Assembly (NCBI RefSeq): GCF_964355755.1
Contig: NC_092680.1
Location: 4,255,001 to 4,319,000, forward strand
Direction: 5' to 3'
Length of the DNA: 64,000 bases
From: Antedon mediterranea
Lineage: Eukaryota > Echinodermata > Crinoidea > Comatulida > Antedonidae
Part shown: piece after piece, positions 1 to 64,000 of the stretch
Layout of the letters: each line of letters starts with the position of its first letter
Position numbering within the stretch: the first letter of the stretch is position 1
Notes under the pieces: generated by a model
Told to the model about the DNA's origin: nothing
The model's database searches: none
Seen by the model: only the letters and a program-made list of their open reading frames with translations
Made by a program: the position numbers and the translations under genes

Positions 1-447
1 ACATAATATACAGCAAATCCACCCATATACTGTATTGTAAATTTTTCCTAGATACTAGGCAGACTTGATATTTCAATTTCAATTTATTTCCACAAAATTA
101 TAACATACATGATATACATTATGACATAATGTTAAACAAGTTTGTTTATAATACAATGAAAAGTAGTTCCGTCATGTGGGGGTTAGGGAAGAGAGTCATA
201 TTCAAGCACAAAATAAAATGTTGTAATTATAGAATGCAGTACCTTTAAATAGACAAAGAGAAAAATAAAAGAATTCATGATATTAAATATCGGTCAAGAA
301 TACAAATATATTAATTAGAGAAATTAAGAAATATATTTGATTCATATGTTATTTGAAAAACGATTATAAAATAATAAAAGAAAACAAAATGTATACAATA
401 ACATGTCCTATTTTATGTACAAGTAAAAAATTTTCTTAACCTTTCAG
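1..447. other. PARPBP intron, upstream of first visible exon
   Basis: AT-rich intronic sequence with no coding exon that I can support. Positions about 75-125 resemble the 3' tail of a LINE in reverse orientation: a T/A-rich run with short repeats of TTTCAA followed by TTATTTCCACAAAATTAT. The acceptor at 446-447 leads into the first visible exon. Confidence 0.5.
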
Positions 448-3332
448 ATTTATTTCAAACGTGTTTTCCTGTCTTATCTGACACTAGTTGTTAATACGCG
501 TGATGAACTTGCTTTAGCCAGATGTTTCAACGTGCCCGAACGAGATTTAGATCATGCCGCCTTTACCGCCCTCAAACGAGAAGCTCGTCAAAAGAGCATG
601 CCTATGTGTCAGGTAAAAAATAATACTGTATAATAAAGCTTTTATTTCCTTAAATATTTTTAATTAAAATAGAACGCATTTAATGAAATAAATTGTGACT
701 TTTCCTGATATGACAACTATTCAACTGTTCAACTGTAGACAGCGACCTCATTTGTAATGAAGATACGAATAGGAAGCAAGAGCTACTCCGCAGACCAATC
801 ATGTCAGATTGCGCAATACGTAAAAGGTTTGAGTGAATTTGTCAGCCTTATCCAAAAACTGCAAGTGATCATAGAAGAAGAATTGAATCCAAGGTAAATT
901 AGTTTACAAACACACCTTGCCATAAAATCAATCTTTATTTCCATCAAAACAGTACAAATTATTTTTATGATTATTGCATTTTTAACACTCTCTATCTCAT
1001 TATCTCATTTTGTGTAATTTATGAAACTGTTTTTTCTAAAAAATAGTTCAGCATTGTTGCGGTTGGTCAATCAAATTAAAACAACTTTCCTGAAGGCGAA
1101 ACAAGTGGGGTTTAACAAGGAGATTATTGAACGAGTTGTACGCTATTTGAAGTTATCCATAGGGAAGCTAAGTAGCGGAGACAGCTTGGGAACTCCTCAA
1201 AAGGTTTGTGCTATAAATGTTTTCAAACAGGTCTTAAGCTCTGTCTACACTTTCAAACTTTATGTGATGATGTCATATCACTACCATATTTAGGCATATC
1301 ACTACCATATTTGGGCACATCATACTTTCTTTGTCAAACTAGTTTGATAGTGTAGACAGAGCTTTACTAAATAATATTTAACTGTATTTGATTGTTTATT
1401 AAAGTATCACCTCACCTATCCCATTGCACAAGGCGTATCATATTCTCTCCATCCATCTCTCCCGGTTTCTTGCCATCGCTTCTGCATCTATCCATGATTC
1501 TCATCCCGTTTTCCTTCTTTCCTGTTCATTTCTTTACTCTCTCCACATCACCTTAACCTTGTTTCACACTAGAACGCAACACAAGGACATAAGCACAAAT
1601 AATTTGACCAATCACTATCGATAGTTAACCCGTATGAAATATCGGCCAAAAAATCAATGTGGCCAAGTGTATATAATGGTCTATTAGCCCTTCTTCCGGT
1701 TCACCGCTGAATAAAAATCCCATTTACCGTATTCCTCAATCTTATGTTTATATTATCTGATTCCAGAGTGTTGGAAATGGTGGTAGTATGGCTGGTACAA
1801 AGACTATCAAACTGTTGAATAGACTGCTGGATCAGGAGGCTAGCAAAGTTGCAAGTCGTGTCGATGTATTATGCGATGGAATGGCAAGCCAGGGAACACC
1901 AGTCAGACTCCCCTCCCTTCTCTCAATGTTCAGGTAGGTGGATTACCATATGCATTCAGTTTGTATTTAGTCAGTTTTTTATGGGTCTTCCCCCCCCCCC
2001 CCCCCACACACACACCAGTTTCCTATCATTGACTACCTCTTTATACATACTGTCATTTTGTGTACACATGGCAACAAAATTGTATGAATTAGGCCATTTT
2101 TTTCTGTATACTCACAGCTTTATACTTTATTTGTTTATAAAAGTATATATTTATTTCAGTTAAGATCATGGGACTGTTGACTCTTGTAGTTACAGTAATT
2201 TGTCATGCAAGTTAGTCTTATTTGAGGCTTAGGGAGTGTAGTAGAAAGAGTCAACCCTGGCACTAGGTTAGGTTTGAGCCCTGAACTTTTTATATAGGTA
2301 GATAACTAACATTTTTCTTATGTTTAATTCCTTTATAGATCACCAGCCATTGCAAGTCCAGATTCACCCGAAAACCAATCCCTAGTAGAAAGACTACTTC
2401 AGAAAGAAGATGAACAAAAGGTAGTTTTGTTTTGCACTGCAAACACTGACATGTTCCAGTGGCCGTCTTCACCAATCACACTTAGGCTAAGGGAAACACT
2501 TAGCCTTAAAATTAAAAAAAATCTCCTATCTAAGTGAATATAATTTAAGGGAAATATTTATTTTACATAATATATATTACTTAATATATATTACTTACTG
2601 TATATTAATACTTAAAATTTAGGGAAATATCTCACTTAAGTGTACTGTAATTGGTGAATACGGTCACAGGTTTTTTTTCTGGTACTGTATGTAGTACTAT
2701 ATATATTCGGCACTTTTTCCTTCTGAACAGTTGATGCAGCCATACTTGATAAGGCCTCTCCACTTTGGCTCTCTCTCTTTGAACTGCGATTGTGGTTGGA
2801 ATTGACAATCTAGTTGTTTATTTTGACTATACATACATTTTTTGTGTACTTTTTATAGTTGCACTTGAATAGAATGGGTTATCGTTCTTGTATGATGTGG
2901 GCCGACCCTAAAGATCTTCAAAAAGACCAGTGCGTGAATGAAGAATACTTGCGAGCTATTAACAATGAATGTACGCAAGACACTCCAAGGAAAAGCTGGA
3001 AGAACACGATATGGGCATCTGATGATAACACTCCAAAAAATATTGGACACAACAGAATTAAAGAAATACTATGCAATGAAAAAAATCAAAACGATACGGT
3101 TATCGGTACTCAATCATGTAATGATTCGTCCAATGGCGTCACGGTTGGTGAAACACCGAAAGGAAGGGGAAAGTCGAAAAGACAACCTTTTAGAGAAATA
3201 AATGAACAGAATGTAATGAAGAAAGCAAAGAGTGAAAAACCAAAAAGTGAGAAACCAAAAAAGAAAAATATAAAGAAAACGATACCACAAATTAAAGGCC
3301 AAAAGACACTTAGTACCTTTTTTAGAGCTTAA
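448..3332 (+). CDS. PARPBP: PARPBP/PARI, PCNA-interacting partner, 3' six exons (5' end outside window)
   Basis: Six exons join in one frame: 448-612, 739-893, 1047-1203, 1767-1933, 2339-2420 and 2859-3332, giving 400 codons including the stop. All introns are GT-AG. The first exon reads as a UvrD-helicase-like segment (LVVNTRDELALAR, then FNVPERDLDHAAF), the signature I associate with PARI. The middle exons contain KGLSEFVSLIQKLQ and GTPVRLPSLLSMF. The last exon encodes a Lys-rich, disordered tail ending in a canonical PIP box (QKTLSTFF) two residues from the stop. Family knowledge: PARI binds PCNA through a C-terminal PIP box and restrains RAD51-dependent recombination at forks in the nucleus. 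Human PARI is near 580 residues, so roughly the first third lies upstream of the window. Family assignment rests on recalled similarity plus the terminal PIP box. Introns carry MITE, SINE and poly-C/CA insertions. Confidence 0.82.
1236..1364 (-). mobile_element. MITE family A (reverse orientation, shortened)
   Basis: Terminal inverted repeats AAGCTCTGTCTACAC and GTGTAGACAGAGCTT flank a shortened core. Two internal units of the CATATCACTACCATATTT type are the reverse complement of the family's ATATGGTAGTGATATG repeat. It lies in the PARPBP intron 1204-1766. Confidence 0.8.
1553..1620 (+). mobile_element. MITE family B fragment
   Basis: TTTCACACTAGAACGCAACA, then an ACAAGGACATAAGC-like stretch and TTTGACCAATCAC, match one arm of the family B consensus seen at 21810 and 50693. 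The other arm is missing. Located in a PARPBP intron. Confidence 0.55.
1990..2015 (+). repeat. Poly-C run followed by CA repeat
   Basis: About 16 consecutive C residues followed by ACACACACACA. Low-complexity tract in the PARPBP intron 1934-2338; such C runs are usually length-polymorphic and poorly sequenced. Confidence 0.9.
2205..2290 (-). mobile_element. SINE fragment, same family as 7484-7672
   Basis: The reverse complement contains CACTCCCTAAGCCTCAAATA, matching the body of the tRNA-derived SINE at 7484-7672 (CACTCCCTAAGCCTCAAATG) in the same order relative to a GGTTCAA-like box. Only the middle part is recognisable. Confidence 0.6.
2459..2666 (+). mobile_element. MITE family D copy 1
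   Basis: Inverted ends: GTGGCCGTCTTCACCAATCA on the left and TTGGTGAATACGGTCAC on the right. Inside are repeated AAGGGAAATAT and CTTAAGTG blocks. A second copy with the same ends lies at 16945-17082. This copy is in the PARPBP intron before the last exon. Confidence 0.7.
3300..3323 (+). other. PARPBP: PIP box (PCNA-binding motif) at the PARPBP C-terminus
   Basis: The codons read Q-K-T-L-S-T-F-F, an exact fit to Q-x-x-[hydrophobic]-x-x-[FY]-[FY], followed by only Arg-Ala before the stop. A run of lysines precedes it, as is usual for strong PIP boxes. Confidence 0.85.
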
Positions 3333-3420
3333 AATACTTTTCAATTTCATGGTACTGTATAATAATCTGTTTTTCAGTGGAATAACAATACCTGTATTAA
3401 CTTTTTATGAATAATATAGT

Positions 3421-3585
3421 AAGCTCTGTCTACACTATCAAACTAGTTTGACAACAAAAGTATGATGTGTCCAAATATGGTAGTGATGCCAAAATATGGT
3501 ACTGATAATATGACATCATCATTGTGTCCATATATGGGCACATCACATTTTTGTGTCATAAACTTTGATAGTGTAAACAGAGCTT
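3421..3585 (+). mobile_element. MITE family A
   Basis: Full element: AAGCTCTGTCTACACTATCA on the left, its near-perfect reverse complement on the right, two internal TATGGTA[GC]TGAT units and a central CCATATATGGGCACATCACA. It begins 89 bp after the PARPBP stop and before the first good AATAAA, so it is likely part of the 3' UTR. Flanks are compatible with a TA target duplication. Confidence 0.88.
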
Positions 3586-3620
3586 TAGAATGAGCAAAAT
3601 TATATTATGAAGTTATCTTA

Positions 3621-3630
3621 AATAAATAAA
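3621..3630 (+). terminator. PARPBP: Candidate PARPBP poly(A) signal
   Basis: AATAAATAAA, two overlapping canonical hexamers, about 290 bp after the stop codon and just beyond the family A MITE. Chosen because I see no AATAAA between the stop and this point. Confidence 0.45.
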
Positions 3631-3716
3631 ATTAAAGCTTATTTCATTATTTGAACATACAAATGATTGCCCCGTCATTGAGTCAATTTTAACAGGTCAA
3701 TGCCCACTGTTATGTA

Positions 3717-3880
3717 AAGCTCTGTCTACACTATCAAACTAGTTTGACAAAACAAATGTGATATGCCTAAATATGGTAGTGATATGCCCAAAAATGGTAG
3801 TGATATGACATCATCATGTCCATATATGGGTACATCACATTTTTGTTATCACATAAAGTTTGATAGTGTAGACAGAGCTT
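3717..3880 (+). mobile_element. MITE family A
   Basis: Complete copy with both AAGCTCTGTCTACACTATCA-type termini, two internal ATGGTAGTGATATG units and the CATGTCCATATATGGGTACA core. It is flanked by TAA / TAA, compatible with a TA or TAA target duplication. Confidence 0.88.
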
Positions 3881-5266
3881 AATACTTAAACAAATACAGA
3901 TTTATTGCTATCATAAAATTTAACACTTTTTTGGAAGTTGGCTCTGGAAAATTCATTTAATATCTTTTCCCCCTTTTCTGTGTATATTTGTTTTGCAGCC
4001 CACATGTTTAATTTATTGATGTAGACACTCTTGTGTTTGGAAATTTCCTTATACAGTAGTGAAATTGTTATCTAAGTTCCCTTTTGTAAAAAAAAAAGTC
4101 TAAAATATTGGATGTTTCCCATTCGGATCATCATAATCCAAGTCATAGTTCTCGAGGAATAAACATAATTTTTATTAGGGAAGTTTTTACAAATGGAATA
4201 TTTATCATGTCATGTGATATTAGACTATATTTAGTAAAATTCCCATTTATGTATTGTTTATAATTTATGATTGAAACTTATTTATGTTTATAATATTGAT
4301 GATGTAATTGTGATGGTGTAAATGTAGAGTTTTTTTAAACCCAGAAATCAATGCAATGTACTTTCAATTATCGTTATAATTAGTGCTGGTTTCATATACT
4401 ATTTATTTGTACTATATTTGTTTACTCGATGGTATATAAAGTTGGTTCGTACTTTCGGTACTGATTTTAACCACCTGATGTAACCCTGTTTACTAATTAA
4501 ATTGAGTCAGATAATTAGTTACGATAATTGTTTTTAATAGCTGAAAACCGGTTGAACAGCTAGAGTACACCATCATAATGTTGAAGACAGGCCGATTTTC
4601 TTTAAAAAATACTATTTTTATAGATTTAATATACGATTATACAAATGTATTGATTTGCGATGAATGGAACATCCCAATCTCTCAGTCTGCCAGAGTTTGG
4701 TTTAACACAAGTACTGTAGGTAAATTTATGAGCCCTTGGTTTAACACATACGGTAGGTAAATATATGGGCCCTTTGAGAATAAACTTGCAATACTTTGAC
4801 AATACTGTAAATAACTATTTTTGGAACTCATTTGAATCGAACATTTCTTACTGTGAATGTTCGTCCTGTTAGATAATAATAAACTGTATTACTGACATTG
4901 TGGATAGGCTCTACTGTTAGATATATAAACACATTATTATATACAAATACACTTTATACTGACAGTTCCTTCTCAACGTTTGTATTAATTAATAATTACC
5001 AAAAATATAAACGTCGTAGTGGTGTATCGTGACATGTACTTTAATATTTCAATCGATTATGACAGTGACAGTTTTAACAAAGTATTAAATCGCAAATGTT
5101 TTACTGTATTTAGAGGTATATTATGTATAGGCTTATAAAACATGAACAAAATATTTCGTTACTGAGTGGATAAAGAATACATTTAAAAATTGTTCCTCTT
5201 TGTACCTATCCGCTTTCCCATCCCTCAACCCTAATGTTACATACAAAACACAAATTGGGTTTCTTT

Positions 5267-5299
5267 AAATGAGTCCAAATCAAAAATTTGGACTCATTT
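5267..5299. repeat. Short hairpin (14-bp stem)
   Basis: AAATGAGTCCAAAT and ATTTGGACTCATTT are exact reverse complements separated by five bases. Confidence 0.8.
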
Positions 5300-5493
5300 T
5301 GTGAAAAGTTTCTCCTTCGGAAGTAATTCCCAGGGTGCTAATTTTAGTTGACTACATAAATCATCGTGTCTATTTATTCGTTTCTGTAAACGACAATGTA
5401 TTATAGTCCTGCGGTACGTAGATTTGAAATCGCCAGTTTTGTTACGCTGAAATTACTGTAGGCCTATATTCGAGAACCATCTGTGGGCATGAC

Positions 5494-5521
5494 CTAGATG
5501 GTACGCGAGCGTACCATCTAG
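5494..5521. repeat. Palindrome (13-bp stem)
   Basis: CTAGATGGTACGC and GCGTACCATCTAG are exact reverse complements with a 2-base centre. Confidence 0.85.
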
Positions 5522-5818
5522 TTATTCTAATGTAAACAAATTCTTGAGTTCATGTTTATAATTTTTTTATTAACTTTTACTGTATATATTTTTGTCAATA
5601 TCATGTACAATACATGGTAAATTTTTATGTATAAAAGCAGATTGTTTTCATTATTTTACAGGGTATGTCTGTGCAATTTTATACTTTAGCAATTATTATA
5701 ATATTAAATATTTTTACCAAGTAAAACCAATACCTGCCAGTACTGTACATTGTAAATGTATTATTTGTTAGTTTGTAATAAAATGTAAAAAATACAATCT
5801 GATCTCTTTGTAATGTAT

Positions 5819-5870
5819 TACCCCTTTCACACCAAAACTCTGGAGTTTTGCTTTTGATGTGAAAGGGGTA
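5819..5870. repeat. Nested hairpin, minimal MITE-like
   Basis: Outer arms TACCCCTTTCACA / TGTGAAAGGGGTA and inner arms CAAAACTC / GAGTTTTG form an almost continuous stem of about 20 bp. The ends resemble the CCCTTTCACAC-type termini of small hAT-like MITEs, but no transposase is present. Confidence 0.65.
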
Positions 5871-6125
5871 TTAAAGTGTAGGCCTAACATGGTTTCTGAC
5901 TAGCTGGCTATCACATACTTATGACCTTTCAACCTTGAGTTAATGCAAGGTGTTTTGAGCATACAATTAAAAACTGAAGATTATTACTGATGAGAACGTT
6001 TGTACTTTCCCGGCCATATCAACAAGCTAGTGAACTTTTTATAGACCGAGTCGATATTCATCCAAATTAATTTGATCTTGTCCATTTATTTTCATATGAA
6101 CTGAAATGCATTTATAAATAGAACG

Positions 6126-6280
6126 GCACTCCGAAAGTGCATATCTCCGCCTACTGTAAAATTCTCCTACATACAGTAAGCTTTCACTGGCAAAAAAATT
6201 TTTTTTTTACATTTTTGTGTCTTTCATTACAATCATGGTAATGCGAATTTGGTGTAATGGTTATGTAACCAGCCTTTCAA
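6126..6280 (+). repeat. Dispersed repeat, copy 1 (possible SINE-related)
   Basis: Shares ordered blocks with 9826-10040: CCGAAAGTG, CTCCGCCTACTGTA, ATTCTCCTACATA, TTTTTGTGTCTT and TTTGGTGTAATGGTTATGTA followed by CCAGCCTTTC. The last block resembles the 5' half of a tRNA (A box), hinting at a SINE head, but I cannot place the ends. Confidence 0.45.
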
Positions 6281-7090
6281 CTAACAATAGATTCAGTTGA
6301 CTAACAATAGAACAGCAACAAACAGGTGAATTTGAAAATAAATTGGTTTATTTAAACTACTCGTATCAAAAAACCTGTACATTTAATCAAATTATGTTTT
6401 AAAATTACAAATTAAAAATTATAACTCTTGCCTCTTGTACAAAAATAAAGTTTTTTGGACAAGTAGTTCTCGAGAAAATGCAATTACAGTTTACTTGTTA
6501 CTTCAAGACTGCTCGCCGGCTTTTTAAAATTCTCTCCAATCTTTCAATACTAGCAGGTCTGAAAATAGTACAAAAAAGTGGTCCAGAATTCGGAACCGGA
6601 TTTAATGGAGTGATTCTTGACTACATATCTATCTGTAGTTTCATTTTGGTAAAGATCTTGCAATACCTTTTTGAGTAATCCTGCTAAAAAACAGACATGC
6701 ACGATCGACTACATATACCACCTTGATGGACGTAAATGAAAAACATGAATACAAAATGTATGCTGTTCTGTTGGCTTAAAAAGCCAATTTAATTTCTTAT
6801 AAAAAAAAATCACTGGAAAACAACCTGCTAAAATACTTTTGTTGTCAAGGAATAATTTCCACTGAAAGGAATATAAATAGCCATAGTGTATGATGTCTCA
6901 TAAAACAACTAGACGTTCACCTCTCAACACAGCTACAGCACAAGAATTGATTCACCAAAATGGAGAGGGGCCACCAAATATGGTCAATAAGGCAAGCCAT
7001 CACATGTCAGACGAACATTGATAAATTTTTTCAGAAATTAATTGTATTGCTATTGACAATCGAGATTATAAAAACAATACAATATGTTGT

Positions 7091-7096
7091 TTTAAT
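7091..7096 (-). terminator. TRNAU1AP: Candidate TRNAU1AP poly(A) signal (ATTAAA)
   Basis: TTTAAT on the plus strand reads as ATTAAA, the common variant, about 105 bases after the stop codon. No canonical AATAAA was noticed closer. Confidence 0.3.
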
Positions 7097-7202
7097 TATA
7101 CACTGTACTAAATAACATTTTCTTCAGATATATAGCAGTCATTTTTGTTCAGAGTGTTTGCTCAGCTGGCATCATGTCACTCCCAAAATGTTCATAAATG
7201 TA

Positions 7203-10200
7203 CTATTTTGATAAAACATATGTATATGTATCAACAGGCATCCACCTTGATTTCTGCATAGCTTCATAAAATTCACCACGATACTTTTGCATAATGTCTG
7301 CATCTATAACACTCATATCTGTTGGTTCTTGTCCATGTTCTACAAAGGAGGTATTATAGAAAATATATTACTGGTCGATAAATCTGGTATGTTTTATTCC
7401 CCTATTTTTTTAAAAAAGCTTTTAGGTTAGTTATAATATTTTTACTATTTCTATGTTATCATGTAAGTCAAGAAAATACTGTAGTGGAGCTATAGCTCGA
7501 TAATTAACAGGCTTGCTTTAAAATCCCAAGGTCTAGGGTTCAATCCTGACCTGTGTTTGGGTTGTAACTCACAGGTCTTTCAACTCCACTCCCTAAGCCT
7601 CAAATGAGACTGGGTGAGTTTGTGTTTGCTGTTGGATGTGTGTGTATGAAATAAAATGAAATAAAAAAACTTAAAATGACTTAAAACCAACTTACCCATT
7701 TCAAATTCATCATCATCTATAGCATATTCTTCAGTGGAATGTTCTTTTGTGCCATCCTAAAATAGATCAAATATTATACACCATTAATTTATACATGTTG
7801 CTGGCTATATTATTCTTTTGCTTGAAGCTCTGTCTCTACACTAACAAACTAGTTTGCGATATTCCAAATATATTACAATACTGTCTGCAGAAAAATAAAA
7901 TAATATAAACAAGTATAATTCAAAATATTCACATCTGTTGTATCATTTTCAGATTGGTAGGTATAATATTGTTCATAATTTGCCGCAGACCACTCGTCCG
8001 TTCCTCCCTGGTTTTTATAATACTGGCTATAGTCTCCTCCAGCTTGCTGCGGCCATTGTTGGTTCCAAGGCCCATTGTACTGAGACTGAGCATATTGTTG
8101 ATTGGCTCCATAGTAACCAGATTGTTGTTGTTGTTGTTTAAAATTTTCAAATGCTCGACTGCAAGAGAAAATACCTCGTTAGCAAAAAAAAAATCTCTAG
8201 TTATTATGTATTTATTATGTTGGTATTTCAATTTTGTCTGATTTGTAGACCATATAACAATAAAAAAAATCTGGGGTAAACTTAATGAGTAAAAAATAAT
8301 TCAACATTCAATTTTTACTAACAATCTTAGTATAATTTTGTTGTGGTTTCCTAAACTTAACTAGTTATACCCTTTTACATAGAGACTACATATTATTTGT
8401 ATCATAATATACTAGAATAGGCTTGTGATCGGAAATGTCCGCTATTTTAGACGCCATTATGTATTTGACCAAAAAGTTGGTGTTCCAAGTTTGTAGAGAG
8501 GTGGCAATGGGTGCTCTCTGAACAAGCTGTTATGTTGGACCTCAGCTTATTATCTAATATAGCAATATTGGATTAATTGCTGTCTAATATAATTCTAAAG
8601 TTAATCCTTTCTATACCACTACTAGTACTACTACGATACTAGTAGAAATAAGAAGTGTAACCTTTTTGGCGTGGCAACACTCAATTTGAGAGTCTTTGCA
8701 CCAAGCCCCGCCGCTCCTTGCATTTCAGCAGCAGCTTTATTCCTTTCCTCTTCATTGTAAAACCTTACAAAACCAAACCCCTTTGGAATTCCACCATCAT
8801 CAAGAACAACTGAAAGATCAAAATATAATATATTAAAGATATATTGTCAGAAAATTATTTTTTTTTTTACAATTTCTTTGTTGAATATGCCATTTTAATG
8901 TCACATAATAGTTGACTTTGACCAAAAATTGGATAGCTAAAAAATGATTTACCTGAAAAAAACTAGTTTAAAGCAAAAAATAGTAATTTTCTGGTTTCTG
9001 GTTAAATTTAACTGTTCATTTTGTCTTTTTATAAGTGAAATCATTATTTTTTTCTCTACGGAAGTGAATGACTTCATTAAAACTGCAAACAAGTTTGATT
9101 CTATAATTCTTGATTTTTCATGATTTTGGGGACAATACATCTTTAATAAAATGATATTGCAGTATGCAAGGTTTCACTTTTTTGGTATTAGTCAGCAGTT
9201 TTTTAAAAATATTTTGTGGACATCTGTTCCAATAATCATAATTTTATTATGGTGATATTTTTTTCTTTCTTTATTTTATTACTTTATCTTGATTTATTTG
9301 ATTCTAAAGAAAGAAACATGTTTGATATAAAAATACAAAGCAACTGATCTTAATTTTTAAACTTTTCATATTCAAGTTACTAACCTTTGGCCCCTTTAAC
9401 ATCTTGGTATCGATCAGCAAAGAAGTCATGCAGCATTAGGTCATCAACCTCTGGTGTAAGGTCACCCACAAATATTGAAAATTCTGGCTTAGGTCTAAAA
9501 GATTTCATTAATAAAAAATATTTATGTAACAATACTATAATTTATTTATATTTGTTGTTTATTAATAAAAAAAATAAACTTACGCCCACTGATGACTAGA
9601 GTCTCTCTGGCAATGATTTAAGCGGAATTTTTTCTGTAAAAAAATGGTGTGAATAGAAAAACATTTTTTTTTAATACGAAATTAATAATAATTTAGATTA
9701 TTCCTCTATAATTAAATATTGTTTGTTATAAATAACTTAAAAAAACTTAAAAGTTATATAACTATTGACATTTTAGCAAAAGCTATTCTGAAAATGTATT
9801 TATTCTGTTTTTAAACTTAGTGATACTTTCAGAAAGTGTACTGTATCAACTTGAAGGGCATACCTCCACCTACATATAATAGTATAATATAATATATAGT
9901 ATAATTCCCCTACATATTATTTACCAAAATATTTGTTTATTATTTTTGTGTCTTAGTGCTGAGTTTGATTATGCTAATTGCACTACAATCTTGTAATAAG
10001 TCAGTTTGGTGTATTGGTTATATATCCAGCCTTACACAGTTGTTCTTTTTTTATAATTTTCATTGATGTTGATGAAATTTCAGATTTGAAATTAAATTTT
10101 ACACACAGTGATAATTCTTACATTTGGCATGCCTGGAATTGGTTTGTTGTTGTATTGCCGTAGTACTCGTGACGCAACATCTTTATTTCCAAAATCAACA

Positions 10201-10940
10201 AAACAGTAAGCATAGCTACTTCCCTCTGGTCTGAAATGAAACCCAAAAGTAATGATAATAAAATAATTAATATTTATTGACAATAACCGAGGAACACTAT
10301 AAAACATAGGAGAGTTGAGGAAGGCATTAATTCTTTCTCCAGTATAAATTCACAGTATTTTACCTGGTTTTTCTTATTACTCGAACATACACTACTTTTT
10401 CTCCCTGATCTTCAAACAGCTTTCTGACAAAGTGCTCATCCATTCCATATTCAAGCTGAAAATAATACCATTTTATAGTTTAACATACAATACATTGTAT
10501 AATAAGAACAAGAATATGCCATATGATTATCATATGGCTGTAATTATTATTTATAAATAATGTAGTTTACTAAAATTTAAAAAAAAAGGGCCAGGGTAGT
10601 AAAATAGTATCTTACAGGAGGCCTACTAGAGGAGAATAGGCCTAGCTAGATTAATAGCTCTTTTTAGATTATACTAGACTAGGCATAGCTAGCTAGGCGG
10701 CCTATAATGCCATAAGCCTAGTCGCAGGGCCCGCAGTGCAGATGTCCTACCAGTAGTACCTTCACCAGGCCTAGCTAGCCAGGCAGGCTAGGCCTTTATA
10801 TAGGCCTATGTTTATATGATATGATAGGCTATATAGGCCTAGGCCAGCTATATAGATGCTATTCATCCCTGCAAATATAATATATTTATACTTACGTTTG
10901 CCATATAAATAGAGCTTGAGGTTGTCGTTTTATTTGTCAT
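7203..10940 (-). CDS. TRNAU1AP: TRNAU1AP/SECp43, selenocysteine tRNA-associated RRM protein
   Basis: Nine exons in transcript order: 10896-10940, 10364-10455, 10122-10230, 9584-9633, 9385-9494, 8662-8809, 7933-8158, 7696-7756 and 7203-7339. They give exactly 326 codons (325 residues) with GT-AG borders throughout. RRM1 covers about residues 10-95 (RNP1-like YAYCFVDF). RRM2 covers about 105-180 (RNP2-like IFVGDLTPEVDDLML, RNP1 KGFGFVRF). A Gln/Tyr/Gly-rich stretch follows (KQQQQQSGYYG, YSQYY). The tail YRGEFYEAMQKSRWMPVD matches the SECp43 end ELYDALMDCHWQPLD as I recall it. Family knowledge: the protein binds selenocysteine tRNA and supports its methylation and selenoprotein synthesis. Human SECp43 is 287 residues; the excess here is mostly in the Q/Y-rich part. 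The start ATG at 10940 is the only one upstream of RRM1 in frame. It is head to head with PAK1IP1. Confidence 0.92.
7484..7672 (+). mobile_element. tRNA-derived SINE
   Basis: Starts GTGGAGCTATAGCTCGATAA with an A-box-like segment, followed about 40 bp later by GGGTTCAATCC, a good RNA polymerase III B box. The body CACTCCCTAAGCCTCAAATG recurs reversed at 2205-2290. It ends in an A-rich tail with ATGAAATAAA repeats. It lies in TRNAU1AP intron 7340-7695, antisense to the gene. Confidence 0.7.
7825..7872 (+). mobile_element. MITE family A, left-end fragment
   Basis: AAGCTCTGTCTCTACACTAA then CAAACTAGTTTG, the family A left terminus with a 2-base insertion; the remainder is lost. In TRNAU1AP intron 7757-7932. 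Confidence 0.65.
8845..9143 (-). mobile_element. MITE family F
   Basis: About 300 bp. One end reads GATATATTGTC and the other GGGGACAATACATC (inverted). The interior carries TATGCCATTTTAATGTCACA, GACCAAAAATTGGAT and TTTATAAGTGAAAT blocks shared with 15381, 30514, 34684 and 54572. In TRNAU1AP intron 8810-9384. Confidence 0.75.
9826..10040 (+). repeat. Dispersed repeat, copy 2
   Basis: Colinear with 6126-6280: CAGAAAGTG, CCTCCACCTACATA, ATTCCCCTACATA, TTTTTGTGTCTTA and TTTGGTGTATTGGTTATATA followed by CCAGCCTTAC. Lies in TRNAU1AP intron 9634-10121. Confidence 0.45.
10615..10860. repeat. AGGCCT/CTAG-palindrome-dense segment
   Basis: About 245 bp in which GGCCTA, TAGGCC, AGGCCTAG and GCTAGC follow each other nearly without gap; at least three exact TAGGCCTA occur (10638, 10801, 10834). 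Located in the first intron of TRNAU1AP, just downstream of its first coding exon. Confidence 0.7.
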
Positions 10941-11218
10941 TTTTGTACTTAAAATATGCCTTTTCAAAAAGAGACTCTAATTAATGTGACCTTATTTCGT
11001 TTGTTTTGACCTTAATAGGCCTACAGGCCTCAATATGTTCATTTTAAAATACTTATGGTATATTCAATTTACTGTTAGACACTTTATATTATAAAATAAT
11101 ATATATTTTGAATCATTATTATTTTTTTATATTTATTAATTTTAAATAAAAGTATAAATATTTAATTAAATTCATAATGGTATTTAAAAGTTTTGATAAT
11201 GCCAAGCATAAATCAAAG
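10941..11218. promoter_or_regulatory. Putative bidirectional promoter TRNAU1AP / PAK1IP1
   Basis: Only 278 bp separate the two divergent start codons. The interval is very AT-rich with no clear TATA box at a defined spacing, and includes one TAGGCCTA (11016). Both genes are housekeeping types that commonly use such shared promoters. Inference from arrangement; transcription starts are not visible. Confidence 0.6.
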
Positions 11219-11227
11219 ATGGCGACC
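11215..11227 (+). promoter_or_regulatory. PAK1IP1: YY1-like element overlapping the PAK1IP1 start codon
   Basis: AAAGATGGCGACC closely fits the AAGATGGCGGC YY1 consensus, which in many metazoan housekeeping genes overlaps the initiator ATG. It also supplies a purine at -3 and G at +4, supporting this start. Confidence 0.5.
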
Positions 11228-14200
11228 TCCATGGGAATCGACGTGGTTGTAGGATGTTATGAAAGATCGTTAATTGGGTACAGTCTAATCAAGAATGATG
11301 AAAAGGTATTAAGCTTTATATAATTGAAACACATTGCACAGCTAATATGATGTAAAATTATGTTAGTTAAATGAATGAATATGTAAAAAATCTTATGCTA
11401 GAAAGAGGAGTAGGGACGTACAGAAATACAGGCATGGGCTTCACCAGTGTCAGTGACGTGAAGGAGAGGCCTATATATTACTTTATGAATGAAGGGAAAG
11501 GCTTGCCGCAGTCCATCGTGGCTGGAAAGAGAACGTTTTTTTAGGCCAAGCTATGGGAAAAGCAGCATGACATAAGACTTTTTGTAGTCTTTGATTTGTG
11601 CTAGGCCCTACCTTAAATTAAAATATGTAATTAAATTAAATATTTGTTTCGTAAATACAGTACAGACAGTCAGTGTTAGTGTAGTCTTCTTTCATCGCCA
11701 GTGAGTAAGAAGGGTATTTATTTTAAAACTTTTTAACTAGGCCTAGGCCTAAACGTTTTTTGAACAAACAAAATCCAATACCTACCTAGATTGATTTACT
11801 ATATTTTAATAATCTATAATCTGTAATTCAATTCAGACTTTTATGAACTTTTGTTTAATTAATAAAGAGTTTATCACACTTTTAGAAATTTATAATAAAT
11901 GAGTGAGCTGTATTAAACTACTGTATTAATTATACTGTACAACCTATTGTTGGTGAATCTCCGCATTTTAAGGAGCATTAATACTAAAAACATGTTAAGG
12001 AGCTTGGAGGAGTGAGATCGCCTTCGCCCTCTTTAAAAACGAAGGACTGGTATGTACTTTACACGTCGTATTTTATTTATTACAGGAGTATACATTTCAG
12101 GTAAAGTTTACAAACAATGCACATACTGGCTGTGTTAAGACTATTGCATCCTCAGACAATTTCCTTGCCTCTGGCAGTACAGATGAAATGATTCAATTGT
12201 TTAACTTGAAGTCAAACTGTGAACTTGGAAGTCTTATGCATCATAAAGGTAAAATATTTTCTTGACTTGTCTAAAGCAGACAGAAAAATGCGATGTGCCC
12301 ATATATGGACATGATGATGTCATATCACTACCATATTTGGGCATATCACGACCATATTTGGGCACATTACACTAATATTATCACAATATTATTATGAATG
12401 TAATGCACTTGTCAATTGTATGACCCACTACACGACCCCCGGGAGAGGTGCGTCATTTGTCCGATGTGCGTCATACTTTTGAATACCATGACGCACCCGT
12501 GCGTCAAAAAGGTGACTTACCTTTAGGTGACCATGACGCACCCATTTTGACGCACTGTGACCATGTTGTTTATGATATGGTGGGTGGTAAAGTGACGGAC
12601 ATTGACACACCTTGTTCATTGATGTGACGTACCATCTAGGTTTTTTGACGCACCCCTGTGTCAGTAATTATTTGTAAATGACGCACCCATGACGCACCTC
12701 TCCCGGGGGTCGTATAGTGAGTCATACAATTGACAAGTGCATAAAGTAATCCTGACATTTGCCATTCTTCCACTTAACCTTCCTTTAGTGTAGCAGCAGA
12801 AGTGACACTCTGGTCATTTGTTTGGCTTTAAAACCAGGTTTTATATGCCAAATTGTTTTCAATAACATGTTGCTAAAGATTTTATTAATACACATAGGGT
12901 CAATTAGCAGTTTGTGTTTCCATGACAACAAACACATGTTGAGCTGTAGTGATGATGGCACTGTTTGCATCTGGTCGACAAAGGATTGGGATTGCCACAA
13001 AGTTCTCCGAGGTCACAGGTCAGAGGTGTTGTCTGTAGCTGTGCATCCTTCAGGCAAACTTGCAATGTCCGTAGGGAAGGACAAGACACTACGAACTTGG
13101 AACCTTATACAAGGAAGATCAGCATATATTACAAATTTGAAAGCTGGTAGAATATTTAGATTTTTAAATTTTATCAAGACCATTTAAGCTTGTTTCCCAC
13201 TAAGATATAAAAATAGCCCACAATGCAAGTTATCTGATAAATCTCAGTTTAGATGGTCAATCCACAAAAGGTAAAGGTATTTATACTGGTCCTTAAGCTT
13301 AATTGGAAACTTAGGAAATTTGGATTAGGCCTTCCACGGACCCATGACAGCCAGCAATGCAGCGCCTACCAGATAAGCACACTGGGAGACGATCCCCTAC
13401 TCTTTTCGAATAGTGTACAGTATACAATGTTTGCACTGGCTACACACTTTTTCCACAAAGTAAGCCACCATCTTGGTTGTCAAACATTTGATCCAAGATT
13501 GAACAATTAGATTTTGACACATGAGTAGACTGGTCTATAAATAAAAGTTTAGGACCCCTTAAGCTCTGTCTACACTATCAAACTAGTTTTATAAAAAAGG
13601 TGTGATGTTCCTAAATATGGTAGTGATATATATCCAAATATGGTAGTGATATGACATCATCATGTCCATATATGGGCACATCACATTTTTTTGTCACATA
13701 AAGTTTGACGTAGACAGAGCTTAAAATTAAAATGGGGAAACTCTGTGGCACCCAAACATATTCTTCAAGTGAACTTTAGTATAATTATAATTTCAAATTG
13801 TTTTCTTTTGAATAGTTGCGGATCTTGTGTTATGGAATGCTAGTGGTACCAAGTACATGGTAGCTATAGACAACAGAGTTGATGTTTATTTACTTGAAAC
13901 AGCTATGGTCATTTCTACATATACTTTTACTGGTAAAATTCTATGTGCTGCCCTCATACAGGTGAGATATTGAAATAATATTCTGTATCTCTAACTACAG
14001 TACCTACCACCATTAACAGTATATTAATATATATTATACTATAATAACCTTACTGGATTCATACAGTAATAGTTGTTGTTAGAAAGTATTCTGTGTTGGA
14101 CAACTGATGTTAATAAAATTGAATAGATGATATATGTTTAGAAATACTACAGTATTATTCTCTTAAAAGTTGACTTAAATTGTCAAACATCCGCTCAGAA

Positions 14201-16437
14201 TTCAGTCCAAAAGTTGTGTATATTAATAACCTATTGTAAAATGTGTTGCATGTCCTTGTCGTTAAAAATAAGAAGAATAATGATAGACTTAGCGCCTAAT
14301 GTAAACTTTTCCAAGTACTTTACATCATGTATATTGTGCTTTGTTTAGTACATGTGAACGTGGCTATCTAATCACAATGGATTACATTTACCACAAATGT
14401 CTTGTTTTTATTTTGGTGTATGCAAACATTTTTATTTCTTATTGTCAATGTTATAATCAACAACCTTGAGTGTTTCTATATTGCTCTATGTAAGCTATAC
14501 ATCCTGTTTTTCTATTTGTTGTTGTTTGCATTGATAAGGACGATTATGTTGTTATTGGAGGTGAAGGGGATATAATAGAAATATTTAAATCTGATGTACC
14601 TAACCCAGTTTGCCTGTGTAAATGGAAAGCCCATACTAACAGGTAACTCATTTTATAGTGTATTCACCCCAATTGATCTATTATTTTTGTTTATTTATTG
14701 CAATAAACAATGATACAAGAACACAAATATTATTAATATATTCGTAGTATTACTATTAAATTAAAGTTTTGAATTACTGTACCATAGATAAAAACATTGT
14801 AGAAGAAAAGCAGAAATTACGACATCTAACAACCGTATTAAAAATGTAGTGTCAACCCCAAAACATGAACAAATTACATATGCCTCCTTGGCGGAGGTAA
14901 ATAAAGATAATTAAAATTAAAACTTTAATAGTTTACAGTTATTTACAAAAATAATGATTTTGCTTATTAAACAACAAAATGCATTTAACCATAAATCCAT
15001 TCATTGACTTCTAATGGGCTTCCAGTTTTGTTTTTTTTTAAATTACGGTTTTCTACTACTCTCTAAAACAATTATTTTTTTATCCAATTTTTGGTGAATA
15101 AATATTATGTGACTTAATACAGTATTTGCATTATACCTTTTAGTAAAGTAAAAGTTGGACAATTATCTAACCATGCAGACCTCCATGCATATATGATGTG
15201 ATTATGTAAATAAGTATAATTGTTAAAATGCTTTACAGAGTCAAGGCAATGCAACATGTTGCGAGGGAAATGACAGATGGAGGAGCAGTGTCTAACTGGC
15301 TGTTTACAGCTTCAAGCGATGGTCACATTAAAGCATGGCAAATTGATATTGAAAAAGTAAGGATTTTTTAGTCATGTTAAAGAGGTATTGTCCCCCAAAA
15401 CAAATAAAGATTAATAAAATCAGACTATAAATATGCCTTTTTGCAGTTTTAATCAAGTTATTCACTTCTTTAAAAAAACAAACAAAAAATAATTATTTCA
15501 CTTATAAAAAGACAAAAGAAATGTTCAATTTTAACCAAAAACCATTGTCTGACAGGCAATTTAAATATGTTTTGCTTTCAATTAAGTTTTTTCAGTTAAA
15601 TAATTTTTCTTCCAATCCAGTTTTTGGTCAAAATGAATAACTATTATTTGTCATTAAAATGGCATATTAAAAAAAATGTAAAACAAATTTTTTTTTAGGG
15701 AGGACAATATTTCTTTTATGATTTTGTATTTTTTGCTTGTTGTCGTCCTTATCACCAACATAACATTTATGCTTTATGATAAAGATGATGGTAGGTAAAG
15801 ACAATATGGCTTGTAGTTTGTTTGCTCAACTTGGCAGAGACGCCACTGGTCATATCCCTAAGGTTTTCCAAAAATAACGGCAATATACATGGCTGCAGTC
15901 GCGTGCTCAAGTTAGTGTTTACCGACCAACTGACTGACCGACCAACCGACCGCCATAGTGAGCTGTAGAGTCCAATGTAAAAGTTTATAGTTGATTAGCT
16001 TTTGTGATACTTACCTGGGTAAATTACTATACATCTACAATGTCATTTATGTAAGCATCTGTTTGTCATGTTTCAATAAAATATGTTTACAGTTGTTTTA
16101 TTAAATATTAATTTTGTAATTTATAAACATACAATACTACTGGAATAATAATAATAAATGATATTGTTAGTTGATATATTAATACATTCCATAGATTTCA
16201 GAGAAGCCATGCCTCATTGCAGCTGTTGATACAACAGCCAGACTAACATGTCTGACTGTTAGATCAACAAAAACTGCCCAATCAGATGCAAGTGATTCAG
16301 TAAACAACCAATCAGAAAATACAGTTAAATCAAAGAGGAAACGAAACAAAAAACAAAGATTGCAAGAAAGGAGAAAAGACAATGAAAGTAAAGAAAAAGA
16401 AGTTGATGACGACAGAGTCACAGAAAAAAAAAAGTAA
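11219..16437 (+). CDS. PAK1IP1: PAK1IP1 (MAK11-like), WD40 ribosome-biogenesis protein
   Basis: Seven exons: 11219-11305, 12086-12248, 12898-13146, 13816-13961, 14539-14642, 15239-15356 and 16195-16437. They give exactly 370 codons (369 residues), all GT-AG. It opens MATSMGIDVVVGCYERSLIG. WD40 repeats follow: ASGSTDEMIQLFNL, then MLSCSDDGTVCIWSTKDW with HKVLRGHRSEVLSVAVHPSG, then GKDKTLRTWNL, then a diverged central blade, then FTASSDGHIKAWQID. The last exon is a basic tail (KSKRKRNKKQRLQERRK) with acidic clusters, a likely nucleolar localisation signal. Human PAK1IP1 is about 392 residues. Family knowledge: the yeast orthologue Mak11 acts in 60S subunit maturation; the animal protein also binds and inhibits PAK1. 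A good AATAAA follows 34 bp after the stop. Introns contain MITEs A, F and H and a long foldback. Confidence 0.93.
12290..12372 (-). mobile_element. MITE family A, degenerate internal fragment
   Basis: GATGTGCCCATATATGGACA then CATATCACTACCATATTTGG twice: the family A core in reverse orientation with ends decayed. Immediately left of the foldback at 12414, in a PAK1IP1 intron. Confidence 0.6.
12414..12741. mobile_element. Foldback element G (52-bp inverted ends)
   Basis: The outer 52 bp at each end are reverse complements with two mismatches (TGCACTTGTCAATTGTATGA then CCCCGGGAGAGGTGCGTCA). The interior is built of repeated TGACGCACC / GGTGCGTCA blocks in both orientations, so much of the 328 bp can fold on itself. 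More GC-rich than its surroundings. No coding capacity. In PAK1IP1 intron 12249-12897. Confidence 0.85.
13561..13722 (+). mobile_element. MITE family A
   Basis: AAGCTCTGTCTACACTATCA on the left, GTAGACAGAGCTT on the right, and two internal ATGGTAGTGATAT units. Flanked by TTA / TAA. In PAK1IP1 intron 13147-13815. Confidence 0.85.
15381..15712 (+). mobile_element. MITE family F
   Basis: GAGGTATTGTCCCCCAAAAC at the left and GGGAGGACAATATTTC at the right. The interior shares the TAATCAAGTTATTCACTTC, TTTTTGGTCAAAATGAATAA and AAAATGGCATATT blocks of the family. In PAK1IP1 intron 15357-16194. Confidence 0.78.
15897..15985 (+). mobile_element. MITE family H copy 1 (partial)
   Basis: CAGTCGCGTGCTCAAGTTAG, an expanded GACCAACTGACTGACCGACC tract, then CATAGTGAGCTGTAGAGTC. 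The same ordered blocks recur at 17472-17548, where the right end GCACGCGACT is inverted relative to AGTCGCGTGC. Confidence 0.55.
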
Positions 16438-16470
16438 AAAGTAGCAATTGTAAATTAAAGGTAAACATTT

Positions 16471-16476
16471 AATAAA
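16471..16476 (+). terminator. PAK1IP1: PAK1IP1 poly(A) signal
   Basis: AATAAA 34 bp after the stop codon, followed by A/T-rich and TG-rich sequence; position and context fit a very short 3' UTR. Confidence 0.6.
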
Positions 16477-16588
16477 AAAATAGATTTTAAATCAACTTGT
16501 GTGTATAGTTTATGTTCGAATTTAAAATTACCTTCTGACTGAACAACTTAGGTCAGGCTATAACATGTTATTCCTTACCCCACCCCGA

Positions 16589-16604
16589 CCCCCCCCCCCC
16601 CCCC
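16589..16604 (+). repeat. Poly-C run
   Basis: About 16 C residues in a C-rich stretch; low complexity. Confidence 0.9.
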
Positions 16605-16760
16605 ATCCTCCTCTGCTGCTAGAAAATATGTAAATTAATCCAAATCTTTTTAGAAACGGAACAAATTTCAAATAACTGGTAAATTATATTCTTAATGATA
16701 ATAAAATGCCAATTAACTTGTTATAGCTGTTTTTGATTTTGCTGCCAATTCTTGGTACTG

Positions 16761-16916
16761 TATCCATTTCCGAAGTATTATAGGAATATTTGGTAATACA
16801 TCATCACATCGTAGCAACCTAACCCTTAGCTTAAACTTACATGATACAGGCGTTACATGTGATATAAATGAGATGCTGTATTACCAAATATTCCTATGAT
16901 ACTTCGGAAATAGATA
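16761..16916. mobile_element. Inverted-repeat element E (40-bp arms)
   Basis: Arms 16761-16800 and 16877-16916 are reverse complements with two mismatches (TCCGAAGTATTATAGGAATA, then TTTGGTAATACA). They enclose a 76-bp spacer. Looks like a small MITE; I found no second copy in the window. Confidence 0.75.
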
Positions 16917-16944
16917 GTTTGTGGAGATGCAGCACTGGGAATCT

Positions 16945-17082
16945 GTGGCCGTATTCACCAATCACACTTAAGTGAGATATTTCCCTTAAATATTAAGTAT
17001 TCCACTTAACTCAATAACAATTTAAGTATTTCCCTTAAATTTTACTTCATTAGCCTAAGTGTGAACGGTGAATACAGCCACT
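16945..17082 (+). mobile_element. MITE family D copy 2
   Basis: GTGGCCGTATTCACCAATCA at the left and GTGAATACAGCCAC at the right, with AGTGAGATATTTCCCTTAAA inside; shorter than the copy at 2459-2666. Confidence 0.72.
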
Positions 17083-17471
17083 GGTGGATTTTGGATGTTG
17101 ACAGTGCAGAAAACAATATAAACAGCACAATCTGATATAGATATGTAATTATCATTGAATCAAACCTGGTTTTTTAAAGGATGCTTTATATCAGACAATA
17201 CACATTGTGCTCCAGACAACTTGTCCTTCGATAATAATACTTCTAAACTTCAAAATGTTTTGTTATGCTAATATTTATTTCTAACAAGAAGGACATAGAT
17301 TTGTAAACTGGAAAAATGAGGGTAGCTTTGTATAGTTATAGTCGAAATTCTTATGGATGAATGCAAACAATATCACTATTGAGATGTAGTTCATTAATTG
17401 TTAACCAGTATGAATGTAACTGATAACGGTATGTTTAAAAAGTGAAAATTATAAAACCTTTAATAACAAGG

Positions 17472-17548
17472 CCATATTCGCGTGCTCAAATTTGAGTTAC
17501 TGACCAACCAACATAGTGAGCTGTAGAGTCACGTTTGCACGCGACTAA
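17472..17548 (+). mobile_element. MITE family H copy 2
   Basis: TTCGCGTGCTCAAATTTGAG, ACTGACCAACCAACATAGTG and AGCTGTAGAGTC, ending GCACGCGACT, which pairs with the AGTCGCGTGC start of copy 1. Confidence 0.55.
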
Positions 17549-18017
17549 AAATGCATTTAAGGGCCTGTTTTAACTGTGTAAATCAAAGAGGTCTTTAAAA
17601 TAACACATTTCATACGCTATCATATCTCGCGTAAGTAATTCCGACCATGTCTCGTTTTCATTATACTGCTTTCAATTCATATACTATTAAATTAGTCTTT
17701 CTATTTATTTTGTCTTTGAAACCTTGACAATAGAATATGTCCTGTATCTAGTAGACAGCATTAATATTAAATAACAGATAAGTATTTCATAAACTGTAAA
17801 TGAAATTGATAAGGATCAAAAAGCATGTGAATCATTGCTAATATGGATTATTTGATTTGATTTCACTAAGCTTTTAGGAAATTTAAGATTTACGCCAAGG
17901 AGACTCAACCGTGTCAAACAACCTGTTACCCAAGAAACGTGACAAAAAGGGTTAGGTCGCTTTGGGTATATTAGTCCATGCTTGTAAAATCTTGAAAGAG
18001 AACAAATCTCAAAATAA

Positions 18018-18395
18018 AGTTAGTCCAGCTAAAACTACTCCTAAAGTTAGTTCCTAACTAGTTAGTACCAAGTTAAAGTTACTGCACAAGTTAGTCATGA
18101 TTTAAACTTAGTCCCAAGCTAGAGTTACTCAAGAAGTTAGTCCCGAACTAAAGTTAGTTCCAAGCTAAATTTATTCTAGAAGTTAGTTCAGAACTAAAGT
18201 TACTTCAGAAGTTAATCCCAAACTAAAGTTAGTCCCAAGCTAAAGTGACTCTAAAAGTTAGTTCCGAACTAAAGTTAGTTCTAAGCTAAAGTTATTCAAA
18301 AAGTTAGTTCCGAACTAAAGTTAGGCCCAAGCTAAAGTTACTCCAGAAGTTCGTCCCAATTACTCCCAAAGTTAGTCCCAAACTGTAATGATAGT
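18018..18395 (+). repeat. Minisatellite, 46-bp period from ~16-bp sub-units
   Basis: Alternating blocks of the type CTAAAGTTAGTCCCAAG and AAGTTAGTTCCGAA. The landmark GAACTAAAG recurs at 18145, 18191, 18266 and 18312, giving a 46-bp higher-order period with one irregular interval. Confidence 0.85.
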
Positions 18396-19441
18396 TAAAC
18401 TTAAACACCTTCAACCTTTATTCCATATGTTTTAATATATTGGAATAAAATACAAAAAGCCACGTGTTCCAACCAGGTGTCACGAGTCACATAAGACGCT
18501 AGTGATAGTTGCTGTGATAAACAGATAAACAATCTTAAACAATCAATATTATATAGTGTAACCAAGGACAATTGAAATAATAAATCGTAATATTTCCTAG
18601 TGTAACAAAACATGTATTTAGTGGTCATGGTTGCCAGCGTGTTTATCATACAAAAAAAAGGTTTTTGGGTATTTTTCCGTTTTTATTTCCTATAACCTTC
18701 AATTCAATCTACTTGAAAATCAGCGGTAGCTACTCAGCCAGACAAATGGAAACAATTGCTTCACACGACCAACCGTGGGGCAACATATGCACTTAGTCAG
18801 TGTTATAATTGTAGCGGATGTGTTTAGTTGAGCCTGGGTCACATTATAATGATGTGTCTAGATGGTAGAGGCCGATGTACGCTTCACCTGTGAGTGTGTG
18901 AATGTGATATTCTGTTGGTTGAACTAGGCCACTAAAAAAACATGACACATCAAAAATTAATCGTGATAATTGCGTTTCTTTTGTGTTCAAGTGAATGTTG
19001 AGCGTGGGGATACCCAGGAACAGTTCTATGACAAAATAATTTTTAGTTTTTAAAGATAATTGATATTGATAACTTATAATGGTCTTTTATGTAAGAAATT
19101 CAAATCGAAATTTGATTGTGCGACATTTATAAAGAGTAGTTTCTGGGTTCAATTTTGTATGAGGGATTTTAACATTATTTATTTTGATGTAGCAAACATG
19201 ACTATTATAGTCTAAAGGTAGCCGTTTACCAATCATACGCACTTAACGAAAATTGCGACAATGCAATTACTTTATCAGATATACATAATAAAAGAAAATA
19301 GTAAATCAACTACAATTATAAGTAATATTACAAGTAATAATGGGGTAAAGAAGACGATTTTTGTATTTTTTAAATATTAAAATATATAAATATTTCTCGA
19401 TTTATTTATTATTTATGATTTTGTTTTTTAAGCCCCGAGTA

Positions 19442-19588
19442 AAGCTCTATCTACAAAATCACACTAGTGTGATGTTCCCAAACATGGTAGTGATATACCC
19501 AAATATGGTAGTGTTATGACATCATCATGTCCACATATGGGCATATCACAATTGTAGTCACATAAAGTTTGAAGTTTAGATAAAGCTT
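19442..19588 (+). mobile_element. MITE family A (diverged)
   Basis: AAGCTCTATCTACAAAATCA at left, AGTTTAGATAAAGCTT at right, and two internal ATGGTAGTGATAT-like units; ends more decayed than other copies. Confidence 0.75.
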
Positions 19589-19925
19589 AAGAACCTAAAT
19601 GATATATTATAATAACAAACAACAAGAATCTATGACTGTTTTTTTTTAATCTCTTCCTGAAATTAAATTAATTCAATTAAATCTATAATTGAAATCAATT
19701 AACTGTATAATTGCCTCATAATAAATTCCTTCCAGGCTGAGCTTATAATGTTTTATAAATCATTATTTTGATTGAATTGTTTTGTAATTGACCGTCATTA
19801 AACGATTGTTGTTGCTTACATCCTCTGGGTTACGTCATGCTCCCCAACTTAGAAGAAATAGACTAGGTAGAAGAGCTGAGACTGGAAATCATACAAACAA
19901 ATAGAGAATCGAGAAAACTGATGTA

Positions 19926-20079
19926 GGCTCTGTCTACACTATCAAACTAATTTGACAACAAAAGTTTGATGTGCTCAAATATGATAGTGATATGCTTAAA
20001 TATGGTAGTGATATGACTATCATATCCATATATAGGCACATTTTTTTTCACATACAGATTGATTGTGTAGACAGAGCTT
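19926..20079 (+). mobile_element. MITE family A
   Basis: GGCTCTGTCTACACTATCAA at left, TGTGTAGACAGAGCTT at right, and two internal TATGGTAGTGATATG-like units. Confidence 0.82.
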
Positions 20080-21809
20080 TATATTTGCAATACAGTTATA
20101 GAAGCCATATTATTATGGGGAAACCTTCAGGACACAACGAAGTGTCTCCTTGTTTGTTTTTTATTTTTTGCTCATTCATCAAATACAATACAATTTATAA
20201 ATACATATGGCAGTATGAGAGGAAGATGATAACCCTATAAGCTCTGAGCATGTTTCAATAGAGGTCCCCTTAATACTAATAGAGATACCCCTGAATAGAC
20301 TTTGATCGTAGTATTGAAACATAATAGTATGTATTCTGTGTCTTCAAGGAGTGTCCAAAGGGATGGATTCTATTTAGTTTATATATATAAACGCCAGAGC
20401 ACTTTTGCGAATATGTTTGCTTTATAAATTCTTATTATATTATCTTATGATGATACCAGATACACGCTTGTTGAAATACAGATATTAACTTATTATTTTT
20501 ATTCATACATTAAAAAAAAACTTGATAAAAAGTGTTTTAAATAAGTCACAGACCTAATTTGCTTACACTAAATATGTTCTGCTTCGTCGAAAGTTGTTTT
20601 AGGCAATGGTTTATTTTTAAAAAAAATAGTTTGTATTATATTAAAATAAACAGTATTTGCAAGCTGTAACAATATTTGTTTTGCCGGACTACATGTTGGA
20701 ATTTAGTCATACAATAATTCACTAATAAAGTTTAGATAGTATAGTATATAAAGCAGTATTAGTTCACATTGGACACGACGTAACGACTTATGCGCATCGT
20801 AAAGCTTGGTTGGATTTAAAGTATAATAATTATTATTTTAGATATTAATTTTAGGATAGATTGTGATATTCCATTATTTCTTAACTGAGATTTACTGTCA
20901 GTGGCAACTTCCACAAATATTGTTTTGTTTTTTCCCTTCTCAATTGTTTCTAAAGGATTCAATACTATTTCCATATGTTATCCTGTTGAACGTATTTATG
21001 TTGTTTTCGTTATTATTCCGATGTGTCATTGCCGACTAAACTACAATGTGTAAAAAGCATGATTTTCAAATTATGATACAACAAACACGTCCATTCCCTG
21101 TCCTTTTTATTCAGGCCAATATAATGACACAATATTAGCCACCTATAATGCCTACTAGCCTCCATGCATTTGGCCTTGTTTTCTGCTAGGGTAGAATTTG
21201 GTTGCTATTATTATTACACGTGTTAATTAATAGTTGATGATATTGCGTAAGAATATTTTGTATTAGTCGAAGTGTTAATAATTAACCATAGGCCTACATG
21301 TAATACCAACGTGTATTCCTTTTCATATAATACAGGTAACAGACATTGGATGTATGCTGCGATATAAATCTCCTTTAAGAATTTATGTGGCGATTTCCAT
21401 CACGACCTGAACTCAAGTCATTAAATGTTAGCAGATGATCTTCTTTTCCGAGAGACATGAAGAAAAGTACAAAAACCTTTACAGTGTCCCAGATGAGTTA
21501 TCTTGAATCCTTTTGTTGATTCAATTTGTTGACCGGTTTTCCTAGCGTTTGTTTGTGATAAACGAAGCATGCGTTAAATATATGAAAACCTAATCGTAGA
21601 TAAATCTATAATTTAAGTAGGATTTCCTCTAGGCACGCACAACACCAGTAACAAAGCAATTTTGAATATTCTTACTGTAAATTCTCAGATCTGACACACA
21701 CTTAACCTGCAATGTCATTTCTAACTTATTTCAAAACTGAAAGCCAACGTTGGCCTATCATTGAAGAACTAACACAACCAATCACGAAAATAAATGAAAT
21801 GTAACATTA

Positions 21810-21989
21810 AAGCTTGGTTCCCACTAGAACGTATCGCAAGGACGTAAACGCAACGCAAGCGTTTTAACCAATGGCAAGCGAAGTTATAGACAGTTAACAA
21901 TCACAAGCGGATAAGCCATCGCTTGTGATTGGTCAATTCACATGCGTTGCGTTACGTCCTTGTGTTGCGTCGCTAGTGGGAACCACGCT
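21810..21989 (+). mobile_element. MITE family B, full copy 1
   Basis: Ends AAGCTTGGTTCCCACTAGAA and CTAGTGGGAACCACGCTT are inverted. The interior contains ACGCAACGCAAGCG and two inverted CCAAT-box-like blocks, plus a central hairpin built on CAATCACAAGCG. The reverse complement of 50693-50873 matches it with only about a dozen differences. Confidence 0.9.
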
Positions 21990-22193
21990 TTAGATAAACA
22001 TGTCAATATGTGGCAACGTAAGAACTCGCAGCCCACCCACCCCCGCCCAAAATGTTTCTTTGTTAGATATAGTAATCTATACGAGGTTACATTTCAAGGT
22101 TTCATGATTGTATTGGCAGTAACTTCCTAAAAAGGGATAGCTAGAAAAACAACTTTTGCGAGTAAAAGATCGAGTAGTACAGTAAAGCCTATT

Positions 22194-22401
22194 AAGCTTG
22201 GTTCCCACTAGCGACGCAACGTAACGCAATCTACTCAACGTAAGAAAATGCCCTTCCAATAATTGTGTTTCCCCCGCCTGCGTGAAATTAAACCTGCGAT
22301 AGATACAGCACTCTTGCGTCGTCGGTTTCCACTTGTGGTGACGCAATACAGCACTTTGCGTCAATACGTCGTTGCGTTGCGTTGTAGTGGGAACCACGCT
22401 T
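22194..22401 (+). mobile_element. MITE family B, variant interior
   Basis: AAGCTTGGTTCCCACTAGCG at left, TAGTGGGAACCACGCTT at right, GACGCAACGTAACGCAA inside. The interior differs from copies at 21810 and 50693, so it may be a nested or recombined member. Confidence 0.78.
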
Positions 22402-23471
22402 AACATTGCAACCTTAACACTCTAGGTGAATTATTTACTTAAATTGACACCAATAACGTAGGCCTACTCTGAAAGAGTTTTCAATTGTTTAATACAATCA
22501 TTAGTTATGTCTAAAGATTATTTCCAGATACTCTTTGCTGTTTTAAATAGACCTACGTTCATGCAGGGCAACGAGTATACGTATAGTGATGATAATTACG
22601 TTTTCTATGTTTAAATTTAATCTCGCACACAACTTTCAGCGTTAGACATTTGTTATTAGGTTACAGACACGTCAACATAAACATTTAGTAAACAAAAAGA
22701 ACTTTCGACAAAAAAAAACGCAGTACGATAAACAGTTTTCTATCTTCAAGAAGAAGCCATATATTTTTACAACTTCGTCTTATTGGTATAAAATACAATT
22801 CTGTCTTTTTATAAAAGCTGTTTTCAGTTGAAAATAAACTTTACAAAATAGGCAATGAGTTTTCCTTGAACTGTATCTATTCTCCTCCGTGCGTATGACG
22901 TCACAAATAGTATGTACAAAATGTTCAGAATAACAATTAAACGAAAATATACCTCTGTTTAGGCCTAATTTTTTTTCAATATCATCAACAATATTATAAT
23001 TTATATAATTTAAATATACATTAATTAAACATAATGAACGTTATAAGATATTTAATAAAACAAAAAACATGATGTTTACTGTATTACAAAAAATAAATAA
23101 GACTAGAGGTAGGCCCTCCTCAACAATAACGTTACACGGTTTTCTAAAGCCGTTTTAATTTTTCAGAGATCAAAATAAATATTACGTACGGTACTAAATA
23201 TACTTTAGGGTATCCTCTCATTGGAATGCAGGGATCAACGCTATGCTATTGGGTAACTTGGCAGAAAAAGTTAACATTGTATATGGACTACATAGCTTAT
23301 AATATACATTAACAAATAATAGACAATTTTGTTTATGGGGAATCTAAATACCAGAAAGTTAGAGGTAGATACAGTTAGCTTCCACGGTAAAAACAGAATA
23401 AAAAGAAATTATTTTATGGAACGGTTTTATGCCGTTCCAGGCCCACATACTGAAATGTTCGTTTCGTTAAT

Positions 23472-23663
23472 GGGCAACGAGTATACCAAGAAGATACGGG
23501 TACTGCAACGAGTATACGAAGAAGTTGCCGGTACTGCAACGAGTATACGAAGAATATACCGGTACTGCAACGAGTATACGAAGAATATACCGGTACTGCA
23601 ACGAGTATACGAAGAAGTTACGGGTACTGCAACGAGTATACGAAGAAGATACGGGTACTGCAA
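23472..23663 (+). repeat. 31-bp tandem array (six units)
   Basis: GCAACGAGTATACGAAGAA recurs at 23474, 23505, 23536, 23567, 23598 and 23629, an exact 31-bp period. Units alternate between endings of the AGTTACGGGTACT, ATATACCGGTACT and AGATACGGGTACT types. Because 31 is not a multiple of three, long frames stay open on both strands without being genes. The array ends 57 bp past the stop of transporter 1. GGGCAACGAGTATAC also occurs alone at 22567. Confidence 0.92.
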
Positions 23664-23719
23664 GAAATGACGTTTTTTACGTTTCTATTTATAAACAATT
23701 TATATTTGCACAAAAAGCG

Positions 23720-26700
23720 TTACACAGTTGTTACATATGCGTCAACCACCGTAATTTCCTCGTATGTAAACGCGATCGGCTGTTCGTCATAGAATTCTCT
23801 GTAAAGACGGTTTCTGCACCTCTTTCGGTATAATAGAATGTAATTGATTAAAGCTGCAAATACGTGTAAACCAGCGCATATGTAAAACGATAGGTCATAC
23901 GTCCCTGTCATTTCGTACATCATTCCTGAAAAGTGGAAAATAAACTAAATTAATCTTTTATAATATTAAATGTTATAAAGCTTGGTTCTCAATTGGACGC
24001 AACGCAACGTCGACGGCGCAACGCAAGTGTTGACAAATCACAAGCGACAGCCCGGATGATTCATCGCGTCGTGATTGGTCAAATTACTTGCGGTGCGCTT
24101 ACGTTCTTGTAGGAACCAAGCTCAATGTTTGGTTCCAACTAGACGCAAGCGCAACTTAAATGATTTTACCAATCATAATCAATTGATTATTTTCGTTTGC
24201 CATTGCGTTGCGTCTAAGTAGAAACCAATCTTTAGTTTGTTAAGCTCTGTCTACATTATCAAACTATAGTTTGACAAAAAAAATGTGTGATGTGCCCAAA
24301 TATGGTAGTGATATGCCCAAATATGGTAGTGATATATGCTCAAATATGGTAGTGATATGACATCATCATGTCCATATATGGGCGTCATTGGTTTCTTTCA
24401 TACGGGCATGTAGAGGTGTCCTTAATTCCTGATTTCATTTAATATACAAAATATATATTCAATATACAAGCGTATTTATTCAAAGTACGGCGATCTTATG
24501 TTAATTTCGATAGTGCTATAGTTCATTCTGAAAACTACATATAATAAAGCATTTTACGTAATATAAAAACTAAGATTAGTTTTTGTCATGAAATAACGAT
24601 TATGAGGAATTTGATAAACAGGCAAACTGCCTTAAAATGTCTTGACATGTTTTGAGAAACATCATCAGAACAGAAAACAATGCCTAGAGTACTTATATAC
24701 CTATAGGACAGGTTGTATGTAAATGAGGAAGTAATAATTTGTCATAACATGTTAATATGGACTGTAAAGTAACATACCTCCAACACCAGTAGCAAAAAGA
24801 CTACCGACACCAAAGCTACAGACGGCCATTGTACATGCCTGCACCTTGGATTCACTCGGAAAGACATCCACACAGAAGGCGTACTGGTAGCAGAGTGTTA
24901 CCGCTCTTGCAAGGCTTAGCACTAAAATGGAACAAAATTAGAAAAACAAATGTTGTTATGGCTGTAAAATGAATGTTTCCCTTAGTAGAAGAATGAGGAA
25001 ACATTGACAATCGTGACAAAGCAAATGGTATCATACAAATAAACATTCTGAAAATGTGAAACAAATATTTCTCGTTTTCTCATGATAAAATAATTATTAC
25101 CCATGAGGTGAAATTTGCATGTTCATAACATGAATTACACATTATTAAACAAACGAAATTATGCATATTCATAACATGAATTTACATATTAAACAAATGA
25201 AATTATGTATATTCATAACATGAATTTACACATTAAGCAAATGAAATTATGCATATTCATAACATGAAATATACATATTCAAAGGATGAATTAATGCATA
25301 TTCATAACATGAAACATACATTTACTTGTACGACTCATTTTAGACTATAACGTACAGTGTTGAAATTGTTTGAGGTTGATATATACATAATTGAGAAACA
25401 ATAATAACAAAAAAAAACAATCTAAAAAAAGACAGAAGAAAAGAAAGACATCGAATAATAACAATATTTCATCATCTTAAAATATATTTAAAAAATCCTG
25501 TTGGACATATGTTTACTGTGTATAATCCGGATTAGTGTACACGTGCGAATTTTGATGCTCAATGTTACACGTTATAATGCTTGTTAAAGGTTACCAGTTT
25601 TAATTTATAAGATAGTATATTTATGTTAAATATAGGTCTAGCCCAGTTTAAAAAAAAAACTTATAAATATTATTAAGTAGAATCCCCCTACAGTATGTGA
25701 TAACATAAATGCAATGCTGGTTTGTTTATTTTATTTATAAAAAAACATGCATTTTATTTAACAAAATAATATGTTATTAGTATCAATAATGTGTTAATTT
25801 TGAAGGAAATATCGGTTACTAAAACCATACCAAGGGATACAATTTTGCTTCAAATTTTCCCAAGCACTCATTTTGAAATTACGCTGAATTCCCACTTTTT
25901 TTTTTTTTGTTCTTTCAATTTTACCATTGGGGTGATGATGATGATTTAATAAATAATAATAATAAGACTGAATCTGTATAATTATCTTTCATTAGTAAAG
26001 AATGATTTATGGTACGGCAAACAGCCATCGTACTTAAATTGCCTTCTAAACTATGAAAGGCCAAGTGTGTAAAAACACACGCCCTTCACACGGTTACCTC
26101 GTAACGGTGATAGTGCGATGATGATAAATGATAGTCGTGGTCGATGTCATCGGTATAGTCGATTTATATGGAGATGTGTTTGCATATGTCAACGAACTCA
26201 ATAGTAACTCGTTTCGGTGTCGGTGGCGTCTTCAATACCCTCTCCATCGGTTACAGTCGGTTAGTGTTGTAAGCTTATCCAGTCTCCTTGGTCTCAATCT
26301 TCTCAGTTCACATGACATCAAAAGGAATTACGTCATACTTAAACGTTCAATGATCATCTAAGATGTAGTGACATGGTATTCCTTATGGATGGTATAAGAG
26401 ACGCGAGCGTAGTGGTCTGTCTGTTGGCAAACACGGTTTTGTTTTGGTACTTTACCCCACGGACCCCAACTGTATCTATCCTGTAGCAAACTTTTAAAAG
26501 AAGAAAGAATAAGATGTTTGAGGGAAAATTATAAACATGGTATTAGTAGAACTGAACCTTAGATAAACGCAGATGCAATGCACACAAGCTGCCTGAAATG
26601 TTTCTCACCTGCGTAACTTATAACAACACCTGTAAAAGTCGTCACGAACGGTAACGGTGCAATCGGAATTGCGCCGATTACGCACGCTAAGATGTACATC

Positions 26701-29700
26701 CCAGCAACACTGATGGGCAGTTTCCCGCCTAACAGCGTGACGAAAAGGCGGCCGAATAGATCGGCTCCACCCATTACACCAATTGCCATGGAACCTTGAT
26801 CATCACTGAATCCGACAGATTTCATAAAACTAGCCTAAAAAGAATAACAGAAACACATGCCATTACAATGTTTATATCCAATTTCATCTTGAATTATGAC
26901 ATGCGGCCGTCATACGAACAAAGGTTACGGACTCTAAAATTACCCACGATTTATAATAGACTTAAATTCATCCGTGTTAAATTTGTTGTGAAGTGCCTCT
27001 GTACAGATTTCCTAATTGATGGTGCTTTGCTACCTAAACCTGTTGAACGTAGAAGTGAGAAACTTGTTTTCAGACATGAGAAGTCTCGTACTAATGCTTT
27101 TTTTTATTCTGTTTTTATTTCATTTCCACGGATGTGGGATGAGATTCCGGTATATATAACAGACATGTTTATTTATAATGATTGCAATTTTTATTCTGTT
27201 TTATATAAATTCTATGTTACCGGGTTGTTAAATGTTTATCCTTGTTAATGTTATTTTGCCACCAGCACTATCAGGAGAGTCTTTTATAGCGATATTTTTT
27301 GCTTTTTGACAATCCGCCAGGATAGTGTTCTGCGCTTTTTCTCTGCTTGTTGTTGTTCTATGTAATATATGCTTTTTGTATTGTTTTTGTATTATTTTTT
27401 CTGGATAATAAATGAATATAATATGAATATGAATATACATAGCACTCTCAGATCTAATTGTATCAGTGCTGCATTGTATCATGTTTATTTAGTGTTTACA
27501 ATACTGGGTGTTTGGGGTTTATCTCAAACAACTTGATTTCGCGAGGAACGTCATTTCACAATGCATGATAGGAAAGGTTTGGGAGCAAACGTGACAACGT
27601 GTACATACAAACAAAAAATCACCTACGACGTACGCGTCGTGACGCTTGCTCCCAAACCCTTCCCATCATGCGTCACGCACGATATTTGCGATAAACCTTA
27701 TGGGCTATAGGTAGGTCTATTATTATCACTTTCACTGGTCTCTAGTTGAAAATGGCACTTCAGAAAAAAGAAGAATTTTAGTGAAATATTAAAATTAGAT
27801 CTACAATATACTTACTAAGTTAACATAGCTGAATACTACTGCAATACCCATTCCAGTGTAACTAAAAATAACAAGCCAACATTCAACTGTCTTTATAAAT
27901 TGGCAATATCGTTGAAGGAAAGACTTTGATTCCAATTCGGCATAGACCACTTCGACGCACACCTTCTTGGTGTCTTTACCACACCCTGTTTCCACGTCTT
28001 TAGAAGAGTACTCCTCAATGTTTTTGACAGGTTTGTAGTCAATGTTGTTGTTTTTTGGCGGCGATTTCAAAAATACACAACACACTAATCCGACGGGTAA
28101 GATTAGTCCAGACATAACACGTAGAGCTCCTCGCCATCCCACCGCGTTAAATAGAACTTCTAGGATTTGCGAAATTGCCATTATGCCTGTAAATAAAACA
28201 TATAATAACAAATAAATATTGTATGTATAATTACATATACACCTTAAACACGGTGTCAATCAATGACCAAAGTTGGAAAAGAAAAAAAGAAAAATCTGTA
28301 AAAGCAGCAGCTGATATAAACTACTTAAAAAATTACATACGTTTTCATAATGAAATGTAATAATGAAAAGTTGATGTTTGTTCTCACTTGGACGCAAACG
28401 CGCCGCATCCGAACTGTCCCTTGCGAGTATGAGGTCATTGCGTTGTTGTACGCGTCTGGTGGTGCGCTGGGGTAGACACGTCCGTAGCACGTAGCGAAGA
28501 TGTTATCGACGACATAAGTGAAAGCGAACTCGACACGGAAATTCAAACAGCGTGTGCATATTATGACAGTCACTCTTTCATTGCATTGTAGAACATCAAA
28601 AACAAATTTACTTATGTAAAATAGAAATACTGTGTAAACTGTCAGGGGAAAATTGCGAACATTTTGTATATCTTATCATTATTACTTAAGGAACGCGACA
28701 TTGCGATAATAATCGCAGTAATGAGCGTATTATAATATCTATTGATTTGATAAACTATATTGCTACTGTTCAAAGTTCATAACACGCACTCTAATACTGT
28801 CTAATTTAGTTGAATAAGGCAGATAAGTTATCAGGCTTATATAGATACATTGTAATTCTATGTGGAACGAGGGGTCCGTGAATTAAATGAGTTTACATAA
28901 AACAGATTGAGCAAAACTATAGTGATTGAATTTGAATTGAACAAAAACTTCAAACTAGGCCTATAAGGCATGCATATGTATACACAAATGTATCGTGCAT
29001 ATAAACGTACAAAAAAACGCGTCGTTTCGTTTTTGTGTGTTGAGGTATATGTGCGAAACTACAATAGGCCTAACTGTTCACAATAATCAGTGTATACAAA
29101 CGGAATATTATCTGCTTAGACAGCGGATTTGAATGGTTAAAAATAATATACCCTGGGAAAGCGATGGCGTACGGACAAAAGCGAATTATCTGTCAAGGAT
29201 GATCATCACGCCTAAATTAATGTGGAGGTTCCAGATTGAATAGATAGACTTGTTAAGAGTGGTTCATTTTCAAATTCAGATTGTACTTTAAGCTATAGAA
29301 TTTCGCCTTGACTTCGTCTTGTTCCAATATATCACGAAGATTATAAATGCAGGGTTGTTACTATATTTATAACATACGATCATATACCGGTACCCAACAC
29401 GTAGCAAATAAACTGTGATTGGTCCATTACAAATTTGCATACAATATAGTCGATGTTACGGTATATAAAAACAAACAGGAAAGTAAAGACTTAATTTCTT
29501 ATTGCATCCTATCCACTATAATGACAAACGTAGGACAGGTAGGCTTAATAATAAATATTAATGTTATTATTACTGTTCCCTGAGATGATGCAATTTTTAA
29601 ACAAGTTCAGTACCGAGGATTGCGTAATCTTAAACGTAATCGTTTCAACCTCGACCTTATATTAGTTTTGTTATTTTCATAAACAACAACTGCAGTCCTA

Positions 29701-32700
29701 TTAATGCAATGATTTGGTTGAGTTGTGGGGAATCCATTATGACTACTGACCTGTGAAAGTGACTATCAATAACGATTCCTATTATAATGGGCACACGTCT
29801 TTAAATTTGGAATCGCCCATGACCCATAGGCCTACATCATCAATACATTTAGTTTGTATTTTATAAATCATGTATGATTTAATATACACAACGTAAGGAA
29901 GAGCGACGCAAGTAGTTTGACCAATCACGGCATGATGGATCATTCAAACGGTCGCTTGTGATTGGTCAATTTATTTGCGTTTCGCCGACGCCTTTGCGTT
30001 GCGAAAAAAAAGGAGAACTAAGCTTGATTGAGAAAGGTTTGGTTCCGCAATTATGTGCTTGAAACTCCCAATTAGAGCAAACTCAATGAATACAAACGTT
30101 ATACAGCAACTTGACCTCCATATATATTTTTATCTGGCCTATAGAACTGGAAGAAAAAAGACATAATATAGGCCTACTATACTTACCAGCACCGGTTCCT
30201 GTGATGGCTAGACCAGTTGCTTTTGCGCATTTCTTTTCGTCGAAATATAAAACAATAAGGCTAAGGGACGGATGCTGTATAAAGTTAGTGCCTAAACCAA
30301 ATACGATGCTATAACTGAAGAAGATGTACTTGATTGCTGGCATGAATGACGTCACAAACAGACCTCCAGAACACATAAGAAAACCTAGGGCGACCACCCC
30401 ACGATATGTTATCCTTTCGGCTAAGTAAGTTGATAGAGGTGATGGAAGAGTCAACAGAGCAATTGCGATGCATCCTATCCAACCTGTAAAATAATAAAAT
30501 AAACTTATTATGTTAAAGATAATTGTCCCCCTAAAAAAATTGTTTGTTGTTGAATATGCCATTTTAATATCACATAAGAGTTATTCACACTTTGACCAAA
30601 AACTGGATCGAAAAAATAAATATATTTTCCAGGAAAAATGTAAGTTAAAGAATAAAATACCTAACTTGTCTGTCAGACATTGGTTTTTGGTTAAAATTGA
30701 CCGCTTTTTTTTTTTTGTGAAGTGAAATAATTGTTTTTGTTGATTTTTTTCTACAGAAGTGAATAACTTGATTAAAACTGTCAAATGGCCTATTCAAATT
30801 CTAATTAATAATCTTCATTTTTTGGGGGACAATACATGTTTAATAGCAAGGCTACTAACATTTTGTATGACAATTTTTTTGCACCGTCAAACAATATATC
30901 CATGTCCCCCAAAAACATGATTATTCAAATCAGACTTATATGTTGCATAAAAAACAAAGTAATTAATAATTGTCATAATTTCATTTAGGCTGTTCACAGT
31001 GAGTGCTTTACAATGTCACCTTGTGAAAATCGTAATCTGTTATAACAATGTGGGTCATTATTCTTTTTTTATCGGTAGAATTCTTGACATTCGGATAACA
31101 ATGCACGTCTAGGGTGAAATTGGTATCAAAACTATCAGTGTGTATATTGTAAGGGGGGGGGGGGATGAGAATAGATTTTAGCAATGCGTTAAGTATGATC
31201 TGAGTTGACTATTAGTCTATTCTTTTATTGTATCGTGTAAGAGATATGATCATTCTTGTGTAACGTTCTAATTGAAAGTACATTATATCTGTTTTAGAAA
31301 TCGACCTAGAATATTGTGAAAAAAATCCTGGGCAAAAAATATTATGGGTGGAATAGTTTGTGTTTTTCCGCACGGGTGCGAGTTTAAGCTTGTACCAAAT
31401 TTGACGCAACGTATTTTAGGAAGCGCACCGCACGGAATCGACAGCATCATCCAACATTATACCGTATATCGATCGCCTGTATTGGTAAAATCACATGCGT
31501 TCAAGTTAGACTTGCCCCAAGTTATATTTATTGTCTTATTTATTGATTTTTTTTTATTTCGATTTTTGTCTGAAAATACAAGCTCAAGCAGTATACGTAT
31601 GAAAGGCCATATGTGCCAAAACATTTATCTTTTTACTAATATTAAGTCAAGACTCCGTCTAGAACCCAGACTACGTTCACGTAGCCAAACAACGGAACCA
31701 AACAATGAATAACACGTAAACACATAGCATTACGCTGTGCAATATTATATGTTTTAAACAAAAGAATGTTGATTATTTTAATATTTGATAACTGATTTTT
31801 AACATAATATAAGGCACGATTTGTTAGCTACGATAACATCCCCAAGGAAACGAGAAGATTGACAACAGACTGGTCACACTTCCTTTAGGATTACGGTTTC
31901 CCAGCAACAGCTATGCTTACCATAATAATATGGCACAGCACATGTGATTCCAAAGGTAGGCCTACAGTACTGGATAACGACGACCAGGTAAAATATCAAG
32001 GTCTTATCCGACAACGATATTGGTCAAAATATTATCATTTGGTACAAACAAACACGGTGAGACATGGCCTTCATCAGAGATTAATACTAGATTATTATTG
32101 TGAACCCATGAACTCACCAGTATGAGACCATCAAGCGTCTGTTTAATATAGGTCTGGGGAAATACTGCACTTCAAATCACGCTGTCAAATTGCTACCCAC
32201 TAAAAAATAGTTTGATTTGATAGGGAGCTAAGTGTCGTCATACATCCAATTGGTTATACATTTTGTTGCATTATGTAACACAAATAGCTTTTTCGGCTGA
32301 CACTTGACTCTCAAAACAGTATCTCACATAATTACAAAAACAAAATTAATACCTACATTTTGATAATTAAATCATTGAGAGGCCTAAGACCTAAATACTA
32401 GACAATTGGGAGTATATACAGGTACAACTTTTTTACTACAGTACCTCGAGGAGAAGTACGTGTTGCCAATGTCGGGACTTCATTATAAAGGTTTCGATCC
32501 CAGAAGGTTAAATCCAAAAGATCATGAATTCAAATAGGCCCACAATTTTGCTTTATTTGTATTTTTTATACATCTCCACTTAAAACCGAATTAAATATTT
32601 GCTATAAGGCCTACGGACAGAGTGACAAACTAACCGCATGAAAAGAATGTGGTCAGCATAGTATAGGCATATTGATTGATTGGTTGATATTTTTAGACCT

Positions 32701-35301
32701 ATGTCTACTTGCATGTATTCCCTTTGGCTAGAGGCCAAAATGTCTAGCATTATATGATTAAATTTTGGCATATAACCCAATGAGGCCCAACCGAGCACAT
32801 TATATTACATGCTGCTCGCAGGCCTCCACTTATATTATGTTGCATGCATGGCGTTTGCCAAATGCATATTTTGTAACTTATTTCAATTTAAAAAAAGTGT
32901 ACATTTAAGGTTTTGATCATGGATATACGCCTAGCTACCTATTATGTTTTGCAGTAATAAGCAAGTAATAAATATGATGAGCTTGTCAAGGTCGTAACAG
33001 TGTCAGAGAGAGAGAGAAAATAGTATGTTTTAAAGCGTTTAAAAACCAGCCAGCAGAAATAGGCTCATAATAATTATCAAATGATCGATATTGTCAGATA
33101 TATAGAGCGAGAGGCGGCTTAGCTAGCTATATAAAGAAAATCTCCATAACAATTGAAATATTCAAAAAAATCAAGGTGGTAGTGGTAAACAATTGTGTGC
33201 TAATTTCTGTACAGTATTTTATTCCATATCATATACTTAAAAACAAAATGTGCTCATTAATATATCTTTATCGCGTTAATACACCGTTCAATATACCGGT
33301 TCAATGTGAATCAGTGCTGATGTGATTATAGTACCGTACTAATCCATACTTCCATCTTCTATAATACGGCAACAAGTAGCAAGCTGTTTTCAGGTATAGC
33401 CTACTCGAAGATGATAGACATTCTTAAGAACAAAAGATTTCAAAATCATTACGTGGTGTTGTGAAATACCGTAACGCTTTTATTACAGTGTAGAAAAGAA
33501 GACCGAATGAGAACAATTAACATACGGTAGCCTTCCACAACCAAGACCAAATCGAAGTAGGAATATTATAAAGCTTACATTAGGAAGCAACGCAATTACG
33601 TAAGCGCAACGCAAGCAATTTGACCAATCACGATGAATCATTATCCATCGCTGACATGATTGGTCAAATTACTTACATTGCGCTTACGTCCTTCCATTGC
33701 GTCCTAGTGGGAATTAAAAGAAGCTTAAGTATGCGCAACATCAACGCACACGTTACCACGGAGAGAGACGTGCGCAAAAACTGTGACATTGTTCATCACA
33801 ATTTGAACGCACGCGACAGCTGTTTTTCAAATGCTTAGTTCCCAAGAGAGACGCAACACAAGGACGTAACGCAACGCAAGTTACTGTGAGATCTATAATA
33901 ATATAATATAATAGATTTATATAGTGCACAAAATTATAACAAAAATGATTTTATTTCCTCTGATTATATAAATCAAATGTTTACTGTATTTTATAACCTC
34001 CTTCTTTATTTCCTTGTTTTTATTAAATTAAAACTAAAGTCCACTTTAGAAAGAAACTAACTGGGACTAGCCGTGGTAAGAACAGTATCCAATGTGTCTT
34101 TTTACTAGGCTGTTCCTGTTATTGTATTTTGTTGTATATTTAAAATTAAATTGTCAGTGTGAATACGGTATGTTGCAATCATTTGAAAGAAGTGTTCTTT
34201 TTCATTTTCTATTAATGACGTGAATCACATTATCGATCATCACGTGATGTATTTGGAATTGTAATAATTGTAATGACGAAATTAATTTAGGTCTATAATG
34301 ATTTCATTCTTGAGACGGTACCAGTAGTAATAATAGAAGTGTCGTTGACCGTATTAATGATATTTAAATATTAAACTTGAAATGTACTTATAACAGCTTA
34401 ATATTATTTACAATAATAATAATAACAACAACTAAAGAATGACATAAATTTACTCCGTTCCAATCCTGATCTTTTTTCATTTACTGTCTATCAATATAAT
34501 GACATATGAACAACATTGCATGTGAAAGAACAGACACTGTGATATTTATGAATGTTTCTAGTATTAATAAAAATGAAACATTAAATAAAGGTATTTATTT
34601 TATATTCAATATGAATGTCGTCCATCCACTATACTATTACAAAAGTCCTGCTTTAAATAATGACATGATATAGTACTCTTATTTAAAGATGTATTGTCCC
34701 CACAAAAACATGGAAAATGAAGATTAATTAAATCAGATTTTGAATGTTATTTTGTAGTTTTAATAAAGTTAATCACTTCCATAGAAAAAAAAACTAAAAA
34801 AAAATGTTTTCATTTGTAAAATGACAAAATAAATGGTTAAATTCAACCAAAAATCTAATGACTGGCAGCCAATTTGACCATTTTTTGCTTTAAATTACAT
34901 TTTTTTTCACTCAAATTTTTGGTCAAAGTGGATAACTATTATGTTCTATTAAAATGGAATATTCAACCAAATTTTTTAAAGAATTTTTTTTTCAGGGGGA
35001 CAATACATCTTGTATATTTTGTAGGGCTATATTAATATATATATTAAAAACACAGTATTTTTCAAGGCATACCTGTCTCTCCTGCACCACTGTCGAACTC
35101 CTCTTGAAGTCGAACGAATAGAAGATTGTAATTGTATAGCACACCTAACACAGGTATGTACATCAACGCTGAAACACACACAATCGCCCATCCTTGGTAC
35201 TCTTGTAAAAGTTTCTGAGTCCGTTTGGAGCATTGTGCAACGCAATTTGTTTCTAAATGTTCGTGGAAGGCAACAGCAGGCTTCTCGATATCCTTCCCCA
35301 T
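23720..35301 (-). CDS. SLC16/monocarboxylate-transporter-like MFS protein, paralogue 1
   Basis: Six exons in transcript order: 35073-35301, 30187-30483, 27816-28186, 26609-26834, 24778-24921 and 23720-23925. They give exactly 491 codons (490 residues) with intron phases 1,1,0,1,1 and GT-AG borders. Membrane segments start near residue 37 (GWAIVCVSALMYIPV). Exon 2 holds GWIGCIAIALLTLPS and RGVVALGFLMCSGGLF. Exon 3 has GWRGALRVMSG, then a charged loop (about 216-268), as in SLC16 proteins. TM8 carries D324 and R328 (GGADLFGRLF), the same spacing as D302/R306 of rat MCT1. The usual TM1 signature DGGWGW is reduced to EYQGWA. The protein ends in -VTTV, a class I PDZ ligand. Likely a proton-coupled or facilitative carrier of small organic anions at the plasma membrane; substrate unknown. 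The next gene upstream (41522-52937) is its paralogue. ATG 35301 is the first in frame. Confidence 0.9.
23978..24122 (+). mobile_element. MITE family B (diverged)
   Basis: AAGCTTGGTTCTCAATTGGA at left, AGGAACCAAGCT at right, ACGCAACGTCGACGGCGCAA and GTGATTGGTCAAATTACTTG inside. In transporter 1 intron 23926-24777, next to another B and an A copy. Confidence 0.75.
24127..24233 (+). mobile_element. MITE family B (short, adjacent copy)
   Basis: GTTTGGTTCCAACTAGACGC at left and TTGCGTCTAAGTAGAAACCA at right are inverted; it directly follows the copy at 23978. Confidence 0.72.
24242..24383 (+). mobile_element. MITE family A, right end missing, three internal units
   Basis: AAGCTCTGTCTACATTATCA at left, then three copies of the CAAATATGGTAGTGATAT unit (other copies have one or two), then CATGTCCATATATGGGC where similarity stops. 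Confidence 0.8.
25110..25325 (+). repeat. 44-bp minisatellite (about five units)
   Basis: TTCATAACATGAA starts at 25122, 25168, 25212, 25256 and 25301 (period 44-46). The spacer reads AAATGAAATTATGCATA. In transporter 1 intron 24922-26608. Confidence 0.88.
26880..27436 (+). mobile_element. 5'-truncated LINE (non-LTR) 3' end
   Basis: The frame ending at 27248 reads PSYEQRLRTLKLPTIYNRL, then SRTNAFFYSVFISFPRMWDE and IP. This is the pattern found just C-terminal to the reverse transcriptase in CR1/L2/Rex-type elements (tyrosine-x-x-R-L-x-x-L-x-L-P, then RTN-FF-W-x-x-IP). It is followed by a short 3' UTR and a tail of AATATG/AATATA repeats after AATAAATGAA, as such LINEs have. No reverse transcriptase core remains. 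It is antisense within transporter 1 intron 26835-27815. Confidence 0.65.
27516..27697. mobile_element. Inverted-repeat element C
   Basis: Ends GGTTTATC / GATAAACC. The arms contain ATGATAGGAAAGGTTTGGGA and TCCCAAACCCTTCCCATCAT, so about 75 bp on each side can pair with scattered mismatches. The centre is ACGACGTACGCGTCGT-like. In transporter 1 intron, next to the LINE fragment. Confidence 0.78.
29891..30024 (+). mobile_element. MITE family B (degenerate)
   Basis: ACGTAAGGAAGAGCGACGCA, TTTGACCAATCACGGCATGA, CGCTTGTGATTGGTCAATTT and GCGTTGCGAAAAAA, ending AACTAAGCTT. In transporter 1 intron 28187-30186. Confidence 0.65.
30514..30842 (-). mobile_element. MITE family F
   Basis: AAAGATAATTGTCCCCCTAA at one end and GGGGGACAATACATGTTTA at the other. 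Internal TATGCCATTTTAATATCACA, TTGACCAAAAACTGGATCG and GAATAACTTGATTAAAACTG blocks. In transporter 1 intron 1. Confidence 0.82.
30900..30975 (+). mobile_element. MITE family F, end fragment
   Basis: CATGTCCCCCAAAAACATGA then TTATTCAAATCAGACTTATA match one terminus of family F only. Confidence 0.55.
31153..31164 (+). repeat. Poly-G run
   Basis: Twelve consecutive G residues; low complexity. Confidence 0.9.
33571..33726 (+). mobile_element. MITE family B
   Basis: AAGCTTACATTAGGAAGCAA at left, TAGTGGGAATTAAAAGAAGC then TT at right. ACGTAAGCGCAACGCAAGCA, TTTGACCAATCACGATGA and their inverted counterparts lie inside. A partial B arm follows at 33830-33885. In transporter 1 intron 1. Confidence 0.82.
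34684..35013 (+). mobile_element. MITE family F
   Basis: AAAGATGTATTGTCCCCACA at left and GGGGGACAATACATCTT at right. This is the best-preserved copy, about 330 bp, with TTTTGGTCAAAGTGGATAAC and AAAATGGAATATTCAACC inside. It lies 60 bp from the first coding exon of transporter 1. Confidence 0.85.
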
Positions 35302-36292
35302 TCAAACCACCTGATTTGGTTTACAAATAGCTGTATTTTACCCAGCTCCCCGATTCCAAAGAACACGAGGAAACCAGCGTAACCAAACGTTATTAACGAA
35401 ATCTAGTATCTACCTCACAATTCAGGATACACTGATTTAAAACGTATTATAATTTGACTGCGTTACAGCGTTTATTTATAGATTTCCACTTCACAGGCTT
35501 AACAGCTGATCGAATGTAAACAAAGAATATACGAAGCAGCAATATGCATCAACAATAACGGAATCTCTTCCACAGCGCGATAAGACTTAGCTGTCAACAA
35601 ATTCCTTGCTTTTCCTACCAAAATACATCAACAGGCCCAAGATGACATTATTATAAGAAGGGCTAACATCCACACTAAAATGTGCGTCGTTTTCCTCTGC
35701 TGCCTGAACGTATGCTGCTGTGGTTGTAAAAAATAATAGATGTCTAGCTACGTTTAGCTATGGAGACAATGCGCATTGGCTTACTGCGCATGCCGGTTTT
35801 GACCGGTTCTTATCGGTCGGAACAATCAATTCTATTCGCCCATAAAAAACCATTGTTACTGGTGTATTTGAATCAATTTCGAAATGTTTTTATTAGAAAA
35901 CCTACTTTAGTTATTACGGTTCATTCGGATTATGGTTGAATATAATTATGTCGAATTATGTTTTCTAATCTTAAAATAAAAAGAAAAATAAATCAGCGAT
36001 GTTTGACAGTCTTTTTTCGTGCGAAACCAGATGTGATTCTCAAAATTTATTTTTTTTACATCTCTCAGTGTAATGCCAATTACCTAAATTAATAAATAAA
36101 ATGAATTACAACGTGAACTATTTGTTCGTAATGATTGTATAATTTAACTGAAACAAAAAATGTCATGTGGTGCACGAAATCTAGGCCCATTTATGATCAT
36201 GGAGGTATTCCATATAATGCTTACGGAGGCCCGGGTTCGATCGATCGCTGGGTCTATCTATCTCATTAGAATGTATTGTAGGGTGGCTAATA

Positions 36293-36305
36293 GGGGGGGG
36301 GGGGG
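36293..36305 (+). repeat. Poly-G run
   Basis: Thirteen consecutive G residues; low complexity. Confidence 0.88.
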
Positions 36306-37335
36306 TGATGGCGCAAGAATTTTTCCAAATCGTCTCAATTATGGAAATAGGAATACATGTAAAACAAATAAATGTAACAATTAAATGGGGTAATGTTTGT
36401 AGAAATTGTAATTGTTGATGCAATTCAGTTCTTGATTGCAATATCATATTATATATTTTTATATATACCAGAATAAAATATTTAAAAAATCAATAAAAAT
36501 AATAATGTTCAGCGCTTAGAGGTTTCACAACTTTAGGCGCTATAACAATTCAGGATATTAATATTATTATTATTAGGCCTATATAACAGGAAAATCGGAA
36601 TATTAACAACAGGTAGGCCTACTCTACATTGTAGTGCCAGCCTCATTAATGATTGTAGAATTCTTTATTTTATTATTTTAAGAAAATCGATATCATAATG
36701 GCTTGATATGTGTAGGCTTAATTCAATTTAAAATGTTTTAGTCTTATAAACAACGTCTCTTATATAAGTCAAAGATGCTCTCCGGGTGGAATGTCATCCT
36801 GAGATGAGTAGTATTGTAATTAGTACAGTTTTATTTATAGTTTATACGGAATTTTACTTTCTATAGACCAGAGATTCCAAAATAAAAGATTGATTGATAA
36901 TATGAATTTGACCCTGGTAAATATAGCTATGGTAATTAAAAAGGTGTACCTCGATGCAAATTTGATTGTCACTCGCTTTGATTAAATAATCCAGCTCTGC
37001 CATAATTCCCAGGTAATGTTGATTGTGTACGGCCTTCATTAAAAATCTAACTGTGATAGCTTATCGATCATCTTTCTTCAGTGACCTAAGAAAACGTGCA
37101 CTAATATCTATTCATACGCGGTAAATTGAAATTAGGTATCTCTTGTTTGATTGTTAGAAGGACGAATGATACAAACAGTAGTGACCATAGGCGGAGCAAA
37201 GATGTACAGGGGAGGGGGGTCTTAACATATACATCGGAAAAGAGAAAATAAATTCAGCAGTTAATTTTACAATTTTTGGCCCGTGTGTGACCATGACTCT
37301 ATATCACATGACACAACTCGTTTGGATAGTCTATA

Positions 37336-37503
37336 AAGCTCTGTCCACACTATCAAACTTTATGTGACAACAAAATTTAATGTGCCCATATATGGACATG
37401 ATGGCGTTATATCCCTAGCATAATTTATTTTGGGTATATCACTACTATATTTGGGCACATCACACTTTTGTCAAACTAGTTTGATAGTGTAGACAGAGCT
37501 TTG
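37336..37503 (-). mobile_element. MITE family A (reverse orientation)
   Basis: AAGCTCTGTCCACACTATCA at left and AGTTTGATAGTGTAGACAGA then GCTT at right. The core is inverted relative to most copies, with two TATCACTACTATATTT-type units. Confidence 0.85.
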
Positions 37504-37865
37504 AGCAAGATCTGTGATCCATCAAGCTCATAATTTCGGAATTTTTTATATAAGTGCTAAATTAGTTTTTCAAAAGCAATCAAATTAAGTAATTCATTCC
37601 GAAATATACCGGTTTAATCCTATTCAATGCAAATCAATGTAAATTATTTTAAAATAAAATTCTAGTCTACATTAGAAAAACATCCTCTTTACAATTAAAG
37701 GGTTGATGCACATTAATTAGTTTCATATAAGATGATAATAATTCTGTTATTGTTTTGTTCCTTTCATGTGAGGCGTTTCCAGAAAAATACAGAAAGTTGT
37801 GATGAAATCATGGTAACACGCACTCTGTTGCATCCGTTCGTAACCTGATGTAACTGCGCATGGCT

Positions 37866-38107
37866 AAAGCTTGGTTCCCACTAGAGACGCAACGCAAGCG
37901 AGTTGATCAATCACACAAGTGACAGTTCGGATGATCCATCGTTGCGAAACATCCTTTTGAGTTTCGTCTCTCGCTCTTGGGAACATAAAGCCCTGGTTTC
38001 CACTTGGACACAACGACGCACGATACAATCACAATTGCCGCGACTGTGGTCACATTACTTGCGTTGCGCTTACATACGTCTTTGCGTTGCCTCCTAATCG
38101 AAACCAA
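37866..38107 (+). mobile_element. Two abutting MITE family B copies
   Basis: First 37866-37989: AAGCTTGGTTCCCACTAGAG to CTCGCTCTTGGGAACATAAA. Second from 37989: CCCTGGTTTCCACTTGGACA to TGCGTTGCCTCCTAATCGAA. Both have degenerate interiors with CAATCACA blocks. Confidence 0.68.
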
Positions 38108-41100
38108 AAACCTTAAAACCATGCATTGATATATGTCTATACGACTAACTTAACTGCAGTGTATGCAGTGGAGCCTCTATCGAGGGGACATTTTCCTTTT
38201 TAATAGGCTAGCCTTTCAAAATTGCCCTTTGTTCATTTCACGAGAAGACTCCTTAAAAGATGTATTCCAAAGAAGGGGTTTTACTGATACACTGTTCTGC
38301 CGCCTATAGGCCTAATGAGGAATCTTGCACTAAGCATGAACTTGTTACTTGTCACGAGACAGACAGAATGTGTTGTCCAATAAATTATGAAGTACTAATA
38401 ATACTTTGCATTTTGTCTAGCAACATCTATTAGTCTTATATCATAAATTCGAACCGTTCATCATCTGTTGATGATAGTCTGGAAGAGAACGTCGAACAAT
38501 GTCCTATTCATATAGTGGAGCGTACCGGTATGATGCATCATGACAGTTGACTATAATGCAAAGCTTACATATTTCCTAAATTAACTTAACCCTCTCAATC
38601 TGTTTCTGTCCCCAAGGCTGTGGCAGGGCCTAGTGCTGAGGCAGGGAGAGCACACCATATCATCTTTTTTTGTCTGCGGTTGACGCCACCTGTATTCGGT
38701 CTCGTACATTTTATGTTTAGCATTCTCAATTTTAAGAATACCCGCGTTATAATGTCAGAACATTAGGAACAGATAATACAAATTTTTGTGAAGATGCCGA
38801 TGGATGTTTATACCAACTTTGAACGTATGAATTGCATGCCTCACTGGCTCGCACTTTGGTAAAACTATCACGATTCGACCTGTCCATTTAATTGAGGTGA
38901 CGTCATATTAAGTGTTTGTTCTCATAAACAGACCTATGCATCGACGCTGACAGTTTAAATATTTGCCAGGTCTTGTACACTAAATTATGTTAGTATAACC
39001 ATGAAATTAAATTGTATATCAAAAAAGGAGCTGATATAGGGTTTGTAAATAGATATTAATAATAACAGCTGTTGACAATGCGGTTTTGTCGCGCAGTAGA
39101 CCGATGGTAAAGATAGGCTACAAAAGTTAACATGTGACGTAATAGGTAGGCTATGCACACAATGGAGCAGATCCGTTAGGAACGTGAGGATAGGGAACAA
39201 TTTATGAGAACATTAGTAAAAGTTATCGGAAAAGTATATTTTTGTTTAGCCCTAAGCGTTATATATCACAATCCTTTATAATTAGCACTGTCCTTATTGT
39301 GTTTATTTCTATCAATTCCAGTCAACCATCCGTGCAAATGAATAAGTCAAACGTACCCTTTTAATACAAATTTGTTTGAGACACCACACAGTACGAAGCC
39401 TTTTCAATAAGGTAAATGTAGAACAATCGGTTTCACATGAACGGATTGTCTGTTCTCTTAAATATAATACCTTTCTGTTTGCTTTTTAAAATCATACACA
39501 AATAACATGCCGACGTTTTGATACGGAAGTTTTAAACTGTTTACAATCGATATAAAACCTCTTTTATAGTTGTTGGGATGATAGGTGGCGCTATCTACAG
39601 TATTTCCAATACGAAAACATTGATGTCTAACTCATGTCAAGGTTCGTTTCGTGTTTTCCTACGTTTCGTGTTTTCCGAAGTTGCTTATTGCATATATTGT
39701 ATCTTCTTTGGTTATGTGTAACATTACTGTATATACTGTACTTAATTTATTTAGGAATGCAATATCATAAACTATAGTTTTAAAATTGAATGTTATTATT
39801 TTTATACTGACCGTGAGGAACACAAAAATAGTCAGATGTCAAATATAAGGACGGTGTGAACAATACAACGCATGTTAGCAAACGATGGCGAAAATCTATA
39901 GATCAAACAGCGTTCCATACTTTTTAAAAATTACATGAAAAAATTCCAAAACATTAATTGTATGTCATCAACACTTCTGCTAAACACTGCAGACTGTGAT
40001 CGTATATCTACTAGATGATGCCAAAGTCTCATAAACAGGATTAAGAAATGTACAAACATTTCCTTATGACGTTACAACATATAAACACACAAGTTAGTTT
40101 ATTTAAATACTTTTATTGCATTTTTTGCTTACTCTACTGTCTTTATCAATACAAACAAATCAAGACAATATATCGTATTCTCCAATGAACATAAAGTACA
40201 TGTTTTTGTCAATTATTCATCTATGGGTTGACTTGAGTTGTTGATGAGCATAATTTAAATAAGCTATACTATAATAACGTTAAAGTACGTACTGGACAAT
40301 TTTCTCCGGAAAATTAAGGAAGTAAGAAAATTGTATTACTGTTTATGATATGGAATCGATGCTGAATTGTCGAAAATATCTTAGTATGCAAAAGAATTCC
40401 TTTAATGTAAACGAAAACAATTTACATATATATATATGTGCACTCTTAGCAATACTAATAGCACAATTTATACTTTTTAACTTATGTATTATTTCCAAAT
40501 AACCATTGAAACAACCCCTCAACGAACATGGGGTACCACCATAGTAATGAACTAAGTCTTTTTAACTAATTCTAAATATCTAAATAAGCAAAAGGTTCAT
40601 ATAAACATCACCGCTTAAACATTTACCATCGTGCACACTAGAAAAATATTAATATATCACTTAGCACTTTATCGAGAGAAAAAACAATGTAACGTATAAA
40701 ACATCTCAGTATCTCGATTTCCAGAATAGTAATAATGAGAAACTTAATAGCACCTATTTCACACATTTTCTCATATAAACATAAACCATGGAGAATTTTT
40801 TACAAACTAGTAACATGACCAGTCGAGCTTTAGTGAAATATACAATTTTTTTTTAATGCAAGTCCCTTGCAAGTCCCCTTATTGTATCTGTGAAGAATTA
40901 TGAACTACGCACCAAGTCGTGCACATGCGCACAAAGACTGTTAAACTGTTAAGATAAGGAATTTAACACTAAAACGTATTTACATCCACAATTGCAAATT
41001 TACTGTTTAAACATCGTTATATTAACACAAGCTCTAACTGGTCTCGGAAAATTGAAATCTAATGGGACTTGTAACATGCTGTATTAAGGTCAGTAATGAC

Positions 41101-41172
41101 ACGAGCGGCCACCGTAACGAGATGACGTCACATGTTCGACTTTTCTATACACATCAGCTAAACCGTTACTTA

Positions 41173-41178
41173 TTTATT
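41173..41178 (-). terminator. Candidate transporter 2 poly(A) signal
   Basis: TTTATT on the plus strand gives AATAAA, about 345 bp downstream of the stop of transporter 2. Confidence 0.3.
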
Positions 41179-41521
41179 TTGCCGAGTGGTTTTCAGTTTC
41201 CATTTGTTTTGCTTTTTTAAAAACAAAACTTCAAAAGTGTGTTATAAATAAATTAAATAAATAAAGTGTATAATGTTTCATTCTATGACTTCAACATACT
41301 TTCTATTTTGTAAATTTAATTTGTGTGAACAGGTACTTTATAGTTTATGATTTTTAAAGTCTAAACAAATCGTTTTAATGCTCGAATGCATGTACGTAAT
41401 GCGGTTGTAGTACTGTAGTTTAACATGTCCACAAAATGTCAATACGTTCGCAAGACTAAACATCTGTCACGTAGGCCTACTGTTAATTGAAGCAACAAAG
41501 GTGGTCCTTCAGGAAGGACGT

Positions 41522-44500
41522 TTAGACGGTGGTGATTATGTTTTCAATGTAGTAGACTTCGGTGTGTGACTGTGGTTGATGAAGAGCTGGTATACTCATC
41601 ATACTTCCAAGGTATTTTACACGATGTGTTTCTGTGAGCTGATGTTTCGAAGTCCTGGTTCGATGACGTACAATTAAGATTAACACCATTGCCGAAACAT
41701 GTAAAACACCACATAGGTAAAACGTAGCATTGTAGGTACCAGTTGCATCCAATAGAGTACCTAGTGTAAAAAAACGAAAACGTCACAAGTTACTACAAAA
41801 CCAGACCTCTCTGTGGGGAGCAAGGATGACATTTTGCTTTTACATGAGAATGTTTAAAGTTCTATTTTATTGAGCGCTCCAGTTCCAGCTCAAAGTTTTG
41901 ACACGCCAGGTGTGCCAAACTTTTTTTAGGCATATTAATCTAAAATCCCCGTCAAAACATAGACTATAAAAGTCAACAAAAAGCATGCCTACTTTTTTGT
42001 TCAGATCAACCATTCAACGCAAGGATATGGAATGGAAAGTATTGTCCAAGAGAATAGAATTCAGTGTTTTATGGCACAGTTGAATATAATAAGCCTACTA
42101 ACCTGCAATTACTGAGCCAAGAAGATTTCCAATTCCAAAGGCTACACAAAGAAAGGTGCAACCAACAGAAGTTTGATTAGGCTGGAACACTTCAACGCAC
42201 AGAGGAAACCAAAGCGTGTTGATCAAAGACCTCGCCAGGCTCAGAACTATTATAGAACATTAAAAACAATAGTTAAAATCTAATAATTAACTACTAAAAT
42301 AGCTGTAAACACAATATGGTTAGCTCTGCTGTAAATCTTAAACATTGGCCAAATACTAATTTCTTTAGTTTATTATTATTTCAGATTTTAATAAAACCAA
42401 AATAGGAGAAGAATTGTCAAATTGACTGAGTCATTATAAGTTCATGGCAGTATGGTTTTTGTTGTCATTATTTTAAATTGAATTCTCAACATAATGCTGG
42501 ACAAATGTTCAATATGTTTGGCTAAAATACTGTTTTGGCATATTAAATTACAGTTGGAATAGTTCCATTGAAATGGAACGATTGATTGATTTAATCAGCA
42601 ATTAGATTAAATATTTTAGGATATCTAAATGTATGTCGTTGAAAATATTGATTGACCTTTACAGCATTTAAGTGCATCATGACGTCACGTGATGAAATAA
42701 TTAGTTACAAAACGGCCAAAAATGAGTTTGATTTCGGTGAATATTGAATGTTTTGGATACATTTATTGAATAATATTTTTTTTGTTAAGAAAATTATGAT
42801 TATGGCCAAATGTAGTTACAGTACATAAAACGAGCTACAAGATTGTGCTACATTGTGAGAAAATAATAACAGTGAACAAGAATTTAGAAGTCTAATAGAA
42901 AAAAAAGTCATACTAAAATGACAGTGTACCAAATACATATTTAAATGGACATCGATGTTCAGAGAGTGCTTTTTTGTGTAACAGTTGCTCGCCCGTGAGA
43001 ACTACATGCGTTAAATTAACAATACTGAAAAAGAAATACAGTTACTAAATTAATCCGCGAACCCACTATCACCGTTTATTCAGCGAAGCAATGTGAAATC
43101 CAAATTACTTTGCAGTAAACAAAGCCGCGGAGCAATCTTGCGAAATTTGGCGGGGAAAGCCCCAGACGATAAATGGTGATAGTGAGATAATCCTAACATT
43201 ACTATCACGAGGTAGTAAGTGTTACACAAAGCACATTTACTGAATACCGGGAAGTTTGAACAGTTTTACCTTAACGTGACCTTTCTTTTTTGAAAAAGAA
43301 GTGTTTCAATTACTTGACTCGTGTCTATTTGTTGGGATTACATCCAAGACATCTTTACTTAATTTGTATAGTTTTAAATTTGAATCTATCAGATTTCTAA
43401 AATTCTTTTAAATAAAAAAAAATGTGATTGATTGTGGCTCTTTCAAATTTGAAAAATGTCGTGAAAGAAAATCATTTAAATAGGTGGTAATAAAATATTG
43501 ATTTTAAGATACAAATTTGAATTGTCACATGACTAAATTATTTAATTTGTTTCCAAAATTGAACATCGCAGACAATCATTCACAAGTTTAGTTATATATT
43601 GGGCGTACACCTATTTGGTGTGATTTTATATATTGGTGGTCTGAGAAAAATAGTTCCACCCATCGCAGGTTGGTGGTTACCTATAATACATATTAGCACT
43701 CCGGCGAAGTTGTTGGCCATAAACGGTAGTACCACTGCCGGCACAGCACCCACGAGGCTAGCTAGCCCGTAGGAACTTGAAACCGCCAGCGGTAGATGAT
43801 CTCCAAGTAGGGTGCAGAGTACACGACCACCAAGCTCAGTTCCTCCCATCACGGTTAGGAATAGAGCACCATCCTCGTCGTCAAAGCCAACGCTACGCAG
43901 AAATCCAATCTATACAGATGTGGGTAGACTATGATGTTAGGCATATACATGAACATGGCGGACAACTGGAGGTGTTATGACGTTCATATTTAACATTTAA
44001 ACCTTAAACTTGCATATTTTAATACGTAAACATTTGAATTTGAATTTTTACTTCTAAAGCAGTTTTGATTGGTTGGCGTTTGAATTATAACATTTTCGTT
44101 TCGCGACAAGCAAATTAGAGCGACTGCAGTTAAACAGAAAACCAAAAAAGAAATGTTTTTTTTTTTTTTTTTTTTACCACAATACAATTTCGAAAAAACA
44201 TTGTATAAGCAATGATTTCGAAATTACATTTTGTTTTTTACAACAACCAATAGTAAACTGCTTTGTAATTAATTCACACGTCCAATACGCCTGCCATGAT
44301 CGTTACGATTTTTTCCTTAATATAAACTGACAAGAGGTTTCCACATGTCTAAGCAGGAAGAAACCTCTCCACTTAACGGTCTAATTAGTATGTGAACTTA
44401 GATTGACACCAAGGTTGAAGGAAAACATTACGCGATCTCAAATCTCAAATGTGGATATTAATTAATCCGAATGTAATTCATTTAGGAAACTCTGTAAAAG

Positions 44501-44875
44501 TTATTTAGCTTAGAAATAACTCTTAAAGAGAACACATCACATAAGTGACTTCTAGAAAGAAAGAACTCGGGTATGATGAACAGTTAAATTAATTAATTAG
44601 GCTTATCAAGCTAACGCAATAAACCAAAATATATCATGTACACATTGCGGCAATATGTATTTGTTAAGTTTTTCAACAGTTTAAAACTTTAAACGACTTG
44701 CGCGAGTGCTTTGATTTGAAACCGTCGTAAGTTCCCAAAACCTTCGTGTCTGAACCGACCGAGGAAATTCTCTTTGTTATCTATAACAACTAAAAGGCAT
44801 CCGTCTGACACAATCCTTGTCTCACCAAGCTGTCTCGGTTTACATTTTAAACAACAGAACCGCTCTTGATTACGT

Positions 44876-44913
<38 letters not shown>

Positions 44914-47900
44914 TTCAAATTAAAAGTTTATCTTATATTGTGAATGGTAATTTTACCATATTATTACAATGCAGACAAATGTGTATCATCTGTAAAAGAC
45001 TTTATTAATAATTTAATAATCTCCTAAACATGCGTAGTCGCGGTAAGTTCACCGATTCGATGACATTTTACAATTAATATGCATCATTTTTAGATTCTGT
45101 TGTTGATTTAATAACCAGGATTGTGTAAAACAGGTAAAATTTGTGCAATTAATCCACAAAGGCAATTTCAATATCATATTATATAAAACCAAATACGTTA
45201 TATTTTGTAATAACGTTATTATTTTATTTATGAGGTCGGGTTTTTTCCAGTTTGTGTTTTTGCATGGAAGTTCATCAGTCGGTTCATCTTATGAAATCTT
45301 ACTCTAAATACCACGTGTTATTTACTAGTGTTGATACGTACCAGGTCTACATAGAAGAACACAATGGCGATACCTAAGAACAGAAAAGCCGTAGATATCA
45401 GCCACGCGTTGAGCTCTTTTAGCAAGCTAACTGACTTCTGCGCAAAGCTCTCTCTCCTCATTGGCATTCGGATTTCTTTGACTGGGTTTACTTTCTTCTC
45501 AAAGACTTCATCAGCATCTTCAGTTTCAAAGGACTGCGATGGTGAGCCAAGAAAGATACAACATACCAATCCGTTAAACATTATGATGGCGGCCATGATA
45601 CGGAACGTCACACGCCATCCTAACATTTCTATGAGGGTTTCTAGTATGCCAGGAAATACCATCATACCTACAAAAAAAACACAAATTTTCCAAATTTTGC
45701 TGCAAATCTAACGTATGAGTGCGGAACATTTTGTTGTGAAGGCGGAATATTATTGTTGTAAGGGCGGAATATTATTGTTGTGAGGGCGGAATATTATTGT
45801 TGTGAGGGCGCTATATGGATTGATAAGTACAACTGATGTTGGATCTCAAACAAATAATACTGAAGTGAGATTAATTGTACTATATGAGACTTTGTATAAT
45901 TGACATCTGTTGAAGAAGCACGAAAGATAAGAAATGTTTGTTGTACGGCAAATAAATATTTGGTTTGAACTTTAAGCACGGTCAATATTAGGTGAATTCA
46001 ATAACACTTTAACCTTTATCGTTATTAAACAAAAAGTTGTCAAACTATTGTATTATTTTGCAAGTCATTTGCATACCAGAAGTAGATTTTAATTAGTTTA
46101 ACATATTGTGTTTAAACATTTCCATGTGCCTGAGTATCTCTAGGTAATTGTTAAAGTTACTTCGCCATGACAGCACAAAAGTACACCATTCGCGTCGAAG
46201 CGCGTATATGGAGGGTTACAATAATGTAATACAGGCGAGGTATTTAGTGTTTTTTGCAATAATTGTTAATTTTTAACCTTCATCGCGCGCGCGCATGGAA
46301 TTCTCTGTGTGGTATCAGTAAAGATAACCTAATGGTTAAATAGTAAACTTACCTAGAGCTGAGCCCAAGCCTACTGTACCGGTGGCCAATGCGCATTTAC
46401 TGTTTCGATACAAGTTTAGAATTGTGTTGTAGGAAGTAAACTGGACCATATTACCACCGATGCCCAGTGAAATACTGTATGTAAGGAATAGAAGAGCTGC
46501 AGATTGAACAAATGACGTCACGATGCAACCAATTGAACACAACGCAAGACCAACGATGATTATCGGACGATAACCAAAACGATCGAAGAGCGCTACCGTT
46601 ATCGGCGACGAGATAACGACAAGACTGATCGCAGCCGATCCGATCCAACCTAAACGAGAAAAAAAAAACAAGAATGATATTAGATAAGATTATTATATTA
46701 AAAATAAGAATATATACAACAATAAAATTAGTCATGTCAGTTCAGTCATGTTATGTTATGTTTTCAAAAATAGAAACATTTCAAAATAGGCCTATGCATT
46801 TTTATCAATTATTGTGTATAATAAAAACCCCTACTCCGAATCCTATTAATAAACATTTATCAATCATTTTAATTTCAATACGTATTTTTTCAAAACCAGG
46901 CACAGGGTCAAAGGTCTACTTATGCGAGTTTATTAACATTTCAAAAGGCAGAAGATAGCTGATATCTTATAATAAATGCGTCACGGGGACCATGGCAACA
47001 TGTATAATGTAATTCACTGTCAAGTAAAGAGCTTCTCTCTTCATATTCTAATCGCAATATCTTATCTCGTATCAATACGGTTTTGCTTAGTTCTACATCA
47101 TTTTTTGAATATTATCAGGTTCACCTGATAATAAAGTTTAATGTATAGGTTATATATAGTTATTTAATTACACAGATGCTATTGTAAAATGCTTCCTTAT
47201 TTGCATAATATAATAATACAATAATAATACATTTATTGAACACCTGTTTATTAGTTATTTGCATATCTATTTTTGAAAATAAAAAAGTTTTATTTATTTG
47301 TTTTAAATGCTTGCAATTATTCACATTTAAATTCAACGTCTGTTGGTCTAAACCTCTGTCTACACTATTACACTACTGTATTTTGAATATGGTTGTGATA
47401 TGCTTAAATATGGCAGTGATATGATAATCATCATTTCCATATAATATGGGCACATGTCTTTGTCGCATAAAGTTTGATAGTGTAGACAGAACTTTAGGAT
47501 AATTCAAATCAGCTGTTTATTTCAATTCATTTTTACCAATTTATTCACATTCAGAAATTGGATAATTCACAAACAAAACCAGTGTCCTAATTACCCTTCC
47601 GGTCACTTTATTTAGCAAAATGAAAAAAAAGGAAAGTTGTATTACTTATCCACGATTAGGCAATTCTTTTGACACATTCTCTAACATTGCCCGACTGTGT
47701 GCAAAACGTTTTTAAGTCTAAATTTCAATTTTTAGAAATTATTTATACACTCGTATCAACAGCTACTGTAATATGTTGAATTCATTTAATAAATTATTAT
47801 ACTTATGTATCTCTAACGTATGTATATATAATATAACAATAATGATATCGCTAAAAAAACGAAGTTTTGGTATTTAAATACACGGTTCTTTATTTTCAAT

Positions 47901-50900
47901 AGTGAATCTATTGTACAAAAGGCATGCTGCATGTAATATCAGCTCCTTATATGGATTTCAAAGGTTTCGATTTCATTACAGTTGATCCTATCATGGAGAA
48001 TGATCCTATCGAGCAAAATGAGCGTGTTGGAATAATATTATAATTACCAACAACCAACGCATTAAAATAATGAATGCATCACGTGGTTTCGATTGCAAGC
48101 TTAATTAGTAAAGATCTGGTTCCAGCAGGTTTTTACCTGACTGACTGTCTGTTGTTATTGTCTGCTTCAAAAATACTACTGTATATATGCAAAGTACAGC
48201 CTCCTGTTGTTTTGTTGTCTGCTTAATATTAATACATTTCATTAAGGTTAAATCTATACTTAAAAACAAAATTAATATGTAAATGGCCCTGTAATTTCGG
48301 TGTCATTTAATTCATTTAAATTCACACAAATAATAATTTATTATAAAATAATAGTGTTATTAAGTTTTAGATTAGGTTAATTGAATATTCATTAATTCGA
48401 TTAATGTCGGTTCTGAAGCACCATTTACAGTTGGCATGCATGATGCTAATTTTATTAAAACAATAATTGTTTATGGTGCTTAAACTTAACCTGCTGAACG
48501 TTTTTTACGGTACTTTTTGCTAAAAGAATGATCATCAAGTAACCTTGTTCCCATCCGGTGACCAATAACGAGTAAACACCCTTTCATACGGTAAACTACT
48601 CATACTATTTTTTTAATTGATGACAATAAATTCTGTACCTGTCCTCGTATTAACACTTATGTTATTTTGTGCATTTCTTGCATTGGTAGTCTAAAGAAGG
48701 CTACAGTGTCAATCCTCGATCTATCTACGTTATTGCTATGTCTGAGGGATTTTTTTAAAACTCACTTTTAGGCCTGAACAATTACATGGACGACGCAATG
48801 ACGTCATTCCAACGTCTTCGATGGGAAGGCAATCAACAAAAGCTACAGGGTCTCGACTATAGTTACATTAGTTAGAGATAGGTTAGCCCGGAGGTCCATA
48901 CATTGAATTACTAAAGACGAATGCTACTGTGTGTAAATAAATAACAATTGATAGCCTTGATGTTGGCACATAATTTCTATTTTCTGTTTTCCCATTCCGA
49001 CCTGTTTCGCATTATTGTAGTTGCGTGCTATTGTTCACAACTTTCTATTGTTTTAAGACCACGTTTAAGGACGTTATTGAAACTAAACTTGTTATAACCT
49101 ACACAAACATATATTTGCATACAATATAAAATCAATCAATAGGTCAAGACAGGTTAACGATAACCGTATTGGATATCAATCGATAACAATCGATAATCAG
49201 TCACAAATTGTTTTAGTAGAATTTCAAAGACTGGAGCTGGGTAAGGTAGTACGCTCTCTGTGCCTACTGATGGTTCTCTAATAAAGTTTCGACGTAACTG
49301 GAAATTGTCAAAATGAACGAAATGTTTCAGCATCGACAACCATTAGGCCTATATAGAGTTAGACAGACCACGTTCGGGGCAAATCGTTTACAATAACCGA
49401 ACTTCGTTTTAATCGTCAATAACTCATTATCTAATTAAACTTAATTAGTAAAACAGGGTTACATTAAGTGGTTAAAATACGGTACTAACTTTACCATTGA
49501 GAACATTTTCTAGAAGTTACACATGATTTACCGAATTTTGTCCTATTATCGTAAATTTATTATATAGATTTTGTTAGGCATTTATACATTAACACAGAAT
49601 CAAGACTATATGGGGTAATGCATACATAAACGTCTGATATCAACTTTAATTTACTGGTGTCTCTTTTAGAATTTGATATAAATGTTAGGCAAAAGTAATT
49701 AATGAATTGTAATTTGAACTCTTTTCGAACCTCTTGCGGTGTAGCTAATAGGAAATAATATGCACGAAGTCTCGCCAAAACGTGATGTCTATACGCAAAG
49801 TTTCTGACTATATGCTTCATTATAATGGGCGTTTTAACACTATGATTTTTTTAAAGTTTTGCCAATTTGTGGAAAGTGGATAACGCGCAAAATAACCCCA
49901 CGCATAGAGAATTAAGATGCAATCCCCCTGAATTTGTTTTACAGAACGACGCCATATTTATTTATTGCATCAAAGATTAATATTACATTATTCTTTAAAA
50001 TTTAAATTATGTTTAGTCATTCAACCAATATTGATTTCTAGATATCCATAAAGTCCATAAACTCATACATTTTTGCTGTCCGGTATTACGTGCAAACTTT
50101 TCATGCAAAGTCCGTAACTATCGACTAGGCTACTTATATCAGTGGTGGGTTTCTGTTAATCTTATAATGGACGATAACTGTATTTGGATAAATTATTGTG
50201 AAACCTTTTGTCGAAGACTAATAAATATTAGCTGTACCCTCCAAGTCCAACAAAAGCATACAATTGTAATAGTATTACAACAAAAACCATAATCGCAGAA
50301 AGGATGTTTTTCTTCCAGAGATATATTGCGCAAACCTAAGAATGCATGCACATGGAATATCGTTTGAAATTGTGCAATCCTAATAAGGAATGAATGGTTC
50401 GCCATTTATAGCATCGTTTCACAAAACCTCAGCATGCGGAACTACTTATTATTTTTAACAATTTAGACAACACCATCGAACTTTAACTTCTCATGATTAA
50501 GGAAGTGTTTAACAGAAAGAATATTATTATACGTACCAAGCACTTTAGCAAGCAAAACAATGGAGCGCCGGAAATCACGTTATGTAATTAAAGCTCGATT
50601 TATAACTCGGCTTAAGCGTATTTCAAGCAATTTGACCGATCACTTGCGTTGCGCATTACGTCGTTGCGTGTTGCGTCAACATGCTGATGCTTAAGCGTGG
50701 TTCCCACTAGCGACGCAACACCAGGACGTAACGCAACGCAAGTGAATTGACCAATCACAAGCGATGGCTTATTCGCTTGTGATTGCTAACTGTCTATAAC
50801 TTCGCTTGTCATTGGTTAAATCGCTTACGTTGCGTCTACGTCCTTACGTTGCGTTCTAGTGGGAACCAAGCTTAATATTAACTACTCTACGTATATCAGC

Positions 50901-52937
50901 CCGGTATATAATGGTATATAAGCATAAATTATACGAGAACCAACCATGTGATCTAATTATATTAAGTCGTATGATTGCTGTATTCACCATGTACAAAGTT
51001 ATACTGTAGTTTGTTATACGGTACCAGCATTTTCACAACAATTTTTCAATGTCAATATAATTTAATCATCGGTTATAGGTAGATCAAAAAAAATGTATTA
51101 GGTTAACAAAATAAATATATTCTTCTCATTTAAATAGCGTACATGATTGGCAACTGAAAACTGTAATTTGTGTGAAACCCTGAATGAAAAAATAAATAAA
51201 GCCGTTGAAATGAATTCAAATCAGGGACTAACCTATCTATACGATGTTTGAGACAGTTATATAATAAACTGGTATTTTGATATCTATCCACATATACTGA
51301 TTCAACATTGTTGCAACAGACCATGAAAACTAGCCGTCCATCGTATGATCTTAAAAGTGCAATTGTAATATATTACACATAACGCGTTTGTGCAACTGCT
51401 TGAATAAAAATACTCTAACCAGGATTGCCTAAAATGTTATGCTGTCATCGTTATACACCACATGTCCGATAGTCTGGCTGTATAACTCATATTCCAGACT
51501 AAACTATGTATCTTCAATTACTGTATAAATTATATGTACTGTTGCAATGGTTATGGGCAATTTATAGGTCATAGTTTATTAGAATTATGCATACGCGCTG
51601 TACTGATTTTCTTAAACAGGCGCGTCTGATAATGTACTACATATTATATTACATTTTGCATAATATTTCCATACAATTATGAAATGTTATTCATGTGACC
51701 TTTGTATAGGATTATGATTATCATGCTATTGCACCATGAGAAGAGAAAATTAGATAGCTGGCTAGGTCACCTCGGGTGCCATATATGGTTCCTTCAGCCA
51801 GTCTGGCAATTGTTCAACACTAATCTCTTTTTAATGCAACTCGAGGACAACGAGGCTTTAGTTTATTAATAGTATTTTATACCGTTGGTGTTTTTATTTA
51901 CAACAGATTTCAATGTCAAGTTGGAATTTATTTTCTAGATCATGAACTGTGATCGTCCTCTTTATATATAACGAACATTACATAAAAAGTATACAACAGA
52001 GCACTGCCAATGAATATTTTTATTTCAATACGTGTAGTTTTAGTGATTGAACGACAACAAGTTAACAAATCCAATCGTCCTTACTAAATACAGTACAATG
52101 CAAACAGCTGGTCATTCAAGGTCATTGATAAAATTGTACTGCAGTTAGGAATACGATGTGTAATTTACCAAGATGAGCTTGAATTATTTAAAAGAAAGCT
52201 TATTGTTCTATCGTATCATGGTGTGCATGCGTGCACGCATTCTAAGCACGAACATGATGGATGGTTAAGCCAGCAGCATACATGTAATTTGTTACAATTT
52301 TATTTAAAGTGGAGCTTCACTCAGACTTTCTCAGCTTATATTGTGTTTAAGTATGTTGAATACTATTTTCACTAACTATGATTTTGATGAAATAAACATA
52401 TTTATTCGTATTCATAAATGTAACGCAAAACAATATTGAATACAGTATTGAATCGTCAGCGATTCAGATAAATAATGATGCAACAAATCAGGAAAATACT
52501 TACCTTCTTATTTATGACATATCGTCGGTTTTCCGATTTCACTGGCAGCTTATGCCTAAAAAAAACTACAAATATATTGATATTAATCTAATTCATATCT
52601 TACCTGTTATAATGGCATCGCTCTCAAATTCTTCTTTGAAACAGACGGAGATGAGATTGTAGTTGAAAATGAGCCCAGCTACTGGAACAAACAGCATCGC
52701 AGCAGCCAGCACACAAAGGCAGTTCCAGTACTTTGAGATGATCAGTTTTGACTTTTCAGCAATTCTGTAAACAATTGTTGTTTTATGATGAATTGTTCCG
52801 TTTGGTTTGATCATTTTTTTTAACGTTTCGTCTCCTTCTTCGAATTTGCAGACACGTTCGTAGTCGCAGACACTGTTCGCCATCACGGCCTTCTCCATAC
52901 TTTCTTTGGTTAGATTAGATTTGTAATTATTGACCAT
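41522..52937 (-). CDS. SLC16/monocarboxylate-transporter-like MFS protein, paralogue 2
   Basis: Six exons in transcript order: 52604-52937, 46353-46649, 45342-45667, 43681-43909, 42103-42246 and 41522-41760. They give exactly 523 codons (522 residues) with intron phases 1,1,0,1,1. Exons 2 (297 bp) and 5 (144 bp) equal those of paralogue 1 in length. A hydrophilic N-terminus of about 66 residues, longer than in paralogue 1, precedes TM1 (YWNCLCVLAAAMLFVPVAG). Then come EEFESDAIITGWIGSAAISL, GLALCSIGCIVTSF and LGWRVTFRIMAA, and a charged loop with EDADEVFEKK. TM8 reads MGGTELGGRV, with E344 in place of the usual Asp and R348 kept. The C-terminus ends -IITTV, a PDZ class I ligand as in paralogue 1. 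Function: probably a plasma-membrane carrier of a small organic anion; substrate cannot be inferred. ATG 52937 is the first in frame. Intron 1 (6 kb) has A and B MITEs. Confidence 0.9.
43061..43186. repeat. Inverted repeat (about 18-bp arms)
   Basis: CCCACTATCACCGTTTATT and GATAAATGGTGATAGTGA pair with few mismatches across a 90-bp, more GC-rich spacer. In transporter 2 intron 42247-43680. Confidence 0.55.
44879..44909 (+). repeat. (TA)n microsatellite
   Basis: About 15 TA dinucleotides in transporter 2 intron 43910-45341. Confidence 0.92.
45720..45812 (+). repeat. 22-bp minisatellite (about four units)
   Basis: GGCGGAATATTATTGTTGTGA-like units with GCGGAA at 45721, 45742, 45764 and 45786 and a last partial at 45808. 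Lies 50 bp from the acceptor of transporter 2 exon 3. Confidence 0.88.
47351..47494 (+). mobile_element. MITE family A (diverged)
   Basis: AACCTCTGTCTACACTATTA at left, GATAGTGTAGACAGAACTT at right, two diverged internal units. In transporter 2 intron 1. Confidence 0.78.
50591..50690 (-). mobile_element. MITE family B partial arm
   Basis: AAGCTCGATTTATAACTCGG, CAATTTGACCGATCACTTGC and TTACGTCGTTGCGTGTTGCG; directly precedes the full copy at 50693. Confidence 0.55.
50693..50873 (-). mobile_element. MITE family B, full copy 2 (inverted twin of 21810-21989)
   Basis: Ends AAGCGTGGTTCCCACTAGCG and TAGTGGGAACCAAGCTT. Its reverse complement aligns without gaps to 21810-21989, with about a dozen substitutions over 180 bp by eye. 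In transporter 2 intron 1. Confidence 0.9.
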
Positions 52938-53551
52938 GATAACTAAATAAAGACTGGAAGAGATTTTGTGTGTAGGTCTATTATACCAAACAACCAGTCC
53001 AGTCCTGTGTCACCTCTGCATATTCAAATGATTATGGCTTCACATTCCACTTCCCCAGCAACACAGCAAGCTAAACGTGACGTAACGCACAGCCAGACGA
53101 AACCGGTTTTTGATTCACCCGTGATGCATCACCTTCAACCAGTGAGTAATGACTTATGTTTGTTTGGTATAAAAAAAACGTGAATCTGTAAATAACATTT
53201 ATAAAATAACAAGGCTTATTTCTACAATGATAATTTGTTAACGAAAAATCAACCCAATATAGTGAGTGTATTTTTCTAAAGCAATAAATCGCTCACGAGA
53301 TGAGGCCTATAGTGTTTATTTTCATGCGCATTGATGCATGAATTGGCTACCACAACAGTCTATTTATAGAGATGAGTTGTGATTGGCTGTTGTGTTCATT
53401 CTTTGTTGTCTGGACAACAAAGCGAAGAAAAAGGTTCCCATCAACATTCAACAACATTTTAAAAACGCTCATATGCAACAAACAAGGTTGTCTGACCAAT
53501 AACTGTTATCTGTGTTGTTGCATCATCTTCTTTTCAGTAAGATAATGATGT

Positions 53552-53634
53552 CAATTGTAAAATAAAACCGCTTGATCAAGTGGAAGGGAACAATTCCCTT
53601 ACACTTGATCAAGCGGTTTTATATTTTACAATTG
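53552..53634. repeat. 83-bp near-perfect palindrome / hairpin
   Basis: CAATTGTAAAATAAAACCGC then TTGATCAAGTG pairs with CACTTGATCAAGCGGTTTTA then TATTTTACAATTG, interrupted by one 2-base indel. An inner stem AAGGGAA / TTCCCTT closes over three bases (CAA). About 615 bp upstream of the transporter 2 start codon. Confidence 0.9.
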
Positions 53635-54136
53635 TGTATAGACTCCTGTGATTGGTGTTCGAATGGAGATCTAAAACCAGTTTCATGTCTTACCTCTTTT
53701 TCTTTTACAAAGATTAAGTTCTCATACGACAGTAAAAGAAAACAAACAGGAAAGAAAAATGAACAATTTCGAGGATAAACCGACAGAGATAAGCTAGCTC
53801 GGCACATAAAAAAACCCACCGTCGAATGTTTTGCAATTATGTAGAAAGTAAAGTCCAAATCCGCTTGATTAAGTTATTGAAAAGACTTTAGTTAGTTCAA
53901 GTAAATTTACCATTATGCTTACTATGAAAGGTAAGTCAAATTATTTAGGTCTCTCAATAAAAGCGGAATTAGACTTCAAACAAACTAAAAAAAAGGAGAA
54001 TGAAGCCCGCATATTAAATATTTTATCGTCATTATTTTCAATTTGTCATTTCATTTAGCCTATAGCACAGTGCCCTAGTCCATTTCACATTACAACACAT
54101 AGGTCATGCGCCACCATCTTGCTTCTTTGTTTGACC

Positions 54137-54169
54137 AGAGAGTTGTTATTGGATAATTAACAACTCTCT
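54137..54169. repeat. Short hairpin (12-bp stem)
   Basis: AGAGAGTTGTTA and TAACAACTCTCT flank a short AT-rich loop. Confidence 0.75.
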
Positions 54170-54571
54170 TGTTTAAATTTCGCATGGAGTAACTTCATGA
54201 ATTTCGTCACAATCTAATGAATCTGCATCTAATGAACAATTGTTGTGTAGAGATTGAAGAAAACACTGATCAAAACATTTCTAACCTTGGATAACCTAGA
54301 CAATTTTAACAATTGACATCTGTGTAGATTGTTGAGTTGATAGATGATTTGTATTTCAACGTATGGGCCAGTTCCAATTCAATATACCTCGTGTAATAAA
54401 TTGTCAGTGAACCAATGCTGCTAAGACTAAGAGTCATTCCAATTGATTGTCATCACGTAGGGGCTAAAACCCTAAGTTTTGATTTAATCTTTCGTACTGT
54501 TTTCCTGTCCAAAAATATTCGACAAAAAATGTATTTAGGTCAGAGGAGTTCATAACCGTACACTGTATTTT

Positions 54572-54850
54572 AAGATAATTATTGTCGCCCTAAACAATTG
54601 TTTTGTTGAATAGGCCCTATGCCATTTTAATGTTACATAATAGTTATACACTTCAAGACCAAAAACTGGATCGAAACAAAAAAATTCCTGAAAAGATGTA
54701 ATTTAAAGCTAAAAAATAGTTAAATTGTCAGAAAATGTTTTTTTGTTTGTTAAAATTAACCGTTTCTTTTGTCTTTTTATAAGTGAAATAATATTTTTGG
54801 GAGGTTTATTAAAACTGCAAAATGGCCTATTTAAAGTCTGATTTGCCTTA
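54572..54850 (-). mobile_element. MITE family F (one end missing)
   Basis: AAGATAATTATTGTCGCCCT at one end, then TATGCCATTTTAATGTTACA, GACCAAAAACTGGATCG, TTTATAAGTGAAATAATA and ATTAAAACTGCAAAATGGCC. The opposite GGGGGACAATAC end is lost. Confidence 0.72.
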
Positions 54851-55269
54851 ATACTATACAAATGAGATACAGTATCGAGAATCGGCTAACACAAAATAAA
54901 CCTACTCTATTATAATGTTTGAAGAACGTTCGGTCATTGTCCTTCGACAACTGAATGAATGATTTAATCTAAATTGATTTCCTTTTAATTAAATGGACTT
55001 ATGCAACTGACCAGATCAGGCAGCCACTTTGACTGGAATTGGGAGAGATGATACACCCCACGTGACACAGCGATATTGTTGTAATTTTAATCTATGATTT
55101 GATTTGAATTTATTAGGAAAATTCTCATAAAAAATACATACATTAGGCCTACTCACATTACAAATAAATAAAAGATTTTTCTTGATAGCCCAAAAAAAAG
55201 CTTATTAGCCTATTTCCATTGGATGTTGATTTCCGAAATAATGATGAAATGAATGTATTAATAAAACCT

Positions 55270-55735
55270 GATTTTGTGCCTTATTTGAAATGCAGACAAA
55301 AAAATGTTTATTGTGTGTTTTTTCTTCAGTGAACTTATAGAAATACTGAATGACCGATATACTCTGCAGGGTCTTTTTCTGGTCAAAATAATTGGCTCTG
55401 AATCCCGTTATTGTGTCGTCGAACATATATTTGAAATGCAGTCAAATAAATGATTATAATGTGTTTTTTTTCTTTAGCAAACTTAGAGGAATTCGAAATG
55501 ACTCATATATAGCCTACTTTGCAGGGTCTTTCTGGTCAAAATAATTGGCCCTGAATACCTTTATTGTGTCTTGGAACATATGTTTGAAATGCAGTCAAAT
55601 AAATGATTATAGGCCCTAATGTTTTTTTCTTTTGTAGAACTTAGGGGAATTATGAATGACCGATATACGTTGCAGGGTCTTTCTGGTCAAAATAATTGGC
55701 TTTGAATCTTTATTGTGTTGTGGAACTGGGTTATT
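55270..55735 (+). repeat. Diverged tandem repeat, ~150-bp unit, three copies
   Basis: Ordered blocks TTTGAAATGCAG (55284, 55430, 55583), GCAGGGTCTTTCTGGTCAAA and ATAATTGGCTCTGAATC recur with periods of 146 and 153 bp; the units differ by many substitutions, so the array is old. Confidence 0.85.
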
Positions 55736-57301
55736 GCATTCTGGCTGAACTCCAGCACAATGTTTACCAAGTACTAAGTAGTAGGCCTAGTATCGATTGA
55801 TTGAAAAAACAAAACAAAAAAAAAAACGATGAACCTAAAGGGCATATAAAACGTTGCGGTATTTTTATAATGTTTATTGTTAGTCATTGTTATCATTGGC
55901 TGTTGGTAAAACCAATATTAACCAATGTTAAAACTGGACAAAGCTAGTTCTCGACTGTCAAGATCCAGTTTAGTTTACCACCATTTTGAACTATACACAG
56001 CATGGTTGAATGGCCTACGAGGAGGAACTAAACGTGTGACTGGTGGCGAATGAGGTCTGTTGTTCGTAACTGAACTAAAAGTTCAATGTGGTCAGATGTC
56101 GTAATGTTGGCTGGCTTTTCTTGTAAATCATCAAAAATACATTAATGAACGAATATGAAAATGATGATGTATACAAAAAGTTGGATCGTCGTTGCGTCGA
56201 ATAAGCCTACATGTTATTAATGTCACTTCGTCGGTCGGTATTTAAATATAACATAAAAGCAGATAATTTTTGTATAATAAAACGTTTAGTTACGGGTTAT
56301 TGTTTGCACAGTATAGGCCTATAACGATAATTCTATTTTTATTCCTTAATTTCAACATTAATTTTGGTCCATATCGAATCTTTATACATTTTAAAACGTC
56401 ACATGAGTCGATGGCATGCAGCGAAACACACTTTCCCGTGGTATACATGTTATTAATTAAAGACATTCCTTTATATATATTTGTATTTATCTACTTTTTA
56501 TCATTGACTATTCTGATATAAAAATATAGAAAGTCATGTGATAGGCCTACTATGGTGTCTGACACGATATTAATGGTTGTCGTAACAGCATCCTGAAAGA
56601 ATGTAACATCAATATAGTAACAGTATTTCCTAATAATTGGAACAATAGAACGTACATGTAAATGACATTTCGTCGAAGTGACAAATTCAGTTCAATAAAA
56701 CTTTATTATCCCAAACTCCGAGGAAATTCATTTGGTTGTGGTAATACAAGACCAATGCAGGATCCAGTCGTGAAAAAGGGAAGGAGAGGGAGGGGTTAGC
56801 AAAAGGGAAGAGCTGAAACTTTAAACCCATTGTTCTATCTTGTATTTGCCGAAATTTGGGAAGGATGCCTATGTTGACATGTATATCCAAGTTTTATGTG
56901 TTTATCATACTGAATTTTAAGTTAAAATGTGCCAGAGATTAGTTACATTGCCAAGACAAATATTAAGGCTAAACAAAATCATATTACTATTATTAATATT
57001 ACAATAATATGTGCCATTACACATTTTGATGATTTTATGCAACTGTTATCTTCTGTGGTATGTTTTATATAACTGTCACCATATCTTAATTACCATTGTT
57101 GGCAATCTTATCTAGAAAACCAATTATTATACTGGCAGTCACTGATTCTATGAATGAGGTCTCATAAAAAAAACATTTCTTTGAGGGGATTTCCGTGTTA
57201 AAAAAGTTTGAAACCAACAGAGGGCGTGATACAATTTTCTATTTATTCAGGACATGATGGGGGCGGTAATCTCTTCTTCCTCGGTCACATTTGCCTAGAC
57301 A

Positions 57302-57327
57302 CAGAAGAAGAAGAAGAAGAAGAAGAC
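57302..57327 (+). repeat. (GAA)n microsatellite
   Basis: About eight GAA units with one interruption. Confidence 0.88.
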
Positions 57328-57849
57328 GAGATTACCTTTCGCAATGTACCGATGAGGACACCACAAAGTTCAGAGCAGACTATTCAACCATGGAGGTATA
57401 AACTCCATGATTCAACGAATTAGATACAATTCCAACAACAACATTGCTAAATGAGTAGCCAGCTATTTATAGTGCATTATATAATTATTATTTATTATTT
57501 TATTATTTATTCGGTATAATAAAAATACAGCCAATTACAAAACGACAGTCAAGGACTGAAATGAATTGCATAATAATAATACATAATAATCACATGAATA
57601 TACAATACAATAATAATAGGCAGCTACTTGTACAATGTTCCTTTCTTGTATGCATTTTTAATTCATATGATTTTATATGTCTGAAACTCAATTCACATGT
57701 ATACTCCATTTTAACCACGTATCTTATGTATTATTTTAACGTCCATTCATATATTAAGTAAGTCTAACCACACAAAACAACATTCAGTTTAGAATACACC
57801 CAATTCATCCAACTATACCGATGTTATTATTGTAAGAAATTATATTTAT

Positions 57850-57902
57850 ATTTGTTTATGAATGAAGGAAATAAATTGTATTTTAATTGATTGATTGATT
57901 GA
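57850..57902 (+). repeat. LINE-tail-like AT repeat
   Basis: ATGAATGAAGGAAATAAATT, then TTGATTGATTGATTG. A poly(A)-signal-like AATAAA plus a short tandem tail is typical of non-LTR element 3' ends; no coding part remains. Confidence 0.35.
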
Positions 57903-60900
57903 AAGTAAGCGTAACTTTTCTTTGTTTATTTGATAAATATAAACATTTTGATATTTACACTGATGATAGCCTCTGCCCCTTTAAGCTTTTCGTTATTGTA
58001 GGACAATGTCGCCCTCTTTAAAAGAGGCTCTTCCAACAGTAATCATGTTACAGTGATGCCTATTCTTCACATATCATACAGTGCTTTGGCATTATTACGT
58101 AAACGGCGTTCCATAAATTTCGTACTTGAACTTAAAGAACACAGTTCCTATACTTAGCAGATGTGAGTTGACGTACATCTGAACATAATTAGGCCTAAAA
58201 CGTAGGCCTACATGTGCTTTTCCCTCAATATTCATGTGGTTATTGTATGGAAGTCCAACCTTAAAATGGTCCTAATTATATTTTATATAATTCTATTACA
58301 TAAAACAACATGGGTTAAAATTGTATTTTTTTTTACTTCGATTATTATTATTTTTTTATTTTTTTCTTTTGCAAATTCAGTGACGTTCGTGGTGGTTGTA
58401 TTGTTGATTTCAACAAATCGGTTACAATGAAAAAAAATAATGTTATCCAAACTAAAATAAAGTTTAGTGGAAGTGATTGTGATTAGGGTTAATTCATTTT
58501 TAATAAAGGTATTAATAAGTACACACTATTCAATATCAACAATTATGACCCGGTGCTCCGTTTGTGTAATTACCCCATGGTGAGAATGTAGTCAACCCAG
58601 ATGAACTTGACTTGATTAACACAAGCCGTGACAGTAACAGCTATAAGGTGTGGAGCTCCAGTCACAAAGTAGTGTGTTAAATGGGGCAAATGGAAGGACA
58701 AAACACTACTGTACATGAAGTACTTAAATGTAAGTATGTAGGTCTACTCAGCTACTGCATTTTTAAGTAATGATAATTACTGTAATTTGGACAATTCTCC
58801 TTAGTCACTGTTTATGAATAAAAACAGGTAACCGTAATGCACCACTTGGCTAAGTGTGGTAACATTAAAAGTAAGGCCTGTACTGTGACGATGTCTCACT
58901 TTTCGGAAGCTGCGGTGCACGGTGGTAGCCACGGCAAAACCAGTTCGGTGAAAAATCCGCTTTGTTTGGTGTTGTATTTAGTATTACATCTTTAGTAATA
59001 TGAATAGCTGTATTTAAAGAGATAAGCAATACATTTTTGCATAATACCAGCGCGCGCACGTAACGGTAATTATATCAATGATAAGACGTAATACTGACGT
59101 ACGATACAACTTTTATCACTGTCAAAAGACCTACTGTGGATTATAAACTGTATCCAACTTTATCCAAGACAAATATTTTGACTACTACGTGATTAAGTAA
59201 CTATACGCCTAGAGGAAACCCGTATTAAGGGGACGTTTTTTTGGTCCATAGAGTGTCCCCCTATACTTGGAATTAAATCCTTCCAAAATTAAGAAATGAG
59301 GGACAGTTATTTCATTTCATTTCTTTATTCGACAACAAGCGGTTTAGGGGTTGCGACAGCAACAGAGCGCCATAACACACTAGTGTCCGCAACCCCTTAG
59401 TACACTATAGGATCAACGTTACCTGAAGAAATTATTTCTCATCAGAAACAAAGAAACTATACGTATATATTATTTTACGAGTGCTTAAGATTTATGGGTT
59501 CTATAGAAATAATCTCTCAAGGGATGTATACTGAACTATATACATTATACTTAAAACTAAAAATGGCGGTCATGAATAGGCACGTGGAAAACCTGAATTT
59601 TAATGACTTTACTTGTTTTTATAAGCTCAGTTACTTCCAACAGCCATTGGCTTTTGTTTATTATTTCTGATTAACGTCTCATGATAACACAGTTCGAGAA
59701 TCTTATAACTTTTAAATTTTAAATTCAACTTATTATGTGAAATAATATTGATCTTTATCCTTGTAATTAATTAATTAATATTAAATGTTTCTCTTTATTA
59801 CGTCCAAGTTATCATTATCTTTCGCATTTATCGTCATAATTAGGTCATGTTTATGTCATTCTTTACGAATGTCTGACTGGATGGCTTCCGACGACGATAG
59901 TGGTAAAGTCCTACAACATTGACGCATTACTTCGTTGAGATCACCTTCGGTTGATTGAAAGGAAATTGAGAAAACTTACACCTAACGACGCATGCCGGTC
60001 TTCCTTCATTATAACAATCTAATTTTAGTCGTATATGTCTATATACTATAAGGCTATTTGATATTTTTTTTGTTAAAGTTTCCAACATCTTGTGAGGTAT
60101 TCCACGGGGAGAATTGTGTGCAAACTGGGCGTAGATATGGTTCATAACTAAAATTCATGGGTGGCTGACAGTTTCAATGAGTGTAAATCGTGTTCACATG
60201 GAACGCGGGTGGTGGTGAGTAGGCCTACTGATGGGCGTAATTACTACAGTAACATGTTAACCATGTCCAGCACGGTATCCGCTCCTCTTTTAATCACTGT
60301 CATTATTGGTCAGTAATGGAGTATATGTATTTACGGTACAAGTTATAATATTATAATTATAATAGTATATAGCGAAGCACAGATACAATTAACGGTCTAC
60401 GTATTTGATTTCATACTGTACTGACCACCACCGCATGGGCTAAGCGTTTCACATACGACGTAAACACGATGGCTTCTCACAAAGTTTGATTCTGTTATAA
60501 CTGTGCGTTTCATTCATACCAGTCATGAATACCACAGACACTGGGAATACCAATATGGCGATACTATTTCAAAATCACTTGGAGATATTTATTCTTTGGT
60601 ATTAAAGCTAAGTAGGGCTATTAGAGTGATAATGTCTAATAACTCGGGCGTTGAATTATCACATTTTACAGCATACGTAAGATTATGCATTCAGTAATTA
60701 TATGATAGAACCGTTTCATATTTTAGTCCACGTGACCACCAAGGATGCATTCATCAGCTATGCTCCACATGTAGGCCTACTGTTCATTGTGATTTTGACA
60801 ATTACGCGTCCCGTCACCATTAGCGTATCTGTAGGCGAATGCCACACTGCAATTTACTGACATTAATGATTCGAGTACGTGATAAAAAGGACGTAAATGT

Positions 60901-61135
60901 CCATGGCTATCATTACGGCCGCGGGGTGTTTAATGAGCCAAGTTTATTCAAAATGTTAGCATACCGTACACACATTTTGCTATCATAATACGGCGGGCCC
61001 ATACTATAGGGTCGAAATATAGTCAATGAAATAAAAAAAAAAGCCTCCCTTAATTCGAAACAGTAGGTTACCGTAGGCCTACTTGCGAAAAATGTTTTTC
61101 TTTCATTCTTCTTGACCACTAACAAGCCGTCTTTT

Positions 61136-61275
61136 AAGCTCTGTCTACGCTATCAAACTAGTTTGACAAAAAAGGTGATGTGCCCAAATATGGTACTGAT
61201 ATGACATCATCATTTCCATATATGGGCACATCACATTTTGTTGTTGCATAAAGTTTGATAGTGTAGACAGAGCTT
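61136..61275 (+). mobile_element. MITE family A with a single internal unit
   Basis: AAGCTCTGTCTACGCTATCA at left and GATAGTGTAGACAGAGCTT at right. Only one CAAATATGGTACTGATATG unit. About 550 bp upstream of the GT10 start codon. Confidence 0.86.
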
Positions 61276-61829
61276 TATAAACATGAGATTCACAAATTTT
61301 GATCAGTTTGTGTTATTTATTTTTCTTCTCAGGAATGTGGTTCATGACATGGCATCGTAATTACATCGCCGCCAGTTACATTAAATACTAAATACATCAA
61401 ATATCAGAAACAAATGAAAGTCTGGTCATATTTATGAATTGATTGTATCGAAATCAAGAATTCTATTTTTATTCCCATCGAACTTTACACCGTTATAGTA
61501 TTACTAAAATTGCCATGTTCAAATGCAATATATCACATGATCAGGAAAGATCTTATAGAATTCAGGTCAAATTTACATGAATTGATTGAATCAAAATCCA
61601 GGATCATTTTCAGAAACATACTGGGCTAAAATAGTAATATAATAATGTGTATACTAATTACGTTGACAGGAAAGAGGAAACCGACCCCTCGAACTTGACA
61701 TGATAGATGTTGGTAGCAGAGGAAATAACGCTGCCTTCCATATCTCGGAAATAAGAGCCTATCCCATATCGATTACATACAATAGTAGGCTTTATCAAAA
61801 TTACAATACAAGGGTTGTTTCAGTAACGT

Positions 61830-63413
61830 ATGTTATGCTGTCGATATATGTACGAGAAACAAAACAGAAGTGGAGTTGACGAAATGAAATTGTTTTGGAA
61901 ATATTGTACTGTGATATTGGCGTGTTTATTTTCATTTACGCTACTTTTCAGCAACGTAAACTTCACAATTGAGCGCGTGCGCAGAGATGATGTTCATCTG
62001 TATTTACCGCTAGGAAAATATGCCGGATCACGCGGCGAGTATTTTCGCTTGGTCGCTGCGCATGTCGAAAAGGAAGCGGCACAAATAGCTATTGGTATTG
62101 ATCTACATAGTTTTCATCAAATTGATGCGATGCCACCGCCTGATTACAGAACGACGACGAAGAGCAACTCCACTTTAATTGAAGATTTTTCTGTTAATAC
62201 AAAGACATCTCAACTTCAAAAAAAGTCAAAAAGAGAGGTGAATAATCGAGCTGGAGAAGTTCGCAAACGTGAAAATACTATTGTTATTCTTGATGAATTT
62301 GGAATGATTTCAGAAAGTAACCCTTCAAAACAGACTCCACCAAGCTCCGATGATTTAGAAATCAAAAACAGGTTTTATGCATCAAATGGTGTAGTCAAAA
62401 CATTGCCAAAAGCAAAACATAACTGTTTCAAAAAGATACTTCTTTGGGAAGACAGGTTGAGATATAATGCCCCAGAAGCCGCGGGTACATTCTTTTGTCC
62501 CGATATTTCTTGTAAAGTTCAAGTAAGTTACAGTAACGGATCTATTGATAAAATATCCAAAGCTGACGCAGTTGTTATACATCACAGCGCAAAGAAAGAC
62601 TTGCAGAAGATGATAACAAAGCGCAAAGTTGGTCAGAAATGGGTATTAGCAACAAGAGAGAGCCCCCTGCAATCATCAATAGAACCACCAGGCAACCTGC
62701 GGTCTGTGTATGACTGGGTAATGACTTACAGGCAGGGCGCTGATTTTAGCCTAGCGTGGGGTTATTTTGACCGCGGTGTACCGCAGTGGAAAGAAGGCGT
62801 TAATAGAAATTGGGCTAGCGGTAAAAACAGGTTTCTAGCGTGGAACAAATCAAATTGTAGCGACACGCCTTCTTCTTACATCGAGTTCGTCTCTAGGTTA
62901 AACAAGTACATGCCAGTTAATATACCGCAACAGTGTCGTTTAACTGATGGTAACACTGAGGAATGTCAGCAAAGTATACGACAATTTAAGTTTCTTCTTG
63001 CACTTGAAAACAGCGAATGTAAAGACTTTATTACGCAAACATTCTGGGAGACAGCACTAAAAAACGATGTAGTTCCTATTGTGTTTGGCCCACCGAAATC
63101 AAACTACGAGCGGATAGCTCCACAACATAGTTTCATACATCTTGATGATTTTACAAAAGTAGCCGATTTAGTAAAATATTTGAAAAAGTTAGACAATAAT
63201 GACACTTTGTATAATGAATATTTTTTATGGAAAAAGGAAGGAAAAGTAGTGAGTACAAAGGAATCTTGGACATTTAACTCTAGAGATAAAATGTGCGAAG
63301 TTGCTGGAAAACTTCGTAATCCGGGTTCAAATCAACCAAATATAGGCCTATACGATAAAATCATTGGTCCGTGGTGGAAAGGCTCGTGTGCAAAACGAAA
63401 ACTCCCAGGTTAA
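61830..63413 (+). CDS. GT10 alpha-(1,3)-fucosyltransferase-like type II membrane protein, intronless
   Basis: 527 codons in one exon. A short N-terminal tail, one membrane anchor (about residues 21-41, LFWKYCTVILACLFSFTLLF) and a long variable stem (about 45-195) are the layout of a Golgi type II glycosyltransferase. In the catalytic part, WVLATRESPLQ (271-281) keeps the ESP motif and DWVMTYRQGADFSLAWGY (295-312) is the NxTMSYRxDSD equivalent. FKFLLALENSECKDFITQTF (387-406), then VVPIVFGPPKSNYERIAP (414-431) and SFIHLDDF (434-441) form the GT10 core. The family norm at DYITEKxW is altered to DFITQTFW, losing the Glu-Lys pair. The family transfers fucose from GDP-fucose to N-acetylglucosamine on glycans. 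Met19 (61884) is an alternative start in better context and would leave a two-residue tail before the anchor. AATAAA follows 31 bp after the stop. Confidence 0.85.
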   Translation: MLCCRYMYEKQNRSGVDEMKLFWKYCTVILACLFSFTLLFSNVNFTIERVRRDDVHLYLPLGKYAGSRGEYFRLVAAHVEKEAAQIAIGIDLHSFHQIDAMPPPDYRTTTKSNSTLIEDFSVNTKTSQLQKKSKREVNNRAGEVRKRENTIVILDEFGMISESNPSKQTPPSSDDLEIKNRFYASNGVVKTLPKAKHNCFKKILLWEDRLRYNAPEAAGTFFCPDISCKVQVSYSNGSIDKISKADAVVIHHSAKKDLQKMITKRKVGQKWVLATRESPLQSSIEPPGNLRSVYDWVMTYRQGADFSLAWGYFDRGVPQWKEGVNRNWASGKNRFLAWNKSNCSDTPSSYIEFVSRLNKYMPVNIPQQCRLTDGNTEECQQSIRQFKFLLALENSECKDFITQTFWETALKNDVVPIVFGPPKSNYERIAPQHSFIHLDDFTKVADLVKYLKKLDNNDTLYNEYFLWKKEGKVVSTKESWTFNSRDKMCEVAGKLRNPGSNQPNIGLYDKIIGPWWKGSCAKRKLPG

Positions 63414-64000
63414 AACAAACTTAATTAACATCTAATAATATTGAATAAACGTTATTCCATCTTTTTTAAATTAAACTAATATTTAAGTATTTTTTTTCTT
63501 TTTTCTTTATAAACTTCTTTTAATATTAACTTTAATATATATTTTTATTAATGACCTTTTGTATTAACTTTTTTTTGTATTAAAGAAAAAAAAAAGAGAA
63601 CTATCGCATATCGAACTTTAGACAGAATTTGAATATAAACTTAAAACCCTCAAAACTTTCACGCTCTTGGCAGCTGAAACACACCAGGGTGGTGTAGCGA
63701 ATTTACTGTTGAGCCAGGTTGAATGCATTCCTAACATATGGGGTATAATAAAACAAAATTACCAATTACCATATTATGCCATAGTACATTATTCTTTTTC
63801 GCATCAGCAACTATCAGAGCAGGAAAGAGTAAAATTGAAATTGTAATTGTGCTCTTCCCTGATGATGAGTTTTTTTAAACCGTCGTTTCGCTTACGGTTT
63901 TGTAGACAAATGTAATAAATCCGGAATCGTCCATCGCAGTGGTTTTTTAAAAACTGTTTTATCTTCAACAAAACTACGAAATGATCTATTTGAAAGCTTG
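63414..64000. other. Downstream of GT10 gene
   Basis: AT-rich 3' flank with T and A runs (63483-63595). No coding exon that I can support. Confidence 0.5.
63444..63449 (+). terminator. GT10 gene poly(A) signal
   Basis: AATAAA 31 bp after the stop codon, followed by T-rich sequence. Confidence 0.55.

Follow-up and report, generated by a model that had tools for sequence, protein, structure and literature searches.

We know of no GT10 enzyme with a donor other than GDP-fucose. In the alpha1,3-fucosyltransferase (FucT) of Helicobacter pylori, Tyr246, Glu249 and Lys250 are donor-contacting residues (PMC11468063), and mutants of Glu95 and Glu249 are virtually inactive (PMC4202792); the initial annotation of the gene described here had named the Glu and Lys of this site as contacts of GDP-fucose in the H. 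pylori enzyme, and these two papers support it. Conservation of the donor pocket reaches 100% across all the human GT10s (PMC11949838), donor-site residues are conserved in brown-algal GT10s (PMC11468063), and motifs III-V are well conserved among the enzymes of schistosomes, worm, fly and human (PMC3655985). A search of the open-access subset of the literature returned no paper describing a degenerate Y-x-T-E-K motif or a GT10 pseudoenzyme. Non-catalytic function is on record in another family, since IRX9 (GT43) functions without catalytic residues (PMC4132061).

The window, a stretch of 64,000 nucleotides from Antedon mediterranea (contig 11 of the assembly, positions 4255001-4319000), contains a GT10-family open reading frame (61830..63413, + strand) of 527 aa in one uninterrupted frame. 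Both Pfam domains of the family are found well above their curated cut-offs: Glyco_tran_10_N (PF17039) on the acceptor side (aa 201-310; 62430..62759, +; 6.9e-15; 55.9 versus 28.7 bits) and Glyco_transf_10 (PF00852) on the donor side (aa 330-499; 62817..63326, +; 7.5e-47; 159.8 versus 23.9 bits). Translation likelier starts at Met19 (61884), just upstream of a hydrophobic segment, than at the beginning of the frame, which leaves 509 open codons. This segment, FWKYCTVILACLFSFTLLFSN (61893..61955, +), was read off the translation by eye and is a signal-anchor candidate; since Met19 precedes it, a type II Golgi topology is probable. An AATAAA (63444..63449, +), 31 bases past the stop codon, is a possible polyadenylation signal, though weak evidence of one because the DNA is AT-rich. 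Elsewhere in the window, two exon sets resembling MFS transporters (PF07690) are apparently tandem duplicates (27801-30580 and 45318-46689, - strand), and at 23323-23833 (+) there are overlapping open frames in which all three plus-strand frames spell the same short repeat (YEEVTGTATSIRR-like), as in a coding-like minisatellite.

What sets the protein apart is its donor site. The ITQT in place of Glu-Lys that was noticed initially is indeed there, at 63030-63041 (aa 401-404), in a GT10 member with an open frame; F400 directly precedes it, and the alignment places F400-I-T-Q403-T404 (63027..63041, +) where Y-[IV]-T-E-K is expected (H. pylori Y246, E249 and K250). The ESP, SNYER and FIH-DDF motifs pointed out at the same time are also present. 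The further statement, that the core is otherwise intact, was wrong, because the donor Tyr has become Phe400, the donor-site Arg (H. pylori R195) is Tyr350 (TAC; 62877..62879, +), and an invariant Gly is Gln367 (CAA; 62928..62930, +), the xYG loop reading IPQ. The TAC codon is at least two base changes away from any Arg codon, and the five replacements together need at least seven base changes. The H. pylori residues were placed on the window protein by a profile search of PDB sequences, which recovered the H. pylori numbering exactly and matched R195, Y246, E249, K250 and E95 with Y350, F400, Q403, T404 and E277. Accordingly, all four donor contacts expected of an active alpha1,3/4-fucosyltransferase are replaced (R195→Y350, Y246→F400, E249→Q403, K250→T404); Arg195 we take to be a GDP-fucose contact in structures 2nzx and 2nzy. 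For the Gly column we infer a role in donor binding from its conservation and its situation in the donor domain. Where the alpha1,3 motif is defined as FxL/VxFENS/TxxxxYxTEK (PMC8433944), the window protein reads FLLALENSECKDFITQT. "Glu-Lys swap" is too narrow a name for the feature, in which the GT10 donor contacts are replaced as a full set.

Other parts of the core are retained. E277-S-P (62658..62666, +) aligns with the H. pylori catalytic-base Glu95, and the catalytic base of an active alpha1,3/4-fucosyltransferase is thus in place. IHH (aa 250-252; 62577..62585, +) matches the start of the alpha1,3/4-FUT motif II, [FIV]HH; relative to the complete lactosamine-acceptor form, [FIV]HH[RW][ED], it is followed by S-A rather than [RW][ED], and the protein reads IHHS at the position where the protein O-fucosyltransferases FUT10/FUT11 (POFUT3/4) have FYGTD (motif definitions from PMC11949838). 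None of the five paralogues from this animal that were aligned has HH there. E393-N394 of the ENS motif (63006..63011, +), SNYER at 63099, FIHLDDF at 63132, P416 and Y461 are all kept, as are the six Cys that are invariant among the animal's own GT10s.

How unusual this combination is was judged against 86 non-redundant GT10 sequences from prokaryote-genome loci, viral contigs and fragments of four solved GT10s, a set that is mostly bacterial, the animal comparison consisting of the own paralogues and the literature. The phage records searched contained no relative. In the reference columns the donor Arg is found in 71/73 sequences, the Gly in 75/75, the Tyr in 83/86, the Glu in 85/86 and the Lys in 84/86, and the columns of E393, N394, P416 and Y461 are conserved in 85/86, 86/86, 86/86 and 47/48, respectively. 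With Glu and Lys so nearly invariant among homologues, Q-T is not a chance reading. Single substitutions of the donor Arg, Tyr or Lys do occur in some bacterial GT10s, but of the 73 references that cover all five donor columns none departs from the pattern more than once: 67 are unchanged and six carry a single substitution, against five in the window protein. Over the nine near-invariant columns the window protein has changed at all five donor positions and at none of the other four. One reference, L079, differs at three of the nine columns, and it is a weak match with unfilled columns in a 2454-aa frame.

The protein can be expected to fold as its relatives do. An AlphaFold2 model of aa 180-527, built with a 20-row alignment, has a mean pLDDT of 79.7 and a pTM of 0.79; it is confident at the donor loops, and where the F400-T404 loop lies the averages over ten residues run from 80 to 95. 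All of the eight top-ranking VIA-align rows belong to GT10s (Z 13.3 to 25.5), so the predicted fold is the GT-B fold of a GT10 enzyme; among solved structures the best matches are FUT9, followed by plant and H. pylori GT10s. Human FUT9 (an alpha1,3-fucosyltransferase, PDB 8d0o/8d0w; Z 25.5, rmsd 3.5 A over 291 residues) is also the best sequence match in the PDB, and it shares with the window protein the two-domain GT-B fold and the ESP, IHH, ENS, SNYE-like and FIH motifs. FUT9 differs at the five donor columns, with R, G, Y, E and K against Y, Q, F, Q and T in the window protein, the FUT9 donor contacts being assigned via alignment with H. pylori FucT; phmmer sets enseckdFITQTfwe over ensihkdYITEKlyn of FUT9. 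H. pylori alpha1,3-FucT (PDB 2nzw/2nzx/2nzy; Z 13.9 to 15.3) likewise has the same fold, and its Glu95 has a counterpart in E277, but its GDP-fucose contacts R195, Y246, E249 and K250 have none left.

The assembly (354 Mb, 18 contigs) contains no mitochondrial COX1, and searches for GFP and for GH6, run without a positive control, gave no match. Six other GT10 places are present in the genome, and a look at Q-T in these paralogues, as had been proposed initially, found E-K kept in L002, L003, L006 and L007 and H-K in L004. The nearest relative by identity (35%) is L002 on contig 1, which has ESP and, unlike the window protein, a canonical donor site. L006 and L007 on contig 6 are FUT10/FUT11-like, read FYGTD, and have the canonical donor site and ESP. 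On contig 2, L003 is canonical at the donor site, its aligned stretch reading ENSEC-EYLTEKFW...VVPIVYG; this paralogue (L003:910-2226, +) has ECP for ESP, beside the catalytic-base Glu, with the donor site intact. L005 (contig 2, ~37.138 Mb) is a near copy of L003 with its coding sequence divided between two frames, and is probably a pseudogene. L004 (L004:1468-2793, - strand; contig 2, ~37.125 Mb) is an open frame of more than 440 aa with a damaged donor site. Like the window protein it is degenerate at the donor site, its own changes being R to M, N to D and E to H, but it keeps G, Y and K and is without IHH. A tree in which the animal rows had their donor letters masked joined L003 and L004 (99/96), and a clade of L004 with the window protein, which would have meant a shared origin of their losses, was rejected by the AU test (p-AU 0.008; long branches are a caveat). 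On these grounds, and with the same caveat, the donor-site losses in the two proteins are probably independent.

Several lines of evidence bear on whether the gene is alive. The C-domain identity between the window protein and L002 (41%) is near that between L002 and L003 (47%), and in a neutral simulation 5% substitution left the 509-codon frame open in 1.2% of runs, and 10% in 0/2000. General decay is unsupported, as the C-domain identity is near normal, ENS, P416, Y461 and the six Cys are kept, and the frame is open. The identity, the Cys set, the simulation and the at least seven base changes together argue that the gene did not drift for long. A pseudoenzyme would be expected to have lost conserved catalytic or substrate-binding residues while staying intact in other respects and under selection; of these features, the loss and the open frame are seen here.

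With a little more confidence than doubt, we consider the window protein to be an intact, Golgi-type GT10 pseudo-fucosyltransferase, probably a glycan-binding protein or a partner subunit; that it is no longer an ordinary fucosyltransferase is probable. The GDP-fucose site in the C-terminal domain would have been dismantled through the changes of Arg to Tyr, Gly to Gln, Tyr to Phe, Glu to Gln and Lys to Thr, whereas the Cys set, the catalytic-base Glu, ENS, the IHH of the acceptor side and the predicted fold are retained. GDP-fucose would then no longer be held productively and no fucose would be transferred, while the protein would still fold and reside in the Golgi. It might act through its surface, either by binding acceptor glycans in a lectin-like manner or as a partner modulating a catalytic GT10 paralogue. 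For such work by binding or partnership, IRX9/IRX9L (GT43) may serve as an in-principle precedent, as a glycosyltransferase-family protein that does not need its catalytic residues (PMC4132061), although it belongs to another family and pathway and its function was tested in vivo, whereas the window protein is known from sequence. The retention of Glu277 and ESP speaks against a pseudoenzyme, because a protein with no catalytic role at all would be free to lose them, and it leaves room for either a compensated fucose transfer or another donor. Both of these, as well as binding without catalysis, had been proposed initially for a GT10 with Glu-Lys replaced; that starting point stands, but the account was incomplete with three more donor-site positions changed, which lowers the chance of simple compensation, and raises that of a lost normal donor use, compared with what was then allowed.

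The protein could still be a fucosyltransferase, with reduced or specialised GDP-fucose activity, if the five changes were compensated by Arg370, three residues past Q367, or by another Lys or Arg near the loop. This would fit the retention of the fold, the catalytic base, ENS and the acceptor motif, and the single Arg, Tyr or Lys substitutions in bacterial GT10s suggest that single positions are not always essential. We nevertheless regard this as unlikely, given that no fully covered reference combines even two of the five changes and that loss of Glu249 alone is so damaging to H. pylori FucT (PMC4202792). Another possibility is that the pocket has been rebuilt for a donor other than GDP-fucose, with Glu277 still acting as the base of a working glycosyltransferase. 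The changes would then lie, as they do, on the donor side only, with the ESP base and IHH kept and the rest of the C-domain diverging at a normal rate. Still, we find this reading distinctly improbable. The pocket has lost the loop Gly as well as the Arg and the Lys, both of which would suit whatever nucleotide diphosphate the donor carried; nothing in the replacing residues (Y, Q, F, Q and T) points clearly to a new way of binding; and no GT10 with such a donor was met in the literature consulted. A recently silenced gene, in which the donor-site changes followed loss of function and the frame is open by chance, is very doubtful: GT10 copies do die in the contig 2 cluster, as the split L005 illustrates, but neutral drift would be less focused than changes at five of nine near-invariant positions, all in the donor site with the other four untouched, and would probably have brought the stop or frameshift that is missing here. 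A false Q-T through sequencing or assembly error or a shifted alignment hiding E-K is next to negligible, with nothing found in its favour, and both were rejected, the former by at least seven base changes across five separate codons in an intact frame and the latter by the ungapped E393-P416 block against L003 and by the E-K of FUT9 sitting over Q-T.

At stake is whether GT10 includes lectin-like or helper subunits, or a new donor specificity. The donor residues of the family are conserved in its human, schistosome and brown-algal members and are near invariant in our mostly bacterial set. The replacement of the whole donor set here, together with the partial loss in L004, suggests that this animal has repeatedly made fucosyltransferases non-fucosylating. 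Were the protein to use another donor instead, its donor specificity would be new for GT10, whose other members are described as users of GDP-fucose. A protein with PF00852 should not automatically be annotated as an active fucosyltransferase.
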